This document shows positions 1 to 46,087 of a DNA stretch of 46,087 bases, piece after piece. The position numbers and the translations under genes were made by a program. The stretch lies in the NCBI GenBank assembly GCA_948470905.1, contig CAOKQK010000021.1, positions 1 to 46,087 of the forward strand, given 5' to 3'. A model generated the notes under the pieces. It was not told the origin of the DNA. It searched no databases and saw only the letters and a list, made by a program, of their open reading frames with translations. Within the stretch, counting starts at the first letter, position 1; each line of letters starts with the position of its first letter. The DNA is from an uncultured Lachnospiraceae bacterium. GTDB lineage: Bacteria; Bacillota; Clostridia; Lachnospirales; Lachnospiraceae.

Positions 1-57
1 CACAAAGCCTTGAAAATAGGGGAAAGTTAAATCAATTAATAGATAAACTGGAATTTG

Positions 58-528
58 TCAGATTGTGTACTTCATAGGGGTAAACCTAATTCCATCTATT
101 TCTTGCTCATCAGATTGCGGATTAAATCCTATATGAAGATAAAACGGCTTACCATATGGTGACGAATTTAAAGTAATTTCTCGCAGTCCTGGGTTATCTT
201 TCAAAATGTCTGTTAAAAGATACTGAAAAATTGAAGTAGCTACACCTTGACGATGATACTCTTTTTTGGTGAACACTAAGTTAATATGTGTTCTGTCTGA
301 ACGCATACCTATAATTCCAATCATTTTACCTTTATCAAATGCTGCATATATTGGGCAGATACCTTGTTGACATTTTGAAATAAATACATCATTTTCAACT
401 ATATCTCGCTTGAATGTATCAATCCCCTCTGGTTTATAGTCTGGTGCTTCAAACTGTAAAAACACTTCTAATGCCAACGCAAGGGCTTCCGTTACTTCAT
501 TGCCATGTATTTTTCGTATTTCGTACAT
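58..528 (-). CDS. GNAT family N-acetyltransferase
   Basis: Predicted cytoplasmic acetyl-CoA-dependent N-acetyltransferase of 156 residues, a normal length for a single GNAT domain. The acetyl-CoA site is the stretch HRQGVATSIFQYLL (about residues 92-105), matching the Q/RxxGxG/A motif, preceded by a strand with NLVF. The tail YLHIGFNP is the usual last strand (Y..xGF). The ATG is preceded by GAGGT at a suitable distance. The gene stands alone, facing a 0.7-kb gene-poor gap, and is AT-rich compared with most of the window. The substrate cannot be read from the sequence; relatives act on small molecules or protein N-termini. Confidence 0.85.
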   Translation of the reverse strand: MYEIRKIHGNEVTEALALALEVFLQFEAPDYKPEGIDTFKRDIVENDVFISKCQQGICPIYAAFDKGKMIGIIGMRSDRTHINLVFTKKEYHRQGVATSIFQYLLTDILKDNPGLREITLNSSPYGKPFYLHIGFNPQSDEQEIDGIRFTPMKYTI

Positions 529-834
529 TTTTTTACCTCACAAAATCCTGATTTATAAATACAATTATAACCTATTTTTAACAGGTACACAATTCCGAAA
601 AGGGAGTATATTTTGGGGTCCGGGTGCAAGCCTTTGAGGGAAACTGTATTGGAAAAGAAAGGGCAAACCGGGGAAAATACTGTCTGAAGGGATTATACAT
701 GATTAAAAGGTGAAAATTGCTGGACTGGAGAGTATTCCAGCAGCCGGCTGGAAATTTGTGGGCATAAGGTGATATGCTCCGTTTGTTTCAAATGTTTCAA
801 GATATGCGTCAAAAGTGGGAAATACGTTTTATAG

Positions 835-951
835 GAACACATTTTGCGGAATAAATATTTTATACGGACTGTTATGCGTGGAAATAATGCTTTTGTGGGA
901 GTTCTTGAAAAGAATGGTTATGAATCTGTTAAGAAAGACTCTGGGGCGTAA
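835..951 (+). pseudogene. Possible C-terminal remnant of a GNAT-like gene
   Basis: After an upstream in-frame stop the + strand reads about 38 codons ending at a TAA at 949-951, with an internal ATG at 874. The stretch NNAFVGVLEKNGYE resembles the C-terminal part of GNAT acetyltransferases, where N-x-A-x-x-x-x-x-E-K-N-G-[YF] is common. No ribosome binding site and no N-terminal domain are visible, so this is read as debris rather than a functional gene. The family assignment is a guess from one short motif. Confidence 0.3.
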
Positions 952-1050
952 ATCGGGATTGCTTGAGGCTGTCTATTTTCAGACAGCCCCATAGACATTA
1001 TTGTTTCTACAATATATAAATATAGCATCTGCCTTAAGGATATGAGAGTA

Positions 1051-1099
1051 CCACGGATTAGGAGGGATTTTTTTACAAATTATCCTTGCTAATCCGTGG
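1051..1099. repeat. Long imperfect hairpin
   Basis: Arms CCACGGATTAG (1051-1061) and CTAATCCGTGG (1089-1099) are perfect complements. The pairing continues inwards with one mismatch and a G-T pair (AGGGAT/ATCCTT). The T-rich loop is only about 14 nt. There is no T-tract outside the arms, so this is not a simple terminator. It may be a small mobile hairpin or an end of a decayed element. Confidence 0.5.
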
Positions 1100-1242
1100 G
1101 CGTGTACAGATAACTGCCGCTTCTGATAAGCAGCATTGCGGTTCGGTCAAATATCCGTTGATCCGATTGATCAAATTACGGAAACGCCCATGAGCCGTTT
1201 TCATGAATTAATTGTTTTTATTGTAAAAAAAGCCAACCTCTG

Positions 1243-2094
1243 TCATGCCTGTTTTTTTGTAACAGGTATCCACACCTCATATTGCGCGTTCTGTGGATCT
1301 GGATTTAGATAGACCTCAATATCGGGAGCATCGGCATACTCATACCCGGAATTCGGAAGCCATTCGGTAATGATACGCTGCTCTAACTCTTGGATTGACT
1401 GGTTTGTCCCTGTACCGGAAAAAACAGCCCATGTGGATGCAGGCACGATGTATTCCTCAAATTCGCCCCTTTCCTTTGTGCTTGAAACAGCAATAAAATA
1501 CTTCCATTGCTCCGTATCATTGCAGGAACTCACACCTAAAAGCCCCATAGGCGGCGTGTCCATCATGCCTGCAAGTTTTTCTATCGTTCCGTTTGCAGCG
1601 GCATCCTGCCACATTTGCGGCACCACCATAAAATTATTTTCAATTTCCTTGTCAAGCGGTGCGGAAACACCTATAATACGAAAAGCATTTTTTGTTTCAA
1701 TCCTGTACTCCATTTCTGTTGCTCCTTTCACAGCAATTCTAAATACAATGGCGGAAAAAGATTTCACGGATACTCCCTCATTTTTTACTGCCGACGGAGC
1801 AATTCCGTGAAAGGCTTGAAATGCCCTGTTAAATGCCGTGGGGGATTGGTAGCCGTATTTTTCTGCAACATCAATAATTTTCTCATTCCCACTTTGCAAA
1901 TCAACTGCCGCCAATGACATTTTTCTTCTTCGGATATACTCTGCCAGAGTGATTCCCGCCATATAAGTAAACATTCTCTGATAATGATAAGCAGAACAGC
2001 AGGCAATCCGCCCAAGCTGTTCGTAATCAATTTCGTCCGTCAAATGCTCCTCAATGTAGTTCATGCTTTGATTTAATCTTTCAACCCATTCCAT
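1243..2094 (-). CDS. AraC family regulator with GyrI-like effector domain
   Basis: DNA-binding transcription regulator of 283 residues. Residues about 5-105 form the double helix-turn-helix of the AraC/XylS family, with IACCSAYHYQRMF in the first HTH and IIDVAEKYGYQSPTAFNRAF in the second. The C-terminal half (about 125-280), starting MEYRIETKNAFRIIGVS, is a GyrI-like/SOUL-fold small-molecule binding domain, as in the Rob/BmrR-like regulators. Start chosen at the ATG preceded by AAGGAGG. It is a single gene with no obvious partner next to it; such regulators usually sense amphipathic compounds and act on efflux genes, but the target here is not visible. Confidence 0.9.
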   Translation of the reverse strand: MEWVERLNQSMNYIEEHLTDEIDYEQLGRIACCSAYHYQRMFTYMAGITLAEYIRRRKMSLAAVDLQSGNEKIIDVAEKYGYQSPTAFNRAFQAFHGIAPSAVKNEGVSVKSFSAIVFRIAVKGATEMEYRIETKNAFRIIGVSAPLDKEIENNFMVVPQMWQDAAANGTIEKLAGMMDTPPMGLLGVSSCNDTEQWKYFIAVSSTKERGEFEEYIVPASTWAVFSGTGTNQSIQELEQRIITEWLPNSGYEYADAPDIEVYLNPDPQNAQYEVWIPVTKKQA

Positions 2095-2627
2095 TCATTA
2101 CCTCCTTATCTGGATATAAATCCGTTTTTTATCATTATAAGTTTTTTCTTAATTTTTTTCCTCTCGATTTTTGCACAAAAAAGAGAGCTGTCTATTTGAT
2201 TAAAAATTGATATTGGCTTTTTGCTTGGCTGCACAAATCACTGACCTTCAAAGTATAGGTTTCTCCCTCCTTGATAAAATGCATATTGGAATGCTCCCGA
2301 TTTGTTTTATGCAACAGGTACATAAAAATTCTTCGTTCTGGTATAGTTCAAATATTATTACAAGCTCATCCATTCTGCATCTGTGCATTTGGCTCTTTGA
2401 TAACTGCCATATACAAATTCCCCGACTCCGTCAATAACCCCGCCGCAGGCAACGGGACATCAAGCTTGCAACGCCGCAGAGCGCAATGCGTCCAAGGGAC
2501 GCTATTGAAATAATAGTTGGCATATAATACCATTACTACCTATCATTAAATTGAGGGCTTTGTAGAAAGCGAAATTGTAATTCGTTTATTTACAACCTTA
2601 TCATCTTGAGAGCCGGACTAAAGGTTT
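2095..2627. other. Intergenic region without a convincing gene
   Basis: Both strands contain short open frames (up to about 75 codons) but none has a good ribosome binding site together with protein-like composition. No terminator or RNA gene was recognised. The region is AT-rich up to about 2430 and then locally GC-rich, which suggests joined fragments. Confidence 0.5.
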
Positions 2628-4466
2628 TCAGGAAATCTCCTCTCTCCAAAACGCCATTCCCATACCCAGGATCACTATCATGGTAGTCAGGCTCACCGTC
2701 TGCTGGAAACTGAAAATATTGTTTATGGTATATGCCAGCAGTGCCAGGCCACTGGCAAAGCATATGGAGGAACAACCTGATTTTTCTTTCCCTGATTTCC
2801 CAGTAAGCGTTCCCACTGCCGTCACCATCGCGCCCCCAAAGCCTGCCAGCCCCAGGATGCCCGTATTGACAAGCACCGTCAGCCATTCGTTGTGGGCGTT
2901 GGTCAGCTTTAAGTCTCCAAACGCACGGTTCAGCATCTCCCGCAGCCCTTCGCTGCTGTCCCGGTCCAGGTAGACCGCCATGGCATCCGGTCCCACCCCC
3001 GCCAGTTTATGCAGGGGTTCCTGTTCGGCAAAGCACCTGATGCCTGCCTTCCATGTAGCGCCTCTGTTGCTGCCCCAGGAATCCGAAAAGGTAAATACCG
3101 GATATTCCGACAGCTGCCCCAGACTTCCCGGATTCTTAGTATTGATGACCAGCATAGCGACATACAGCACAAAACCGCTTGACGCCAATGCCACAATTGC
3201 CAATACAATAATTTTCATGACCTTCTGCGGATATAGCCCCTTTCGGTCAATTATGCAAAAGAAAACAAACAGCAATAGGGACGCTCCCGCCGCAGCCATG
3301 GGAAATCCGCCTGTCGTCATAAAATATGACAATTTGTCCTCCCGATCCAATCCTTCCGGTACAGCACTGCGAAAAATCCCCGTAAACAGGCACGCTACGG
3401 ACAACAACACTGCTGCCAGCCAGAAATTCCGCATTCTCTCACTGTTTCCCGCAGACATGGCAAGCAGCACCAGCAGCATGACAGCCAACGTAACAATCCC
3501 GCTTGTACTTCCCTGCGTCATCAACGTTGCAAACCCCAGCAGCACATAACCGCAAAGCAGCACCCTCAGGCAGACCTTTCCGCGCTTCTTCCAGCTCTCC
3601 GCATGCCCTTTCCGGCTCTCTCCGTGCTCCTTCCAGCTCTCCGCATGCCCTTTCCGGCTCTCTCCGCTCTCCTCCCGGCTCTCCGCATGCCCTTTCCAGC
3701 TCTCTCCGCTCTCCTTCTGGTCCTCCGCGCGCCCCTTCCGGCTATCTTCCTTCCAGATCAGCGCCACACCCGCAAAAAAAACCGTCACTGCATAGCCGCA
3801 GTACCAGTTAATATTTCCAATAGTAGAAATAAAGTCCGGCCTGCTCAGCTTCATTTCAATGGGATAAATGCCAAAACAATTTAGATACCCCAGCAAAAAC
3901 ACTGCGCCTGACACCACAAACAGCAGATAAAAAAAGCTCCTGCGGGGTTTCCAGAATTTTGCAATAAAAAAATACATGCCAACCAGCATAATCTGCGGCA
4001 GAAAACCGATATACCAGCCATTCCCCATTCCCCACAACGCGCTCTCCTTATAGTCCGAGCACAGGTAAGACACGGTCAGCGCAGCGCCGTACACGCCCAT
4101 AAATATGTCCGGGAGAGTTACCTGCCCCCATACCTTGCGCAGCTGTTCCAGCCACATCCCCCTGGTCAGCTTCCCCCTCCTCTCCCAAAGAAACGCTGCC
4201 AGCGAGCTTCCCAGATAGGCTATGTACACCGGGATCAGCACCCGGAAAACATTTATATTTACCCTTTGGCAGAAAAAAGCCTTATCTGTGGCAATATAAC
4301 TGTATCCATCCCGAAAATAAAGCGGCATTCCCACGATCATCAACACGAGATAAACACAGCTCATAAAATCTATGATAAGGCGAAACCCACTTCGTACCTT
4401 CAGCAAAAGCCTCCCTCTCCCTTTTCCCGCATTCTGCTTCTTTTTCCGGTGTATATACTGAGACAT
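2628..4466 (-). CDS. O-antigen ligase/polymerase-like polytopic membrane protein
   Basis: Membrane protein with about a dozen hydrophobic segments and one long hydrophilic loop near the C-terminus. That loop carries the O-antigen ligase (Wzy_C/WaaL-like) signature: GVGPDAM followed later by LTNAHNEWLTVLVNTGILG. Family members transfer or polymerise glycans at the outer face of the membrane; no glycan cluster is next to it here. I chose the ATG at 4466 because GAGGAG lies 7 nt upstream; a GTG at 4550 is in frame but has a poorer site. A charged loop after about six membrane segments (residues about 240-293) is made of 7-residue repeats rich in E, S, K, G and H. The substrate is unknown. Confidence 0.75.
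   Translation of the reverse strand: MSQYIHRKKKQNAGKGRGRLLLKVRSGFRLIIDFMSCVYLVLMIVGMPLYFRDGYSYIATDKAFFCQRVNINVFRVLIPVYIAYLGSSLAAFLWERRGKLTRGMWLEQLRKVWGQVTLPDIFMGVYGAALTVSYLCSDYKESALWGMGNGWYIGFLPQIMLVGMYFFIAKFWKPRRSFFYLLFVVSGAVFLLGYLNCFGIYPIEMKLSRPDFISTIGNINWYCGYAVTVFFAGVALIWKEDSRKGRAEDQKESGESWKGHAESREESGESRKGHAESWKEHGESRKGHAESWKKRGKVCLRVLLCGYVLLGFATLMTQGSTSGIVTLAVMLLVLLAMSAGNSERMRNFWLAAVLLSVACLFTGIFRSAVPEGLDREDKLSYFMTTGGFPMAAAGASLLLFVFFCIIDRKGLYPQKVMKIIVLAIVALASSGFVLYVAMLVINTKNPGSLGQLSEYPVFTFSDSWGSNRGATWKAGIRCFAEQEPLHKLAGVGPDAMAVYLDRDSSEGLREMLNRAFGDLKLTNAHNEWLTVLVNTGILGLAGFGGAMVTAVGTLTGKSGKEKSGCSSICFASGLALLAYTINNIFSFQQTVSLTTMIVILGMGMAFWREEIS
3588..3748. repeat. 21-nt in-frame minisatellite in the O-antigen-ligase-like gene
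   Basis: About seven to eight 21-nt units, alternating between two subtypes on the coding strand (ESRKGHA / ESWKEHG-like). Copies at 3591-3611 and 3633-3653 (+ strand, TTCCAGCTCTCCGCATGCCC) are identical. The units stay in frame and fall in a cytoplasmic loop. Confidence 0.8.
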
Positions 4467-4594
4467 TTCCACACTCCTCACGGCATTCGCTAAAATATCC
4501 AAAGCTCCCAAAGACAGTTTGGAAAATGGTCCCATCCCATCATTGCGCACTGAGCCCCACCGGCTGACTGTATGCTTTCAATATCCCTTCCCCC

Positions 4595-4774
4595 AGGGTG
4601 TGTTTGAAAAATGCTTTCTGCCAGAGGTGCGTCACAGTTTGTGGGAGATTAAATTATCTTACAGATAATTTGCCGAAGGAAGGACGCATAGCGGGCTATG
4701 TTACCTGAATTCGGCGCAAATATTACGCAGAATAGGGCGTACAGATGGTAGGAATGATTTTTCAGACACGCCCT
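4595..4774. mobile_element. MITE-like inverted-repeat element (180 bp)
   Basis: The ends AGGGTGTGTTTGAAAAAT (left) and the complement of ATTTTTCAGACACGCCCT (right) match with two differences and remain alignable for about 35 bp. Inside are two smaller palindromes: AAATTATCT/AGATAATTT at 4651-4671 and CATAGC/GCTATG at 4687-4700. No open frame of note is present. This architecture fits a non-autonomous transposon or a folded intergenic repeat. It sits between two divergently unrelated genes transcribed leftwards. Confidence 0.65.
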
Positions 4775-4860
4775 AACTCTGCCTCCATCATAACCTACAC
4801 AAATCCTTCCGTCAAGCAGGCATTATCTCTGCATACATTCCGCTTTCTCAAACTTCCGGC

Positions 4861-4980
4861 TCTACCATACTTCCTTCCTGGCGCTTCTGACTACCCATAT
4901 TTCCTTCCTCATTCTTTCCGGCTCTTATGCTTCCTTCCTGACGCTTCCAGCTCCTCATATTTCCTTCCTCATTCTTTCCG
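4861..4980. repeat. 30-bp tandem repeat spanning the 3' end of the AI-2E gene
   Basis: Four 30-bp units (4861-4890, 4891-4920, 4921-4950, 4951-4980) share the core TTCCTTCCT and an ending like CTTCCGG; a higher-order 60-bp period is also clear, since units 2 and 4 are nearly identical. The stop codon of the leftward AI-2E gene (4955-4957) lies in the fourth unit. The units beyond it remain readable as peptide in another frame. Confidence 0.75.
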
Positions 4981-6064
4981 GCTCCTTATTCTTTTCTTCT
5001 TCGCACTTCTGTCCATCACAGGCATCCTGCCGTCTTCTCTCCAGGCTGATGTAAGCGTGATAAATAATAATAAACCCCAGCGGCCCGCCGATGATGCCCC
5101 ACGCCCCGAAAAGCCTGATCCCCGCATAGATAGACAGCAGGATTGCAATTGGAGAAACCCCTACCCTCTTGCCTATCAGCCTCGGCTCCAGAAATTCACG
5201 CGTAAAAATACAGATAACATAAGCCAGCAGGCACAGCGCCGCCCGCACATACTGCCCGCAAAACAACTGCTGTATCGAAAGCGGCACCAGCACAATACCC
5301 GTCCCGATAAATGGAAGCACGTCCAAAATGCCCGCCAACACCCCCCACATGACGCCGTGGCGCACTCCGCTGATCCCCAATATAATGGCTGCGATCAAAG
5401 CGATCGTGCTCATTATGATAATCTGCGCCTTGACAAAGGTTGCAATATAACGGATAATGCCGCAGATGACCTCCAAAAAGACATGGCACTCCTCCCTGTC
5501 CAAAAGACGGTTCATGATATTGTCATAATCCTTCGCCAGCAATACTGTCGCAATCAGGAAAGTCACCAGAAAACCTCCTATGGCAGCAAAAACCTTCACG
5601 CACTCCAGGCTCTGGGACAACATTTCAGGCAGAAACTGCAGCTGGAAATAATCAATGCCCTCCTGAATTCCAGCCAAAATGGTCTGCTCCAGATAGACGC
5701 TGTCTATCCTCAAAGTATCGCCCACCACATCGCAGACCTGGTGTATGATCACGGTCAGATCGGACTCCAGAGTATCAAGACTGCTGATCCATCCCGGCAG
5801 GCTTCCCACGATCCAGGAAAACAGCAGCCACACCAGAACCCCCACAATCCCGCACGCCGCCAGCAAAAGCAGCACCACACCTATCTGCCTGTGGATCCGG
5901 AGCCTTTTCTGCAGCTTCTGCAAAAAAGGGCCGAAAATGGTCACAAATAGCATTGCGATCAGCACCGGCGCCGTCAGCGGCGTGATTATCTTAAGGAAAA
6001 AATAAACTGCCCCTGTCAACAGAAGCAGCATTAACAATTTACTGTTTTGAATTTTCTCAGCCAT
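4955..6064 (-). CDS. AI-2E family transporter (PerM/YtvI-like)
   Basis: Integral membrane permease-like protein of 369 residues with about seven to eight hydrophobic segments. Typical AI-2E features are paired helices at the N-terminus, a central soluble segment with an amphipathic stretch (LESDLTVIIHQVCDVVGD), and the C-terminal block DVLPFIGTGIVLVP followed by EPRLIGKRVGVSP, the most conserved part of the family. Members have been linked to AI-2 export, sodium-proton exchange or sporulation (YtvI); the family name alone does not prove AI-2 transport. Start chosen at MAEKIQ with a GGAAGG/GGCGGG site upstream; an ATG at 6124 is weaker. The charged C-terminal tail is encoded by a tandem repeat. 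Confidence 0.85.
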   Translation of the reverse strand: MAEKIQNSKLLMLLLLTGAVYFFLKIITPLTAPVLIAMLFVTIFGPFLQKLQKRLRIHRQIGVVLLLLAACGIVGVLVWLLFSWIVGSLPGWISSLDTLESDLTVIIHQVCDVVGDTLRIDSVYLEQTILAGIQEGIDYFQLQFLPEMLSQSLECVKVFAAIGGFLVTFLIATVLLAKDYDNIMNRLLDREECHVFLEVICGIIRYIATFVKAQIIIMSTIALIAAIILGISGVRHGVMWGVLAGILDVLPFIGTGIVLVPLSIQQLFCGQYVRAALCLLAYVICIFTREFLEPRLIGKRVGVSPIAILLSIYAGIRLFGAWGIIGGPLGFIIIYHAYISLERRRQDACDGQKCEEEKNKEPERMRKEI

Positions 6065-6210
6065 ACCATTTTCCCGCCTTCCGCGTACTTCTGAAATTAG
6101 TATGATATATTTCTGAGAAATCATGTGTCACCCAATTCTAAAATTTTAGAAAACCTATCTCCTCTGGAAATACCGCCCCCGCAAAAACTCCCGCAACAAT
6201 TGGAGGGCAG

Positions 6211-6933
6211 TTAAAATTGCCTGTGATCAAAATAAGAAAATGCCTGCCCCTGCGGCTCTATCCGGAAACTCATCTTTGCCCGGGTCACAGGATGCACAAA
6301 TTCCAGGCTGCAGGCACACAGAGCCACATTTTTGACACCAAGCCTCTGAGACAGACTTCTGCTCCTGTCATCCCCATATTTCACATCCCCCAAAAGCGGA
6401 TAGCCGTGATACGCCATCTGCGCCCTGATCTGATGGAATCTTCCGGTTTCAAGGCAGATTTCAGCAAGCGACAGCTCTGCGGGGCTGTCAATCACCTGCA
6501 ATACACAGTAGGACAAAAGGGCAGGCTTCGCTGTGGGCACCGATGCATCATCCGCAATAACAGCCCTGTTCCCTTCATCTTTATATAAATAATCCACAAA
6601 CCTCCCATCATTTTCCAAAGGTTTTCCACAAAGCACCGCAAAATATCCCTTATGCAAGGTGCCTGCCTCTCCCTGCCCTTGCAGCTGGGCTGTCAACTCC
6701 GCAGCGGCACCTTTGTTTTTGGCAAATACAAGCAGCCCCTCCACAGGCTGGTCCAGACGATGCACTACCCCAATATAAGACTGATGCAGATAATTCTTCA
6801 ATTCGCTGACAACATCCTGCTGCCCCACCTTCGCCGTCTGCGTCGCCAGACCCGGAGGCTTGCGCACCACCAGAATATCCTGATCCTCATAAGCGATCTC
6901 TGTCTTCATCCGGCTCCTCATCTGCCCCTTCAT
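6211..6933 (-). CDS. RluA family RNA pseudouridine synthase
   Basis: Isomerises uridine to pseudouridine in rRNA or tRNA. The catalytic aspartate lies in the family motif VVHRLDQPVEGLLVFAKN, preceded by the usual N-terminal strand YEDQDILVVRKPPGLATQ, and the C-terminal LETGRFHQIRAQMAYHGYPLLGD block is characteristic of RluA/YlyB-type enzymes. It lacks an N-terminal S4 domain, so it resembles the shorter RluA-like type. The ATG at 6933 has GGGAGG 6 nt upstream; an internal ATG at 6909 with AGGAG is also possible. No operon partner: the next leftward gene upstream is separated by a hairpin element. Confidence 0.92.
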   Translation of the reverse strand: MKGQMRSRMKTEIAYEDQDILVVRKPPGLATQTAKVGQQDVVSELKNYLHQSYIGVVHRLDQPVEGLLVFAKNKGAAAELTAQLQGQGEAGTLHKGYFAVLCGKPLENDGRFVDYLYKDEGNRAVIADDASVPTAKPALLSYCVLQVIDSPAELSLAEICLETGRFHQIRAQMAYHGYPLLGDVKYGDDRSRSLSQRLGVKNVALCACSLEFVHPVTRAKMSFRIEPQGQAFSYFDHRQF

Positions 6934-7016
6934 TTCACACCTCCCAACACAAAGCAATCCAATCCTGCAGCCCATTGCGGTGCTGAATTCACTGTTAATT
7001 GCGCAACGCAGTACTA

Positions 7017-7175
7017 GTACATCGTTGCGTTAATCTTGAAGTAATCAGTGTTTGATGCTTGCGTCAGCGCAAGGCGGCGGAAGGAGGCGATGCGGTGGCA
7101 TCGTCGACTGACAACAACGCAGCGATGGCGTGAGCAGCAAATGCTGATTACTCAAGAATTAATGCAATGATGTAC
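7017..7175. mobile_element. MITE-like inverted-repeat element (159 bp) overlapping a gene end
   Basis: The outer arms begin GTACATCGTTGCGTTAAT (7017 onward) and the complement of ATTAATGCAATGATGTAC (ending 7175). They align over about 50 bp at roughly 85% by eye with single-base gaps. A small apex hairpin CGATGC/GCATCG lies at 7088-7103. No internal gene. The right arm supplies the stop codon and the last few codons of the RsmF-like gene. Confidence 0.7.
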
Positions 7176-8934
7176 CAGCTCCCTGAACACGCAGACCCCT
7201 GGGGTAATGATTCTTCATAATCCCCCCTGCCAGCTTACCCCAGCCAATCCCAAATCCATCCACACAGATGAGATACCATCCCTTTTCCCCTTCCGCCGGG
7301 AAAGTCTGCCCGCTCAAATAAGCTGCCGCCTCCGGCGAGTCCGCCTTCATATTCCAAAGATGTACCGCCTCCCGGGGAGAAATTGCCAGCGCCAGGGCAT
7401 GAGAGGGCTCAAAACGGTTCTTTTTCAGCCCGCCCAGATGCAGCCCCGGGCGCAGCACCTTCAGTCCCTTCAATCCGGGCATATCCGCCGGGACCAGGTA
7501 AATGTTCTCACCGAAACGGATGTACCGGGGCGCACCGGGCACTCCGCCCGCCGCTGCCTCCAGCAATTCCATCACGGACATAGCGGGTTCTCCCTCCGGC
7601 TGCTCCTTTGACAAAACAGGCTCCGATCCAGGCTCCTTCTCCGCAGACATGCCAGACCCCAGCCCCGGCTCCTCCTCCGCAGACATGCCAGACCCCAGCC
7701 CCGGCTCCTTCTCCGCAGGCATGCCAGACCCCAGTCCAGGCTCCTTCTCCGCAGGCATGCCAGACCCCAGTCCAGGCTCCTTCTCCGCTGTGCTACACCC
7801 GCACGGAGCCGCCCATCCTCCATATCTCAAATTCTCCCTGCAAAACTGCGGGAATTCCCCCAATTCCTTCTCCGCAATACCCTTGACATGACCGCCCGCC
7901 GCACTCCTGCGGACGCCCTCCGGCAGGCTGCCTTTTTTCTGCAGCACGGCGGCAAAATGCCCCTCCCCTTTAATACGGTGAGGCGCCATGCGCAGAGTGC
8001 CCTCCAGACCGGACACAGGTATCTCTGCATAGGCTGACACACCGTCACAGCCCTTCAAACCCAGCCGCTCCTTTTCCCTCTCCATGCTGTCCGCCGGCAA
8101 AAGTTCAAATTCCGGGTGCCGCTGCAAAAATCTGCTGACGCTTCCCTCATCCTCCTCCGGCGCAAAAGTGCAGGTGGAATATACCAGCCTGCCTCCCGGA
8201 CAGAGCATTTCCGCCGCACAATCCAGGATCTCATCCTGCCTTGCCGCACACATATGTACATTTTCAGGGCTCCATTCCTCACACGCCTCACTGTTCTTGC
8301 GAAACATTCCCTCACCGGAACAGGGCGCGTCCACCAGGATCCTGTGGAAATACATCGGAAAAACCTCTGCAAGATGCGCAGGCGTCTCATTTGTGACACA
8401 GGCGTTCACCACCCCCATGCGCTCAATATTTTCGGATAATACCTTAGCCCGCGCAGGATGGATCTCATTACAGAGCAGAAATCCCCTCCCTTTAAGCTTT
8501 GCCGCAATCTGCGTGCTCTTGCCCCCCGGCGCCGCGCACAGATCCAGCACACGCTCCCCGGGCTGCACCCCCAGCAGCTCCACAGGCGCCATGGCGCTGG
8601 GCTCCTGTATATAATACACCCCTGCCGCGTGAAAAGGATGCCTGCCCGGCTGGTGTCCCGCACCATAATAATAGCCATTCTCCGCCCAGGGAACCCTGCT
8701 CAGCTCAAACCTCCACGCGTTCCCTGCCCCCGATGCCTCACCATGGTCCCCCTCCGGCAAACCGCAGATTTCCTGCACGCCGAAAAGCTCCGCCGCGCTT
8801 CTCCCGTCCAGCCCCTTCTTCAGGGCATTAAGCCGCAGTGCATGATACTGCTCCCGCTGGAAACTCTCCAAAAACTCCTGATATTCCTCTCCCAGCATTC
8901 CCTGCATTCTCTCTAAAAACGCCTCTGGCAACAT
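7159..8934 (-). CDS. RsmF-like (NOL1/NOP2/Sun family) rRNA cytosine-C5 methyltransferase
   Basis: SAM-dependent m5C methyltransferase acting on rRNA. SAM-binding motif I is VLDLCAAPGGKSTQ. The two conserved cysteines are in DAPCSGEGMFRK (motif IV) and YSTCTFAPEEDE (motif VI, nucleophile). The N-terminal MLPEAFLERMQGMLG and the C-terminal domain ending NHYPRGLRV match the RsmF/YebU type. I chose the ATG at 8934 because GGAGAG precedes it; upstream in-frame sequence to 9063 is Gln/Gly-rich and not family-like. Between catalytic and C-terminal domains sit five 12-residue repeats (AEKEPGLGSGMP-like). The last codons (TSLH and stop) derive from the adjoining hairpin element, so the natural C-terminus has been replaced. 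Confidence 0.9.
   Translation of the reverse strand: MLPEAFLERMQGMLGEEYQEFLESFQREQYHALRLNALKKGLDGRSAAELFGVQEICGLPEGDHGEASGAGNAWRFELSRVPWAENGYYYGAGHQPGRHPFHAAGVYYIQEPSAMAPVELLGVQPGERVLDLCAAPGGKSTQIAAKLKGRGFLLCNEIHPARAKVLSENIERMGVVNACVTNETPAHLAEVFPMYFHRILVDAPCSGEGMFRKNSEACEEWSPENVHMCAARQDEILDCAAEMLCPGGRLVYSTCTFAPEEDEGSVSRFLQRHPEFELLPADSMEREKERLGLKGCDGVSAYAEIPVSGLEGTLRMAPHRIKGEGHFAAVLQKKGSLPEGVRRSAAGGHVKGIAEKELGEFPQFCRENLRYGGWAAPCGCSTAEKEPGLGSGMPAEKEPGLGSGMPAEKEPGLGSGMSAEEEPGLGSGMSAEKEPGSEPVLSKEQPEGEPAMSVMELLEAAAGGVPGAPRYIRFGENIYLVPADMPGLKGLKVLRPGLHLGGLKKNRFEPSHALALAISPREAVHLWNMKADSPEAAAYLSGQTFPAEGEKGWYLICVDGFGIGWGKLAGGIMKNHYPRGLRVQGAGTSLH
7620..7795. repeat. 36-nt in-frame minisatellite in the RsmF-like gene
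   Basis: Five consecutive 36-nt units encode 12-residue blocks of the form AEKEPGLGSGM[PS]; the middle units are nearly identical at DNA level. They occupy the interdomain linker and preserve the reading frame. Confidence 0.9.
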
Positions 8935-9136
8935 ACGCTCTCCACCCTGTTCTCCGTTCCCATTTATGGGAACTTGTTCCCCTCTCTGCACTTCAACGCC
9001 CCCTGTTTTTTGTTCCGAGGCTGTTTTATATTTCTGTCTCTGCCATCCTGCAGGCTCTGTCACACTGCCGCAGGAGCAAAAAAATAACTTGCATCTGACT
9101 CTTGAAACCGGATGCCGGATATATAGTATAAATGGA

Positions 9137-9236
9137 ACGGGGAAACCACGAAAGCGGCTCTACCCTCCTTCCTTTTGTCTGGAGGGGTCAGTCCCTCCGA
9201 AATGGAGGGGGAGCCGCCTGGCTCTATGGTTTCCCA
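9137..9236. repeat. Structured inverted-repeat element upstream of the RsmF-like gene
   Basis: GGGGAAACCACGAAAGCGGC (from 9139) pairs imperfectly with GCCGCCTGGCTCTATGGTTTCCC (ending about 9235), with further pairing between GGAGGG and CCCTCC blocks in the interior (9168-9210). The outcome is a branched, GC-rich foldback of about 100 nt. It lies about 200 nt upstream of the RsmF-like start and could be an untranslated leader structure or another MITE family. Confidence 0.5.
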
Positions 9237-9305
9237 CAAAGGAAGTATAGCACACCTTTCCTTTTGGAGCAATACTGGTATTACTTCAATCCCACTTTTC
9301 TATAA

Positions 9306-9471
9306 TCATACTTCCAGATACCCCAGCCCGCGGAAATATTCTACATATCCCCTGATATACTCCAGATCCGTCTCATTCCATTGAAAACCAAGCTTTTTCA
9401 TAAACCGCACCGTAAAGTCATTTTCAATCCGGATATTGCTGTCATAAATCAGCCTCCCCTGTTCGTCCCTA
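9306..9471 (-). pseudogene. C-terminal gene fragment, family unknown
   Basis: The minus strand reads about 55 protein-like codons, including GRLIYDSNIRIENDFTVRF and ending YFRGLGYLEV, then TGA at 9306. The frame is closed upstream by a TAG inside the end of the lipoprotein gene, and no ribosome binding site or ATG starts it. It looks like the tail of a lost gene joined to the lipoprotein operon. I do not recognise the family. Confidence 0.4.
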
Positions 9472-9966
9472 TCATTCAACTAAAGAATGATAAAAGTCCA
9501 TTTCCTCATCGGAAAGTTCATAGTAGAATGTCAAAAATTCTTCTGAAACAGAAAATGCCTTGATATTTTCTTCCGCCACCGTCATTTTAATGATATTTGT
9601 ATTTTCATATAGTGTGATGGTGGTATTTTCCTCCAGTGCCTTTTTGCCAAAACGTGCAACAGGGTACTTGTATGAAATTAGATAGTATTGTTCCTTTTCT
9701 CCTTCTAACCTCTCCTTCAATTGGTTTTGGTGTTCTTCTATGTCAGAATCATCATAAAGCAAACATTGGTTATATTGATATAGTTGTTGTTCATCACTTA
9801 TTGTTTTTATAAGTTCATTATCCTCCGCTGCATATATTCTGATTTCAGCCAAGTTATCCAAGTCCTTTGTGGTATACTTTTCTCCCTGTTGTACGGAACA
9901 TCCTGCACAAATCAATAGTAAAAGCACAATCAGAATACCGATTTTAATATTGAATTTCTTATTCAT
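9472..9966 (-). CDS. Small lipoprotein, unknown function (DUF5301-like)
   Basis: A 164-residue protein with a lysine-rich start, a hydrophobic helix and a lipobox-like ICAGC, so Cys23 is the probable lipidated residue (the -3 position is a cysteine, which is less usual). The mature part is acidic and hydrophilic, with alternating strand-like segments such as TITLYENTNIIKMTV. It resembles small lachnospiral lipoproteins with a DUF5301 domain, but that is from memory of general style and not certain. Its start overlaps the end of the upstream XRE regulator gene by 8 bp, so the two are surely co-transcribed and perhaps translationally coupled. Confidence 0.7.
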   Translation of the reverse strand: MNKKFNIKIGILIVLLLLICAGCSVQQGEKYTTKDLDNLAEIRIYAAEDNELIKTISDEQQLYQYNQCLLYDDSDIEEHQNQLKERLEGEKEQYYLISYKYPVARFGKKALEENTTITLYENTNIIKMTVAEENIKAFSVSEEFLTFYYELSDEEMDFYHSLVE

Positions 9967-10879
9967 CTTTTCCCCTGCTTTCTATAAGCAATTTACACGT
10001 TGTAACTAATAAACAGCAAAATAAAACTATAACAGGTGCATACGGGCTCCATACACCTGTTGTTATTCCAATTAAAACTGCAACCACTGTAACCGGCAAT
10101 GCCATATATATCCAGTGATACCTTTTCATATGACCGCTTTTCGGAGCATGTTCTGTATTGTTAATAATAATGCTGTCAATGTGCATTGACATTCCCGCCC
10201 ATATGATAAGTGCTAACCATACTGTATCAGCTACCCATTCAAAAATATTGCAGGCTGTCTGTCCGAAATGAACCATTAGAAAATATCCTATTTCAGAGCT
10301 TGCCAAAAGGATAACCACTCCCACGATGATCATAACTGCATATCTTTTTCTTCTGTTTTCCCTCCGTTTCTTAAACTCCCCGAACACCTTAGCATCAAAG
10401 GCAAGGTGTTCGCTTTTGATCTCCTGATACTGTTTTGTCTGAAAAAAATGCCAAACGATAATTATTATCCCCGCCATCATTGTGAGCCAATAAAGAAAGG
10501 GCATTATCATGCTGTAATGACCAAAACACTCAAAAACATTTGATAACACGAAAAGACTTATCCCCCCTGTAATCTGCTTTACTTTCTGCCTGCTGTATGA
10601 CAAATATCCGTCCAACATCTCCTGGCTGACATAATACCCGCTGTCTGATGAAGCTTGTTCTTTTAATATGTTCTTTCCGTCGCAATCTTCTTTCAACAGG
10701 TAGTCCGTCGACACTCCGAATAGGTTACTGATTTGTACCAACTTCCCTACTTCGGGTATCCCTTTATCATTTACCCATTTCCCTACTGCCTGTCTGGACA
10801 CTTCCAGCCTTTCAGCTAAATCCTCCTGTGTCATACCATTGTCTTTTAGCAATGCCCTTAACTTTTGTCCTAATGTCAT
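9959..10879 (-). CDS. XRE family regulator with C-terminal membrane domain
   Basis: Residues 1-65 form a helix-turn-helix of the Cro/C1 type (MTQEDLAERLEVSRQAVGKWVNDKGIPEVGKL has the recognition helix). The remainder holds about five hydrophobic segments (near 100-120, 124-145, 178-200, 212-232, 248-290), so this is a membrane-tethered repressor-like protein. Such one-component regulators typically control their own operon in response to envelope signals or a membrane partner. The partner is probably the overlapping lipoprotein gene. Strong site GGAGG precedes the ATG. The gene is AT-rich compared with the flanking RsmF and van genes. Confidence 0.9.
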   Translation of the reverse strand: MTLGQKLRALLKDNGMTQEDLAERLEVSRQAVGKWVNDKGIPEVGKLVQISNLFGVSTDYLLKEDCDGKNILKEQASSDSGYYVSQEMLDGYLSYSRQKVKQITGGISLFVLSNVFECFGHYSMIMPFLYWLTMMAGIIIIVWHFFQTKQYQEIKSEHLAFDAKVFGEFKKRRENRRKRYAVMIIVGVVILLASSEIGYFLMVHFGQTACNIFEWVADTVWLALIIWAGMSMHIDSIIINNTEHAPKSGHMKRYHWIYMALPVTVVAVLIGITTGVWSPYAPVIVLFCCLLVTTCKLLIESRGKDE

Positions 10880-11376
10880 CTTTTATCCACCTCCTTCACA
10901 CATTCTACTTCTAATTCAGTGGGGAAAACAACCAATCTATGGTTTCCTGTTGTCAACCTTGCGTTTCATTCACTTATTTTATCGTCATTTTCTGCACATG
11001 TTTTCTCTGACAAGGTATTTTACTTTTGGAAGAAAAATTTACTATCTGCTTTATAAGCTCCTCCCCTTGCCTGCTGACTCTAATATATGCCATTTTAGCC
11101 ATGCATGCAAGAAGCGGGTGTCTACCACAGGTAGACTTTCGAGAGGTTAAGCGCATCTTTATTTTATCTTAACCAAATATCAATAAACGCCGGCCCCAAT
11201 TGCTGTATGATCATACATAAGGAACAGGCAGCACCTGCGGCACCCGGAAGCCCGCTTTCGCTGTTTTTCATACTCATGCGGGCATGGCTATATTCCTCAT
11301 TGCCCCCGGGAATCAAATATGCAGGAATAAAATACGAAAAATTTGCCAATATTGTGTCATATAAAAAAGGAGTAAA
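10880..11376. other. Intergenic region with small hairpins and a doubtful small ORF
   Basis: About 0.5 kb between divergent genes. Hairpins GTCTACC/GGTAGAC (11120-11136) and GGTTAAG/CTTAACC (11145-11174) lie close together. On the minus strand a frame ending at 11164 encodes about 40 residues with a hydrophobic tail (GLPGAAGAACSLCMIIQQLG), but without a ribosome binding site, so I do not call it a gene. Confidence 0.45.
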
Positions 11377-11391
11377 ATGGTAAAAAGATGA
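11377..11391 (+). other. Four-codon leader mini-ORF coupled to the C39-like peptidase start
   Basis: AAAAAAGGAG sits at an ideal distance from an ATG at 11377, which reads Met-Val-Lys-Arg-stop. The TGA (11389-11391) overlaps the ATG of the peptidase gene (11388-11390). The peptidase ATG itself is about 15 nt from GGAG, too far for direct initiation, so coupling through this mini-ORF is plausible. Confidence 0.45.
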
Positions 11392-12311
11392 GAACAGAAG
11401 TGCAGATAAAACAGATCGCCACATTAAGGACACTAAAAACACCGGTAAAAAAAGAAAAACACCCGAAGAAACGCCGCCTCCGGCCAGCCAGACTTGCATT
11501 GCTGTGTCTGACCGGCTGCATCCTGGTCAGTCTCGGAATAAATCTTGCGCAGGGCTTCAGGAACAGCAGCCAGCAAAATGTGAACACCCAGGCTTCCGGC
11601 CTGACCCTGGGCAATACGATACTGGATCGGGAGATAGAAGAAAAGCTGCTGTCGCTGGCGCAGGACAGCGCCGAGATTGCCGAGATTTATGCGGACAGAG
11701 GCTCTTATCCGCCGGAATTATTGAAAGCCCTGTCCCTTAATCCGGAACTGCTGGATTTTGTAAAGGGCTGGCCGGATGCGGACGGTTCCGTCACAGGCGG
11801 CTTTGACCAGGCGGAGACTGCCTCCCCGCACCCTCTGCTTCTGCAATATGACGGCAGATGGGGCTATTATCCCTACGGTGACAGCAATATAGGGCTTGCA
11901 GGATGCGGTCCGGTCTGTCTTTCCATGGTGATATTCTCACTCACCGGCAGGGAAGACGCCACACCGGATAAGCTGGCGGACTACAGCACGAAAAACGGGC
12001 ATTACGTAGCCGGCACAGGAACCGCCTGGTCGCTGATGAAGGCAGCTCCCGCAGCCTATGGCGTGTCCGCAAAAGAGCTGGGGCTGGACGAAAAAGCCAT
12101 GAAACAATGCCTGGATCAGGGCGGCATGCTCATCTGTGCCATGCGGCCCGGTGATTTCACCACTACAGGGCATTTTATCGTCATCTACGGCTATGACAGG
12201 GAGGGCTTCCTTGTCAACGATCCCAACAGCAGGGAACGCAGCGGCAAGACATGGCCCTTTTCCACTCTCAAGCCTCAGATCAAGAACCTGTGGGGCTTCC
12301 AGGCTGTTTAA
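11388..12311 (+). CDS. C39-like cysteine peptidase, membrane-anchored
   Basis: A 307-residue protein with a basic cytoplasmic start, one transmembrane helix (about 36-55) and an extracytoplasmic papain-like domain of the peptidase C39/C39_2 type. Expected catalytic residues are Gln153 (LLLQYDGRW), Cys173 (AGCGPVCLSM), His262 (GHFIVIYGYD) and Asn277/Asp278 (LVNDPNS). Between helix and domain is a region with helical repeats (about 75-130). The family covers bacteriocin-leader peptidases and, more often in this single-domain form, uncharacterised surface proteases. No ABC transporter or bacteriocin precursor is next to it. It converges with the response regulator gene, 8 bp away. Confidence 0.85.
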   Translation: MRTEVQIKQIATLRTLKTPVKKEKHPKKRRLRPARLALLCLTGCILVSLGINLAQGFRNSSQQNVNTQASGLTLGNTILDREIEEKLLSLAQDSAEIAEIYADRGSYPPELLKALSLNPELLDFVKGWPDADGSVTGGFDQAETASPHPLLLQYDGRWGYYPYGDSNIGLAGCGPVCLSMVIFSLTGREDATPDKLADYSTKNGHYVAGTGTAWSLMKAAPAAYGVSAKELGLDEKAMKQCLDQGGMLICAMRPGDFTTTGHFIVIYGYDREGFLVNDPNSRERSGKTWPFSTLKPQIKNLWGFQAV

Positions 12312-12319
12312 AAGCCCCT

Positions 12320-13012
12320 CTATACCTTGAACCGATACCCAACGCCCCAGATAGTCTCTATATACTGGGGCTTTGCGGTGTCCGCCTCTATCTTCTCACG
12401 TATCTTCTTAATATGGACGGTGACAGTTGCAATGTCACCGATGGAGTCCATGTCCCAGATTTCCCGGAACAATTCTTCCTTGGTGTACACATGGTTGGGA
12501 TTCTCCGCCAGGAAGGTCAGCAGGTCAAACTCCTTGGTGGTAAAAGTCTTTTCCACCCCGTCCACATAGACACGGCGCGCCGTTTTGTCGATGCGGATGC
12601 CGCGGATTTCCACAATGTCATTCTGAGGCTTCTGGTTGGTGCCCACCAGCCGTTCATACCGGGCCATATGCGCCTTGACCCGCGCCACCAGCTCACTGGG
12701 GCTGAAGGGCTTCGTCATATAATCATCGGCGCCCAGGCCAAGTCCCCTGATCTTGTCAATATCATCCTTCTTTGCCGAAACCATAAGTATGGGAATGTTC
12801 TTCTCCTCGCGGATCTTGCGGCACACCTCAAAGCCGTCCAGCCCGGGCAGCATCAGATCCAGTATCACCAGATTATACTCGCCGTTTAATGCCGCCTTCA
12901 GTCCCTCATCCCCGTCATTACAGATATCCACCTGAAAGTCGGAGAGCTCCAGGTAATCCTTCTCCAGATCCGCGATCGCTACCTCGTCCTCAATTATCAA
13001 AATTCTGCTCAT
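12320..13012 (-). CDS. OmpR/PhoB-type response regulator
   Basis: A 230-residue DNA-binding response regulator. The receiver domain (1-115) has the acidic pair ED at 9-10, phospho-acceptor Asp52 (VILDLMLPGLDG) and Lys in DYMTKPFSP. The C-terminal winged helix (about 135-230) contains TTKEFDLLTFLAENPN and IWGVGYRFKV. It lies downstream of the histidine kinase gene in the same leftward unit (kinase first, regulator second), opposite to the usual regulator-kinase order of van systems. Receiver features such as ADDYMTKPF and DDIDKI fit a VanR/PhoB-like family, but I cannot tell from sequence alone whether it controls the divergent van operon. Confidence 0.93.
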   Translation of the reverse strand: MSRILIIEDEVAIADLEKDYLELSDFQVDICNDGDEGLKAALNGEYNLVILDLMLPGLDGFEVCRKIREEKNIPILMVSAKKDDIDKIRGLGLGADDYMTKPFSPSELVARVKAHMARYERLVGTNQKPQNDIVEIRGIRIDKTARRVYVDGVEKTFTTKEFDLLTFLAENPNHVYTKEELFREIWDMDSIGDIATVTVHIKKIREKIEADTAKPQYIETIWGVGYRFKV

Positions 13013-13034
13013 TTCTATTCCTGCCTTTCTGCTT

Positions 13035-13069
13035 CACAAAAGGGCGCGCAGCCCTTTGGCTTTTTGTGT
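13035..13069 (-). promoter_or_regulatory. Hairpin between kinase and response regulator genes
   Basis: AAAAGGGC (13038-13045) pairs with GCCCTTT (13051-13057) around a 5-nt loop, and CACAAAA (13035-13041) can extend the pairing with TTTTGTG (13063-13069). It lies in the 77-bp gap between the kinase stop and the regulator start and may tune the ratio of the two products. Confidence 0.45.
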
Positions 13070-13089
13070 TTTTGCTCATACATGCCCCG

Positions 13090-14571
13090 CTACGGGTTCT
13101 CCTGCAGCTCAATATACTTTCTCAGTACAAAATGCATACAAGTTCCCTCCCCTTCCTTGCTGGTCGCCCATATATAACCGCCGTGATCCTCGATGATCTT
13201 TTTTACGATGGAGAGCCCGATACCGCTCCCGCCCTGGGCAGAATTGCGGGAGGCGTCCGTGCGGTAAAAACGCTCAAAGATCCTTCCCAAGTCCTTCTGC
13301 GCAATGCCCTTGCCATTGTCCTCTATCTCTATATGGACAGAATCCGCCTCATCCAGAATGCGGATGTCAATGATCCCGTGGGGCTTATCCAAGTACTTTA
13401 CGCTGTTGTTGATGATGTTGTTTATAACCTTCTTCATCTGCTCCGGATCAGCAATGACAACTGTGTCATGCTGGGTCAGATTGGAATAATTCAGCTCAAT
13501 ATTCTTCTGTTCCAGATCCATTCCCACTTCTTCCACACAGTCGCCGAAATAGTCCGCCACATTGATACGGTGGAAGTTATAGGGGATGCGGTTATTGTCA
13601 ATACGGGAGTAATAGGTCAGCTCATTGATCAGCCTCTCCATGTCGTTTGCTTTATTATAGATGGTCTTGATGTACTTATCCATCTTCTCCGGCGTCACCG
13701 CCACCCCGTCCATGATGCCCTCCACATAACCCTTGATCGCCGTTATGGGCGTCTTTAAGTCGTGGGAAATATTGCTGATCAGCTCCCGGTTCTGTTTCTC
13801 GTTCTCGTTATTCTCCTCAGTAGACTCCTTCAGGCGCAGCCGCATGTCCTCATAGTTGCGGTACAAATCGCCGATCTCACCCCTTGCATTCGTCTCCAGG
13901 GCATATTCCAAATTACCCTCTTTGATCTTGCGCATGGCAATATTCAGCTCATTGATGGGATTGAACACGCCTCTGTGGATCCACTGGGTCAGCATGAAGC
14001 TTGTGAACACCAGGATCAGCAGAATCGCCACAAACATATCAACCAGCAGATGCTTGGAGATCAGGGAATTCACCTTCGTCACTACAAAGGCGCTTCCCTT
14101 ACTGCCGTCCGGGAACAAGAAGTCCACCTGCTTTACCAATTTATCATACTCGCCATAGTATCTCCCCGATTCTTCAGATAAATCGCCTTCGCCATATTCC
14201 GGCAGCACCGGAAAAATTCTTTTTGCCGCAGCCTCATTGCCCGCAAAGTACATCTCAGAATCCTTGCGTATGATAATATAAGAGGTCTTTTGTACAATTT
14301 TTGAGCTGAGTTTCTCCAGATACCTGATATCCGCCAGCTTGGAAGGCATTGTCTGCGCCTGCCTGCGCAGCTCATCGTAGACATGCTCCGTGGACTCCAC
14401 TACCTCCTGCATATTTTCCGCCATCAGCGTATAATTTAATTCTTCAAAGGTAAGTCCCTTCTGTGCGTTTATCAAGTAAAGCCCTATCCCGCAGAACGCC
14501 ATGGCCGTCAGCGCCAGCGGCAATACAATGATCGCAGTAAAAGTAACCATCAGTCTTGTCTTAAATTTCAT
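13090..14571 (-). CDS. Sensor histidine kinase (HAMP-HisKA-HATPase)
   Basis: Membrane kinase of 493 residues. Transmembrane helices at about 8-34 and 174-196 flank an extracellular sensor of some 140 residues. A HAMP domain (about 198-250) leads to HisKA with His270 in SNISHDLKTP. The ATPase part has the N box NIINNSVKYL, the G1 box DNGKGIA and the G2 box GGSGIGLSI. The start at 14571 is preceded by AGGGAG. The sensor is larger than the short loop of most VanS proteins, so direct glycopeptide sensing cannot be assumed. It is divergent from the van operon, with a shared upstream region of about 220 bp. Confidence 0.93.
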   Translation of the reverse strand: MKFKTRLMVTFTAIIVLPLALTAMAFCGIGLYLINAQKGLTFEELNYTLMAENMQEVVESTEHVYDELRRQAQTMPSKLADIRYLEKLSSKIVQKTSYIIIRKDSEMYFAGNEAAAKRIFPVLPEYGEGDLSEESGRYYGEYDKLVKQVDFLFPDGSKGSAFVVTKVNSLISKHLLVDMFVAILLILVFTSFMLTQWIHRGVFNPINELNIAMRKIKEGNLEYALETNARGEIGDLYRNYEDMRLRLKESTEENNENEKQNRELISNISHDLKTPITAIKGYVEGIMDGVAVTPEKMDKYIKTIYNKANDMERLINELTYYSRIDNNRIPYNFHRINVADYFGDCVEEVGMDLEQKNIELNYSNLTQHDTVVIADPEQMKKVINNIINNSVKYLDKPHGIIDIRILDEADSVHIEIEDNGKGIAQKDLGRIFERFYRTDASRNSAQGGSGIGLSIVKKIIEDHGGYIWATSKEGEGTCMHFVLRKYIELQENP

Positions 14572-14794
14572 CCATATACTCCCTGCCCTTTGATGGGCAA
14601 TGCGCGACACCCTTTTTTGGCATTCGTTCAGGAACAGTCCCCATGCCTTATTGCGTTGTCATCAATAAGTATAGCATATCCCGGGATTTAAAGTATAAAT
14701 TCAGAAAAATATTAACATTAAAAAATTATAAACTTTATTGCTTCTTTACTTTTTGGCCGCTTTGCGGTAGGCTAGTCAGGGGAGGAGAACTGTC

Positions 14795-14969
14795 ATGAAT
14801 GAAAAGATATTGCTCGTTGACGATGAACAGTCTATTGCGGACCTTGTGGAAAGGAAAAATTTATGCTGTCCGCCCGGCCCGGGGACATAGATAAGATCGC
14901 AGGGGCAGCGTAATCTCCTCGGAAGAACTGTTTTTACGCGCTCTGGGGCGAAGCCTGCCTCTGCTTTAG
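14795..14969 (+). pseudogene. Decayed vanR-type response regulator
   Basis: Behind a perfect GGAGGAG site an ATG opens MNEKILLVDDEQSIADLVE, the start of a VanR receiver domain, then runs out of frame. Downstream fragments match later parts of the same family in the right order: MLSARPGDIDKI (region after the phospho-acceptor Asp) and VISSEELF, followed in another frame by WGEACL (winged-helix domain, compare SSELLFxxxWG in VanR). More than 500 bp of a normal regulator gene are missing. The relic sits directly upstream of vanG, where vanRS genes are found in intact vanG clusters. The retained start could still yield a 31-residue peptide. Confidence 0.85.
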
Positions 14970-15017
14970 GAAAAACATATGGGCTTTGACCCGCAAAAAC
15001 CAGGAAAGGAACTCATT

Positions 15018-16256
15018 ATGAAAACAGAAACTGATAACAAAATAAGCAGCCATCAAAGGCTGAATGTAGCCATTTTCTTCGGAGGCTGCTCCTCCGAATA
15101 CAGCGTTTCCCTTTGTTCCGCCTCAGGCGTGATCCGCAGCCTGAACCGTGAGAAATATGAACCTGTCCTGATCGGCATCACACAGGACGGACGCTGGTTC
15201 CATTTCACCGGCTCTGTGGAGGAAATCGAAAACGATACCTGGGCGGCTTCCCCAGGCTGCACGCCCGCCGTGCTCTCCCCCAACAGAGGCGAAAACCGCC
15301 TGATCCTTTTGGGGCAGTCGGAAACTGCCTCTATCCATATCGATATTGCCCTTCCCATTCTTCATGGCAAAAACGGCGAGGACGGTACCCTGCAGGGACT
15401 GCTGGAGCTTGCAGGCATACCCCTGGCAGGCTGCGGTACTCTCGCCTCCGCCCTCTGCATGGACAAAGACCGCGCGCACAGGCTTGCCGCCTGCGCGGGA
15501 GTGCAGGTGCCCAAGGCGTTTGTACTGGAGCGTTTTGACGCCTGCCCCGCAGAAGCACAAAAATCTGCTGCACAGGAGCATTCGCACGGCTCTGACGCCT
15601 GCCCATCCCGCCCCCACATGGCGGAGCTGGCCGCCGCGTCCATTGCCCCGTCCGCTGCCGCGGCTCCGGAGAATGAGCTTTACTTTTCCGCACGGATTTT
15701 TGCCCAGGAAACGGGCTATCCTCTTTTTGTAAAGCCTGTGAAGGCAGGCTCCTCCTACGGCGTCACCAAAGTCACCGCGCCGGAGCAGCTTGTGCCCGCC
15801 ATTGAACTGGCTTTCCAGCATGATGACCAGGTGATCCTGGAGGAAAACATAGACGGCTTCGAGGTCGGCTGCGCCGTGCTGGGCACATCGGAGCTGATCA
15901 CCGGGGAAATCGACGAGATCGAACTGTCCGGGGGCTTCTTTGATTTCACCGAGAAGTACACCCTGAAAACCTCGTCCATACATGTTCCGGCAAGGATAGA
16001 TGAATCAAAATCCGCAGAGCTTAAGGAGACGGCAAAGGTCATTTACCGCGCACTGGGCTGCCGCGGCTTTGCGAGAATTGATATGTTCCTGACCCCTGAA
16101 GGCGAGATTTTCTTCAACGAGGTCAACACGATACCCGGGTTCACGGAGCACAGCCGCTATCCGGGCATGATGAAGGCGGCAGGCTATCCCTTTGAAGATG
16201 TCCTGGACAGGATCCTGGAACAGGCAGCAGCCGTTTATGGAGAATTTGCTGTATGA
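15018..16256 (+). CDS. vanG: VanG-type D-alanine--D-serine ligase
   Basis: ATP-grasp ligase of 412 residues that joins D-Ala to a second D-amino acid for peptidoglycan precursors. N-terminal IFFGGCSSEYSVS and LHGKNGEDGTLQG are Ddl/Van family blocks. The specificity loop EKYTLKTS (312-319) has the EKY-x-L form of D-Ala-D-Ser ligases (VanC/E/G), not the EAKYLSDE-like loop of ordinary D-Ala-D-Ala ligases. C-terminal FFNEVNTIPGFTEHSRYP holds the Mg-binding residues. Start chosen at MKTETD (AAGGAA upstream) rather than 14979. The protein is about 60 residues longer than VanG because of an Ala/Ser/His-rich insert at about 176-225. It heads a three-gene operon with vanXY and vanT. Confidence 0.92.
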   Translation: MKTETDNKISSHQRLNVAIFFGGCSSEYSVSLCSASGVIRSLNREKYEPVLIGITQDGRWFHFTGSVEEIENDTWAASPGCTPAVLSPNRGENRLILLGQSETASIHIDIALPILHGKNGEDGTLQGLLELAGIPLAGCGTLASALCMDKDRAHRLAACAGVQVPKAFVLERFDACPAEAQKSAAQEHSHGSDACPSRPHMAELAAASIAPSAAAAPENELYFSARIFAQETGYPLFVKPVKAGSSYGVTKVTAPEQLVPAIELAFQHDDQVILEENIDGFEVGCAVLGTSELITGEIDEIELSGGFFDFTEKYTLKTSSIHVPARIDESKSAELKETAKVIYRALGCRGFARIDMFLTPEGEIFFNEVNTIPGFTEHSRYPGMMKAAGYPFEDVLDRILEQAAAVYGEFAV

Positions 16257-17071
16257 AGAATCCCATTTCAAAAGACCCGGCCTGCACCAAAAAGGTCACT
16301 CTGCCGCGTGAAGGCATTCACAGCGGCAGTCTGATCCTGGTAAATGCCCAGTACCGTTTCCAGGGAAAAAACAACGACCTGCTGATCCCTGTCCATGATC
16401 CGTTTCCCGACATCCTGCTGAACCGCCGGGCCGTAGTGTTGCTTTCCGAACTTATGCAGGAGATTGACGGCTGGCGTCATATCGTACCCGTCAGCGGCTG
16501 GCGGTCACAGGAGGAACAGCAGGCCATATGGGACGACACTGTAAAGGAGAGCGGCCTGGAATTTACCCGCAAATATGTCGCTGTCCCCGGCCACAGTGAG
16601 CATCAGACCGGATTGGCAATCGACCTTGGCTTAAAGCAGGAGCATGTGGACTTTATCTGCCCGGAATTTCCCTATACGGGCATCTGCCAGACCTTCCGTG
16701 AAAAAGCGGCAAAATACGGCTTTATCCTGCGTTATCCCGCGGGAAAAGAGCATGTCACCGGCATCGGGCATGAGCCCTGGCACTTCCGCTACGTAGGGGC
16801 GCCGCACGCGGAGATCATGTCCTCAAAGGGACTGACCCTGGAAGAGTACACCGACTTTTTGACCCGGTTCCCCTATGGAGATATGCCCTACCAACATGTG
16901 AGCGGCAACAAAACCATATACATCTCCTATATCAGGGCAGACCAGGGCGAGACCACCCTGAACCTGCCGGAAAATCTGCCCTACTCCCTTTCCGGCAACA
17001 ACAAAGATGGCTATATTTTGACAGAATGGAGGACAGAAAATGCGCAGCAAAGAGAATTACGGAGGGCTTGA
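16253..17071 (+). CDS. vanXY: VanXY-type D,D-dipeptidase/D,D-carboxypeptidase
   Basis: Zinc peptidase of 272 residues that removes D-Ala-D-Ala dipeptides and terminal D-Ala from precursors, so that only D-Ser-ending precursors remain. SGWRSQEEQQAIW (81-93) carries the conserved Arg; zinc ligands are His117 and Asp124 in SEHQTGLAIDL and His177 in EPWHFRYVG, with catalytic Glu174. No signal peptide is seen, as expected for a cytoplasmic VanXY rather than a membrane VanY. The start overlaps the vanG stop by 4 bp (ATGA), and the end overlaps vanT by 32 bp, so the three are translated from one message. Confidence 0.92.
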   Translation: MKNPISKDPACTKKVTLPREGIHSGSLILVNAQYRFQGKNNDLLIPVHDPFPDILLNRRAVVLLSELMQEIDGWRHIVPVSGWRSQEEQQAIWDDTVKESGLEFTRKYVAVPGHSEHQTGLAIDLGLKQEHVDFICPEFPYTGICQTFREKAAKYGFILRYPAGKEHVTGIGHEPWHFRYVGAPHAEIMSSKGLTLEEYTDFLTRFPYGDMPYQHVSGNKTIYISYIRADQGETTLNLPENLPYSLSGNNKDGYILTEWRTENAQQRELRRA

Positions 17072-19610
17072 CGGCTTTCGCCTCGCGGCGGCACTTCTTG
17101 TCATCGCCATCCATACCTCACCCCTGACCTCTGTCAGCGCAGACGCGGACTTTTTCCTGACCAGGATCCTGGCGCGGGTTGCCGTGCCTTTTTTTCTTAT
17201 GGTCACAGGTCAATTCGTCGCCGCCAGATTCCAGGACGGCGGGGGCGCAGCCGGCGGCAGAGACAATCCGGGTAACAGGGACAGTACACTCGTCCTGGGG
17301 CGTTATCTGCGCAAAATGCTCCTGCTCTACCTGGCCGGCATTCTGCTCTATCTGCCCATCGGCATATATGCGGGGCATTACAAGGACCTGACCATAGGCC
17401 GTGTGCTGCGGATGCTTGTCTTTGACGGCACTTTTTACCACCTATGGTACTTCCCCGCCTGTATCACAGGCATGCTCCTGGTATATCTGATGAGCAGGGC
17501 GTTAAAGTTCCAGGGCATGTTTGCAGTGTCCGTGCTTCTCTACCTGATCGGACTGCTGGGAGACAGCTATTTCGGTCTGGCGGAAATGCTTCCGCCCCTG
17601 AAAAGTGTTTATGAATTTGCCTTCCAGATCTTCTCCTATACCAGAAACGGGCTGTTTCTCGCACCTTTATTCCTGGTTCTGGGCATGCGTATGGGGAAGG
17701 GCGGTTTTCTGGAAAAATATAAAGGAAATCCCAGGCTCTATCTCACCATAAACCTCACGGGGCTGACTGTATCCTTTCTGATGATGACGGGCGAAGCCTT
17801 CTGTCTGAGGCACTTTGAATTTCAGCGTCATGACAGCATGTACCTGCTGCTGGTCCCGGTGATGATCTTTCTGTACCAAAGCCTGCTGTGCCTGCCCGCC
17901 AGACCGCAAAAGCTGCTGCGCAGCGCTGCCCTGTGGATCTACGTACTCCACCCTGCCTTTATCGTGGTGGTAAGAGGGATTGCAAAGGTGCTGAAAATGA
18001 CTGCCCTGCTGGTAGACAACAGCATCATACATTACCTTGCTGTCACTGTACTTTCCCTGGGCGCCGGCTTCTGCCTGGCAATTCTGCAGAGCCGGCTTTC
18101 CCGCCGCAGGACAAAGGACAGCCTTCCCCAAGAGGGGGAAGCGGGCAGTCATGAGCTTGTTGCGCAGGAGCGTAACGATCTTGCCGAAATCCTCGAAGGC
18201 TACAGGACTGTGATGTATTCCTGGATATCCGAAAGAGACAGGGACATTGAATATTCTCAGGAAGTCGACGCAGATATAGACACCGATCCTGGCAGGGATA
18301 ACGAGAACGCCGGGGACGCCTCGCAGGTTCTGTCTGACGGAAATGCCCGGCAGATACGATCCGCCAAAGATATGCCTCAGGTTCTGCCCGACGGAAATGC
18401 CAGACAGATACGATCCGCCGAAGATATGCCGCAAGTGCTGCCCGACGGTAATGCCAGGCAGGTACAATCCGCCGGGCATACACCCCAGGTTCAGCCCACC
18501 AGCAGGGCGTGGATACAATTGGATATGAAGGCTCTGGCCGAAAATGTCGCCTTTCTGCGCTCTCTCCTGCCTGAGGGCTGCCGCCTGATGCCGGCTGTCA
18601 AGGCAGACGCCTACGGCCACGGGGCCGTTCCCATCGCCAGGGAGCTGAACCGCCTGGGCGTGGATGCCTTCTGCGTGGCGACCATTGCCGAGGGCATTTC
18701 CCTGCGCAGGGCAGGCATCCAGGGCGAGATCCTGATCCTGGGCTATACGCCGCCGGAGGACCTCCCTTTGCTGGTCCGCTGGCAGCTTGCCCAGTCCGTC
18801 GTAGACTATCCCTATGCGGAACAGCTTGCCCGTTCCGGCCTGAAGCTGCATGTACACGTAGCCATTGACACAGGCATGCACCGCCTGGGCATCCGATGCG
18901 AGAATATAGAAGATATCGCCGCGGTTTTTGAAATGGAAAATCTGTCTATTGACGGAATGTTCAGCCATTTCAGCGCAAGCGATTCCCCGGATGACGTCAG
19001 CAGGGCATTTACAAAGGCTCAGGCCGACGCCTTTTATCAGGTGGTGGAAATCCTGGAGGCACAGGGGTTCCCGCGCCCGAAGCTCCACCTGCAGGCATCC
19101 TATGGGCTGTTGAACTATGCCCATCTGGAGTCCGATTATGTGAGGGCGGGCATTGCCCTGTACGGCGTACACAGCTGTGCCGAAAATGCCTCCATTTCCC
19201 GGCATAAACTCTCCCCTGTGCTGTCCCTGATGACGCGGGTAATCTCTGTCCGCATGCTCTATGCCGGAGATTCCGCCGGCTATGGGATGGACTTTACCGC
19301 AGACAGGGATATGAAGCTGGCCGTACTCTCCATCGGCTACGCGGACGGCCTGCCGAGAGAACTGTCCGGCGGCAGAGGATATGTGCTCATCCACGGTCAT
19401 AAGGCGCCTGTCATCGGAAGGATCTGCATGGATCTGACCCTGGCAGACATAAGCAAGATCCCGCAGACACAGGTTGGCGATATCGCCGTTGTCATCGGGA
19501 GATCTGACAGGGCGGAGATCACCGCTGAGGAGATTGCATCACAATGCGGTACTATCACCAACGAACTGCTCAGCCGCCTGGGTCCGCGCCTGGAGAGAGT
19601 TATTACCTGA
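17040..19610 (+). CDS. vanT: VanT-type membrane-bound serine racemase
   Basis: Two-part protein of 856 residues. Residues 1-360 form an acyltransferase-3-like membrane domain with about ten helices (GLDGFRLAAALLVIAIHTSPL at its start), thought to take up or present L-Ser. From about 489 on is an alanine-racemase fold: PLP lysine Lys521 in KADAYGHG and AGYGMDF further on. Near the end, Asn841 in ITNELLSRLG replaces the Tyr of alanine racemases (Tyr354 in Geobacillus Alr), the change reported for VanT serine racemases. Family members are near 700 residues; the surplus lies in a repeat-rich linker (about 365-488). GGAGG precedes the ATG inside vanXY. It provides D-Ser for VanG. Confidence 0.93.
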   Translation: MRSKENYGGLDGFRLAAALLVIAIHTSPLTSVSADADFFLTRILARVAVPFFLMVTGQFVAARFQDGGGAAGGRDNPGNRDSTLVLGRYLRKMLLLYLAGILLYLPIGIYAGHYKDLTIGRVLRMLVFDGTFYHLWYFPACITGMLLVYLMSRALKFQGMFAVSVLLYLIGLLGDSYFGLAEMLPPLKSVYEFAFQIFSYTRNGLFLAPLFLVLGMRMGKGGFLEKYKGNPRLYLTINLTGLTVSFLMMTGEAFCLRHFEFQRHDSMYLLLVPVMIFLYQSLLCLPARPQKLLRSAALWIYVLHPAFIVVVRGIAKVLKMTALLVDNSIIHYLAVTVLSLGAGFCLAILQSRLSRRRTKDSLPQEGEAGSHELVAQERNDLAEILEGYRTVMYSWISERDRDIEYSQEVDADIDTDPGRDNENAGDASQVLSDGNARQIRSAKDMPQVLPDGNARQIRSAEDMPQVLPDGNARQVQSAGHTPQVQPTSRAWIQLDMKALAENVAFLRSLLPEGCRLMPAVKADAYGHGAVPIARELNRLGVDAFCVATIAEGISLRRAGIQGEILILGYTPPEDLPLLVRWQLAQSVVDYPYAEQLARSGLKLHVHVAIDTGMHRLGIRCENIEDIAAVFEMENLSIDGMFSHFSASDSPDDVSRAFTKAQADAFYQVVEILEAQGFPRPKLHLQASYGLLNYAHLESDYVRAGIALYGVHSCAENASISRHKLSPVLSLMTRVISVRMLYAGDSAGYGMDFTADRDMKLAVLSIGYADGLPRELSGGRGYVLIHGHKAPVIGRICMDLTLADISKIPQTQVGDIAVVIGRSDRAEITAEEIASQCGTITNELLSRLGPRLERVIT
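18321..18498. repeat. 54-nt in-frame minisatellite in the vanT linker
   Basis: Three full units and a partial fourth, each encoding 18 residues of the form PQVLPDGNARQIRSAEDM. The first two full copies are nearly identical in DNA. They form the hydrophilic joint between the membrane domain and racemase domain. Confidence 0.9.
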
Positions 19611-19620
19611 ACAACTGCTG

Positions 19621-19661
19621 CCTGTCCGAACCTTTATGAACCATGTAACAGTTCGGACAGG
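19621..19661. repeat. Inverted repeat after vanT, member of an interspersed family
   Basis: CCTGTCCGAAC (19621-19631) and GTTCGGACAGG (19651-19661) are perfect 11-bp arms with a 19-nt loop, followed by GTCACTGAACTG. There is no T-tract. It could stop or protect the van transcript, but a related sequence recurs at 30859-30877, so it is also an interspersed repeat. Confidence 0.6.
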
Positions 19662-19716
19662 TCACTGAACTGTCACGGTCACGATGCAGCAGACTGATAA
19701 TTTTATCAAAAAGCCA

Positions 19717-19744
19717 TTGACACGCGTGAAAAAATAATTATAAT
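19717..19744 (+). promoter_or_regulatory. perR promoter with overlapping Per-box-like operator
   Basis: TTGACA (19717-19722), 16-nt spacer, TATAAT (19739-19744). Read on the minus strand, 19729-19743 gives TTATAATTATTTTTT, which keeps the first half and centre of the PerR consensus TTATAATnATTATAA and differs at three positions in the second half. Overlap with the -10 element suggests autorepression. Confidence 0.6.
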
Positions 19745-19785
19745 AAAAACAGTAACGATTATTGATTTTATGAGAGGAGTATGGG

Positions 19786-20184
19786 ATGGCAGCGCTGAAA
19801 CACAGCAGGCAGCGGGAAATGATCAAGGAATTTCTGATGACCCGAAAGGATCATCCCACCGCTGATATTGTATACATGAATGTCCGCCAACAGAATCCAA
19901 CTATCAGCCTTGGAACCGTGTACCGCAACCTTACCCTTCTCGCCGATATCGGGGAGATTGCCCGCCTGCGCGTAGGCGACGGTGTAGACCACTTTGATGC
20001 CGATACCTCCCCCCACTATCATTTCGTCTGCACGGAATGCGGGGCTGTGATAGATCTGGAGATGGACAGCATTGAAAGCATTACGGAGCTTGCCGGGGCT
20101 AACTTTGACGGGCATATTGCAGGTCATGTGACCTATTTTTATGGCACCTGCGGCAGCTGTACACGCTCCCAAAAGCTTTCCTGA
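19786..20184 (+). CDS. perR: Fur family peroxide-responsive repressor (PerR-like)
   Basis: A 132-residue metal-dependent repressor. The winged helix spans about 1-80, with TISLGTVYRNLTLLADIGEI as the recognition helix region. The structural zinc site is formed by Cys82/Cys85 (CTEC) and Cys122/Cys125 (CGSC). The regulatory metal site is supported by DHFDADTSPHYHF (His69, Asp71/73, His77, His79), which fits PerR better than Fur or Zur. Start chosen at the second ATG, since the one at 19781 is out of frame. Rubrerythrin follows 166 bp downstream in the same direction, a classic PerR target in Clostridia, so the pair very probably forms an oxidative-stress unit. Confidence 0.88.
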   Translation: MAALKHSRQREMIKEFLMTRKDHPTADIVYMNVRQQNPTISLGTVYRNLTLLADIGEIARLRVGDGVDHFDADTSPHYHFVCTECGAVIDLEMDSIESITELAGANFDGHIAGHVTYFYGTCGSCTRSQKLS

Positions 20185-20350
20185 CTGTCTGCGCTGACAG
20201 TTTATCCAAAGGATGTTTTAAAACGGTCATTAACGGAACCATACATAAGGAATCTGTATCCAGAGCACCAAACAGGCAGAGACTTTCAGATAATGCTTTG
20301 CTGACCGGTTCTGAATGACCACAAAATTATATAAAAAGGAGAAAAGTATT

Positions 20351-20890
20351 ATGAAGTATGTATGTCAAGTATGTGGTTACGTTCACGAGGGGGATTCCGC
20401 ACCTGAGAAGTGCCCTATCTGCCAGGCTCCCGCTGAGAAATTCACCGTTCAGTCCGGCGAAAAGACCTGGGCTGCTGAGCATGTGGTAGGCGTTGCACAG
20501 GGCGTCCGTGAGGACATTATCAAGGATCTGCGCGACAACTTTAACGGCGAGTGCTCCGAGGTCGGCATGTACCTTGCCATGGCGAGAGTCGCTTTCAGGG
20601 AAGGCTATCCCGAGGTTGGCATGTATTATGAGAAAGCTGCCTACGAAGAAGCAGAACATGCAGCAAAGTTTGCAGAGCTCCTGGGCGAAGTTGTTACCGA
20701 CTCCACCAAGAAGAACCTGCAGCTGAGAGTGGATGCCGAGAACGGCGCTACCGCAGGCAAGACCGACCTCGCCAAGAGAGCAAAGGAGCTTGGCCTTGAC
20801 GCAATCCATGACACCGTTCACGAGATGGCAAGGGATGAGGCGAGGCACGGCAAGGCGTTTGAAGGGCTTCTTAATAGATACTTTAACTGA
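20351..20890 (+). CDS. Reverse rubrerythrin (rubredoxin-ferritin peroxidase)
   Basis: NAD(P)H-dependent peroxidase component that reduces hydrogen peroxide in anaerobes. The 179-residue protein begins with a rubredoxin knuckle (CQVCGYV and CPICQAP; Cys5, 8, 21, 24), followed by a four-helix ferritin-like di-iron domain with [33 protein letters not shown] and [12 protein letters not shown] supplying Glu/His ligands. The rubredoxin lies at the N-terminus, the reverse arrangement of classical rubrerythrin, as in the oxygen-inducible proteins of Clostridium. The ATG at 20351 has AAAGGAG upstream. Placed behind perR and closed by a strong terminator. Confidence 0.93.
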
Positions 20891-20922
20891 TCAAAATACT
20901 TGATTTTAAATTCTAAGGCAAG

Positions 20923-20957
20923 AGAGGACAAACCGGAAATGGTTTGTCCTCTTTTTT
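20923..20957 (+). terminator. Rho-independent terminator after rubrerythrin
   Basis: AGAGGACAAACC (20923-20934) pairs perfectly with GGTTTGTCCTCT (20941-20952), 6-nt loop, followed by a run of T. Confidence 0.95.
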
Positions 20958-21027
20958 ACCATCCATAATGTAAATCGTCCTCCGATTCCTCTTTTCTCAC
21001 CAATTATTATTTAGTAGTCACTTTTTG

Positions 21028-21056
21028 TTGAAATGTAATATACTCTGTAGTAAAAT
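21028..21056 (+). promoter_or_regulatory. Promoter of the double-HTH regulator
   Basis: TTGAAA (21028-21033), 17-nt spacer, TAAAAT (21051-21056), followed 26 nt later by the start codon with GGGGGAGAG before it. Confidence 0.55.
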
Positions 21057-21082
21057 AAAATGGGAAAAGGGGGAGAGTTTCT

Positions 21083-22660
21083 ATGGGCAGCAGAAAAAAG
21101 ACCCGGCAATTTGATCAATTTGTCATTGAACTGAGTAAAAGAAATATCACCATGGACCAGCTCTGCCAAGGACTGTGCAGCAAACGAATGGTATGCTATT
21201 TAAAGAGCGGTGAACGCTCGCCTGGTAAACTCCTGCAGGATCGCATTCTGGAAAGACTTGGTATTGAAACGGAGAATTACGAATATTTTCTTTTTAATGA
21301 GGAATATAACTGCTGGGAGGCCAGACAGCTCATTCTGCACAACATTACCTGTGAAAACTGGGAACGTGCTGAACAGCTTCTCTGGGAATACCGCGATACT
21401 CACGATATGGATAATGCACTGGAAAAGCAGTTTTGCCTCAGTATACAGGCACAGATACGGCGCCGCCAGGGAGAAACTCCAGAAACACTGAGCAGGCTCT
21501 ACGAAGAAGCCGCACGTCTCACCGTGCCGGATCTGGAGAACAAGCCTCTGTCAGAACTGGCATTATCTCTCAAAGAGCTGGACTTGATACTGGAAGCCGA
21601 ACATTACCGTAAAGGAGGAGAACGTCCGCAGCAATACCAGGAAATCGCGGATTACATTCTGACAAGCGGATTTGACAGTACCTGCGTGGCAAAGCTTTAT
21701 CCGAAAGCGATATATTTTCTGTGCAGAAGTGTGGAGAAAACCCCTGATCCCACCTGTCGAAAGCAGTGGAACGACAATAAACTCCTGTCGCAATGCAACC
21801 GCGCTTTCGCGGTTCTGCGAAAAAATTTCATATTGTACTATTTCTGGGAAGTACTGGATATGCGTGGAAAACTGTTGGAGCGGCTATTGCAGGATCCTGC
21901 TCTGACCCAGGAACCGCACAGGGCAATGAGCCTTACTGGCCTCTGCCGAAAAAACGCCTTATGGAAACAGGCACTGGAAAAAATCTATGCAGAACTCCGC
22001 ATACCCAAAAGGACTTATGACAATTGTTACCTCTATACTGTGAAAGGCGTATCCTGTATCAATGATGTCGTCCGTATCCGCCGTAAAATGTTGGGAATCA
22101 GCCAGAAGGAACTGTGTGAAAACATCTGCGACACAGCCACCCTGCGGCGGCTGGAGCAGCGCAAAACTGTGACCCATAGAGATATTGCAGAAAAGCTTTT
22201 TGAACGGCTTGGACTATCGACGGAATTTATACGCACAAATCTGGTAAGTGCAGGCTATGATGCAAAACAAAAGATGAAGCTGCTCGAAATGTGTATCATG
22301 AAAAGAAAATGGGAAGACGCAAAGCTGCTCCTGGAACAGCTTCAAAGTCTCATATCCATGGACATTCCCGTTAATCGGCAGGCAATAATGCGCCAAGAGG
22401 CACTTATCCGCTGGCACAGCGCAGAAATAAGCCGGAACGAATATCTCTCCCTGGTACGGGCAGCTTTGGAACTGACCCTGCCTATTAAGGCATTTTACTC
22501 AGAAGGCGAGAAATACCTTACAAATGAAGAACAGCTCTGTATTCGGAACCTGATGTGGGCAATGGACAAGACCAGCGATGAATACGCTGTCTATGCACAA
22601 ATGCTGACGGCGTCGTGCGAAAAAGCGACAGAGTGGTTCACAAAAACAGGTTTGGAGTGA
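21083..22660 (+). CDS. Double-HTH, helical-repeat transcription regulator
   Basis: A 525-residue protein that appears to be an internal duplication. An XRE-like HTH near residues 12-62 (LCSKRMVCYLKSGERSPGK) and a second at about 328-378 (RKMLGISQKELCENICD, TLRRLEQRK) are each followed by helical, TPR-like sequence of some 130-260 residues. The layout recalls the peptide-sensing RRNPP regulators (Rgg/PlcR/ComR), where an HTH is followed by a TPR ligand-binding domain, but two HTH-TPR halves in one chain are unusual. No transmembrane segment. The 3' end overlaps an inverted repeat placed just before the promoter of the next gene, so the protein probably controls the downstream secreted-protein/lipoprotein genes. 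Function inferred, not proven. Confidence 0.75.
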   Translation: MGSRKKTRQFDQFVIELSKRNITMDQLCQGLCSKRMVCYLKSGERSPGKLLQDRILERLGIETENYEYFLFNEEYNCWEARQLILHNITCENWERAEQLLWEYRDTHDMDNALEKQFCLSIQAQIRRRQGETPETLSRLYEEAARLTVPDLENKPLSELALSLKELDLILEAEHYRKGGERPQQYQEIADYILTSGFDSTCVAKLYPKAIYFLCRSVEKTPDPTCRKQWNDNKLLSQCNRAFAVLRKNFILYYFWEVLDMRGKLLERLLQDPALTQEPHRAMSLTGLCRKNALWKQALEKIYAELRIPKRTYDNCYLYTVKGVSCINDVVRIRRKMLGISQKELCENICDTATLRRLEQRKTVTHRDIAEKLFERLGLSTEFIRTNLVSAGYDAKQKMKLLEMCIMKRKWEDAKLLLEQLQSLISMDIPVNRQAIMRQEALIRWHSAEISRNEYLSLVRAALELTLPIKAFYSEGEKYLTNEEQLCIRNLMWAMDKTSDEYAVYAQMLTASCEKATEWFTKTGLE

Positions 22661-22670
22661 ACCACTCTGT
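22628..22670. promoter_or_regulatory. Operator-like inverted repeat, copy 1
   Basis: ACAGAGTGGTTCA (22628-22640) and TGAACCACTCTGT (22658-22670) are perfect 13-bp arms, 17-nt spacing. The left arm encodes the last residues of the regulator and the right arm contains its stop codon. No T-tract follows; instead a -35 element begins 3 bp later. Identical arms occur at 25618-25660. An activator or repressor site is more likely than a terminator. Confidence 0.65.
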
Positions 22671-22673
22671 CAG

Positions 22674-22702
22674 TTGCGCAGTTTTCATTACTCTATTATA
22701 AT
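22674..22702 (+). promoter_or_regulatory. Promoter of secreted protein gene 1
   Basis: TTGCGC (22674-22679), 17-nt spacer, TATAAT (22697-22702). The same promoter with TTGCAC occurs before the second copy. The leader holds a conserved small hairpin GAGGC-aca-GCCTC. Confidence 0.6.
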
Positions 22703-22793
22703 AAAGTCACGAGGCACAGCCTCATTATGCTGATATCATGGAGTGAATAAAGTATTTTGATGGTTTTATCCACGAATGAAAGGGGAAACAAAA

Positions 22794-23186
22794 ATGAAGA
22801 AAAAAATAAGCACTGTAGTATTGCCTTGTCTGGCCTGTATCGGAATGCTTGCTTTTCATGCACTGCCTGTGGAGGCATTCGGCCCTGACAACTGTTCCCA
22901 TCCGAATTATGCACTGGGCACCGATGGGGCAACAGGAGAATATGAATATCTGGAGAGCGGACACTATGAAATATGGGGCATGGGACACACCTGTCTGAAA
23001 TGCGGATACACATTTTATACGGACACACATTTTGTGTTTGACTGTGGTCACGATTGGGAAAGTATCGCATCGGAGGTATATACGGAAAACGGCGTCACTA
23101 CCTATAAATATCCTTGCAAGACCAGCGAATGTGATAGATTTTATACCGTGACAACGCAAGTCACTGCTCTGGAAAACTCTTTTTAG
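22794..23186 (+). CDS. Small secreted Cys/His-rich protein, copy 1
   Basis: A 130-residue exported protein with a Sec signal peptide (KKK, hydrophobic core, cleavage likely after PVEA at about 28). The mature part carries Cys34/His36, HTCLKCGY (His65, Cys67, Cys70), His79, Cys84/His86 and two further cysteines, which suggests a zinc-ribbon-like or disulfide fold. Start fixed at MKKKIST: an ATG 18 nt upstream overlaps the AAAGGGG site and is absent from the second copy. It lies between the regulator and a lipoprotein gene in a duplicated unit. I do not recognise the family; a signalling or ligand-carrying role is inference from context. Confidence 0.75.
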   Translation: MKKKISTVVLPCLACIGMLAFHALPVEAFGPDNCSHPNYALGTDGATGEYEYLESGHYEIWGMGHTCLKCGYTFYTDTHFVFDCGHDWESIASEVYTENGVTTYKYPCKTSECDRFYTVTTQVTALENSF

Positions 23187-23304
23187 CATTTTAACCAATG
23201 GCATAACATGATAATTCCATACATATTCATGCCTTGCAAGGGCATTTTCAGGTATGTATGAAATGTCTGTACCATATTATCCGCTTCATGGCATTCAGCA
23301 CATC

Positions 23305-23335
23305 AAGGGGGCGATTTTTACCCGCCCCCTTTGTT
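23305..23335 (+). terminator. Terminator between secreted protein 1 and lipoprotein 1
   Basis: AAGGGGGCG (23305-23313) pairs with CGCCCCCTT (23323-23331), followed by TTGTT. Another foldback, CATACATA/TATGTATG, lies just upstream at about 23220-23260. The unit is therefore probably only partly co-transcribed. Confidence 0.65.
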
Positions 23336-23402
23336 GCAATATACATTTTTTATGATACGGCAATCCAGCATTGCCATATATTATTTAGATAAAGGAGTTT
23401 CT

Positions 23403-25565
23403 ATGAAAAAACTATATTCCATCATGGCCCTGCTCCTGTTCTGTCTGTCCTTATCCTCCTGCAGCGGGCAGAATAACGACAGCCAGCTCCCCTGGCAGGG
23501 CATACAGACGGGCACAAAGGATCTGTCCGCCATCACCGACCGGACGGAGTATTACGATATTACCGCGGAGCAGGAGCCCATCTTCCAATGGGAGCCGAAG
23601 GGCGAGAACTCGCCCCTGGCAGAAAGGCGAAGCTCTTTCATCAGCATGCAGTTCTATCAGGGAGAACCGGTACAGTTCTGGGGCATTGAAACCATCAGAG
23701 GGCAATTCATGTTTTGGGATCTTTACCTATATAGGCTGGATGGCAGCAGGGAGCTGCTGCTGCAGGATATCTCCATGAAATCTCGTTGTTATCTGGATCA
23801 GGATGGAAATCTTTATTTGTGGAAAAATTCTTTTGAAACCATATATGAAGACGGCAGCACCGAAACAACAGAAACGATACTGCAGAAGTACAGCCCTTCC
23901 AGAGAGCTCCTCTATGAGCAGCAATTTGAATACGGATATAATATCCAGGAGATCCGACAGACGGCGGACGATAAGGTGTACCTGTTCACCAGCAGCAATG
24001 GAGCCGACGAACAGAATTCCCGAAAGCTGGCGGAGCTGAAGCCTTCCACCGGGGTTGTCACGGAGCTTGGCGCTGTCAGCCTGAGCAAGGAGTTGTCCCA
24101 GCCTGATCTGGGAACATGGGGCAAAAAGCTGGTGACATTAAAATACCAGCAATTGTATGGCAACGAGATCACCGCGATCAACGTAAAAAACGGCAAAGAA
24201 ACCTGTGTCCTCTCTTTCCAGGGGACTACCTATCTTCTCCCTTCCGATCTTTATCTGCAGGAATTCCGGGTACTGGAGGATGAAAGCGTGGAGATCCTCT
24301 GGACGTCCGCGGACGGCAGCAGCAGTCTGCGGGAAAGGCTGCGAATGGAAAAGGTGGAGAGAACCCCTATCGTCCTGAGAGGACAGGATGTCACCGGCTG
24401 GCTGGCCAAACAGATCAACGCCTTCAACCGCCAGAACAAGACATATCATGTAATCGTAGAGGACTGTGGATACGGGAATGATATGGAGGACTTTGCACGC
24501 CTGACCAGCGTCCAGATTGCGTCAGGAAAGGGACCGGATATCCTGTATGGCGGACTGATGCAGGATTATATCTCCGGCATGATAAAAAATGGGCTTCTGG
24601 AAGATCTGCGGCCCCACATGGAAAAAAGCGGCATGCAGGAGGAGAATTATTTTCCTTTCACCTTTGCCGCATGGCGGGATGGGGAAAAAATCTGCGGCAT
24701 CAGCCCGGCGACACCCAGCCTGAGCAGCTATCGTATGGACAGCGCCGTCCTTGGAGGAATGCAGGAACCAGATATCCAAACGCTGGTGGACGTCCTGCTG
24801 GCCAGGCAGGAGGACGCCGTATTTCTGAAAACACATGATTCACAGATGCTGTTAGAGTTTTTGCTGGAAGGCTCAGACACGCTCTGGGGTATGGTGGACT
24901 GGGAAAAGGGAAGCTGTGACTTCAACGGGGAGCTGTTCGCCCAGATATTGGAGACGGCAAAGCGGTATGGAAAAAGCGAAAATAAAAGGGATCTGACCCC
25001 CATCGCAGAGGGCCGCTCCTTTATAGACATTTACGTCTATGATGAGAAGGAGGAAAGGGAGAAGAAAGGAAAGACCATCTGTGGCGTTTTATTTGACGAC
25101 GGATGCCATGTGGCGGTCAATTCCTATTCCGCTCTTGCCATCAATACCAATTCATCCAATAAGGAGGGGGCATGGGAATTTCTCTCCTTCCTTCTGGGCG
25201 ATGAGGCGCAGTCCGCCAGCAACATCCCGGCGGCAAGATCAAATTTTGCCGCATGGGTGGAAAAGCAAAAAGAAACATTTGCGAACGGAAAAAAGGTCGA
25301 TATGATGTATGGTGAGCGTTTAGCCGATGGAAGTATTAAACCTACAGGCAGGGTGATATATACGGCTGCGGATGTCACGGATGAGATCATAGAGGAATAT
25401 ACAGAGGCATTAGAGGATGCACGCCCCTGCCCTCTCCGCACCATTCCCATCCTGGATATCATCAGCGAGGAAGCTGCGGATTACTTCAGCGGCAGCAAGA
25501 GTGCGGCGGATGTGGCAAAGCTCGTCACCAACCGGGTGCAGACATATTTGGATGAGGGATATTGA
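23403..25565 (+). CDS. Propeller-like/solute-binding lipoprotein, copy 1
   Basis: A 720-residue surface lipoprotein with signal peptide and lipobox LSSC (Cys20). Residues about 40-320 show repeated strand patterns typical of a beta-propeller-like sensor (LYLWKNS, VYLFTSS, VLSFQGTTYLL). From about 325 on is a family 1 extracellular solute-binding domain: INAFNRQNKTYHVIVED, VQIASGKGPDILYGG, PFTFAAWRDGEKICGISP and the late SSNKEGAWEFLSFLLGDEAQ. The start at 23403 has AAAGGAG. No ABC permease or ATPase gene is nearby, so it may sense or capture a ligand rather than feed a dedicated transporter. It is a clear paralogue of the protein at 26321-28492. Confidence 0.85.
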   Translation: MKKLYSIMALLLFCLSLSSCSGQNNDSQLPWQGIQTGTKDLSAITDRTEYYDITAEQEPIFQWEPKGENSPLAERRSSFISMQFYQGEPVQFWGIETIRGQFMFWDLYLYRLDGSRELLLQDISMKSRCYLDQDGNLYLWKNSFETIYEDGSTETTETILQKYSPSRELLYEQQFEYGYNIQEIRQTADDKVYLFTSSNGADEQNSRKLAELKPSTGVVTELGAVSLSKELSQPDLGTWGKKLVTLKYQQLYGNEITAINVKNGKETCVLSFQGTTYLLPSDLYLQEFRVLEDESVEILWTSADGSSSLRERLRMEKVERTPIVLRGQDVTGWLAKQINAFNRQNKTYHVIVEDCGYGNDMEDFARLTSVQIASGKGPDILYGGLMQDYISGMIKNGLLEDLRPHMEKSGMQEENYFPFTFAAWRDGEKICGISPATPSLSSYRMDSAVLGGMQEPDIQTLVDVLLARQEDAVFLKTHDSQMLLEFLLEGSDTLWGMVDWEKGSCDFNGELFAQILETAKRYGKSENKRDLTPIAEGRSFIDIYVYDEKEEREKKGKTICGVLFDDGCHVAVNSYSALAINTNSSNKEGAWEFLSFLLGDEAQSASNIPAARSNFAAWVEKQKETFANGKKVDMMYGERLADGSIKPTGRVIYTAADVTDEIIEEYTEALEDARPCPLRTIPILDIISEEAADYFSGSKSAADVAKLVTNRVQTYLDEGY

Positions 25566-25617
25566 AGAATTTCTTATATATACTCATTCTATAGCAGAGG
25601 CTGCGGGCAAAAAGGCT

Positions 25618-25660
25618 ACAGAGTGGTTCACAAAAACTGGTTTTTTTTGAACCACTCTGT
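25618..25660. promoter_or_regulatory. Operator-like inverted repeat, copy 2, with relic of the regulator 3' end
   Basis: The same 13-bp arms as at 22628-22670, offset by 2,990 bp. The short frame across it still reads KKATEWFTKTGF, the C-terminus of the regulator, so the duplicated unit began inside the regulator gene. The spacer has changed to a T-rich stretch while both arms are unchanged, which argues for selection on the arms. Confidence 0.7.
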
Positions 25661-25663
25661 CAG

Positions 25664-25692
25664 TTGCACAGATTTCATTACTCTATTATAAT
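25664..25692 (+). promoter_or_regulatory. Promoter of secreted protein gene 2
   Basis: TTGCAC (25664-25669), 17-nt spacer, TATAAT (25687-25692), 3 bp after the inverted repeat, as in copy 1. Confidence 0.6.
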
Positions 25693-25783
25693 AAATTCAT
25701 GAGGCACAGCCTCATTATGCTGATATCATGGAATGGATAGAGTATTTTGACAGTTTTATCAACTAAGGAAAGGGGAAACAAAA

Positions 25784-26143
25784 ATGAAGAAAAAAATAAG
25801 CACTGTAGTATTACCTTGTCTGGCCTGTATCGGAATGCTTGCTTTTCATGCACTGCCTGTGGCGGCATTCGGCCCTGACAACTGTTCCCATCCGAATTAT
25901 GCACTGGGCACCGATGGGGCAACAGGAGAATATGAATATCTGGAGAGCGGACACTATGAAATATGGGGCATGGGACACACCTGTCTGAAATGCGGATACA
26001 CATTTTATACGGACACACATCTTGTATGGGACAGTGATCATGATCTCGGCGGCGGGACAATAGTACTTAAGCCAGATGGCACTGCCGAGGTCAGGTATTA
26101 TTGTACATTCAACGGCTGTGACTGGTATGGTGTATATGAATAA
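25784..26143 (+). CDS. Small secreted Cys/His-rich protein, copy 2
   Basis: A 119-residue paralogue of the protein at 22794-23186. The first 79 residues differ by one substitution (PVAA instead of PVEA at the cleavage region), and the DNA is nearly identical through GYTFYTDTH. After that the sequence is unrelated in detail (LVWDSDHDLGGG onward), although it again ends with two cysteines in a strand-rich tail (YYCTFNGCDWYG). Such a sharp change points to recombination or gene conversion with different C-terminal modules. Same promoter, operator and ribosome binding site as copy 1. Function unknown. Confidence 0.75.
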   Translation: MKKKISTVVLPCLACIGMLAFHALPVAAFGPDNCSHPNYALGTDGATGEYEYLESGHYEIWGMGHTCLKCGYTFYTDTHLVWDSDHDLGGGTIVLKPDGTAEVRYYCTFNGCDWYGVYE

Positions 26144-26320
26144 CGCTATACAGCGTTAAGCCGCGGCTTCTCCGGCGTTCTGGCACCACATAATTCCATC
26201 CATGATAATCAGCATAATTATCCGAAAGCTTCTTACCATCTGAATAAGTCTATTGAACATACCTGACAGCGCAAAGCTCAAAACCATATAACACTTGAGC
26301 TGCTTAAACGAGGGAGTATT

Positions 26321-28492
26321 ATGAAAAAAATATGTTCCACCATGGCCCTGCTCCTGTTCTGTCTGTCCCTGATCTCCTGCAGCGGGCAGAAAAACGACAG
26401 CCAGCTTCCCTGGCAGGGCATACAGGCAGGCACAAAGGATCTGTCCGCCATCACCGACCGGACGGAGTATTATGACATTACCGCGGAGCAGGAGCCCATC
26501 TTCCAATGGGAGCCGGACAGCGAGAACTCGCCCCTGGCAGATAGGCGAAGCTCTTTCATCAGCATGCAGCTCTATCAGGGAGATCCGGTACAGTTCTGGG
26601 GCATACAGGCCATCAGAGGACAATTCATGTTTTGGGATCTCTACCTCTACAGGATGGACGGCAGCAGGGAGCTCCTGCTGCAGGATATCTCCATGGACTC
26701 TCATTGCTATCTTGATCAGGCTGAAAATCTTTATTTGTGGAAAAATTCTGCTGAAATCATACATAAAGACGGCAGTATTGAAACAACAATGACAACACTG
26801 CAGAAGTACAGCCCCTCCCGAGAGCTCCTTTATGAGCAGCAGTTTGATTACGGATATGATATCCAGGAGCTCCGGCAGACGGCGGACGGCAGGGTGTATC
26901 TGTTCACCAGCGGCAAAGGAGCCGTCGGACAGGATAGACGGCTGGCAGAGCTGAAGCCTGACACCGGGCTTGTCACAGAGCTTGGCGCTGTCAGTCTGAG
27001 CAAGGAGCTGGCAAGACCGCATCTGGGAACATGGGACCAGAAACTGATAACATTTAAAACCCAGCCTTTGCTTGGCAACGAGATTACGGCAATCAACGTG
27101 AAAAACGGTAAGGAAACCTGTGTCCTCTCTTTTCAGGGGACTACTTATCTGCCACCCTCCGGTTTTAATCTGCAGGACTTCCGGGTCCTGGAGGATGAAA
27201 ACGTAGAAATTCTTTGGACAGCCGAGGACGGCAGCAAAAGCCTGCGGGAAAGGCTGCGGATGGAAAAGGTGCTAAAGACGCCTGTCGTCCTGAGAGGGCT
27301 GAATATCACAGGCTGGCTTGCCTCCCAGATCAACAGCTTCAACCGGCAGAGCATCGACTATCACGTCATAGTAGAGGACTGTGGACAGGGGAATGATACA
27401 ACAGATTTTGCGCGGCTGACCAGCGTTCAGATCGCATCCGGGAAAGGGCCCGACATCATAGAGGGCAATCTGATGAAAGAATATATGTCCGGCATGATGG
27501 AAAAGGGCGCCCTGGAAGATCTGCATCCCTACATGGACGGAAGCGGCATTCTGGAGGAGGATTATTTCCCCTTTACTTTCGGCACATGGAGAGACGGGGA
27601 CAAGATATTCGGCGTCTGCCCCACATCGCCCGCACTGGCTGGCTTTTGTATGGACAGCGCTGTCCTTGGCCAAGAGGAGGAGCCGGACATTGAGACATTA
27701 ATCAATGCCCTGCTTGCAAGGCAGGAGGAAACTGCCTTTCTGAAAAATTACGATCCACAGAAGCTCTTAGCGCTTTTCCTGGAGGCCACTGACACACTCT
27801 GGGGAATGGTGGACTGGGAAAAGGGAACCTGTGACTTTGGCGGAGAACTGTTTGCCAAAATATTAGAAACAGCAAAACGGTATGGTGACAGCGAAGCCCT
27901 GGGAGAAGTAAATTATATTGCGGAAAGCCGCAGCTTTTTTGATATCTTTGAATTTGACAGCAAGGCTGACCGGGAAAGGGACGGGAAGGTAATCTGCGGA
28001 GTGATATTTGACGATGGATGCCATGCGGCAGCCTCTCCCTATTCCATTTTGGCAGTCAATGCCGCTTCGTCACAAAAGGAAGGGGCCTGGAAATTTATTT
28101 CTTTTCTTTTAGGAGATGAAGCTCAATCTGCAAGAAGCCTGGGAAGCGGCATTCCCGTCAGCAGGAATGCTCTTGACACCTGGCTGGAAATGCAGAAAGA
28201 CCGGGTTGCGGACGGACGGGTAATCCGCAAGATGATCCTGCATCAAGCTGCCGATGGAAGCACTTCGATCGCAGGTACGGTAGTTTATACGGAAGCCGAT
28301 ATCACGGAAGAAGTCATAACGGAATATCTTGAGGTTCTGGAGAATACACACACCTATCCTGTCCGCACTGCCCCCATCCTGGACATCATCAGTGAGGAGG
28401 CGGCAGATTACTTCAACGGCAGTAAGAGCGCGGAGGATGTGGCAAAGCTTGTCACCAATCGGGTGCAGACCTATCTGGACGAAGGGCATTGA
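26321..28492 (+). CDS. Propeller-like/solute-binding lipoprotein, copy 2
   Basis: A 723-residue lipoprotein (lipobox LISC, Cys20), colinear with copy 1 over its full length and roughly three-quarters identical by eye. The propeller-like half keeps LYLWKNSA, VYLFTSGKG and VLSFQGTTYLPP; the solute-binding half keeps GWLASQINSFNRQ, IASGKGPDIIEGN and EGAWKFISFLLGDEAQS. Differences concentrate in the binding domain (for example SPALAGFCMDS against TPSLSSYRMDS), which would fit altered ligand choice. The pair has diverged far more than the small secreted proteins before them. A terminator follows, and no transport genes are linked. Confidence 0.85.
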   Translation: MKKICSTMALLLFCLSLISCSGQKNDSQLPWQGIQAGTKDLSAITDRTEYYDITAEQEPIFQWEPDSENSPLADRRSSFISMQLYQGDPVQFWGIQAIRGQFMFWDLYLYRMDGSRELLLQDISMDSHCYLDQAENLYLWKNSAEIIHKDGSIETTMTTLQKYSPSRELLYEQQFDYGYDIQELRQTADGRVYLFTSGKGAVGQDRRLAELKPDTGLVTELGAVSLSKELARPHLGTWDQKLITFKTQPLLGNEITAINVKNGKETCVLSFQGTTYLPPSGFNLQDFRVLEDENVEILWTAEDGSKSLRERLRMEKVLKTPVVLRGLNITGWLASQINSFNRQSIDYHVIVEDCGQGNDTTDFARLTSVQIASGKGPDIIEGNLMKEYMSGMMEKGALEDLHPYMDGSGILEEDYFPFTFGTWRDGDKIFGVCPTSPALAGFCMDSAVLGQEEEPDIETLINALLARQEETAFLKNYDPQKLLALFLEATDTLWGMVDWEKGTCDFGGELFAKILETAKRYGDSEALGEVNYIAESRSFFDIFEFDSKADRERDGKVICGVIFDDGCHAAASPYSILAVNAASSQKEGAWKFISFLLGDEAQSARSLGSGIPVSRNALDTWLEMQKDRVADGRVIRKMILHQAADGSTSIAGTVVYTEADITEEVITEYLEVLENTHTYPVRTAPILDIISEEAADYFNGSKSAEDVAKLVTNRVQTYLDEGH

Positions 28493-28557
28493 GGCACCTG
28501 GGCTGCCGTGAACGGAGGGAGAGGTTTATTTCCACCTTGAACAGCCTTCAGAAAAAC

Positions 28558-28600
28558 GTGGCAGTTGCTCTTACAGAATGGAGCATCTGCCACATTTTTT
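28558..28600 (+). terminator. Terminator of the duplicated block
   Basis: GTGGCAGTTGCTC (28558-28570) pairs with GAGCATCTGCCAC (28581-28593) with one mismatch, followed by T6. Confidence 0.9.
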
Positions 28601-28748
28601 CATATGTCAGCATTTTGAGGAAATATTATTGTAAACAGAGGAGATTTGTGATAAAATTTTAAAATAAAGGCATCAAATACATAATTATCAATATGGGATC
28701 AGGGCTGCCTGCAGACAGTTACAGAACCTTAAAAAGGAGGAGACCGTT

Positions 28749-29231
28749 TTGATCGACCTGAAAAAGATAGTTCACCAAAATTTGTATGATATCGCAAATC
28801 TCTCAGTTGCAGAGGAACAGAAACGCTTTGTGGCTCCCAATACGGACAGCATCATGCAGGCTTATGTTGCCATCACCAATCACGGCGTGGCACTGCCCTT
28901 TGGGATATACGACGATGAGACTCCGGTAGGTTTTATCATGTTTGGCTATACTCCCAAGGACAGCATCGAACTGCCCGAGATCACAAGAGGCAACTATTGT
29001 CTCTGGCGCATTATGATCGATCAGAGGTATCAGAATAAAGGTTACGCGAAAGCTGCCCTGGACATGGGACTGGCATACATCAAACAGCTTGCCATGGGGA
29101 CGGCACAATATTGCTGGCTATGCTACCAGCCTGAAAATGACGTGACAGTAAAGCTGTGCCGCAGTGTTGGCTTCCGCGACTGCGGCGAAAAATATCACGA
29201 CAAACATATTGCTCTCTTAGCCCTTCGATAA
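28749..29231 (+). CDS. GNAT acetyltransferase (spermidine/polyamine acetyltransferase-like)
   Basis: A 160-residue single-domain acetyltransferase. The acetyl-CoA loop is RYQNKGYAKAALDMGL (about 97-112); the preceding strand LWRIMIDQ and the C-terminal NDVTVKLCRSVGFRDCGE match the BltD/PaiA-like group that acetylates polyamines or related amines. It begins with TTG, chosen because AAGGAGG lies 8 nt upstream and no in-frame ATG precedes the first conserved strand. Monocistronic: a terminator precedes it, and a bidirectional one follows. The exact substrate is not readable from the sequence. Confidence 0.88.
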   Translation: MIDLKKIVHQNLYDIANLSVAEEQKRFVAPNTDSIMQAYVAITNHGVALPFGIYDDETPVGFIMFGYTPKDSIELPEITRGNYCLWRIMIDQRYQNKGYAKAALDMGLAYIKQLAMGTAQYCWLCYQPENDVTVKLCRSVGFRDCGEKYHDKHIALLALR

Positions 29232-29239
29232 GGCTGCCC

Positions 29240-29298
29240 AAAAAAGCCGACCGCTCCTCTTGTGATCTCACACGGCAGAGGAACCAGGTCGGCTTTTT
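29240..29298. terminator. Bidirectional terminator between GNAT and mtnN genes
   Basis: AAAAAAGCCGACC (29240-29252) pairs with GGTCGGCTTTTT (29287-29298), giving an A-tract on one side and a T-tract on the other. An inner CCTCT/AGAGG pair lies in the loop. Confidence 0.85.
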
Positions 29299-29314
29299 GA
29301 CCTTCAGGCAGCTG

Positions 29315-30013
29315 TCAAATATTCCTCACAAGCTCTGTCACCAGCGCCGCGGAGTGCTTTGCCGCCGCCTTCTCAAAGGCAGGGTAATCCATCTCCGCAC
29401 TGTCGTCCGCCTTATCGGAAATAGCGCGTATGATGACAAAGGGGATCCTGTTCAGGCAGGCGCCATGTGCAATGGATGCCCCCTCCATCTCTGCGCAGTC
29501 ACCCTGAAACTGGCTGATCAGACGCTCCTTCACTTCCCTGCTGGAAATGAACTGGTCGCCGCTGACCACCCTGCCCAAAACAGCATGGACATCCGGATTG
29601 ACCTTTTCACAGGCTGCCTTTGCCAGCGCCGTCATACGCTCATCCGCCACAAACTCCCGAAAGCCCATCTGGGGCACCTCACCCAACTGATAGCCAAAGA
29701 TTGTGACATCCATATCGTGATGCAAGGCATCCCTGGAAATCAGGATATCCCCTATGTCCAGCTTCGCATTCAGGGATCCTGCAACGCCTGTATTGATAAT
29801 ATGGGTCACTTCAAAAATGTCCGCCAGAATCTGCACGCACAGCGCCGCGTTTACCTTGCCGATACCGCTGCGGACTACCACCACGGGCGTGCCGTTCAGG
29901 GTTCCCTGATAAAAATCCATTCCTGCCCGCTTCTCTATCTTGGACACGGACATCTCTGCCTTCAGCTGTTCTACCTCCAGCTCCATCGCTCCTATAATTC
30001 CTATCTTGCTCAT
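29315..30013 (-). CDS. mtnN: 5'-methylthioadenosine/S-adenosylhomocysteine nucleosidase
   Basis: Hydrolyses SAH to adenine and S-ribosylhomocysteine (and MTA to methylthioribose), the step before LuxS. The 232-residue protein starts IGIIGAMELEVEQL, where the family's catalytic Glu lies. HIINTGVAGSL is the ribose/phosphate loop, CAEMEGASIAHGA contains the nucleoside-binding Glu, and RAISDKADDSA the catalytic Asp. The start at MSKIGI has GGGGAGG upstream; the in-frame sequence before it is not family-like. It lies 96 bp downstream of luxS on the same strand, a functional operon for the activated methyl cycle. Confidence 0.96.
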   Translation of the reverse strand: MSKIGIIGAMELEVEQLKAEMSVSKIEKRAGMDFYQGTLNGTPVVVVRSGIGKVNAALCVQILADIFEVTHIINTGVAGSLNAKLDIGDILISRDALHHDMDVTIFGYQLGEVPQMGFREFVADERMTALAKAACEKVNPDVHAVLGRVVSGDQFISSREVKERLISQFQGDCAEMEGASIAHGACLNRIPFVIIRAISDKADDSAEMDYPAFEKAAAKHSAALVTELVRNI

Positions 30014-30109
30014 ACTATGCCTCCCCAGCGCGTTTTTCATCTCCACAGCACACCTCACAGTAGAGGTGTGCCCTGGCTTTGCAGTCTCATTCCTCATTGC
30101 CGCATTTTT

Positions 30110-30589
30110 CTACTGCGGATAAACCAGCCTGCTGTCATCAATGCCATAAAGGACGTTGTCCAGGTACTTCCCGGCCAGATAGTTCGCCATGGAAAGGTTC
30201 ATATCCAGATAATTGCCGCAGTCTCTGGGCGACGCGCCGGGCACCTCATCCTTATAATCGCGGATAAACTCAAACATCTCTGTCATCAGGGGTACAATAT
30301 CCCTGGATGCATAATTGCCTGCCAGCAGCAGATAGAAGCCCGTGCGGCAGCCCATAGGCCCAAAATAAATCGTCTTGTCTTTATAGACCGGATGATTGCG
30401 CAGAAAAGTTGCACCAAGGTGCTCGATGGTATGTACCTCGGCGGTATTCATCACCGGCTCCTCATTGGGGCTTGTCATACGCAGGTCAAAGGTAGTGATC
30501 GTCTCCGCGCCCACAGTGTCCTTTCTGGAAACATAGACCCCGGGCTGCAGCTTGATGTGATCGATGGTAAAGCTTGCAATTTTCTCCAT
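30110..30589 (-). CDS. luxS: S-ribosylhomocysteine lyase (AI-2 synthase)
   Basis: Cleaves S-ribosylhomocysteine to homocysteine and DPD, the precursor of autoinducer-2. The metal ligands are His53 and His57 (HTIEH) and Cys124 (RDCGNY), with catalytic Cys81 in GPMGCRTGFYL, all in the expected places for a 159-residue enzyme. Start chosen at MEKIAS, which aligns with other LuxS proteins and has AAGGATGG upstream; two in-frame ATGs lie up to 18 nt earlier. First gene of the luxS-mtnN unit, with a good promoter and a leader hairpin. The AI-2E family permease at 4955 is not linked to it. Confidence 0.97.
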   Translation of the reverse strand: MEKIASFTIDHIKLQPGVYVSRKDTVGAETITTFDLRMTSPNEEPVMNTAEVHTIEHLGATFLRNHPVYKDKTIYFGPMGCRTGFYLLLAGNYASRDIVPLMTEMFEFIRDYKDEVPGASPRDCGNYLDMNLSMANYLAGKYLDNVLYGIDDSRLVYPQ

Positions 30590-30621
30590 TTTGTCCATCC
30601 TTTTCATTTCATTTTGGCAGA

Positions 30622-30653
30622 GTCAGGGCATCGCGGATATTGCCGGCCCCTGA
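30622..30653 (-). promoter_or_regulatory. Leader hairpin before luxS
   Basis: On the coding strand GTCAGGGGC pairs with GCCCTGAC around a loop of about 15 nt, roughly 35 nt upstream of the luxS start. No T-tract and no known riboswitch core was recognised. It could influence message stability or initiation. Confidence 0.4.
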
Positions 30654-30727
30654 CAGCTTCCATACCAGTATCCAATAACCGACTTTATTCAATAGAAACC
30701 TGATAATAAAATTCTGCCTTGGATTCT

Positions 30728-30757
30728 ATTATATTTTTTTCGGGACGTGCTTGTCAA
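30728..30757 (-). promoter_or_regulatory. luxS-mtnN promoter
   Basis: On the minus strand TTGACA (30757-30752), 18-nt spacer, TATAAT (30733-30728): both hexamers are perfect, the spacer one longer than optimal. Confidence 0.75.
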
Positions 30758-30858
30758 GCTTTGCGGCCAAAGTAACTTTTAAATTATTTTCTCAAAAATA
30801 TTGTTTCAAAAAATATACCCACAATACAATACAAAACGCATAATTGTGCGTAACGATC

Positions 30859-30877
30859 CAGTGACCTGTCTGAACTG
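30859..30877. repeat. Partial copy of the interspersed repeat found after vanT
   Basis: CAGTGACCTGTCTGAACTG matches the complement of the segment at about 19653-19671 with one difference. Only one arm is present here. Confidence 0.5.
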
Positions 30878-30921
30878 CTGCCTTTTATTAAAAAAACAGG
30901 CCCCTGCTTCAAAATAAGTAA

Positions 30922-30950
30922 TTGCCTTTAACCGGAAAATGATATATAAT
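30922..30950 (+). promoter_or_regulatory. Promoter of the hybrid histidine kinase, long leader
   Basis: TTGCCT (30922-30927), 17-nt spacer, TATAAT (30945-30950). The start codon is about 165 nt downstream, and the leader contains a GC hairpin CCCCGCA/TGTGGGG near 31035-31056. Confidence 0.55.
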
Positions 30951-31115
30951 GAGATGGTTTATGTTGTATTTTACATATGTATATTTTCTACTAAAGAGCT
31001 TATTAAGCAAAAATGTGATTTTACACAATCAAAAACCCCGCAGCAGGCAATGTGGGGGATAAATTCACTGATGTGATATCAAATTAATGTGGAAGCAGTG
31101 GAACGAGGAGTTGTT

Positions 31116-33647
31116 ATGAACAGAAATACCAAAAAATTCTTACTGGTGAGTTTTTCTATTTTGATGTCTGTATGTATTATAATTTTTATAATTACATCAG
31201 CATATATCTCCAGCAAAAGCGATAATGCGATCAACGAAATCGGTGTAATTTATATGTCTGCGATTGCTAAACAGATGCAGGAAAAATTTGATGTAGTTAT
31301 CAATTCCCAGATTCTGGAGATGAAGGGAATCGTAGAGAGACATCCCCCTGAGACGGTAGAATACGGTCAGGAGATGATCGACCAGCTTGTACTCAGCGCC
31401 CAGGTCCGGGGATTCGAGTGTCTGGAGCTTTACACGGAGGACGGAGAGTCCGAATTGATCTATGGCGAAAAAGTGGTCTATGAAAGCGAAGAAGTATTTT
31501 ACAATGTATTGTATGACAGCAACCTGAGGGTATTTGCCGGCATCAGCTCCCAGGGGAAAAAGGTAATGTGTCTGCTGATCGATGTTGCCTATCCCATGAA
31601 AGACGGCAAGACCAGCTCTGCCATGGTTGCCTCCATGCCGATGCAGTTTCTGGAGGATGCGCTTGCACTGGATGACGAGGACAATCTGATGCACTCCTAC
31701 ATCATACGCAGGGATGGAAGCCTTGTGATACGATCAAATCAGGAATCCATGTTTGATAATATCAATGAGGCATTCAGTGAATATAATGGCAAAGACGCCG
31801 CCACCTATGTCAGCGAGCTGAGGGAAGCGATTAATACAGATACGGTATACTCCACCATTGCCCGTGTCAATAATGAGAAACGATACCTTTTGTGTACATC
31901 TCTGCCCAGTTCGGAGTGGTATCTGGTCTCCTTGATGTCATATGGAACGCTTGACAATATTTTAGAGGATCTGAGCACCGGACGTCAGTCCGCAACGCTT
32001 CTGATGTGTTTTGTCATCATCGGCGGCATTATTATCATATTTGACTTATATTACAGGCAGTCAAAGCAGCAGCTCAAAGCCCTGGACGCGGCAAGGAAGG
32101 AAGCAATCAAGGCAAACCAGGCAAAGAGTGAATTCCTCTCCAGTATGAGTCATGATATCCGTACCCCCATGAACGGTATTGTAGGTATGACGGCTATCGC
32201 ATTGGAAAACATCGACAATATGGAGCGCGTAAAAGACTGTCTTGGCAAGATTACCATGTCCAGCAGACATCTGCTGGGGCTGATCAACGATGTGTTGGAT
32301 ATGTCTAAAATAGAAAGCGGAAAACTGACCCTGAACATAAACCAGATATCCCTCCGTGAAATGATGGAAAGCATTGTAAACATTGTACAGCCCCAGATAA
32401 AGGAAAGGGAGCAGCACTTTGACGTATTTATCCAGGAAATCCAGACAGAGGATGTCCTCTGCGACGGGGTCCGTCTGAACCAGATCCTGATCAACCTGTT
32501 GTCAAATGCCCTGAAGTTTACTCCGGAGGGCGGACGGATCAACGTCTACCTGGCCCAGGAGCCTTCCCCTATGGGCGACCATTATGTGAGATGCCATTTC
32601 CGCGTGAAAGACAACGGCATCGGCATGACAAAAGAATTTCAGCAAAAAATATTTGATACCTTTACCCGAGAGGAAAAACAGGTCAATAAAATTGAGGGAA
32701 CCGGGCTTGGCATGGCAATCACGAAGGCAATCGTAGATACTATGAAAGGCAGTATTGAATTACAGAGCGCGCCTGGCGAGGGAAGCGAATTCCACATTAC
32801 TCTTGACCTGGAACGGGCGGATTCCGAGTTAAAAGATATGAAGCTTCCCCCCTGGCGAATGCTGGTGGTTGACAACAACGAGGATCTTTGTAGGAGCGCG
32901 GTATCTTCCTTAAAAGAAATCGGTATCGACGCACAGTGGACTACCAGCGGAAAGACAGCGGTGGAGATGGCAAGGAAATGCCATGATGAACAGAACGGTT
33001 ACGAGGTCGTTCTCCTGGACTGGAAGATGCCGGAAATGGACGGACTTCACACGGCACGGGAAATGCGCAAGCACTTGGGAGAAAGTGTACCGATTTTAAT
33101 TATTTCCGCATATGACTGGAGTGACATAGAGGATGAAGCTGACGAAGCCAGCATCCAGGGCTTTATCTCCAAGCCCCTGTTCAAATCGAACCTATATCTG
33201 TGTTTAAGTCGTTATATGTTGGATAATTCCGCAGAAGACCGGAAAAAAGTTTCCCTGTCACAGGATGCTTTCATCGGAAAGCGTATCCTGCTGGCAGAGG
33301 ACAATGACCTGAACTGGGAGATTGCCGAGGTCCTCCTGTCCGAGGCAGGTTTCCAATTGGAAAGAGCAGACAACGGCCAAATCTGTGTGGAAAAATTTAA
33401 AAGTTCCAAGCCTGGTTATTATGATATTATCTTAATGGATATCCGGATGCCCGTGATGAACGGCTACGATGCGGCAAAAGCAATCCGTGCTCTGGCAAGA
33501 GAGGATGCCGGACTGCCGATCATCGCCATGACTGCGGATGCCTTTTCCAGCGACATACAGCACTGTCTGGACTGCGGCATGAATGACCATGTGGCAAAAC
33601 CTATTGATCTGAACAGGCTGACACAGTTGCTGAAAAAATATTTGTAA
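31116..33647 (+). CDS. Hybrid sensor histidine kinase with two receiver domains
   Basis: An 843-residue membrane kinase. Transmembrane helices near residues 8-30 and 297-318 flank an extracellular sensor of about 260 residues with Cache/PDC-like strands (VMCLLIDVAYPM, SLVIRSNQESMF). Then follow HisKA with His in SSMSHDIRTPMNG, an ATPase domain (NLLSNALKFTPEGG, DNGIGMT, GTGLGMAI), a first receiver (VVLLDWKMPEMDG) and a second (IILMDIRMPVMNG with KPID). There is no output or HPt domain, and no partner gene is adjacent, so it must signal to an unlinked HPt or regulator. GAGGAG precedes the chosen ATG; an ATG 27 nt upstream is less likely. Confidence 0.92.
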   Translation: MNRNTKKFLLVSFSILMSVCIIIFIITSAYISSKSDNAINEIGVIYMSAIAKQMQEKFDVVINSQILEMKGIVERHPPETVEYGQEMIDQLVLSAQVRGFECLELYTEDGESELIYGEKVVYESEEVFYNVLYDSNLRVFAGISSQGKKVMCLLIDVAYPMKDGKTSSAMVASMPMQFLEDALALDDEDNLMHSYIIRRDGSLVIRSNQESMFDNINEAFSEYNGKDAATYVSELREAINTDTVYSTIARVNNEKRYLLCTSLPSSEWYLVSLMSYGTLDNILEDLSTGRQSATLLMCFVIIGGIIIIFDLYYRQSKQQLKALDAARKEAIKANQAKSEFLSSMSHDIRTPMNGIVGMTAIALENIDNMERVKDCLGKITMSSRHLLGLINDVLDMSKIESGKLTLNINQISLREMMESIVNIVQPQIKEREQHFDVFIQEIQTEDVLCDGVRLNQILINLLSNALKFTPEGGRINVYLAQEPSPMGDHYVRCHFRVKDNGIGMTKEFQQKIFDTFTREEKQVNKIEGTGLGMAITKAIVDTMKGSIELQSAPGEGSEFHITLDLERADSELKDMKLPPWRMLVVDNNEDLCRSAVSSLKEIGIDAQWTTSGKTAVEMARKCHDEQNGYEVVLLDWKMPEMDGLHTAREMRKHLGESVPILIISAYDWSDIEDEADEASIQGFISKPLFKSNLYLCLSRYMLDNSAEDRKKVSLSQDAFIGKRILLAEDNDLNWEIAEVLLSEAGFQLERADNGQICVEKFKSSKPGYYDIILMDIRMPVMNGYDAAKAIRALAREDAGLPIIAMTADAFSSDIQHCLDCGMNDHVAKPIDLNRLTQLLKKYL

Positions 33648-33665
33648 AGAACTTTTCCTAAGATA

Positions 33666-33715
33666 AAAAGTGTGGGATTCAGCTCTACTTACAGTAAGCT
33701 GAATCCCACACTTTT
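33666..33715. terminator. Bidirectional terminator between kinase and gtrA-like gene
   Basis: AAAAGTGTGGGATTCAGCT (33666-33684) pairs perfectly with its complement at 33697-33715, with A- and T-tracts on the two sides. The stop codon of the leftward GtrA gene starts at the very edge of the stem. Confidence 0.95.
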
Positions 33716-34175
33716 ACTTTTTCTTTTCCTCTTTCTTTTCCTTTTTCTTTTCTTCTTCCTTTTTAAACACAAAAAACTTGCTGATTAGATAATTTCCGAT
33801 CATCACAAGCACAGACACAAAAATTTTGGAGAAATCCTCATGGATATGCAGGACATTTACCATCAAAATCATCATGACCGCATCGAGCACCCATGTGGAG
33901 ACCCGTCCGCCTGAAAACTGCAGGAACTCCTTCCGCATGTTGGGTTCCTTGCTTTTAAAGACATATTTGCGGTTCATGAAATAACCAAAGATAACGCCCA
34001 CCACCCAGGAAATGAGACTGAGCAGAAAGTTGTGCAACACGATCTGAGCGTCCAGAATGGTATATGCGCACAGGAACCACGCCGCCCAGGATACAATGGT
34101 ATTTAACACGCCCACAATGAGGTATGCGATCATTTCTTCGTATTTGATGCACAGTGCCTTTATTTTTTCTATCAT
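33714..34175 (-). CDS. GtrA family membrane protein
   Basis: A 153-residue protein with four transmembrane helices and the GtrA (DPMS-like flippase accessory) blocks YLIVGVLNTIVSW near the start, GYFMNRKYVFKS in the middle loop and GNYLISKFFVFKK at the end. GtrA proteins help flip or use undecaprenyl-phosphate-linked sugars in wall or membrane glycan modification. No glycosyltransferase lies next to it. The C-terminus is a run of Lys and Glu encoded by a polypurine tract that merges into the terminator, so its length may vary by slippage. It ends 11 bp after the dehydrogenase gene upstream, suggesting a shared message. Confidence 0.9.
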   Translation of the reverse strand: MIEKIKALCIKYEEMIAYLIVGVLNTIVSWAAWFLCAYTILDAQIVLHNFLLSLISWVVGVIFGYFMNRKYVFKSKEPNMRKEFLQFSGGRVSTWVLDAVMMILMVNVLHIHEDFSKIFVSVLVMIGNYLISKFFVFKKEEEKKKEKKEEKKK

Positions 34176-34186
34176 CGGTATTCTCC

Positions 34187-35149
34187 TTACAAGTTCACCA
34201 CATTCCTGTTCTCACCCCGCAGAAAAGCGGCAATATTCTCATGAGCCTCCATGACGCATCGGGTACGCGCCTCCACGCTCGCCCATGCAAGATGAGGGGT
34301 GATGATCAGCTTATTGCTGTCCTTTATCCTGCTCAATGGATTACTTTCCTCCAGAGGCTCGCTCTCCACCACATCCAGACCTGCCGCGGCGATCTTTCCC
34401 TCCAGAAGCGCATGGTACAGCGCCGTATTGTCAACCACCCTGCCCCGCGCCACATTCAGGAGCACTGCGGTATTCTTCATTTTATCCAATGCTTCTCCGT
34501 CGATAAAGTGCCTGGAAATATCACTCAACGGACAGTGCAGCGACAGGAAATCGCTCTCTCTCAACAGGGTATCCTTATCCACCCGGGGATAGTCGCTGCA
34601 GCTGCTTTTGCCGGTGATAGAGTGAAATATCACTCTGCAGCCAAAGGCAGCGGCAATCCGGGCCACGCGCCTGCCGATATTTCCCATGCCCACAATCCCC
34701 CAGGTCTTGCCCTCCAGTTCATAAAAGGGCAGGTCAAAACTGGAAAAACGATCCTGGGCGCTATACGCGCCGGACTTCACATAATCATCGTAATAAGGCA
34801 GCTTCTCGCTGAGAGCCAGCGCCATGCAGAAGGTATGCTGCGCCACCATGCCCGTGCAGTAGTCCCTTACATTTGCCACCTTGATCCCCCTTGACCTGCA
34901 GTAATCCAGGTCACAGTTGTCAAAGCCCGTGGCAAACTCGCAGATCAGCTTTACATTGGGGGCACTGTGCAGGGTTTCCTCCCTCAGGGGAGACTTGTTG
35001 GCAATCACAATATCCGCCTCCCTGACCCTCTCCTTCACTTCCTCCACGGTAACTGTGTTGTGATATACTGTCACCTCGCCGAAATCGCTGATACAGTCTA
35101 CGGACACATCCTCACCCACGCTGTCCCGCTCCAGTATAACAATCTTCAT
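34187..35149 (-). CDS. D-isomer specific 2-hydroxyacid dehydrogenase
   Basis: NAD(P)-dependent reductase or dehydrogenase for a D-2-hydroxyacid. The Rossmann motif is TWGIVGMGNIGRRVARIAAAFG; the catalytic Arg is in LLNVARGRVVDN, the Glu in GLDVVESEPL and the His in TPHLAWAS. The N-terminal part of about 95 residues (VSVDCISDFGEVTVYHN and ADIVIANKSPLREE) is the usual substrate lobe. Around 320 residues, normal for the glycerate/lactate/phosphoglycerate dehydrogenase group; it lacks the ACT domain of full SerA. The start could also be 12 bp upstream (MVIKMK at 35161); GGAAAGG lies awkwardly between. Substrate not determined; a role in D-lactate for van resistance is not supported. Confidence 0.9.
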   Translation of the reverse strand: MKIVILERDSVGEDVSVDCISDFGEVTVYHNTVTVEEVKERVREADIVIANKSPLREETLHSAPNVKLICEFATGFDNCDLDYCRSRGIKVANVRDYCTGMVAQHTFCMALALSEKLPYYDDYVKSGAYSAQDRFSSFDLPFYELEGKTWGIVGMGNIGRRVARIAAAFGCRVIFHSITGKSSCSDYPRVDKDTLLRESDFLSLHCPLSDISRHFIDGEALDKMKNTAVLLNVARGRVVDNTALYHALLEGKIAAAGLDVVESEPLEESNPLSRIKDSNKLIITPHLAWASVEARTRCVMEAHENIAAFLRGENRNVVNL

Positions 35150-35477
35150 CTTAATAACCATGCCTTTCCGCAGCCTTCGGACCCTGAGCCACAAGTTCGC
35201 GATCGAATAATCTCTGATTTTAACGCCAATCTCAATGTTCCCGGCAACAGGATCCAGCCCGCATACAAAGTGTATGCCGCACGTAAAAGCTCAGGCAGGC
35301 CACGGAGCTGTGACTTTGCCACACTTGGCATAAGGGGCTGCCACACAGGGAAAACAGTCCGTGATATCAGGTTCCCATACAGCAGGCAACCCTCCTATCC
35401 CGTATCTATATTCCCCTTGCGACAACCCCCTCTTAATCAACAGCCCCGCACATATACCCTGTGCCCGGCCCACAGCC
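35150..35477. other. Intergenic region without a recognised feature
   Basis: About 330 bp between two leftward genes. No convincing gene, terminator with T-tract or promoter was found on either strand. Confidence 0.5.
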
Positions 35478-36830
35478 TTACTTCAGGCGTGCCAGCAGTT
35501 CCTCTCTCTGCGCCTCGTATCCAGGCTTGCCAAGCAGGGCAAACATATTCTTCTTGTAGCTCTCCACGCCGGGCTGGTTAAAGGGATTTACGCCCAGCAG
35601 ATAGCCGCTCACGCCGCAGGCAAACTCAAAGAAATAAAACAATTCGCCCAGATAAAATTCATTTACCTCCGGCACGTTCACCATGAAATTGGGAACCTGC
35701 CCGTCGGTGTGGGCCAGTATGGTGCCGTTCATGGCGCTCTTATTGACGAAATCGACGGTCTTTCCCGCCAGATAGTTCAGGCCGTCCAGATCTACAGGCT
35801 CCTTGCCGATGATAAGCTCCTCACGGGATGTCTCCACATTGATGACAGTCTCAAACATAATGCGCGCGCCGTCCTGGATAAACTGTCCCATGGAGTGCAG
35901 GTCGGTGGTCAGATCAACGCTGGCAGGAAGCAGCCCCTTGTGATCCTTGCCCTCGCTCTCTCCGTAAAGCTGCTTCCACCATTCGGAGACATAGTGTACC
36001 GCCGGCTCATAGTTTGCCAGGATCTCCACGCTCCTACCCTTGCGCAGCAGGATATTGCGCAGCGCCGCGTACTGCAGCGCATCGTTGCTTTCAAAATCAT
36101 TCTCCAGGGCGCGCTTTCTTCCGCTTGCCGCGCCTTCCATCAGCTTGTCGATGTCCGCGCCGCTGACTGCGATGGGCAGTAGCCCTACTGCGGTCAGCAC
36201 AGAGAAACGTCCTCCCACATCATCGGGCACCACAAAAGTCTCATAGCCTTCCTCTGTGGCAAGGTTCTTCAGGCTTCCCTTAGCCTTGTCCGTGGTGGCA
36301 TAAATCCTGGCAGCCGCCCCCTCCTTGCCGTACTTCTTTTCCAGCATCTCTTTAAATACACGGAATGCGATGGCAGGCTCCGTGGTGGTTCCGGACTTGG
36401 AGATCATGTTGATGGAGAAGTCCCTGTCTCCCACCACGTCCATCAAATGCTTTAAATAAGTGGAGCTGATAGAATTGCCGCAGAAATAAATCTCAGGCGT
36501 CTTTCTCTTGTCCTTGCCGAGCACGTTGTAAAAGCTGTGTCCAAGGAATTCAATCGCCGCCCGAGCCCCAAGATAAGAACCACCGATACCGATCACAAGA
36601 AGCACCTCGGAGTCCCCCTGGATCTTCTTTGCCGCCGCCTTGATCCTGGCAAATTCCTCCTTGTCATAATCCACAGGGAGGTCAATCCATCCCAGAAAAT
36701 CATTTCCTGCGCCGCTCCTGGAAACCAGCACCTCCTTCGCGTCAAGCGCCAGCTTCTTCATGTAGCCCACTTCCTCCTGTGAAATGAAGGCACCTGTCTT
36801 GGAATAATCAAATGTAACCTGTTTGCTCAT
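35478..36830 (-). CDS. pgi: Glucose-6-phosphate isomerase
   Basis: Interconverts glucose-6-phosphate and fructose-6-phosphate in glycolysis. The 450-residue length fits the bacterial short form. Family blocks are [22 protein letters not shown], the phosphosugar loop [21 protein letters not shown], the signature [22 protein letters not shown] and, towards the end, [16 protein letters not shown]. The start MSKQVT has AAGGAG upstream; in-frame sequence beyond it to 36890 is not family-like. Single gene with AT-rich flanks and no sugar-operon partner. Confidence 0.97.
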
Positions 36831-36954
36831 AGTTCCGCTCCTTTTCCCATAATAGATAAAGCTTTTGTGCTTTTGTCCTAAGTGTAGCAAAATTGTATGA
36901 CAAATTCAAGTAATTTTTGCGAACAAGCTCCAAATAAGTTTGAACCAGAGGCTT

Positions 36955-37848
36955 TCAGGTGGTCAAAAACTCCTTTAACAGCGCTTCCAGCTCCTCCTCA
37001 GACACTTTTGCGGACTCGTTGGGGTAATCCGTGTCACTTTCCTCCTCATAAATATTTTCCTGAGGCACTTGTCCCACGGATGCCGGATCCATAAATGCCT
37101 GCCCCACAGGCGCCTGGGACATGGGAGCCTGCCCCATAAACGCCTGTGCTGCCGGCGCCGGCGCCGCGGCCCGCTGTGTCCGCGCAGGCTGAATATTTTC
37201 AGCCCCTGCCGCCAGCCTGCCGCCGATAGGCATCAGCTTCACGGTCCTGCTGGTGCCAATCCTGCCTCTTTCCTCCGTGCCCTGTTCTTCAAAAAAGGCT
37301 TCCCCATACAGCATTTCCAGATCTCTCTTTGTCACATCAATCCTGGGTGCAAAATGATTTTCCAGATAATCCACCAGATTTATCTTCAGCACCCTCCTCT
37401 TGCCCCGGATATCCACGATGGTAGACACGGAAAAGTATATGTACAGCCCAAAGAAGCTCACAATATAGAAGGGCAGTACATCCCCCAGTGTCCTCCCCGC
37501 CAGAATGCTCCTGCAGATGCCCACCCCGGAAAAGACCACGGACAAAAGCTCTGTCTGCCCTGACAGGTGGTAAAGCATTCCATATGAAATATGCATAAAT
37601 GACATCTTATTGAGAAACTTGTCCACAAAAATCTGGATATTGGGGACCCCGTTGCTCAGCTGGTAGCAGTTGGCAAATTTCAGCTTGCACTGTTTCAGAT
37701 GTTTGTTTTCCGTGGAAGCCATATTATCGGCTTCCTTTATCAAATTCCGGTAGAGCAGCCCCAAAAGTACCCGCACGAATATACTGACTCCCATACAGGT
37801 AAACATCAGAACCGTTATCAATTTTTCTTCCTGAAATACCCTAAACAT
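36955..37848 (-). CDS. Membrane protein of unknown function with Gln/Ala/Pro repeat tail
   Basis: A 297-residue protein I do not recognise. One N-terminal hydrophobic helix (LITVLMFTCMGVSIFVRVLLG), a soluble segment with CYQLSNGVPNIQIFVDKFL, then two further hydrophobic helices (around 105-125 and 130-150), and a cytoplasmic C-terminal half. The latter contains a low-complexity stretch of 5-residue repeats (QAFMG, QAPMS, QAPVG) and an acidic end with SEEELEALLKEFLTT, which looks like a protein-docking helix. Start chosen at MFRVFQ, preceded by GAGAGGTG. No operon partner; pgi follows about 120 bp downstream in the same direction. A cell-envelope role is only a guess. Confidence 0.7.
   Translation of the reverse strand: MFRVFQEEKLITVLMFTCMGVSIFVRVLLGLLYRNLIKEADNMASTENKHLKQCKLKFANCYQLSNGVPNIQIFVDKFLNKMSFMHISYGMLYHLSGQTELLSVVFSGVGICRSILAGRTLGDVLPFYIVSFFGLYIYFSVSTIVDIRGKRRVLKINLVDYLENHFAPRIDVTKRDLEMLYGEAFFEEQGTEERGRIGTSRTVKLMPIGGRLAAGAENIQPARTQRAAAPAPAAQAFMGQAPMSQAPVGQAFMDPASVGQVPQENIYEEESDTDYPNESAKVSEEELEALLKEFLTT
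37060..37146. repeat. 15-nt in-frame minisatellite
   Basis: Five to six degenerate 15-nt units encoding Q-A-[FP]-[MV]-[GSD] blocks in the cytoplasmic linker of the unknown membrane protein. Confidence 0.7.
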
Positions 37849-38224
37849 GATCGCACCTCTCTCTCGGCTATGGCTCGGACGCACCATTCGCAAAATCCTG
37901 AAAAAAGATCCACCTGTGGGCTGCCGATCCAATGAGGTCTGTCACACTGAGTCCCGAACCATTGTATTGCAGCCGCGCAGGCAAAAAAATTATGAAAAAC
38001 GTCTGTATTTATAGTATAACTTGAAAGTATGCATTTTTATAGGATTTTTCATCGCATAATTATGAGGTATTTCGACAAAAAAGTAATTAATACGCCGCCT
38101 TTGATATAAAATGGGCTGCAGGCTCAGAAATATTCTAAAACCCAGATTGCACATTGGGATGTAATCTGATATTATGTATATAATAGTAAAAAACAATTAC
38201 ATAAATGGAGGAGGACATAATTTT
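37849..38224. other. Divergent intergenic region
   Basis: AT-rich spacer between the leftward membrane protein and the rightward TSCPD-murG pair. Apart from the promoter at 38147-38175, no gene or structured element was recognised. Confidence 0.5.
38147..38175 (+). promoter_or_regulatory. Promoter of the TSCPD-murG pair
   Basis: TTGCAC (38147-38152), 17-nt spacer, TATTAT (38170-38175). A TATAAT a few bases further on offers an alternative -10 with TTGGGA. Confidence 0.5.
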
Positions 38225-38473
38225 ATGGATTCACTGAAATACAAAACACAGGGAACCTGTTCAAAGGAGATTGAGATTGAACTGAAGGACGGCGTTATCG
38301 AATCCGTCAAATTCACCGGGGGCTGCAACGGCAACCTGAAAGGAGTCGCTGCACTGGTAAAAGGCATGAAGCCCGAAGAAGTAATCGAACGCTGCAAGGG
38401 CATCCGCTGCGGCTTTAAGGCAACTTCCTGCCCTGACCAGCTGGCACAGGCGCTGGAACAAATGCTGGCTTAA
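38225..38473 (+). CDS. TSCPD domain protein (TIGR03905-like)
   Basis: An 82-residue single-domain protein. It ends with the domain's naming motif, here FKATSCPDQLAQALEQML, and contains VIESVKFTGGCNGNLKGVAALVKG, typical of the small TSCPD family seen as the C-terminal zinc-binding part of some ribonucleotide reductases and as stand-alone proteins in Clostridia. The conserved cysteines (Cys11, Cys35, Cys59, Cys68 by position) may hold a metal. Start at MDSLKY with GGAGGAGG upstream. It is followed 23 bp later by murG on the same strand. Its biochemical role is unknown. Confidence 0.88.
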   Translation: MDSLKYKTQGTCSKEIEIELKDGVIESVKFTGGCNGNLKGVAALVKGMKPEEVIERCKGIRCGFKATSCPDQLAQALEQMLA

Positions 38474-38496
38474 AAGGTGAACAGACAGGAGTTAGT

Positions 38497-39555
38497 ATGA
38501 GAAAGATCGTATTGACCGGCGGGGGGACGGCAGGGCACGTCACCCCCAATATTGCACTGCTTCCTTCCTTGAAAGAAGCAGGCTATGAAATTACTTATGT
38601 GGGTTCTTATGACGGTATCGAGAAGCGGCTGATCGAGGACTTCAATATTCCCTATATAGGCATCTCCACCGGCAAATTCCGCCGTTATCTGGACCCCAAG
38701 AACCTGACAGACCCCTTCCGTGTTGTGAAAGGCTATGTGGAAGCGAAAAAATTCCTGAAAAGTTACCGCCCCGACGTGGTTTTCTCCAAGGGCGGTTTTG
38801 TCAGTGTCCCTGTGGTACGCGCCGCGGCGTCGCTGCATATTCCCTGCATCATCCACGAATCTGACATGACGCCGGGACTGGCAAACAAGCTGTGCATCCC
38901 TGTTGCCAAAAAGGTGTGCTGCAATTTCCCCGAGACGCTGAAGCTGCTGCCGGAGAATAAGGCGGTCCTGACCGGCTCGCCTATCCGGGCGGAGCTGTCT
39001 AAGGGAAACAGGCTCGCCGGGCTTACCCTGTGCGGGTTCAGCGCCAATAAGCCCGTCATCATGGTAACGGGAGGAAGCCTTGGCGCCTCCAATGTAAATA
39101 AGGCGGTCCGGGAGGCCCTGCCCAAACTTCTCCAGGACTTTCAGGTGGTCCATCTCTGCGGCAGAGGCAAGCTGGACAATGTCCTCTTAAGCACCGAGGG
39201 CTACAAACAGTTTGAATATGTTAAGAACGAGCTAAAGGATCTGTTCGCCATGGCGGATCTGGTGATCTCCCGCGCCGGCGCCAATGCCATCTGCGAGCTG
39301 CTGGCGCTGAAAAAGCCTAACATCCTGATCCCCCTTCCCTCGTCCAGCAGCCGCGGGGACCAGCTGCTCAATGCCCAGTCCTTTGAGGCACAGGGCTTTT
39401 CTATCGTTATAAACGAGGATGACCTGACCACGAACCTGCTGGTCAATAAAGTAAAAGAGCTTTACGGCAACCGTCAGGACTATTATGATACCATGAGCAA
39501 AAGCGATCAGATGGATTCCATCAAGACGATCATGAAATTAATCGAAGAGGCCTGA
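38497..39555 (+). CDS. murG: MurG, lipid II-forming GlcNAc transferase
   Basis: Transfers GlcNAc from UDP-GlcNAc to undecaprenyl-PP-MurNAc-pentapeptide at the inner membrane face, making lipid II. 352 residues, with the N-terminal glycine loop LTGGGTAGHVTPNIAL, the H-E-S-D segment IHESDMTPGLANK, the second glycine loop VTGGSLGASNVNK, and SRAGANAICELLALKKPNILIPLP with the UDP-binding residues. AGGAG lies 5 nt before the ATG. It is not in a dcw cluster here but behind a TSCPD gene, so it may be a second copy or a relocated one. In a cell using the van operon its substrate would include D-Ser-ending lipid I. Confidence 0.95.
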   Translation: MRKIVLTGGGTAGHVTPNIALLPSLKEAGYEITYVGSYDGIEKRLIEDFNIPYIGISTGKFRRYLDPKNLTDPFRVVKGYVEAKKFLKSYRPDVVFSKGGFVSVPVVRAAASLHIPCIIHESDMTPGLANKLCIPVAKKVCCNFPETLKLLPENKAVLTGSPIRAELSKGNRLAGLTLCGFSANKPVIMVTGGSLGASNVNKAVREALPKLLQDFQVVHLCGRGKLDNVLLSTEGYKQFEYVKNELKDLFAMADLVISRAGANAICELLALKKPNILIPLPSSSSRGDQLLNAQSFEAQGFSIVINEDDLTTNLLVNKVKELYGNRQDYYDTMSKSDQMDSIKTIMKLIEEA

Positions 39556-39580
39556 CACGAAGTGTCAGGCCTCCTTTTAT
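39547..39580. terminator. Terminator shared by murG and recQ
   Basis: GAGGCCTGACAC (39547-39558) pairs perfectly with GTGTCAGGCCTC (39562-39573) around a 3-nt loop, then CTTTTATT. The murG stop codon lies in the left arm. Confidence 0.93.
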
Positions 39581-39606
39581 TCTATCCATTTTCCATCCGG
39601 TTCAAA

Positions 39607-42111
39607 TCACTGCTCTATCAGTCCATGTTTTTTCAGCCTTGAGAGAATACCCCCGACAGTCCTGCTGTGAAGCTTTGCTATCTCCGATATGCTTATTCCG
39701 GATTTATATTCCTGATCAAGCCTTGTATCTTCTTCTTCGTTCCAGGACGCTCCTGCACCCTCCGGGCGATTCCTTGCCCTGTTAAATTCCGCCCTGTCAA
39801 AAGTTTTATGATCTTCATCATACTCCCCTGCATCCTCAACAGGCCGAAATCTCACAAAATATTCCACTATCATCCTCTGAACTTCCGGAGGATACTGTAT
39901 CACCTGATAATGGACACCTGACTGGCTTATCTTTTCTTCCATCCTTATGCCATATTCTGTCCCCTTTGGAGTTGAGTGCTTAATAAATACACCATTCGTC
40001 TTCTCCTCAAGGACCAGCTCCTCAGCTGCCAGATACTCCCATATAGCCCCTATTGTGACCTTTTTGACTCCGTCAACGGTACATATTCGATTGAGCTCCT
40101 CTTTTATCTCACTGATATAGCGAAAATCCTCATATTGAAATCCCTCCGCATCCTTCTGTGCCAAGTAAAAAGGGGCCTTTCCTCTGCCTTTTTTCTTCGG
40201 TTCGGAAAGCATGCCTGCGCCGTCCCCCCCGTCCAGGGATCTGTCCCATGTACTGATGACTGTACCCGGATGCGCCTCTTGAAAAGTCTTTATGATACCC
40301 AGGAATTGTTCTCCATATTGTTCCAGCTTCCTTTCCCCTACACCGGCTATCTTCAGCAGGTCATTTTCATCTGCAGGCAGCTGTACACACATATCCACCA
40401 GCGTCTTGTCATTAAATATGATGTACGGCGGCAGAGACTTTTCTCTGGCAATCTCAAAGCGGAGTTTCCGCAGTTCCTCAAACAGCTCGTAGCCGGCAGA
40501 AGTGAGAAAATCCGTGTCCCTTTTTTGAACACTCTTTTTGCTTCTGTCTCCATACGCTCTGTCCGGTTCCTTATCTTCATGAATATGTAGGATCACACGA
40601 GTATTCTCATCCTTTAACGGCGTGATATTTCCCATCTTCAACACAGCATACCGATCCTCTGTCTGATACAGATAGCCTTCCTCTATCATCTGACCAATCA
40701 GGCTTCGTATCAGGTTCCTGTCTGTGTGTTTTAATGCGCCATATGACTTATAACGTATCGTCCCCAGCTCCCGCAGCCTCGCCCTGTCAGCTCCCTGCAA
40801 GGTTCCAATGACAACCTCCCTGCCATAACGCCCCTTTGTCTCCACCACACAGTTAATGACCCACCTTGCCTCCGCGGTCATATCCGCCTCCCTGTATTCC
40901 CTGTGGCAGTTGCCGCAATTATCACAGGGTTTTACAGCCTTTTCACCGAAATATTCCAAAATATAATTACGCAGACATGCAGTCGTCCTGCAGTAACCCT
41001 CCATGACCTGGAGACGTCGCATATCCCGTTGCTTTACCGTCTCCACATCTTCCTCGCTTAACCCGGTAAAATCTTTTCTCTCCAGAAGAAATTTATCAAT
41101 CATGATATCCTGCGCCGAGAAAAGCAGGATGCACTGCGCCGGTTCGCCGTCCCGCCCGGCGCGCCCGGCCTCCTGATAATAATTCTCCATGCTCTGAGGC
41201 ATATTATAATGGATCACATATCTGACATTGGACTTGTCTATGCCCATGCCAAACGCGTTGGTTGCCACAATGACCGGCGCGCGGTCATAGATAAAATCGT
41301 CCTGATTCCTCTTTCTCGTCTCATTGTCAATGCCCGCGTGATACCTGGTGACAGAAATCCCCCTTGCCGACAATACCTCGAAAAGCTTATCCACATTCTT
41401 TCTGGTGGCGCAGTAGATGATCCCGCTCTCCGCACTATGCTTCTCCACATAATCAGTCACAAAATCATCTTTTCCCCGTATGCTCTCCACCCTGTAGTAC
41501 AGATTTTCCCTGTCAAAGCCCGTCACTGTCACATTGGGATCCTCAAGATTCAGGATGCACAGTATGTCCTCCTTCACTTCTTCCGTCGCCGTGGCGGTAA
41601 ATGCACTGAGAATGGGTCTTTGGGGAAGATTTTGGATGAAATCCACAATCTTGAGATAGCTGGGCCTGAAATCCTGCCCCCACTGGGAGATACAATGGGC
41701 CTCGTCGACAGTCACCATGGAAATGTCCGCATGGCCCGCAAAATTCATAAAATCCGGGCTTTCCAGCCGCTCCGGCGCCACATAGATAATCTTGTACCTG
41801 CCCTCCGCCGCCAAAGCCAGCGCTTTCCTGACCTGAGCCTCGGTGAGGGACGAATTGATAAACGCGGCATGAACACCGGCTTCGTTCAGTGCCTTCACCT
41901 GATCCTGCATCAAGGAGATCAGGGGCGATATCACAATAGTAATCCCGGGCAGGATCAGGGCAGGAATCTGATAGCATATGGACTTGCCCGCGCCTGTGGG
42001 CATAATAGCAAGCACGTCGCGCCCTGCCAGAATGGACTCTATTATATTTTCCTGTCCTTCCCGAAAGGAGTCATACCCGAAATAGATTTTTAAGGCTTCT
42101 TTTGCGTTCAT
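39607..42111 (-). CDS. recQ: RecQ family ATP-dependent DNA helicase
   Basis: 3'-5' DNA helicase of 834 residues for recombination and fork repair. N-terminal FGYDSFREGQENII is motif 0; MPTGAGKS is Walker A; VDEAHCISQWGQDFRPSY is the DEAH box with aromatic loop; YYQEAGRAGRDGEP is motif VI. Zinc-binding cysteines (CRTTACLRNYILEYFGE, CDNCGNC) and a winged-helix RQC domain follow (GRYGREVVIGTLQGAD), then HRDC (ELFEELRKLRFEIAREKSLP). The long C-terminal extension ends in a HTH-like segment (ISEIAKLHSRTVGGILSRLK) found in the larger Firmicute RecQ proteins. The start codon overlaps the stop of the UvrD-like gene (TAATG), so the two are coupled. Confidence 0.95.
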   Translation of the reverse strand: MNAKEALKIYFGYDSFREGQENIIESILAGRDVLAIMPTGAGKSICYQIPALILPGITIVISPLISLMQDQVKALNEAGVHAAFINSSLTEAQVRKALALAAEGRYKIIYVAPERLESPDFMNFAGHADISMVTVDEAHCISQWGQDFRPSYLKIVDFIQNLPQRPILSAFTATATEEVKEDILCILNLEDPNVTVTGFDRENLYYRVESIRGKDDFVTDYVEKHSAESGIIYCATRKNVDKLFEVLSARGISVTRYHAGIDNETRKRNQDDFIYDRAPVIVATNAFGMGIDKSNVRYVIHYNMPQSMENYYQEAGRAGRDGEPAQCILLFSAQDIMIDKFLLERKDFTGLSEEDVETVKQRDMRRLQVMEGYCRTTACLRNYILEYFGEKAVKPCDNCGNCHREYREADMTAEARWVINCVVETKGRYGREVVIGTLQGADRARLRELGTIRYKSYGALKHTDRNLIRSLIGQMIEEGYLYQTEDRYAVLKMGNITPLKDENTRVILHIHEDKEPDRAYGDRSKKSVQKRDTDFLTSAGYELFEELRKLRFEIAREKSLPPYIIFNDKTLVDMCVQLPADENDLLKIAGVGERKLEQYGEQFLGIIKTFQEAHPGTVISTWDRSLDGGDGAGMLSEPKKKGRGKAPFYLAQKDAEGFQYEDFRYISEIKEELNRICTVDGVKKVTIGAIWEYLAAEELVLEEKTNGVFIKHSTPKGTEYGIRMEEKISQSGVHYQVIQYPPEVQRMIVEYFVRFRPVEDAGEYDEDHKTFDRAEFNRARNRPEGAGASWNEEEDTRLDQEYKSGISISEIAKLHSRTVGGILSRLKKHGLIEQ

Positions 42112-45100
42112 TATCTGTCATCCTCAATATATTGTTTTAATTTGTTAAGCTTTCCGGAAGTTATGATATCCGCATAGTGCATTCCTGCATATGTTATATG
42201 AAGAACCGGATATCCTTCTTTTGTTTTAAGTATCATATGTTGTGAGATAAGCCACTCAATTGTTGCCTGAACATTATCCCTGGACATTTCTTTCAGGAGT
42301 CCAAATTCTGATAAAGCATTTAGTTTATTTTTTACAATACGTTCTGTTTCCAGTCCCTGTAAAAAATCTGTCAGCATAGTAACACCATAGAATCTGACTG
42401 CACTGATACTCTGTAATGCTTTTAATGTAATAAATACAACTTCATTTAAATTTTTATCATTCAGCATTACCGGCTTTATATCCGCCTTTTTTATTATTAC
42501 ATCATCGTCAGGTGCTGTCTTATCAAAGAAACCTGCCCCTGTAGTACCCTGGAATATCTTTGTCTTCTTATCTATCTTTTCAATCATTGCTACATTTTCA
42601 TATTCACTCGGCTTTGCTTCCGCAGAATCGACTGCTTCCAGTGTATAATTCATCTGGTCATAAAAATTTTTCCTGCTGATAACTTTATCACAGCCTGTCC
42701 CATCCTGCTTATAATTTGTACATCCCAAAAAGAAATCATCATATTTTCCCCTCTTGACAATCAAATAGCCATCTCTGCATTTATCGCACTTTAGAATAGA
42801 CAGCTTTCCCGCTCTGCAATCATTTGTCATAAATCCGCATATTTCAGGTTCATTTGTGCATATGTATAATCGCAGCCCATATGCCCGCTTATATTTCAGC
42901 TGCAATGGATAACCGCATAAAGGACAGGGTTTTCTACCCGTTTTAACCACTTCTTCTTCATTCCAACTACCGCTAAGCTTCACATTTTTATATTCCTTTT
43001 TTATTTCCAGCAGAAATTCTGACGGATTACTCTCAGGAGCAACGAAATACACCCTGTTTTTTGTCCTTGTCATAGCAACATAAAAAAGCCTTCGTTCTTC
43101 TGCATAATCAACTGCCCTGTCCCCCTTTATCACAAATGCGAGCACCGAGTCATCTTCTATCTTTGAAGGAAATCCATAAGTTTCATTTTTACCGTTTATA
43201 ATAATTACATCATCATACCCAAGCCCCTTAGAAGAATGCGCAGTCATAAACGTAATATCCAACTGGGGATATTTTACACTCTTTATTTTGTTGCCACGAT
43301 TAACATATTCAAATAAGCCAGAACGTTCCAGATGATCACCGTCAAACCCAAATCTTCCCGAAAGCAGTATTGTTCCAAGTTCTTTTCCTTCTCTTTTCTT
43401 GCTGTCAATTATATGAGCAAGCGCTGTCTGGACTGCCTACGCCAGAGCATAATTAGCACCACTCCTTCTATTGCTGTTTGGTTTCTTGGCTTTATCATCA
43501 TATGTATAAATTATAACTGGATCTTCTATTCTCTTGGGAGAAATAAGTCTCTTGCTTATCTGTTGGGTATTCTTTTGAATAAAATTTCCGGCTATATCTA
43601 TGACCTCTTGTGAATTACGATAAGTTTTCACAATTTTAAGCACTTTCGCATAACCAATCTTTTCGGCAAATTTGGTGAACAGGGCAATGTCAGAACCACT
43701 AAACGCATAAATAGATTGCCAGTCATCGCCCACCGCTATTATCTTTGCATCCGTTACTTCGGAAAGTGCTTTCGTAAGATCAAATCGCTGTTTTGAGATA
43801 TCCTGGTATTCATCTACAATAATGTATTTGAAATCCAGTTTCTGTTTCATTTCTTTTACTTCCTTAAGCAATCTTGCCAATTCATTTATCATATCCTCAA
43901 AATCAACTGCTTTGTTTTCTTTCAGCCACTTTTCATACTCCAAGTAACAATCATTACAGATGTTCAAAAATAATCTGCTTCTGACATTCTGCGTTGAATG
44001 ATACATACGTTGAAACTCATCGGCATTATATCGGAATTGGAAATAAATCTGCAGATCAGATTTATCAGCTTGCGAATATATCTGTTTTCCTCTCCTGCTA
44101 CCAGCATTTCCATTACTTCCCTGTTTGAACGCGGCTGCAGGGCAAAGCCTTTTGATTCCAAAATTTCTTTTAGATGTGAAATCAAACTTCTTTTATCACT
44201 ATAACTTGAAAATGTATAAATAAGACTTGTTCCATGCTTTCTATGAAGATACACCTTGTCATTTACCGCCTGTTTATATCTGTCCAATTCTTCATCACTG
44301 TACCTGTCATTTCTCCCATCTTCAGAAATTCCAAAATGTTCAAGATAACAAACATTATCACCTTGAGCAATAACAAAATCCGGAGTATATGGTTTCCGCG
44401 CATAAGTAATATGATAGGGATACATCGGTTCATATTCATACTCAATATTGTTTAAATATGGGAAATTCGCTATTTCAACTTCCTGATATGATCGGAGAAC
44501 CTCATTCTGGATCGTCACAGACTTCTTGGTTCTGGCATCAATGACCTCCCTTTTTAAATTTTCCAAATCGCTTCGCATTGTTGAATAATTCGCTTTTGCT
44601 ATATTATTGAAGAACCCATTTAAATCATTTCCTTCATAGGGTGCATCAAAATATGACGCAAAAAACATGATAAGATTATTGACCACACTTTCATTCTGCA
44701 AAACAGAACCGCGGAAGTAATCCCGAATCACGAAGTAAAGTCTTGAACTGTCCACAATATTGAGCTTTTCTTCCGGTGAATGCTTATGTATGACAGCATT
44801 TCCTGTAGAGTGAAACGTGGCAATAGGGCAATCAATACCAAGCCCTTCTTGAATCTTGTCCTTTAATTCATTGACTGCCTTGTTCGTAAATGAAATTACC
44901 AGTATTTTTGAAGGATCTATTCCCTTTTTATCTACAAGGTATTTTACTTTTGCCGCAACAGTAGTTGTCTTGCCAGCCCCTGCTCCGGCAATGACCGGAC
45001 AATAATCCTCATCTGTGAGAACCACCTTTCTCTGATCTTCGTCAAGCACGATCATAGGATCAACCTTCTTCAAAATATTATCCAAATATTCTTTCTCACT

Positions 45101-45475
45101 GTCCACGGCCGCAGCAATATAATCATCATTATGGACATCTACATAATCTTTCATATGAAGATACTGATCTATGGTTCTGCGAACCTCATTTTCCGCAACA
45201 TTATTCCGAATACAAAATTCTGCAAGCATACCGCTGTCTTCTATTACCTTAAAAAACTCAATGACTTCTGCATATGTTTCCACTGTGCCTGAATAATCGC
45301 TTCTGGCAATATAAGCATCTTTCTGTAATATGCAATTTATTTTTTCTTGAAGCTCCAAGAGCATTTTACATTTTTCATTCTGTATGACCCTTGGGGAATC
45401 TTCCTCAACCACGCTTTTATCCTTTTTAGTTATATGTGTTTTTTTATTGCTGAATAATCGTTTCAGGAATTCCAT
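42111..45475 (-). pseudogene. UvrD/Rep-type helicase with RQC domain, disrupted
   Basis: One ancestral gene of about 1,120 codons, now broken by a net frameshift near 44025-44045 (after residue about 480) and an in-frame TAG at 43437-43439. Superfamily 1 motifs are spread over the pieces: GAGAGKTTTVAAK (Walker A), SFTNKAVNELK, DEYQDIS, VGDDWQSIYAFSG, FMTAHSSKGLG and FYVAMTRTKN. After them come topoisomerase-type zinc ribbons (CPLCGYPL, CDKC) and a C-terminal winged helix like the RQC domain of RecQ (FYGVTMLTDFLQGLETERIV). The sequence between the breaks is well preserved, so damage is recent, or these are sequencing errors or recoding. AT-rich unlike its neighbours; linked to recQ by a TAATG overlap. 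Confidence 0.85.
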
Positions 45476-45578
45476 ATCATTCTCCTTGTCCGATAGTAAC
45501 TGTCAACACATTTTTCATCCTGTTTTTTGCAGCTGATCACACAACTATATGGAACTTATTCGTACTATCTCCATTTTC

Positions 45579-46087
45579 TCATAGTATCCCCTCATCGTAG
45601 ACCGCCCTGCTGCCCCCGATGTATTTCGCCCTGGTACGGGCACAGACCACATGGGCGTCTCCTATCTCCCCGGTGCGGATCCGCACCGGTACCGCCACAT
45701 CCCTCAAATGCATCCCGATCAGGGTATCCCCTATGTCCATGCCCGCGTGCGCCCTGATGTGCTCCACCGCCACCGGGCACTCGAATGCCTTGTACGCCGC
45801 CGTGGCAAAGGAACCGCCCGCCTTGGGCTGCGGCACCACATTCACTGTCTCATAGCCGTATTTCTTCGCCGCCTCCTTCTCCAGGATAAGGGCACGGTTT
45901 AAGTGCTCACAGCACTGCGCCGCAAGGAAAACGCCCGCCTCCTCCGTGGCCTGATAGATGCCGCCAAACACCACCTCCGCAAGCTCCGGGCTGGAGAAGG
46001 TCCCTATGCCCGCCCCTGCCACCTCGCTGGTGGAGCAGCCTACCACGAACAGATCCCCCTGCTCCAGCCTGGCGGCATCCAGAAGCT
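45579..46087 (-). CDS. TIGR01440/YwlG family protein, partial at window end
   Basis: The frame is open to the end of the window, so the N-terminus is missing. About 169 residues are visible. VVGCSTSEVAGAGIGTFSS, LAAQCCEHLNRALILEKEAA and VVPQPKAGGSFATAAY, with HAGMDIGDTLIGMHLRDVAVPV and AKYIGGSRAVYDEGI at the end, are hallmark blocks of the conserved DUF436 (TIGR01440, B. subtilis YwlG) family. The family's function is unknown; in many Firmicutes it lies near serine hydroxymethyltransferase or ribose-5-phosphate isomerase genes. The neighbour here is a broken helicase gene transcribed the same way. Confidence 0.92.
   Translation of the reverse strand, partial: LLDAARLEQGDLFVVGCSTSEVAGAGIGTFSSPELAEVVFGGIYQATEEAGVFLAAQCCEHLNRALILEKEAAKKYGYETVNVVPQPKAGGSFATAAYKAFECPVAVEHIRAHAGMDIGDTLIGMHLRDVAVPVRIRTGEIGDAHVVCARTRAKYIGGSRAVYDEGIL

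What the first reader, a model, noticed from the sequence alone, without database searches (positions are those of the whole stretch)
21083..28492. Candidate new system: double-HTH regulator with two copies of secreted Cys/His-rich protein plus propeller/solute-binding lipoprotein
Seen: a cytoplasmic regulator with two HTH-helical halves is followed by a unit (inverted repeat, promoter, small secreted protein, large lipoprotein) that has been duplicated in tandem with a period of about 2,990 bp. The lipoproteins join a propeller-like half to a solute-binding half and have no transporter genes. Known: RRNPP-type regulators read imported peptides, and solute-binding lipoproteins can deliver peptides. 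Inference: the small secreted protein or a product of it may be a signal or ligand carrier, the lipoprotein its receptor, and the regulator the switch.
Basis: partly seen in the sequence, partly recalled or inferred. Interest (0 to 1): 0.85.

Follow-up and report, generated by a model that had tools for sequence, protein, structure and literature searches.

The report
Fused double receptor for peptide signals
The regulator in this gut-bacterium locus belongs to a family in which two peptide-sensing receptors are fused into one protein, often beside a gene for a small secreted candidate signal and a long mirror-image DNA site; this copy has lost its tail and its signal gene and sits before a duplicated pair of surface-protein genes.

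Summary
A double-HTH regulator (REG, 21083-22660) precedes a tandemly duplicated unit: inverted repeat, promoter, small secreted Cys/His protein (SEC), lipoprotein (LIP). REG is two fused PlcR-like (RRNPP) receptors: its halves are homologous, and in three genomes the halves are adjacent separate genes whose profile matches PlcR over its length. In related modules REG is followed by a convergent gene for a small secreted precursor (PRO), then a long inverted repeat between divergent promoters, then cargo. PRO was found in 36 and the repeat in 33 of 54 double REGs, against 22 and 17 of 358 control genes. A pattern scan of 146 genomes put 10 of 11 canonical repeats within 0.4 kb of a REG stop. 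So the likely signal is PRO, not SEC. In the window REG lacks about 110 C-terminal positions and PRO is gone; operator and SEC-LIP remain, twice. SEC-LIP is a separate, recurring unit; LIP is a sugar-type binding protein without permease. I read the locus as a damaged member of a variant of RRNPP quorum sensing that I found in no paper searched and that a length-limited survey would miss. No function has been tested.

The parts
21083..22660 (+). REG: fused double RNPP-like regulator (HTH plus TPR-like region, twice), 525 aa, C-terminally truncated compared with its family (51 of 54 called at 598-703 aa)
   Evidence: model positions 2-514 of 625
22055..22237 (+). second HTH of REG (about residues 325-385)
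   Evidence: Pfam HTH_3 331-382; PlcR match from profile position 326
22604..22630 (.). junction where family-wide REG homology stops and the duplicated unit begins; the REG C-terminus, PRO and spacer present in most relatives are absent here
22627..22671 (.). inverted repeat 1 (candidate operator), arms GACAGAGTGGTTCAC / GTGAACCACTCTGTC, GACA-to-TGTC span 45
22674..22702 (+). predicted promoter of SEC1-LIP1: TTGCGC, 17 nt, TATAAT; -35 begins 2 nt after the repeat, as in many relatives
   Evidence: sequence
22794..23186 (+). SEC1: small secreted Cys/His protein, 130 aa with signal peptide
   Evidence: all-beta model, mean pLDDT 75
23403..25565 (+). LIP1: lipoprotein, 720 aa; all-beta N-terminal half plus sugar-type solute-binding half
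25618..25661 (.). inverted repeat 2 (candidate operator, copied with the unit)
25664..25692 (+). predicted promoter of SEC2-LIP2: TTGCAC, 17 nt, TATAAT
   Evidence: read by eye in sequence; same layout as copy 1
25784..26143 (+). SEC2: small secreted Cys/His protein, 119 aa; first ~80 residues nearly identical to SEC1, rest different
26321..28492 (+). LIP2: lipoprotein, 723 aa, 72% identical to LIP1

Best explanation
The locus is a damaged and then duplicated member of a family of peptide quorum-sensing modules whose receptor is two fused PlcR-like (RRNPP) proteins. Shown by sequence: in the fuller relatives the order is receptor gene, a tail-to-tail gene for a small secreted precursor (PRO), a long inverted repeat whose outer ends abut the -35 boxes of two predicted divergent promoters, then the cargo operon; in the window's own receptor clade the cargo is usually a LIP-like gene, often preceded by a small secreted protein. 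Inferred mechanism: PRO is exported, its C-terminal part is released and re-imported, and binds one or both TPR-like domains of REG; REG, with two HTHs per chain, binds the inverted repeat (GACA/TGTC half-sites, as in the ComR box) and switches both the PRO promoter (feedback) and the cargo promoter. In the window a deletion joined REG, inside its last TPR-like region, to the repeat and removed PRO; the remaining repeat-promoter-SEC-LIP unit was duplicated. The local switch can therefore no longer be driven by its own signal gene: REG is either signal-blind (fixed on or off), answers a signal made elsewhere, or is decaying. SEC and LIP are the output, most likely a surface pair that binds a carbohydrate or each other.
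For: Halves homologous; REG profile hits PlcR, E 6.4e-8. Each half aligns over 261 and 303 columns to relatives in which the halves are separate genes; the profile of these matches PlcR residues 1-272, E 2.5e-17; all four split genes scanned pass the cut-off of HTH_3 and two that of RNPP_C. 53 N-halves plus 3 split N genes are parted from 53 C-halves plus 3 split C genes with 100/100 support. Convergent ORF with Shine-Dalgarno-like and signal-peptide-like start in 36 of 54 double REGs, repeat in 33, both in 23; controls 22, 17 and 1 of 358 (the window's own repeat overlaps its REG stop and is scored absent by that rule). Antisense 36 against same-strand 4 of 54. Without the 11 loci in which I first saw the pattern: 28, 24 and 16 of 43. 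Repeat scan: 11 sites in 8 of 146 genomes, 10 within 0.4 kb of a REG stop, the 11th about 8 kb from one in the same cluster. 0 of 28 SEC or LIP genes outside canonical REG modules has such a repeat upstream (450 nt searched, in two cases 242 and 262 nt). -35/-10 layout. In the window's 13-member REG clade 9 of the 11 with over 3 kb downstream have LIP-like cargo.
Against: No peptide, binding or expression data. 18 of 54 double REGs gave no PRO and 21 no repeat at the thresholds used. Taken singly, each TPR model of Pfam that appears matches 1 of 18 double REGs, and RNPP_C none. Repeat span is not uniform: 45 is the mode (9 of 35), but 33, 39 and 54-55 occur in clear cases, and 39 is half a turn off. 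The window's closest LIP relatives do not sit with REG: of 44 core LIP genes, 5 in 4 loci (window twice, C110, L091, and L029 with a distant REG) have a REG relative within 6 kb, and most REG-linked LIPs elsewhere are a divergent class (50-155 bits against over 300). The SEC profile recognises the small secreted gene in L115, L116, L091 and the window only; in L109, L113 and L118 I call it by eye. The window lacks PRO, so function there is conjecture. SEC and LIP distances correlate only weakly (Mantel r 0.22, p 0.09, 16 pairs).
Confidence: 0.7

Rival explanations
1. One reading: SEC or a product of it is the signal, LIP the receptor that delivers it, REG the switch.
For: SEC and LIP are a tight pair (21 of 24 SEC hits are followed by LIP, 8 of the 11 that were not seeds of the profile); REG is RRNPP-like; the three are neighbours in several genomes.
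Against: SEC has a conserved CxH..H..CxxC..H..CxxC-like signature rather than a variable C-terminal peptide; only 7 of 24 SEC hits lie within 3.2 kb of a REG; PRO fits the signal role better and is found beside REGs with no SEC or LIP in the cargo (for example L120, L124, L125); LIP is sugar-type.
Confidence: 0.08
2. The inverted repeat is an RNA hairpin (terminator or attenuator) or a small mobile repeat, not an operator.
For: Long, nearly perfect arms with variable loop; complementarity kept while arm sequence drifts between modules.
Against: It lies between two predicted divergent promoters, the -35 starting 2 nt after the half-site in 21 of 34 cases on the PRO side and 17 of 35 on the cargo side; no Rfam match in the window; 11 sites in 146 genomes, 10 beside REG, speaks against a dispersed element.
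Confidence: 0.1
3. REG is an Xre/TPR-like regulator that answers another ligand (for example a sugar linked to LIP), and PRO is a small secreted product, antisense or toxin-like gene rather than its inducer.
For: TPR region too diverged for Pfam; PRO sequences differ widely between genera; cargo varies: LIP-like genes, ABC transporter genes (L132 by Pfam; L120, L124 by eye), a radical-SAM/ABC cluster (L133).
Against: Homology to PlcR over its length through the split forms, and an adjacent secreted small gene is the defining partner of RRNPP receptors (PMC10075063, passages). PRO has a signal-peptide-like start plus a mostly hydrophilic tail; in several members of the window's clade the tail contains GI.P..D or similar.
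Confidence: 0.15
4. The window copy is only a decaying remnant: REG is a dead truncated gene and SEC-LIP is expressed constitutively. (A statement about this copy; compatible with the best explanation of the family.)
For: REG truncated, PRO gone; the second own-genome paralogue (C110) is truncated too (374 aa, no repeat and no PRO found).
Against: REG keeps an open frame of 525 codons and both HTHs; repeat and promoter are kept in both copies.
Confidence: 0.4

Closest known systems
PlcR-PapR (RRNPP quorum sensing, Bacillus cereus group)
   Same: Each REG half is homologous to PlcR; an adjacent secreted small precursor gene; a palindromic site near promoters (that PlcR has one is recalled)
   Different: Two receptors fused in one chain of about 600-700 aa; precursor gene convergent, its stop overlapping that of the receptor by 4 nt in 18 of 36 cases; the site is a long inverted repeat between predicted divergent promoters
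ComR-ComS / ComR box (streptococci)
   Same: GACA/TGTC inverted repeat as half-site (ComR box from PMC5131891, passages); ComR HTH matched by the N-half, only weakly (E 0.2)
   Different: ComR box is 20 bp; here the two half-sites are 33-55 bp apart, outer to outer, in 31 of 35 repeats
Sugar-type ABC solute-binding lipoproteins (CbpC, YesO, MalE)
   Same: C-terminal half of LIP
   Different: Extra all-beta N-terminal half; no permease found in 43 of 44 core cases; paired with SEC in many

Membership tests
RRNPP quorum-sensing receptors | N-terminal XRE-type HTH | tested here: met
   HTH_3 and HTH_31 in 16 and 15 of 18 family members at E up to 0.1; two HTHs per chain
RRNPP quorum-sensing receptors | TPR peptide-binding domain homologous to known members | tested here: met
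   Via profiles: halves align to split forms, whose profile matches PlcR 1-272; RNPP_C above its cut-off in two of four split genes. By single sequence: RNPP_C in 0 of 18 double forms, each TPR model found in 1 of 18
RRNPP quorum-sensing receptors | Receptor length 250-500 aa (criterion of PMC10075063) | tested here: not met
   51 of 54 double forms called at 598-703 aa; the others 502, 525 (window) and 555; split forms of 306-319 aa do meet it
RRNPP quorum-sensing receptors | Adjacent gene for a small Sec-exported precursor | tested here: met
   Family: 36 of 54 by pattern, not SignalP. Window copy: none found
RRNPP quorum-sensing receptors | Binding of re-imported peptide and control of transcription | not testable with these tools
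   needs experiment
ABC importer binding proteins (SBP_bac_1) | Solute-binding fold | tested here: met
   Pfam PF01547 above cut-off in both copies; Foldseek best hit CbpC
ABC importer binding proteins (SBP_bac_1) | Permease genes alongside | tested here: not met
   1 of 44 core LIP genes had a sugar permease within 6 kb (some flanks short); none near the window copies

The most novel reading that the evidence does not exclude
A large, undescribed branch of gut Lachnospiraceae quorum sensing uses a covalently joined pair of RRNPP receptors. One chain supplies both HTHs for a half-operator and two TPR-like sensors for one or two peptides; two chains bridge a long inverted repeat and set both the signal gene and the cargo from one site. 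The pair arose from two adjacent receptor genes that still exist unfused in some genera. Cargo is exchangeable (SEC-LIP, ABC transporters, a radical-SAM cluster), and modules can lose the signal and leave the operator-cargo unit to multiply, as in the window.
Probability: 0.55. Interest if true: 0.85.

Novelty: new variant of a known kind. Interest (0 to 1): 0.72.

Why it matters
RRNPP signalling was mostly described in Bacillales and Lactobacillales, with a few clostridial cases such as QsrR (PMC9765709, passages; PMC12700828, passages). A fused-receptor branch with matches in 49 of 397 sampled Lachnospiraceae genomes (43 of 334 genera, single-half matches included) would bring peptide communication to a dominant gut family, with candidate receptor, signal and operator already located, probably also in the isolated strain D16-50 (inferred from a contig length). 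The fusion also gives a natural test of how two RRNPP units share one operator.

Tried and rejected
SEC as the signal: rejected as first choice. Inverted repeat as mobile element or terminator: rejected as first choice. Defence system: PADLOC gave nothing at E up to 0.01. Peptide-type (OppA) binding protein: rejected. SEC-LIP co-evolution by distance correlation: inconclusive. Helical phasing of the repeat: suggestive only, exceptions at 39. Inner dyad of the arms: 7 of 39 full dyads at a 4-base gap, z 3.5, but z 3.0 and 4.0 at gaps 2 and 7, and the loci are related, so not claimed. A propeller match for the N-terminal half of LIP and a fold match for SEC were not obtained: the fold machine was busy, one LIP search ran, whose 50 rows shown are solute-binding proteins or entries that carry a maltose-binding-protein fusion as far as the titles tell, and the second library was not available. 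Literature: no paper in the held library contains both RRNPP and Lachnospiraceae; searches for two-HTH or fused receptors listed none on such a receptor (listings only). One search listed PMC10626739, which holds Rgg, PlcR and Lachnospiraceae; I saw only the listing and did not read it. Acetatifactor with solute-binding and lipoprotein: no paper. Most subscription journals and preprints are not held.
Full report
OBSERVATION. The five ORFs, the tandem unit and the inverted repeats are real. The alignment of the copies shows a mosaic: repeat, promoter and SEC N-terminus 88-100% identical, the rest of SEC and the following gap at 25-43%, LIP strongly conserved at its start and drifting after. SEC1 and SEC2 thus share a nearly identical first 80 residues and differ afterwards.

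WHERE IT LIES. The window is contig C21 of a 3.7 Mb genome in 157 contigs.

THE REGULATOR. REG has relatives in 32 of 146 close genomes, 49 of 397 genomes of the family, 43 of 334 genera, and 6 of 341 of a class-wide sample, where the only double form outside the window's own genome is from the same family; these counts include single-half matches. Of 54 distinct double members with at least 300 nt downstream, 51 are called at 598-703 aa. The two halves are homologous. In three genomes the halves are separate, overlapping neighbour genes of 306-319 aa (L178, L179, L181). Their profile matches PlcR end to end (E 2.5e-17). Of the four scanned, all pass the cut-off of HTH_3, two that of RNPP_C, and a third falls just short. 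Each half of the double form aligns to them over 261 or 303 columns. In a tree of 106 halves (53 of 54 proteins could be cut) and 6 split genes, N-type and C-type are parted at 100/100 (midpoint-rooted, several long branches). The pair is therefore old and the double protein a fusion of two RRNPP receptors.

THE TRUNCATION. Against the family, window REG ends at model position 514 of 625. Its last dozen codons read into the repeat. The row with the highest N-half identity, L105 (555 aa), is also short and has no LIP in 3 kb.

SIGNAL AND OPERATOR. I first compared 10 related modules with the window. Between REG and the cargo lie 358-849 nt. All 10 hold a long inverted repeat; 8 hold a full convergent small ORF, L107 a partial one without the signal-peptide start, L114 none. 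The ORF (PRO; 45-93 aa over all cases once the start of L115 is corrected) has a Shine-Dalgarno-like sequence, a signal-peptide-like start and a mostly hydrophilic tail; in several members of the window's clade the tail runs like EPGISPLNDKD. In 18 of 36 cases its stop overlaps that of REG by 4 nt. With fixed rules on 54 distinct double REGs and 358 other genes of the same loci I found PRO 36 against 22, repeat 33 against 17, both 23 against 1. The window fails that rule for the repeat only because its repeat overlaps the REG stop. Leaving out the 11 loci, the other 43 give 28, 24 and 16. This is not a blind test: similar runs of the same finder on most of these loci came before the thresholds. 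Related loci are not independent, and signal peptides were judged by a pattern, not by SignalP. A scan for the commonest repeat in 146 genomes gave 11 sites in 8 genomes, the reversed control pattern one site in each of 2 genomes. Ten sites lie within 0.4 kb of a REG stop; the last, in G026, stands about 8 kb from its REG, 0.2 kb before an ORF of 605 aa.

PROMOTERS. Of 39 repeats, 4 had no anchor for scoring; in the other 35 (34 on the PRO side, since the window has none) the best -35 starts 2 nt after the half-site in 21 of 34 on the PRO side and 17 of 35 on the cargo side; the exact TATAAT stands on the PRO side in 16 of 34; mean score 8.6 of 12 on the PRO side and 7.8 on the cargo side, against 6.2 for shuffled cargo-side sequence (the PRO side had no control of its own). 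Two rows that do not fit (L107, L113) were anchored on the wrong GACA by my script. In the window both copies keep this layout on the cargo side.

CARGO. In the 13-member REG clade of the window, 9 of 11 members with more than 3 kb downstream have LIP-like genes (L107, L109, L110, L113-L116, L118, window; not L105, L108). Outside it L127 and L091 have LIP too. Others have ABC transporter genes (L132 by Pfam; L120, L124 by eye), or a radical-SAM plus ABC cluster (L133 by Pfam, L134 its near copy). L112 is an in-frame REG-LIP fusion ORF, a second case of deletion inside such a module.

SEC AND LIP. The own genome holds 28 LIP-like matching places, some of them pieces of one gene, several preceded by SEC. 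A SEC profile found 24 sites in 13 of 146 genomes; 21 of 24 are followed by LIP. Thirteen of these 24 were seeds of the profile, chosen beside LIP; of the 11 others 8 are followed by LIP. Seven of 24 lie within 3.2 kb of a REG. SEC has the signature CxH..H..CxxC..H..CxxC with spacing variants and losses in some rows and a predicted all-beta body (mean pLDDT 75); metal binding is inference. LIP has a lipobox, an all-beta N-terminal half and a sugar-type binding half. Core LIP genes (over 300 bits, duplicates removed) number 44; many loci have short flanks, so absence of SEC, REG or permease there is not proof.

AGAINST MY READING. The window's closest LIP relatives do not sit with REG: 5 of the 44 core LIPs (window twice, C110, L091, L029) have a REG relative within 6 kb, and most REG-linked LIPs elsewhere are a divergent class. 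So the trio is conserved as kinds of gene, not as orthologues. The SEC profile finds the small secreted gene in L115, L116, L091 and the window; in L109, L113 and L118 it is called by eye, and in L127 the secreted gene has only two cysteines.

INTERPRETATION. The best reading is a double-receptor RRNPP switch, damaged in the window and followed by amplification of its output. Shown by sequence: fusion, neighbours, repeats, predicted promoter geometry, truncation. Inferred: export, re-import, binding, feedback, and the role of SEC-LIP.

LITERATURE. PMC10075063 (passages): five criteria of RRNPP systems, receptor 250-500 aa. PMC9765709 (passages): pheromone gene usually next to the receptor; 5 to 9 TPRs. 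PMC12700828 (passages): no mention of two HTHs in the terms searched. PMC5131891 (passages): ComR box with GACA/TGTC.

Noticed in passing
window 14979-19610: Cluster resembling a VanG-type set: D-alanine--D-serine ligase VanG (above the NCBIfam cut-off), VanXY-like (below cut-off), VanT-like serine racemase (catalytic part above cut-off). Named only.
   Followed up: no
window 29315-30607: MTA/SAH nucleosidase and S-ribosylhomocysteine lyase (LuxS) genes next to each other just downstream of the module, on the other strand.
   Followed up: no
window 22794-26143: SEC1 and SEC2 share a nearly identical N-terminal block and very different C-terminal parts, as if by recombination or swapping of the C-terminal half.
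   Followed up: partly
L112 4662-6461: Single open frame that joins the N-half of a REG to the C-terminal half of a LIP.
   Followed up: partly
L133 9072-16421 and L134: REG module followed by a radical-SAM protein and an ABC transporter, possibly a RiPP cluster under the same type of control; in G026 a second copy of the operator stands before an ORF of 605 aa.
   Followed up: partly
L029 2715-4643: Own-genome distant double-HTH relative (C1) with a convergent 50-aa signal-peptide-like ORF whose stop overlaps by 4 nt, but no repeat found: a possibly intact module in the same genome.
   Followed up: partly
own genome, 28 matching places: Large paralogous expansion of LIP-like lipoproteins in one genome, including partial ones at contig ends.
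   Followed up: partly
L166 (another genus): Double REG followed by a SEC-like gene (49 bits) outside the window's genus.
   Followed up: no
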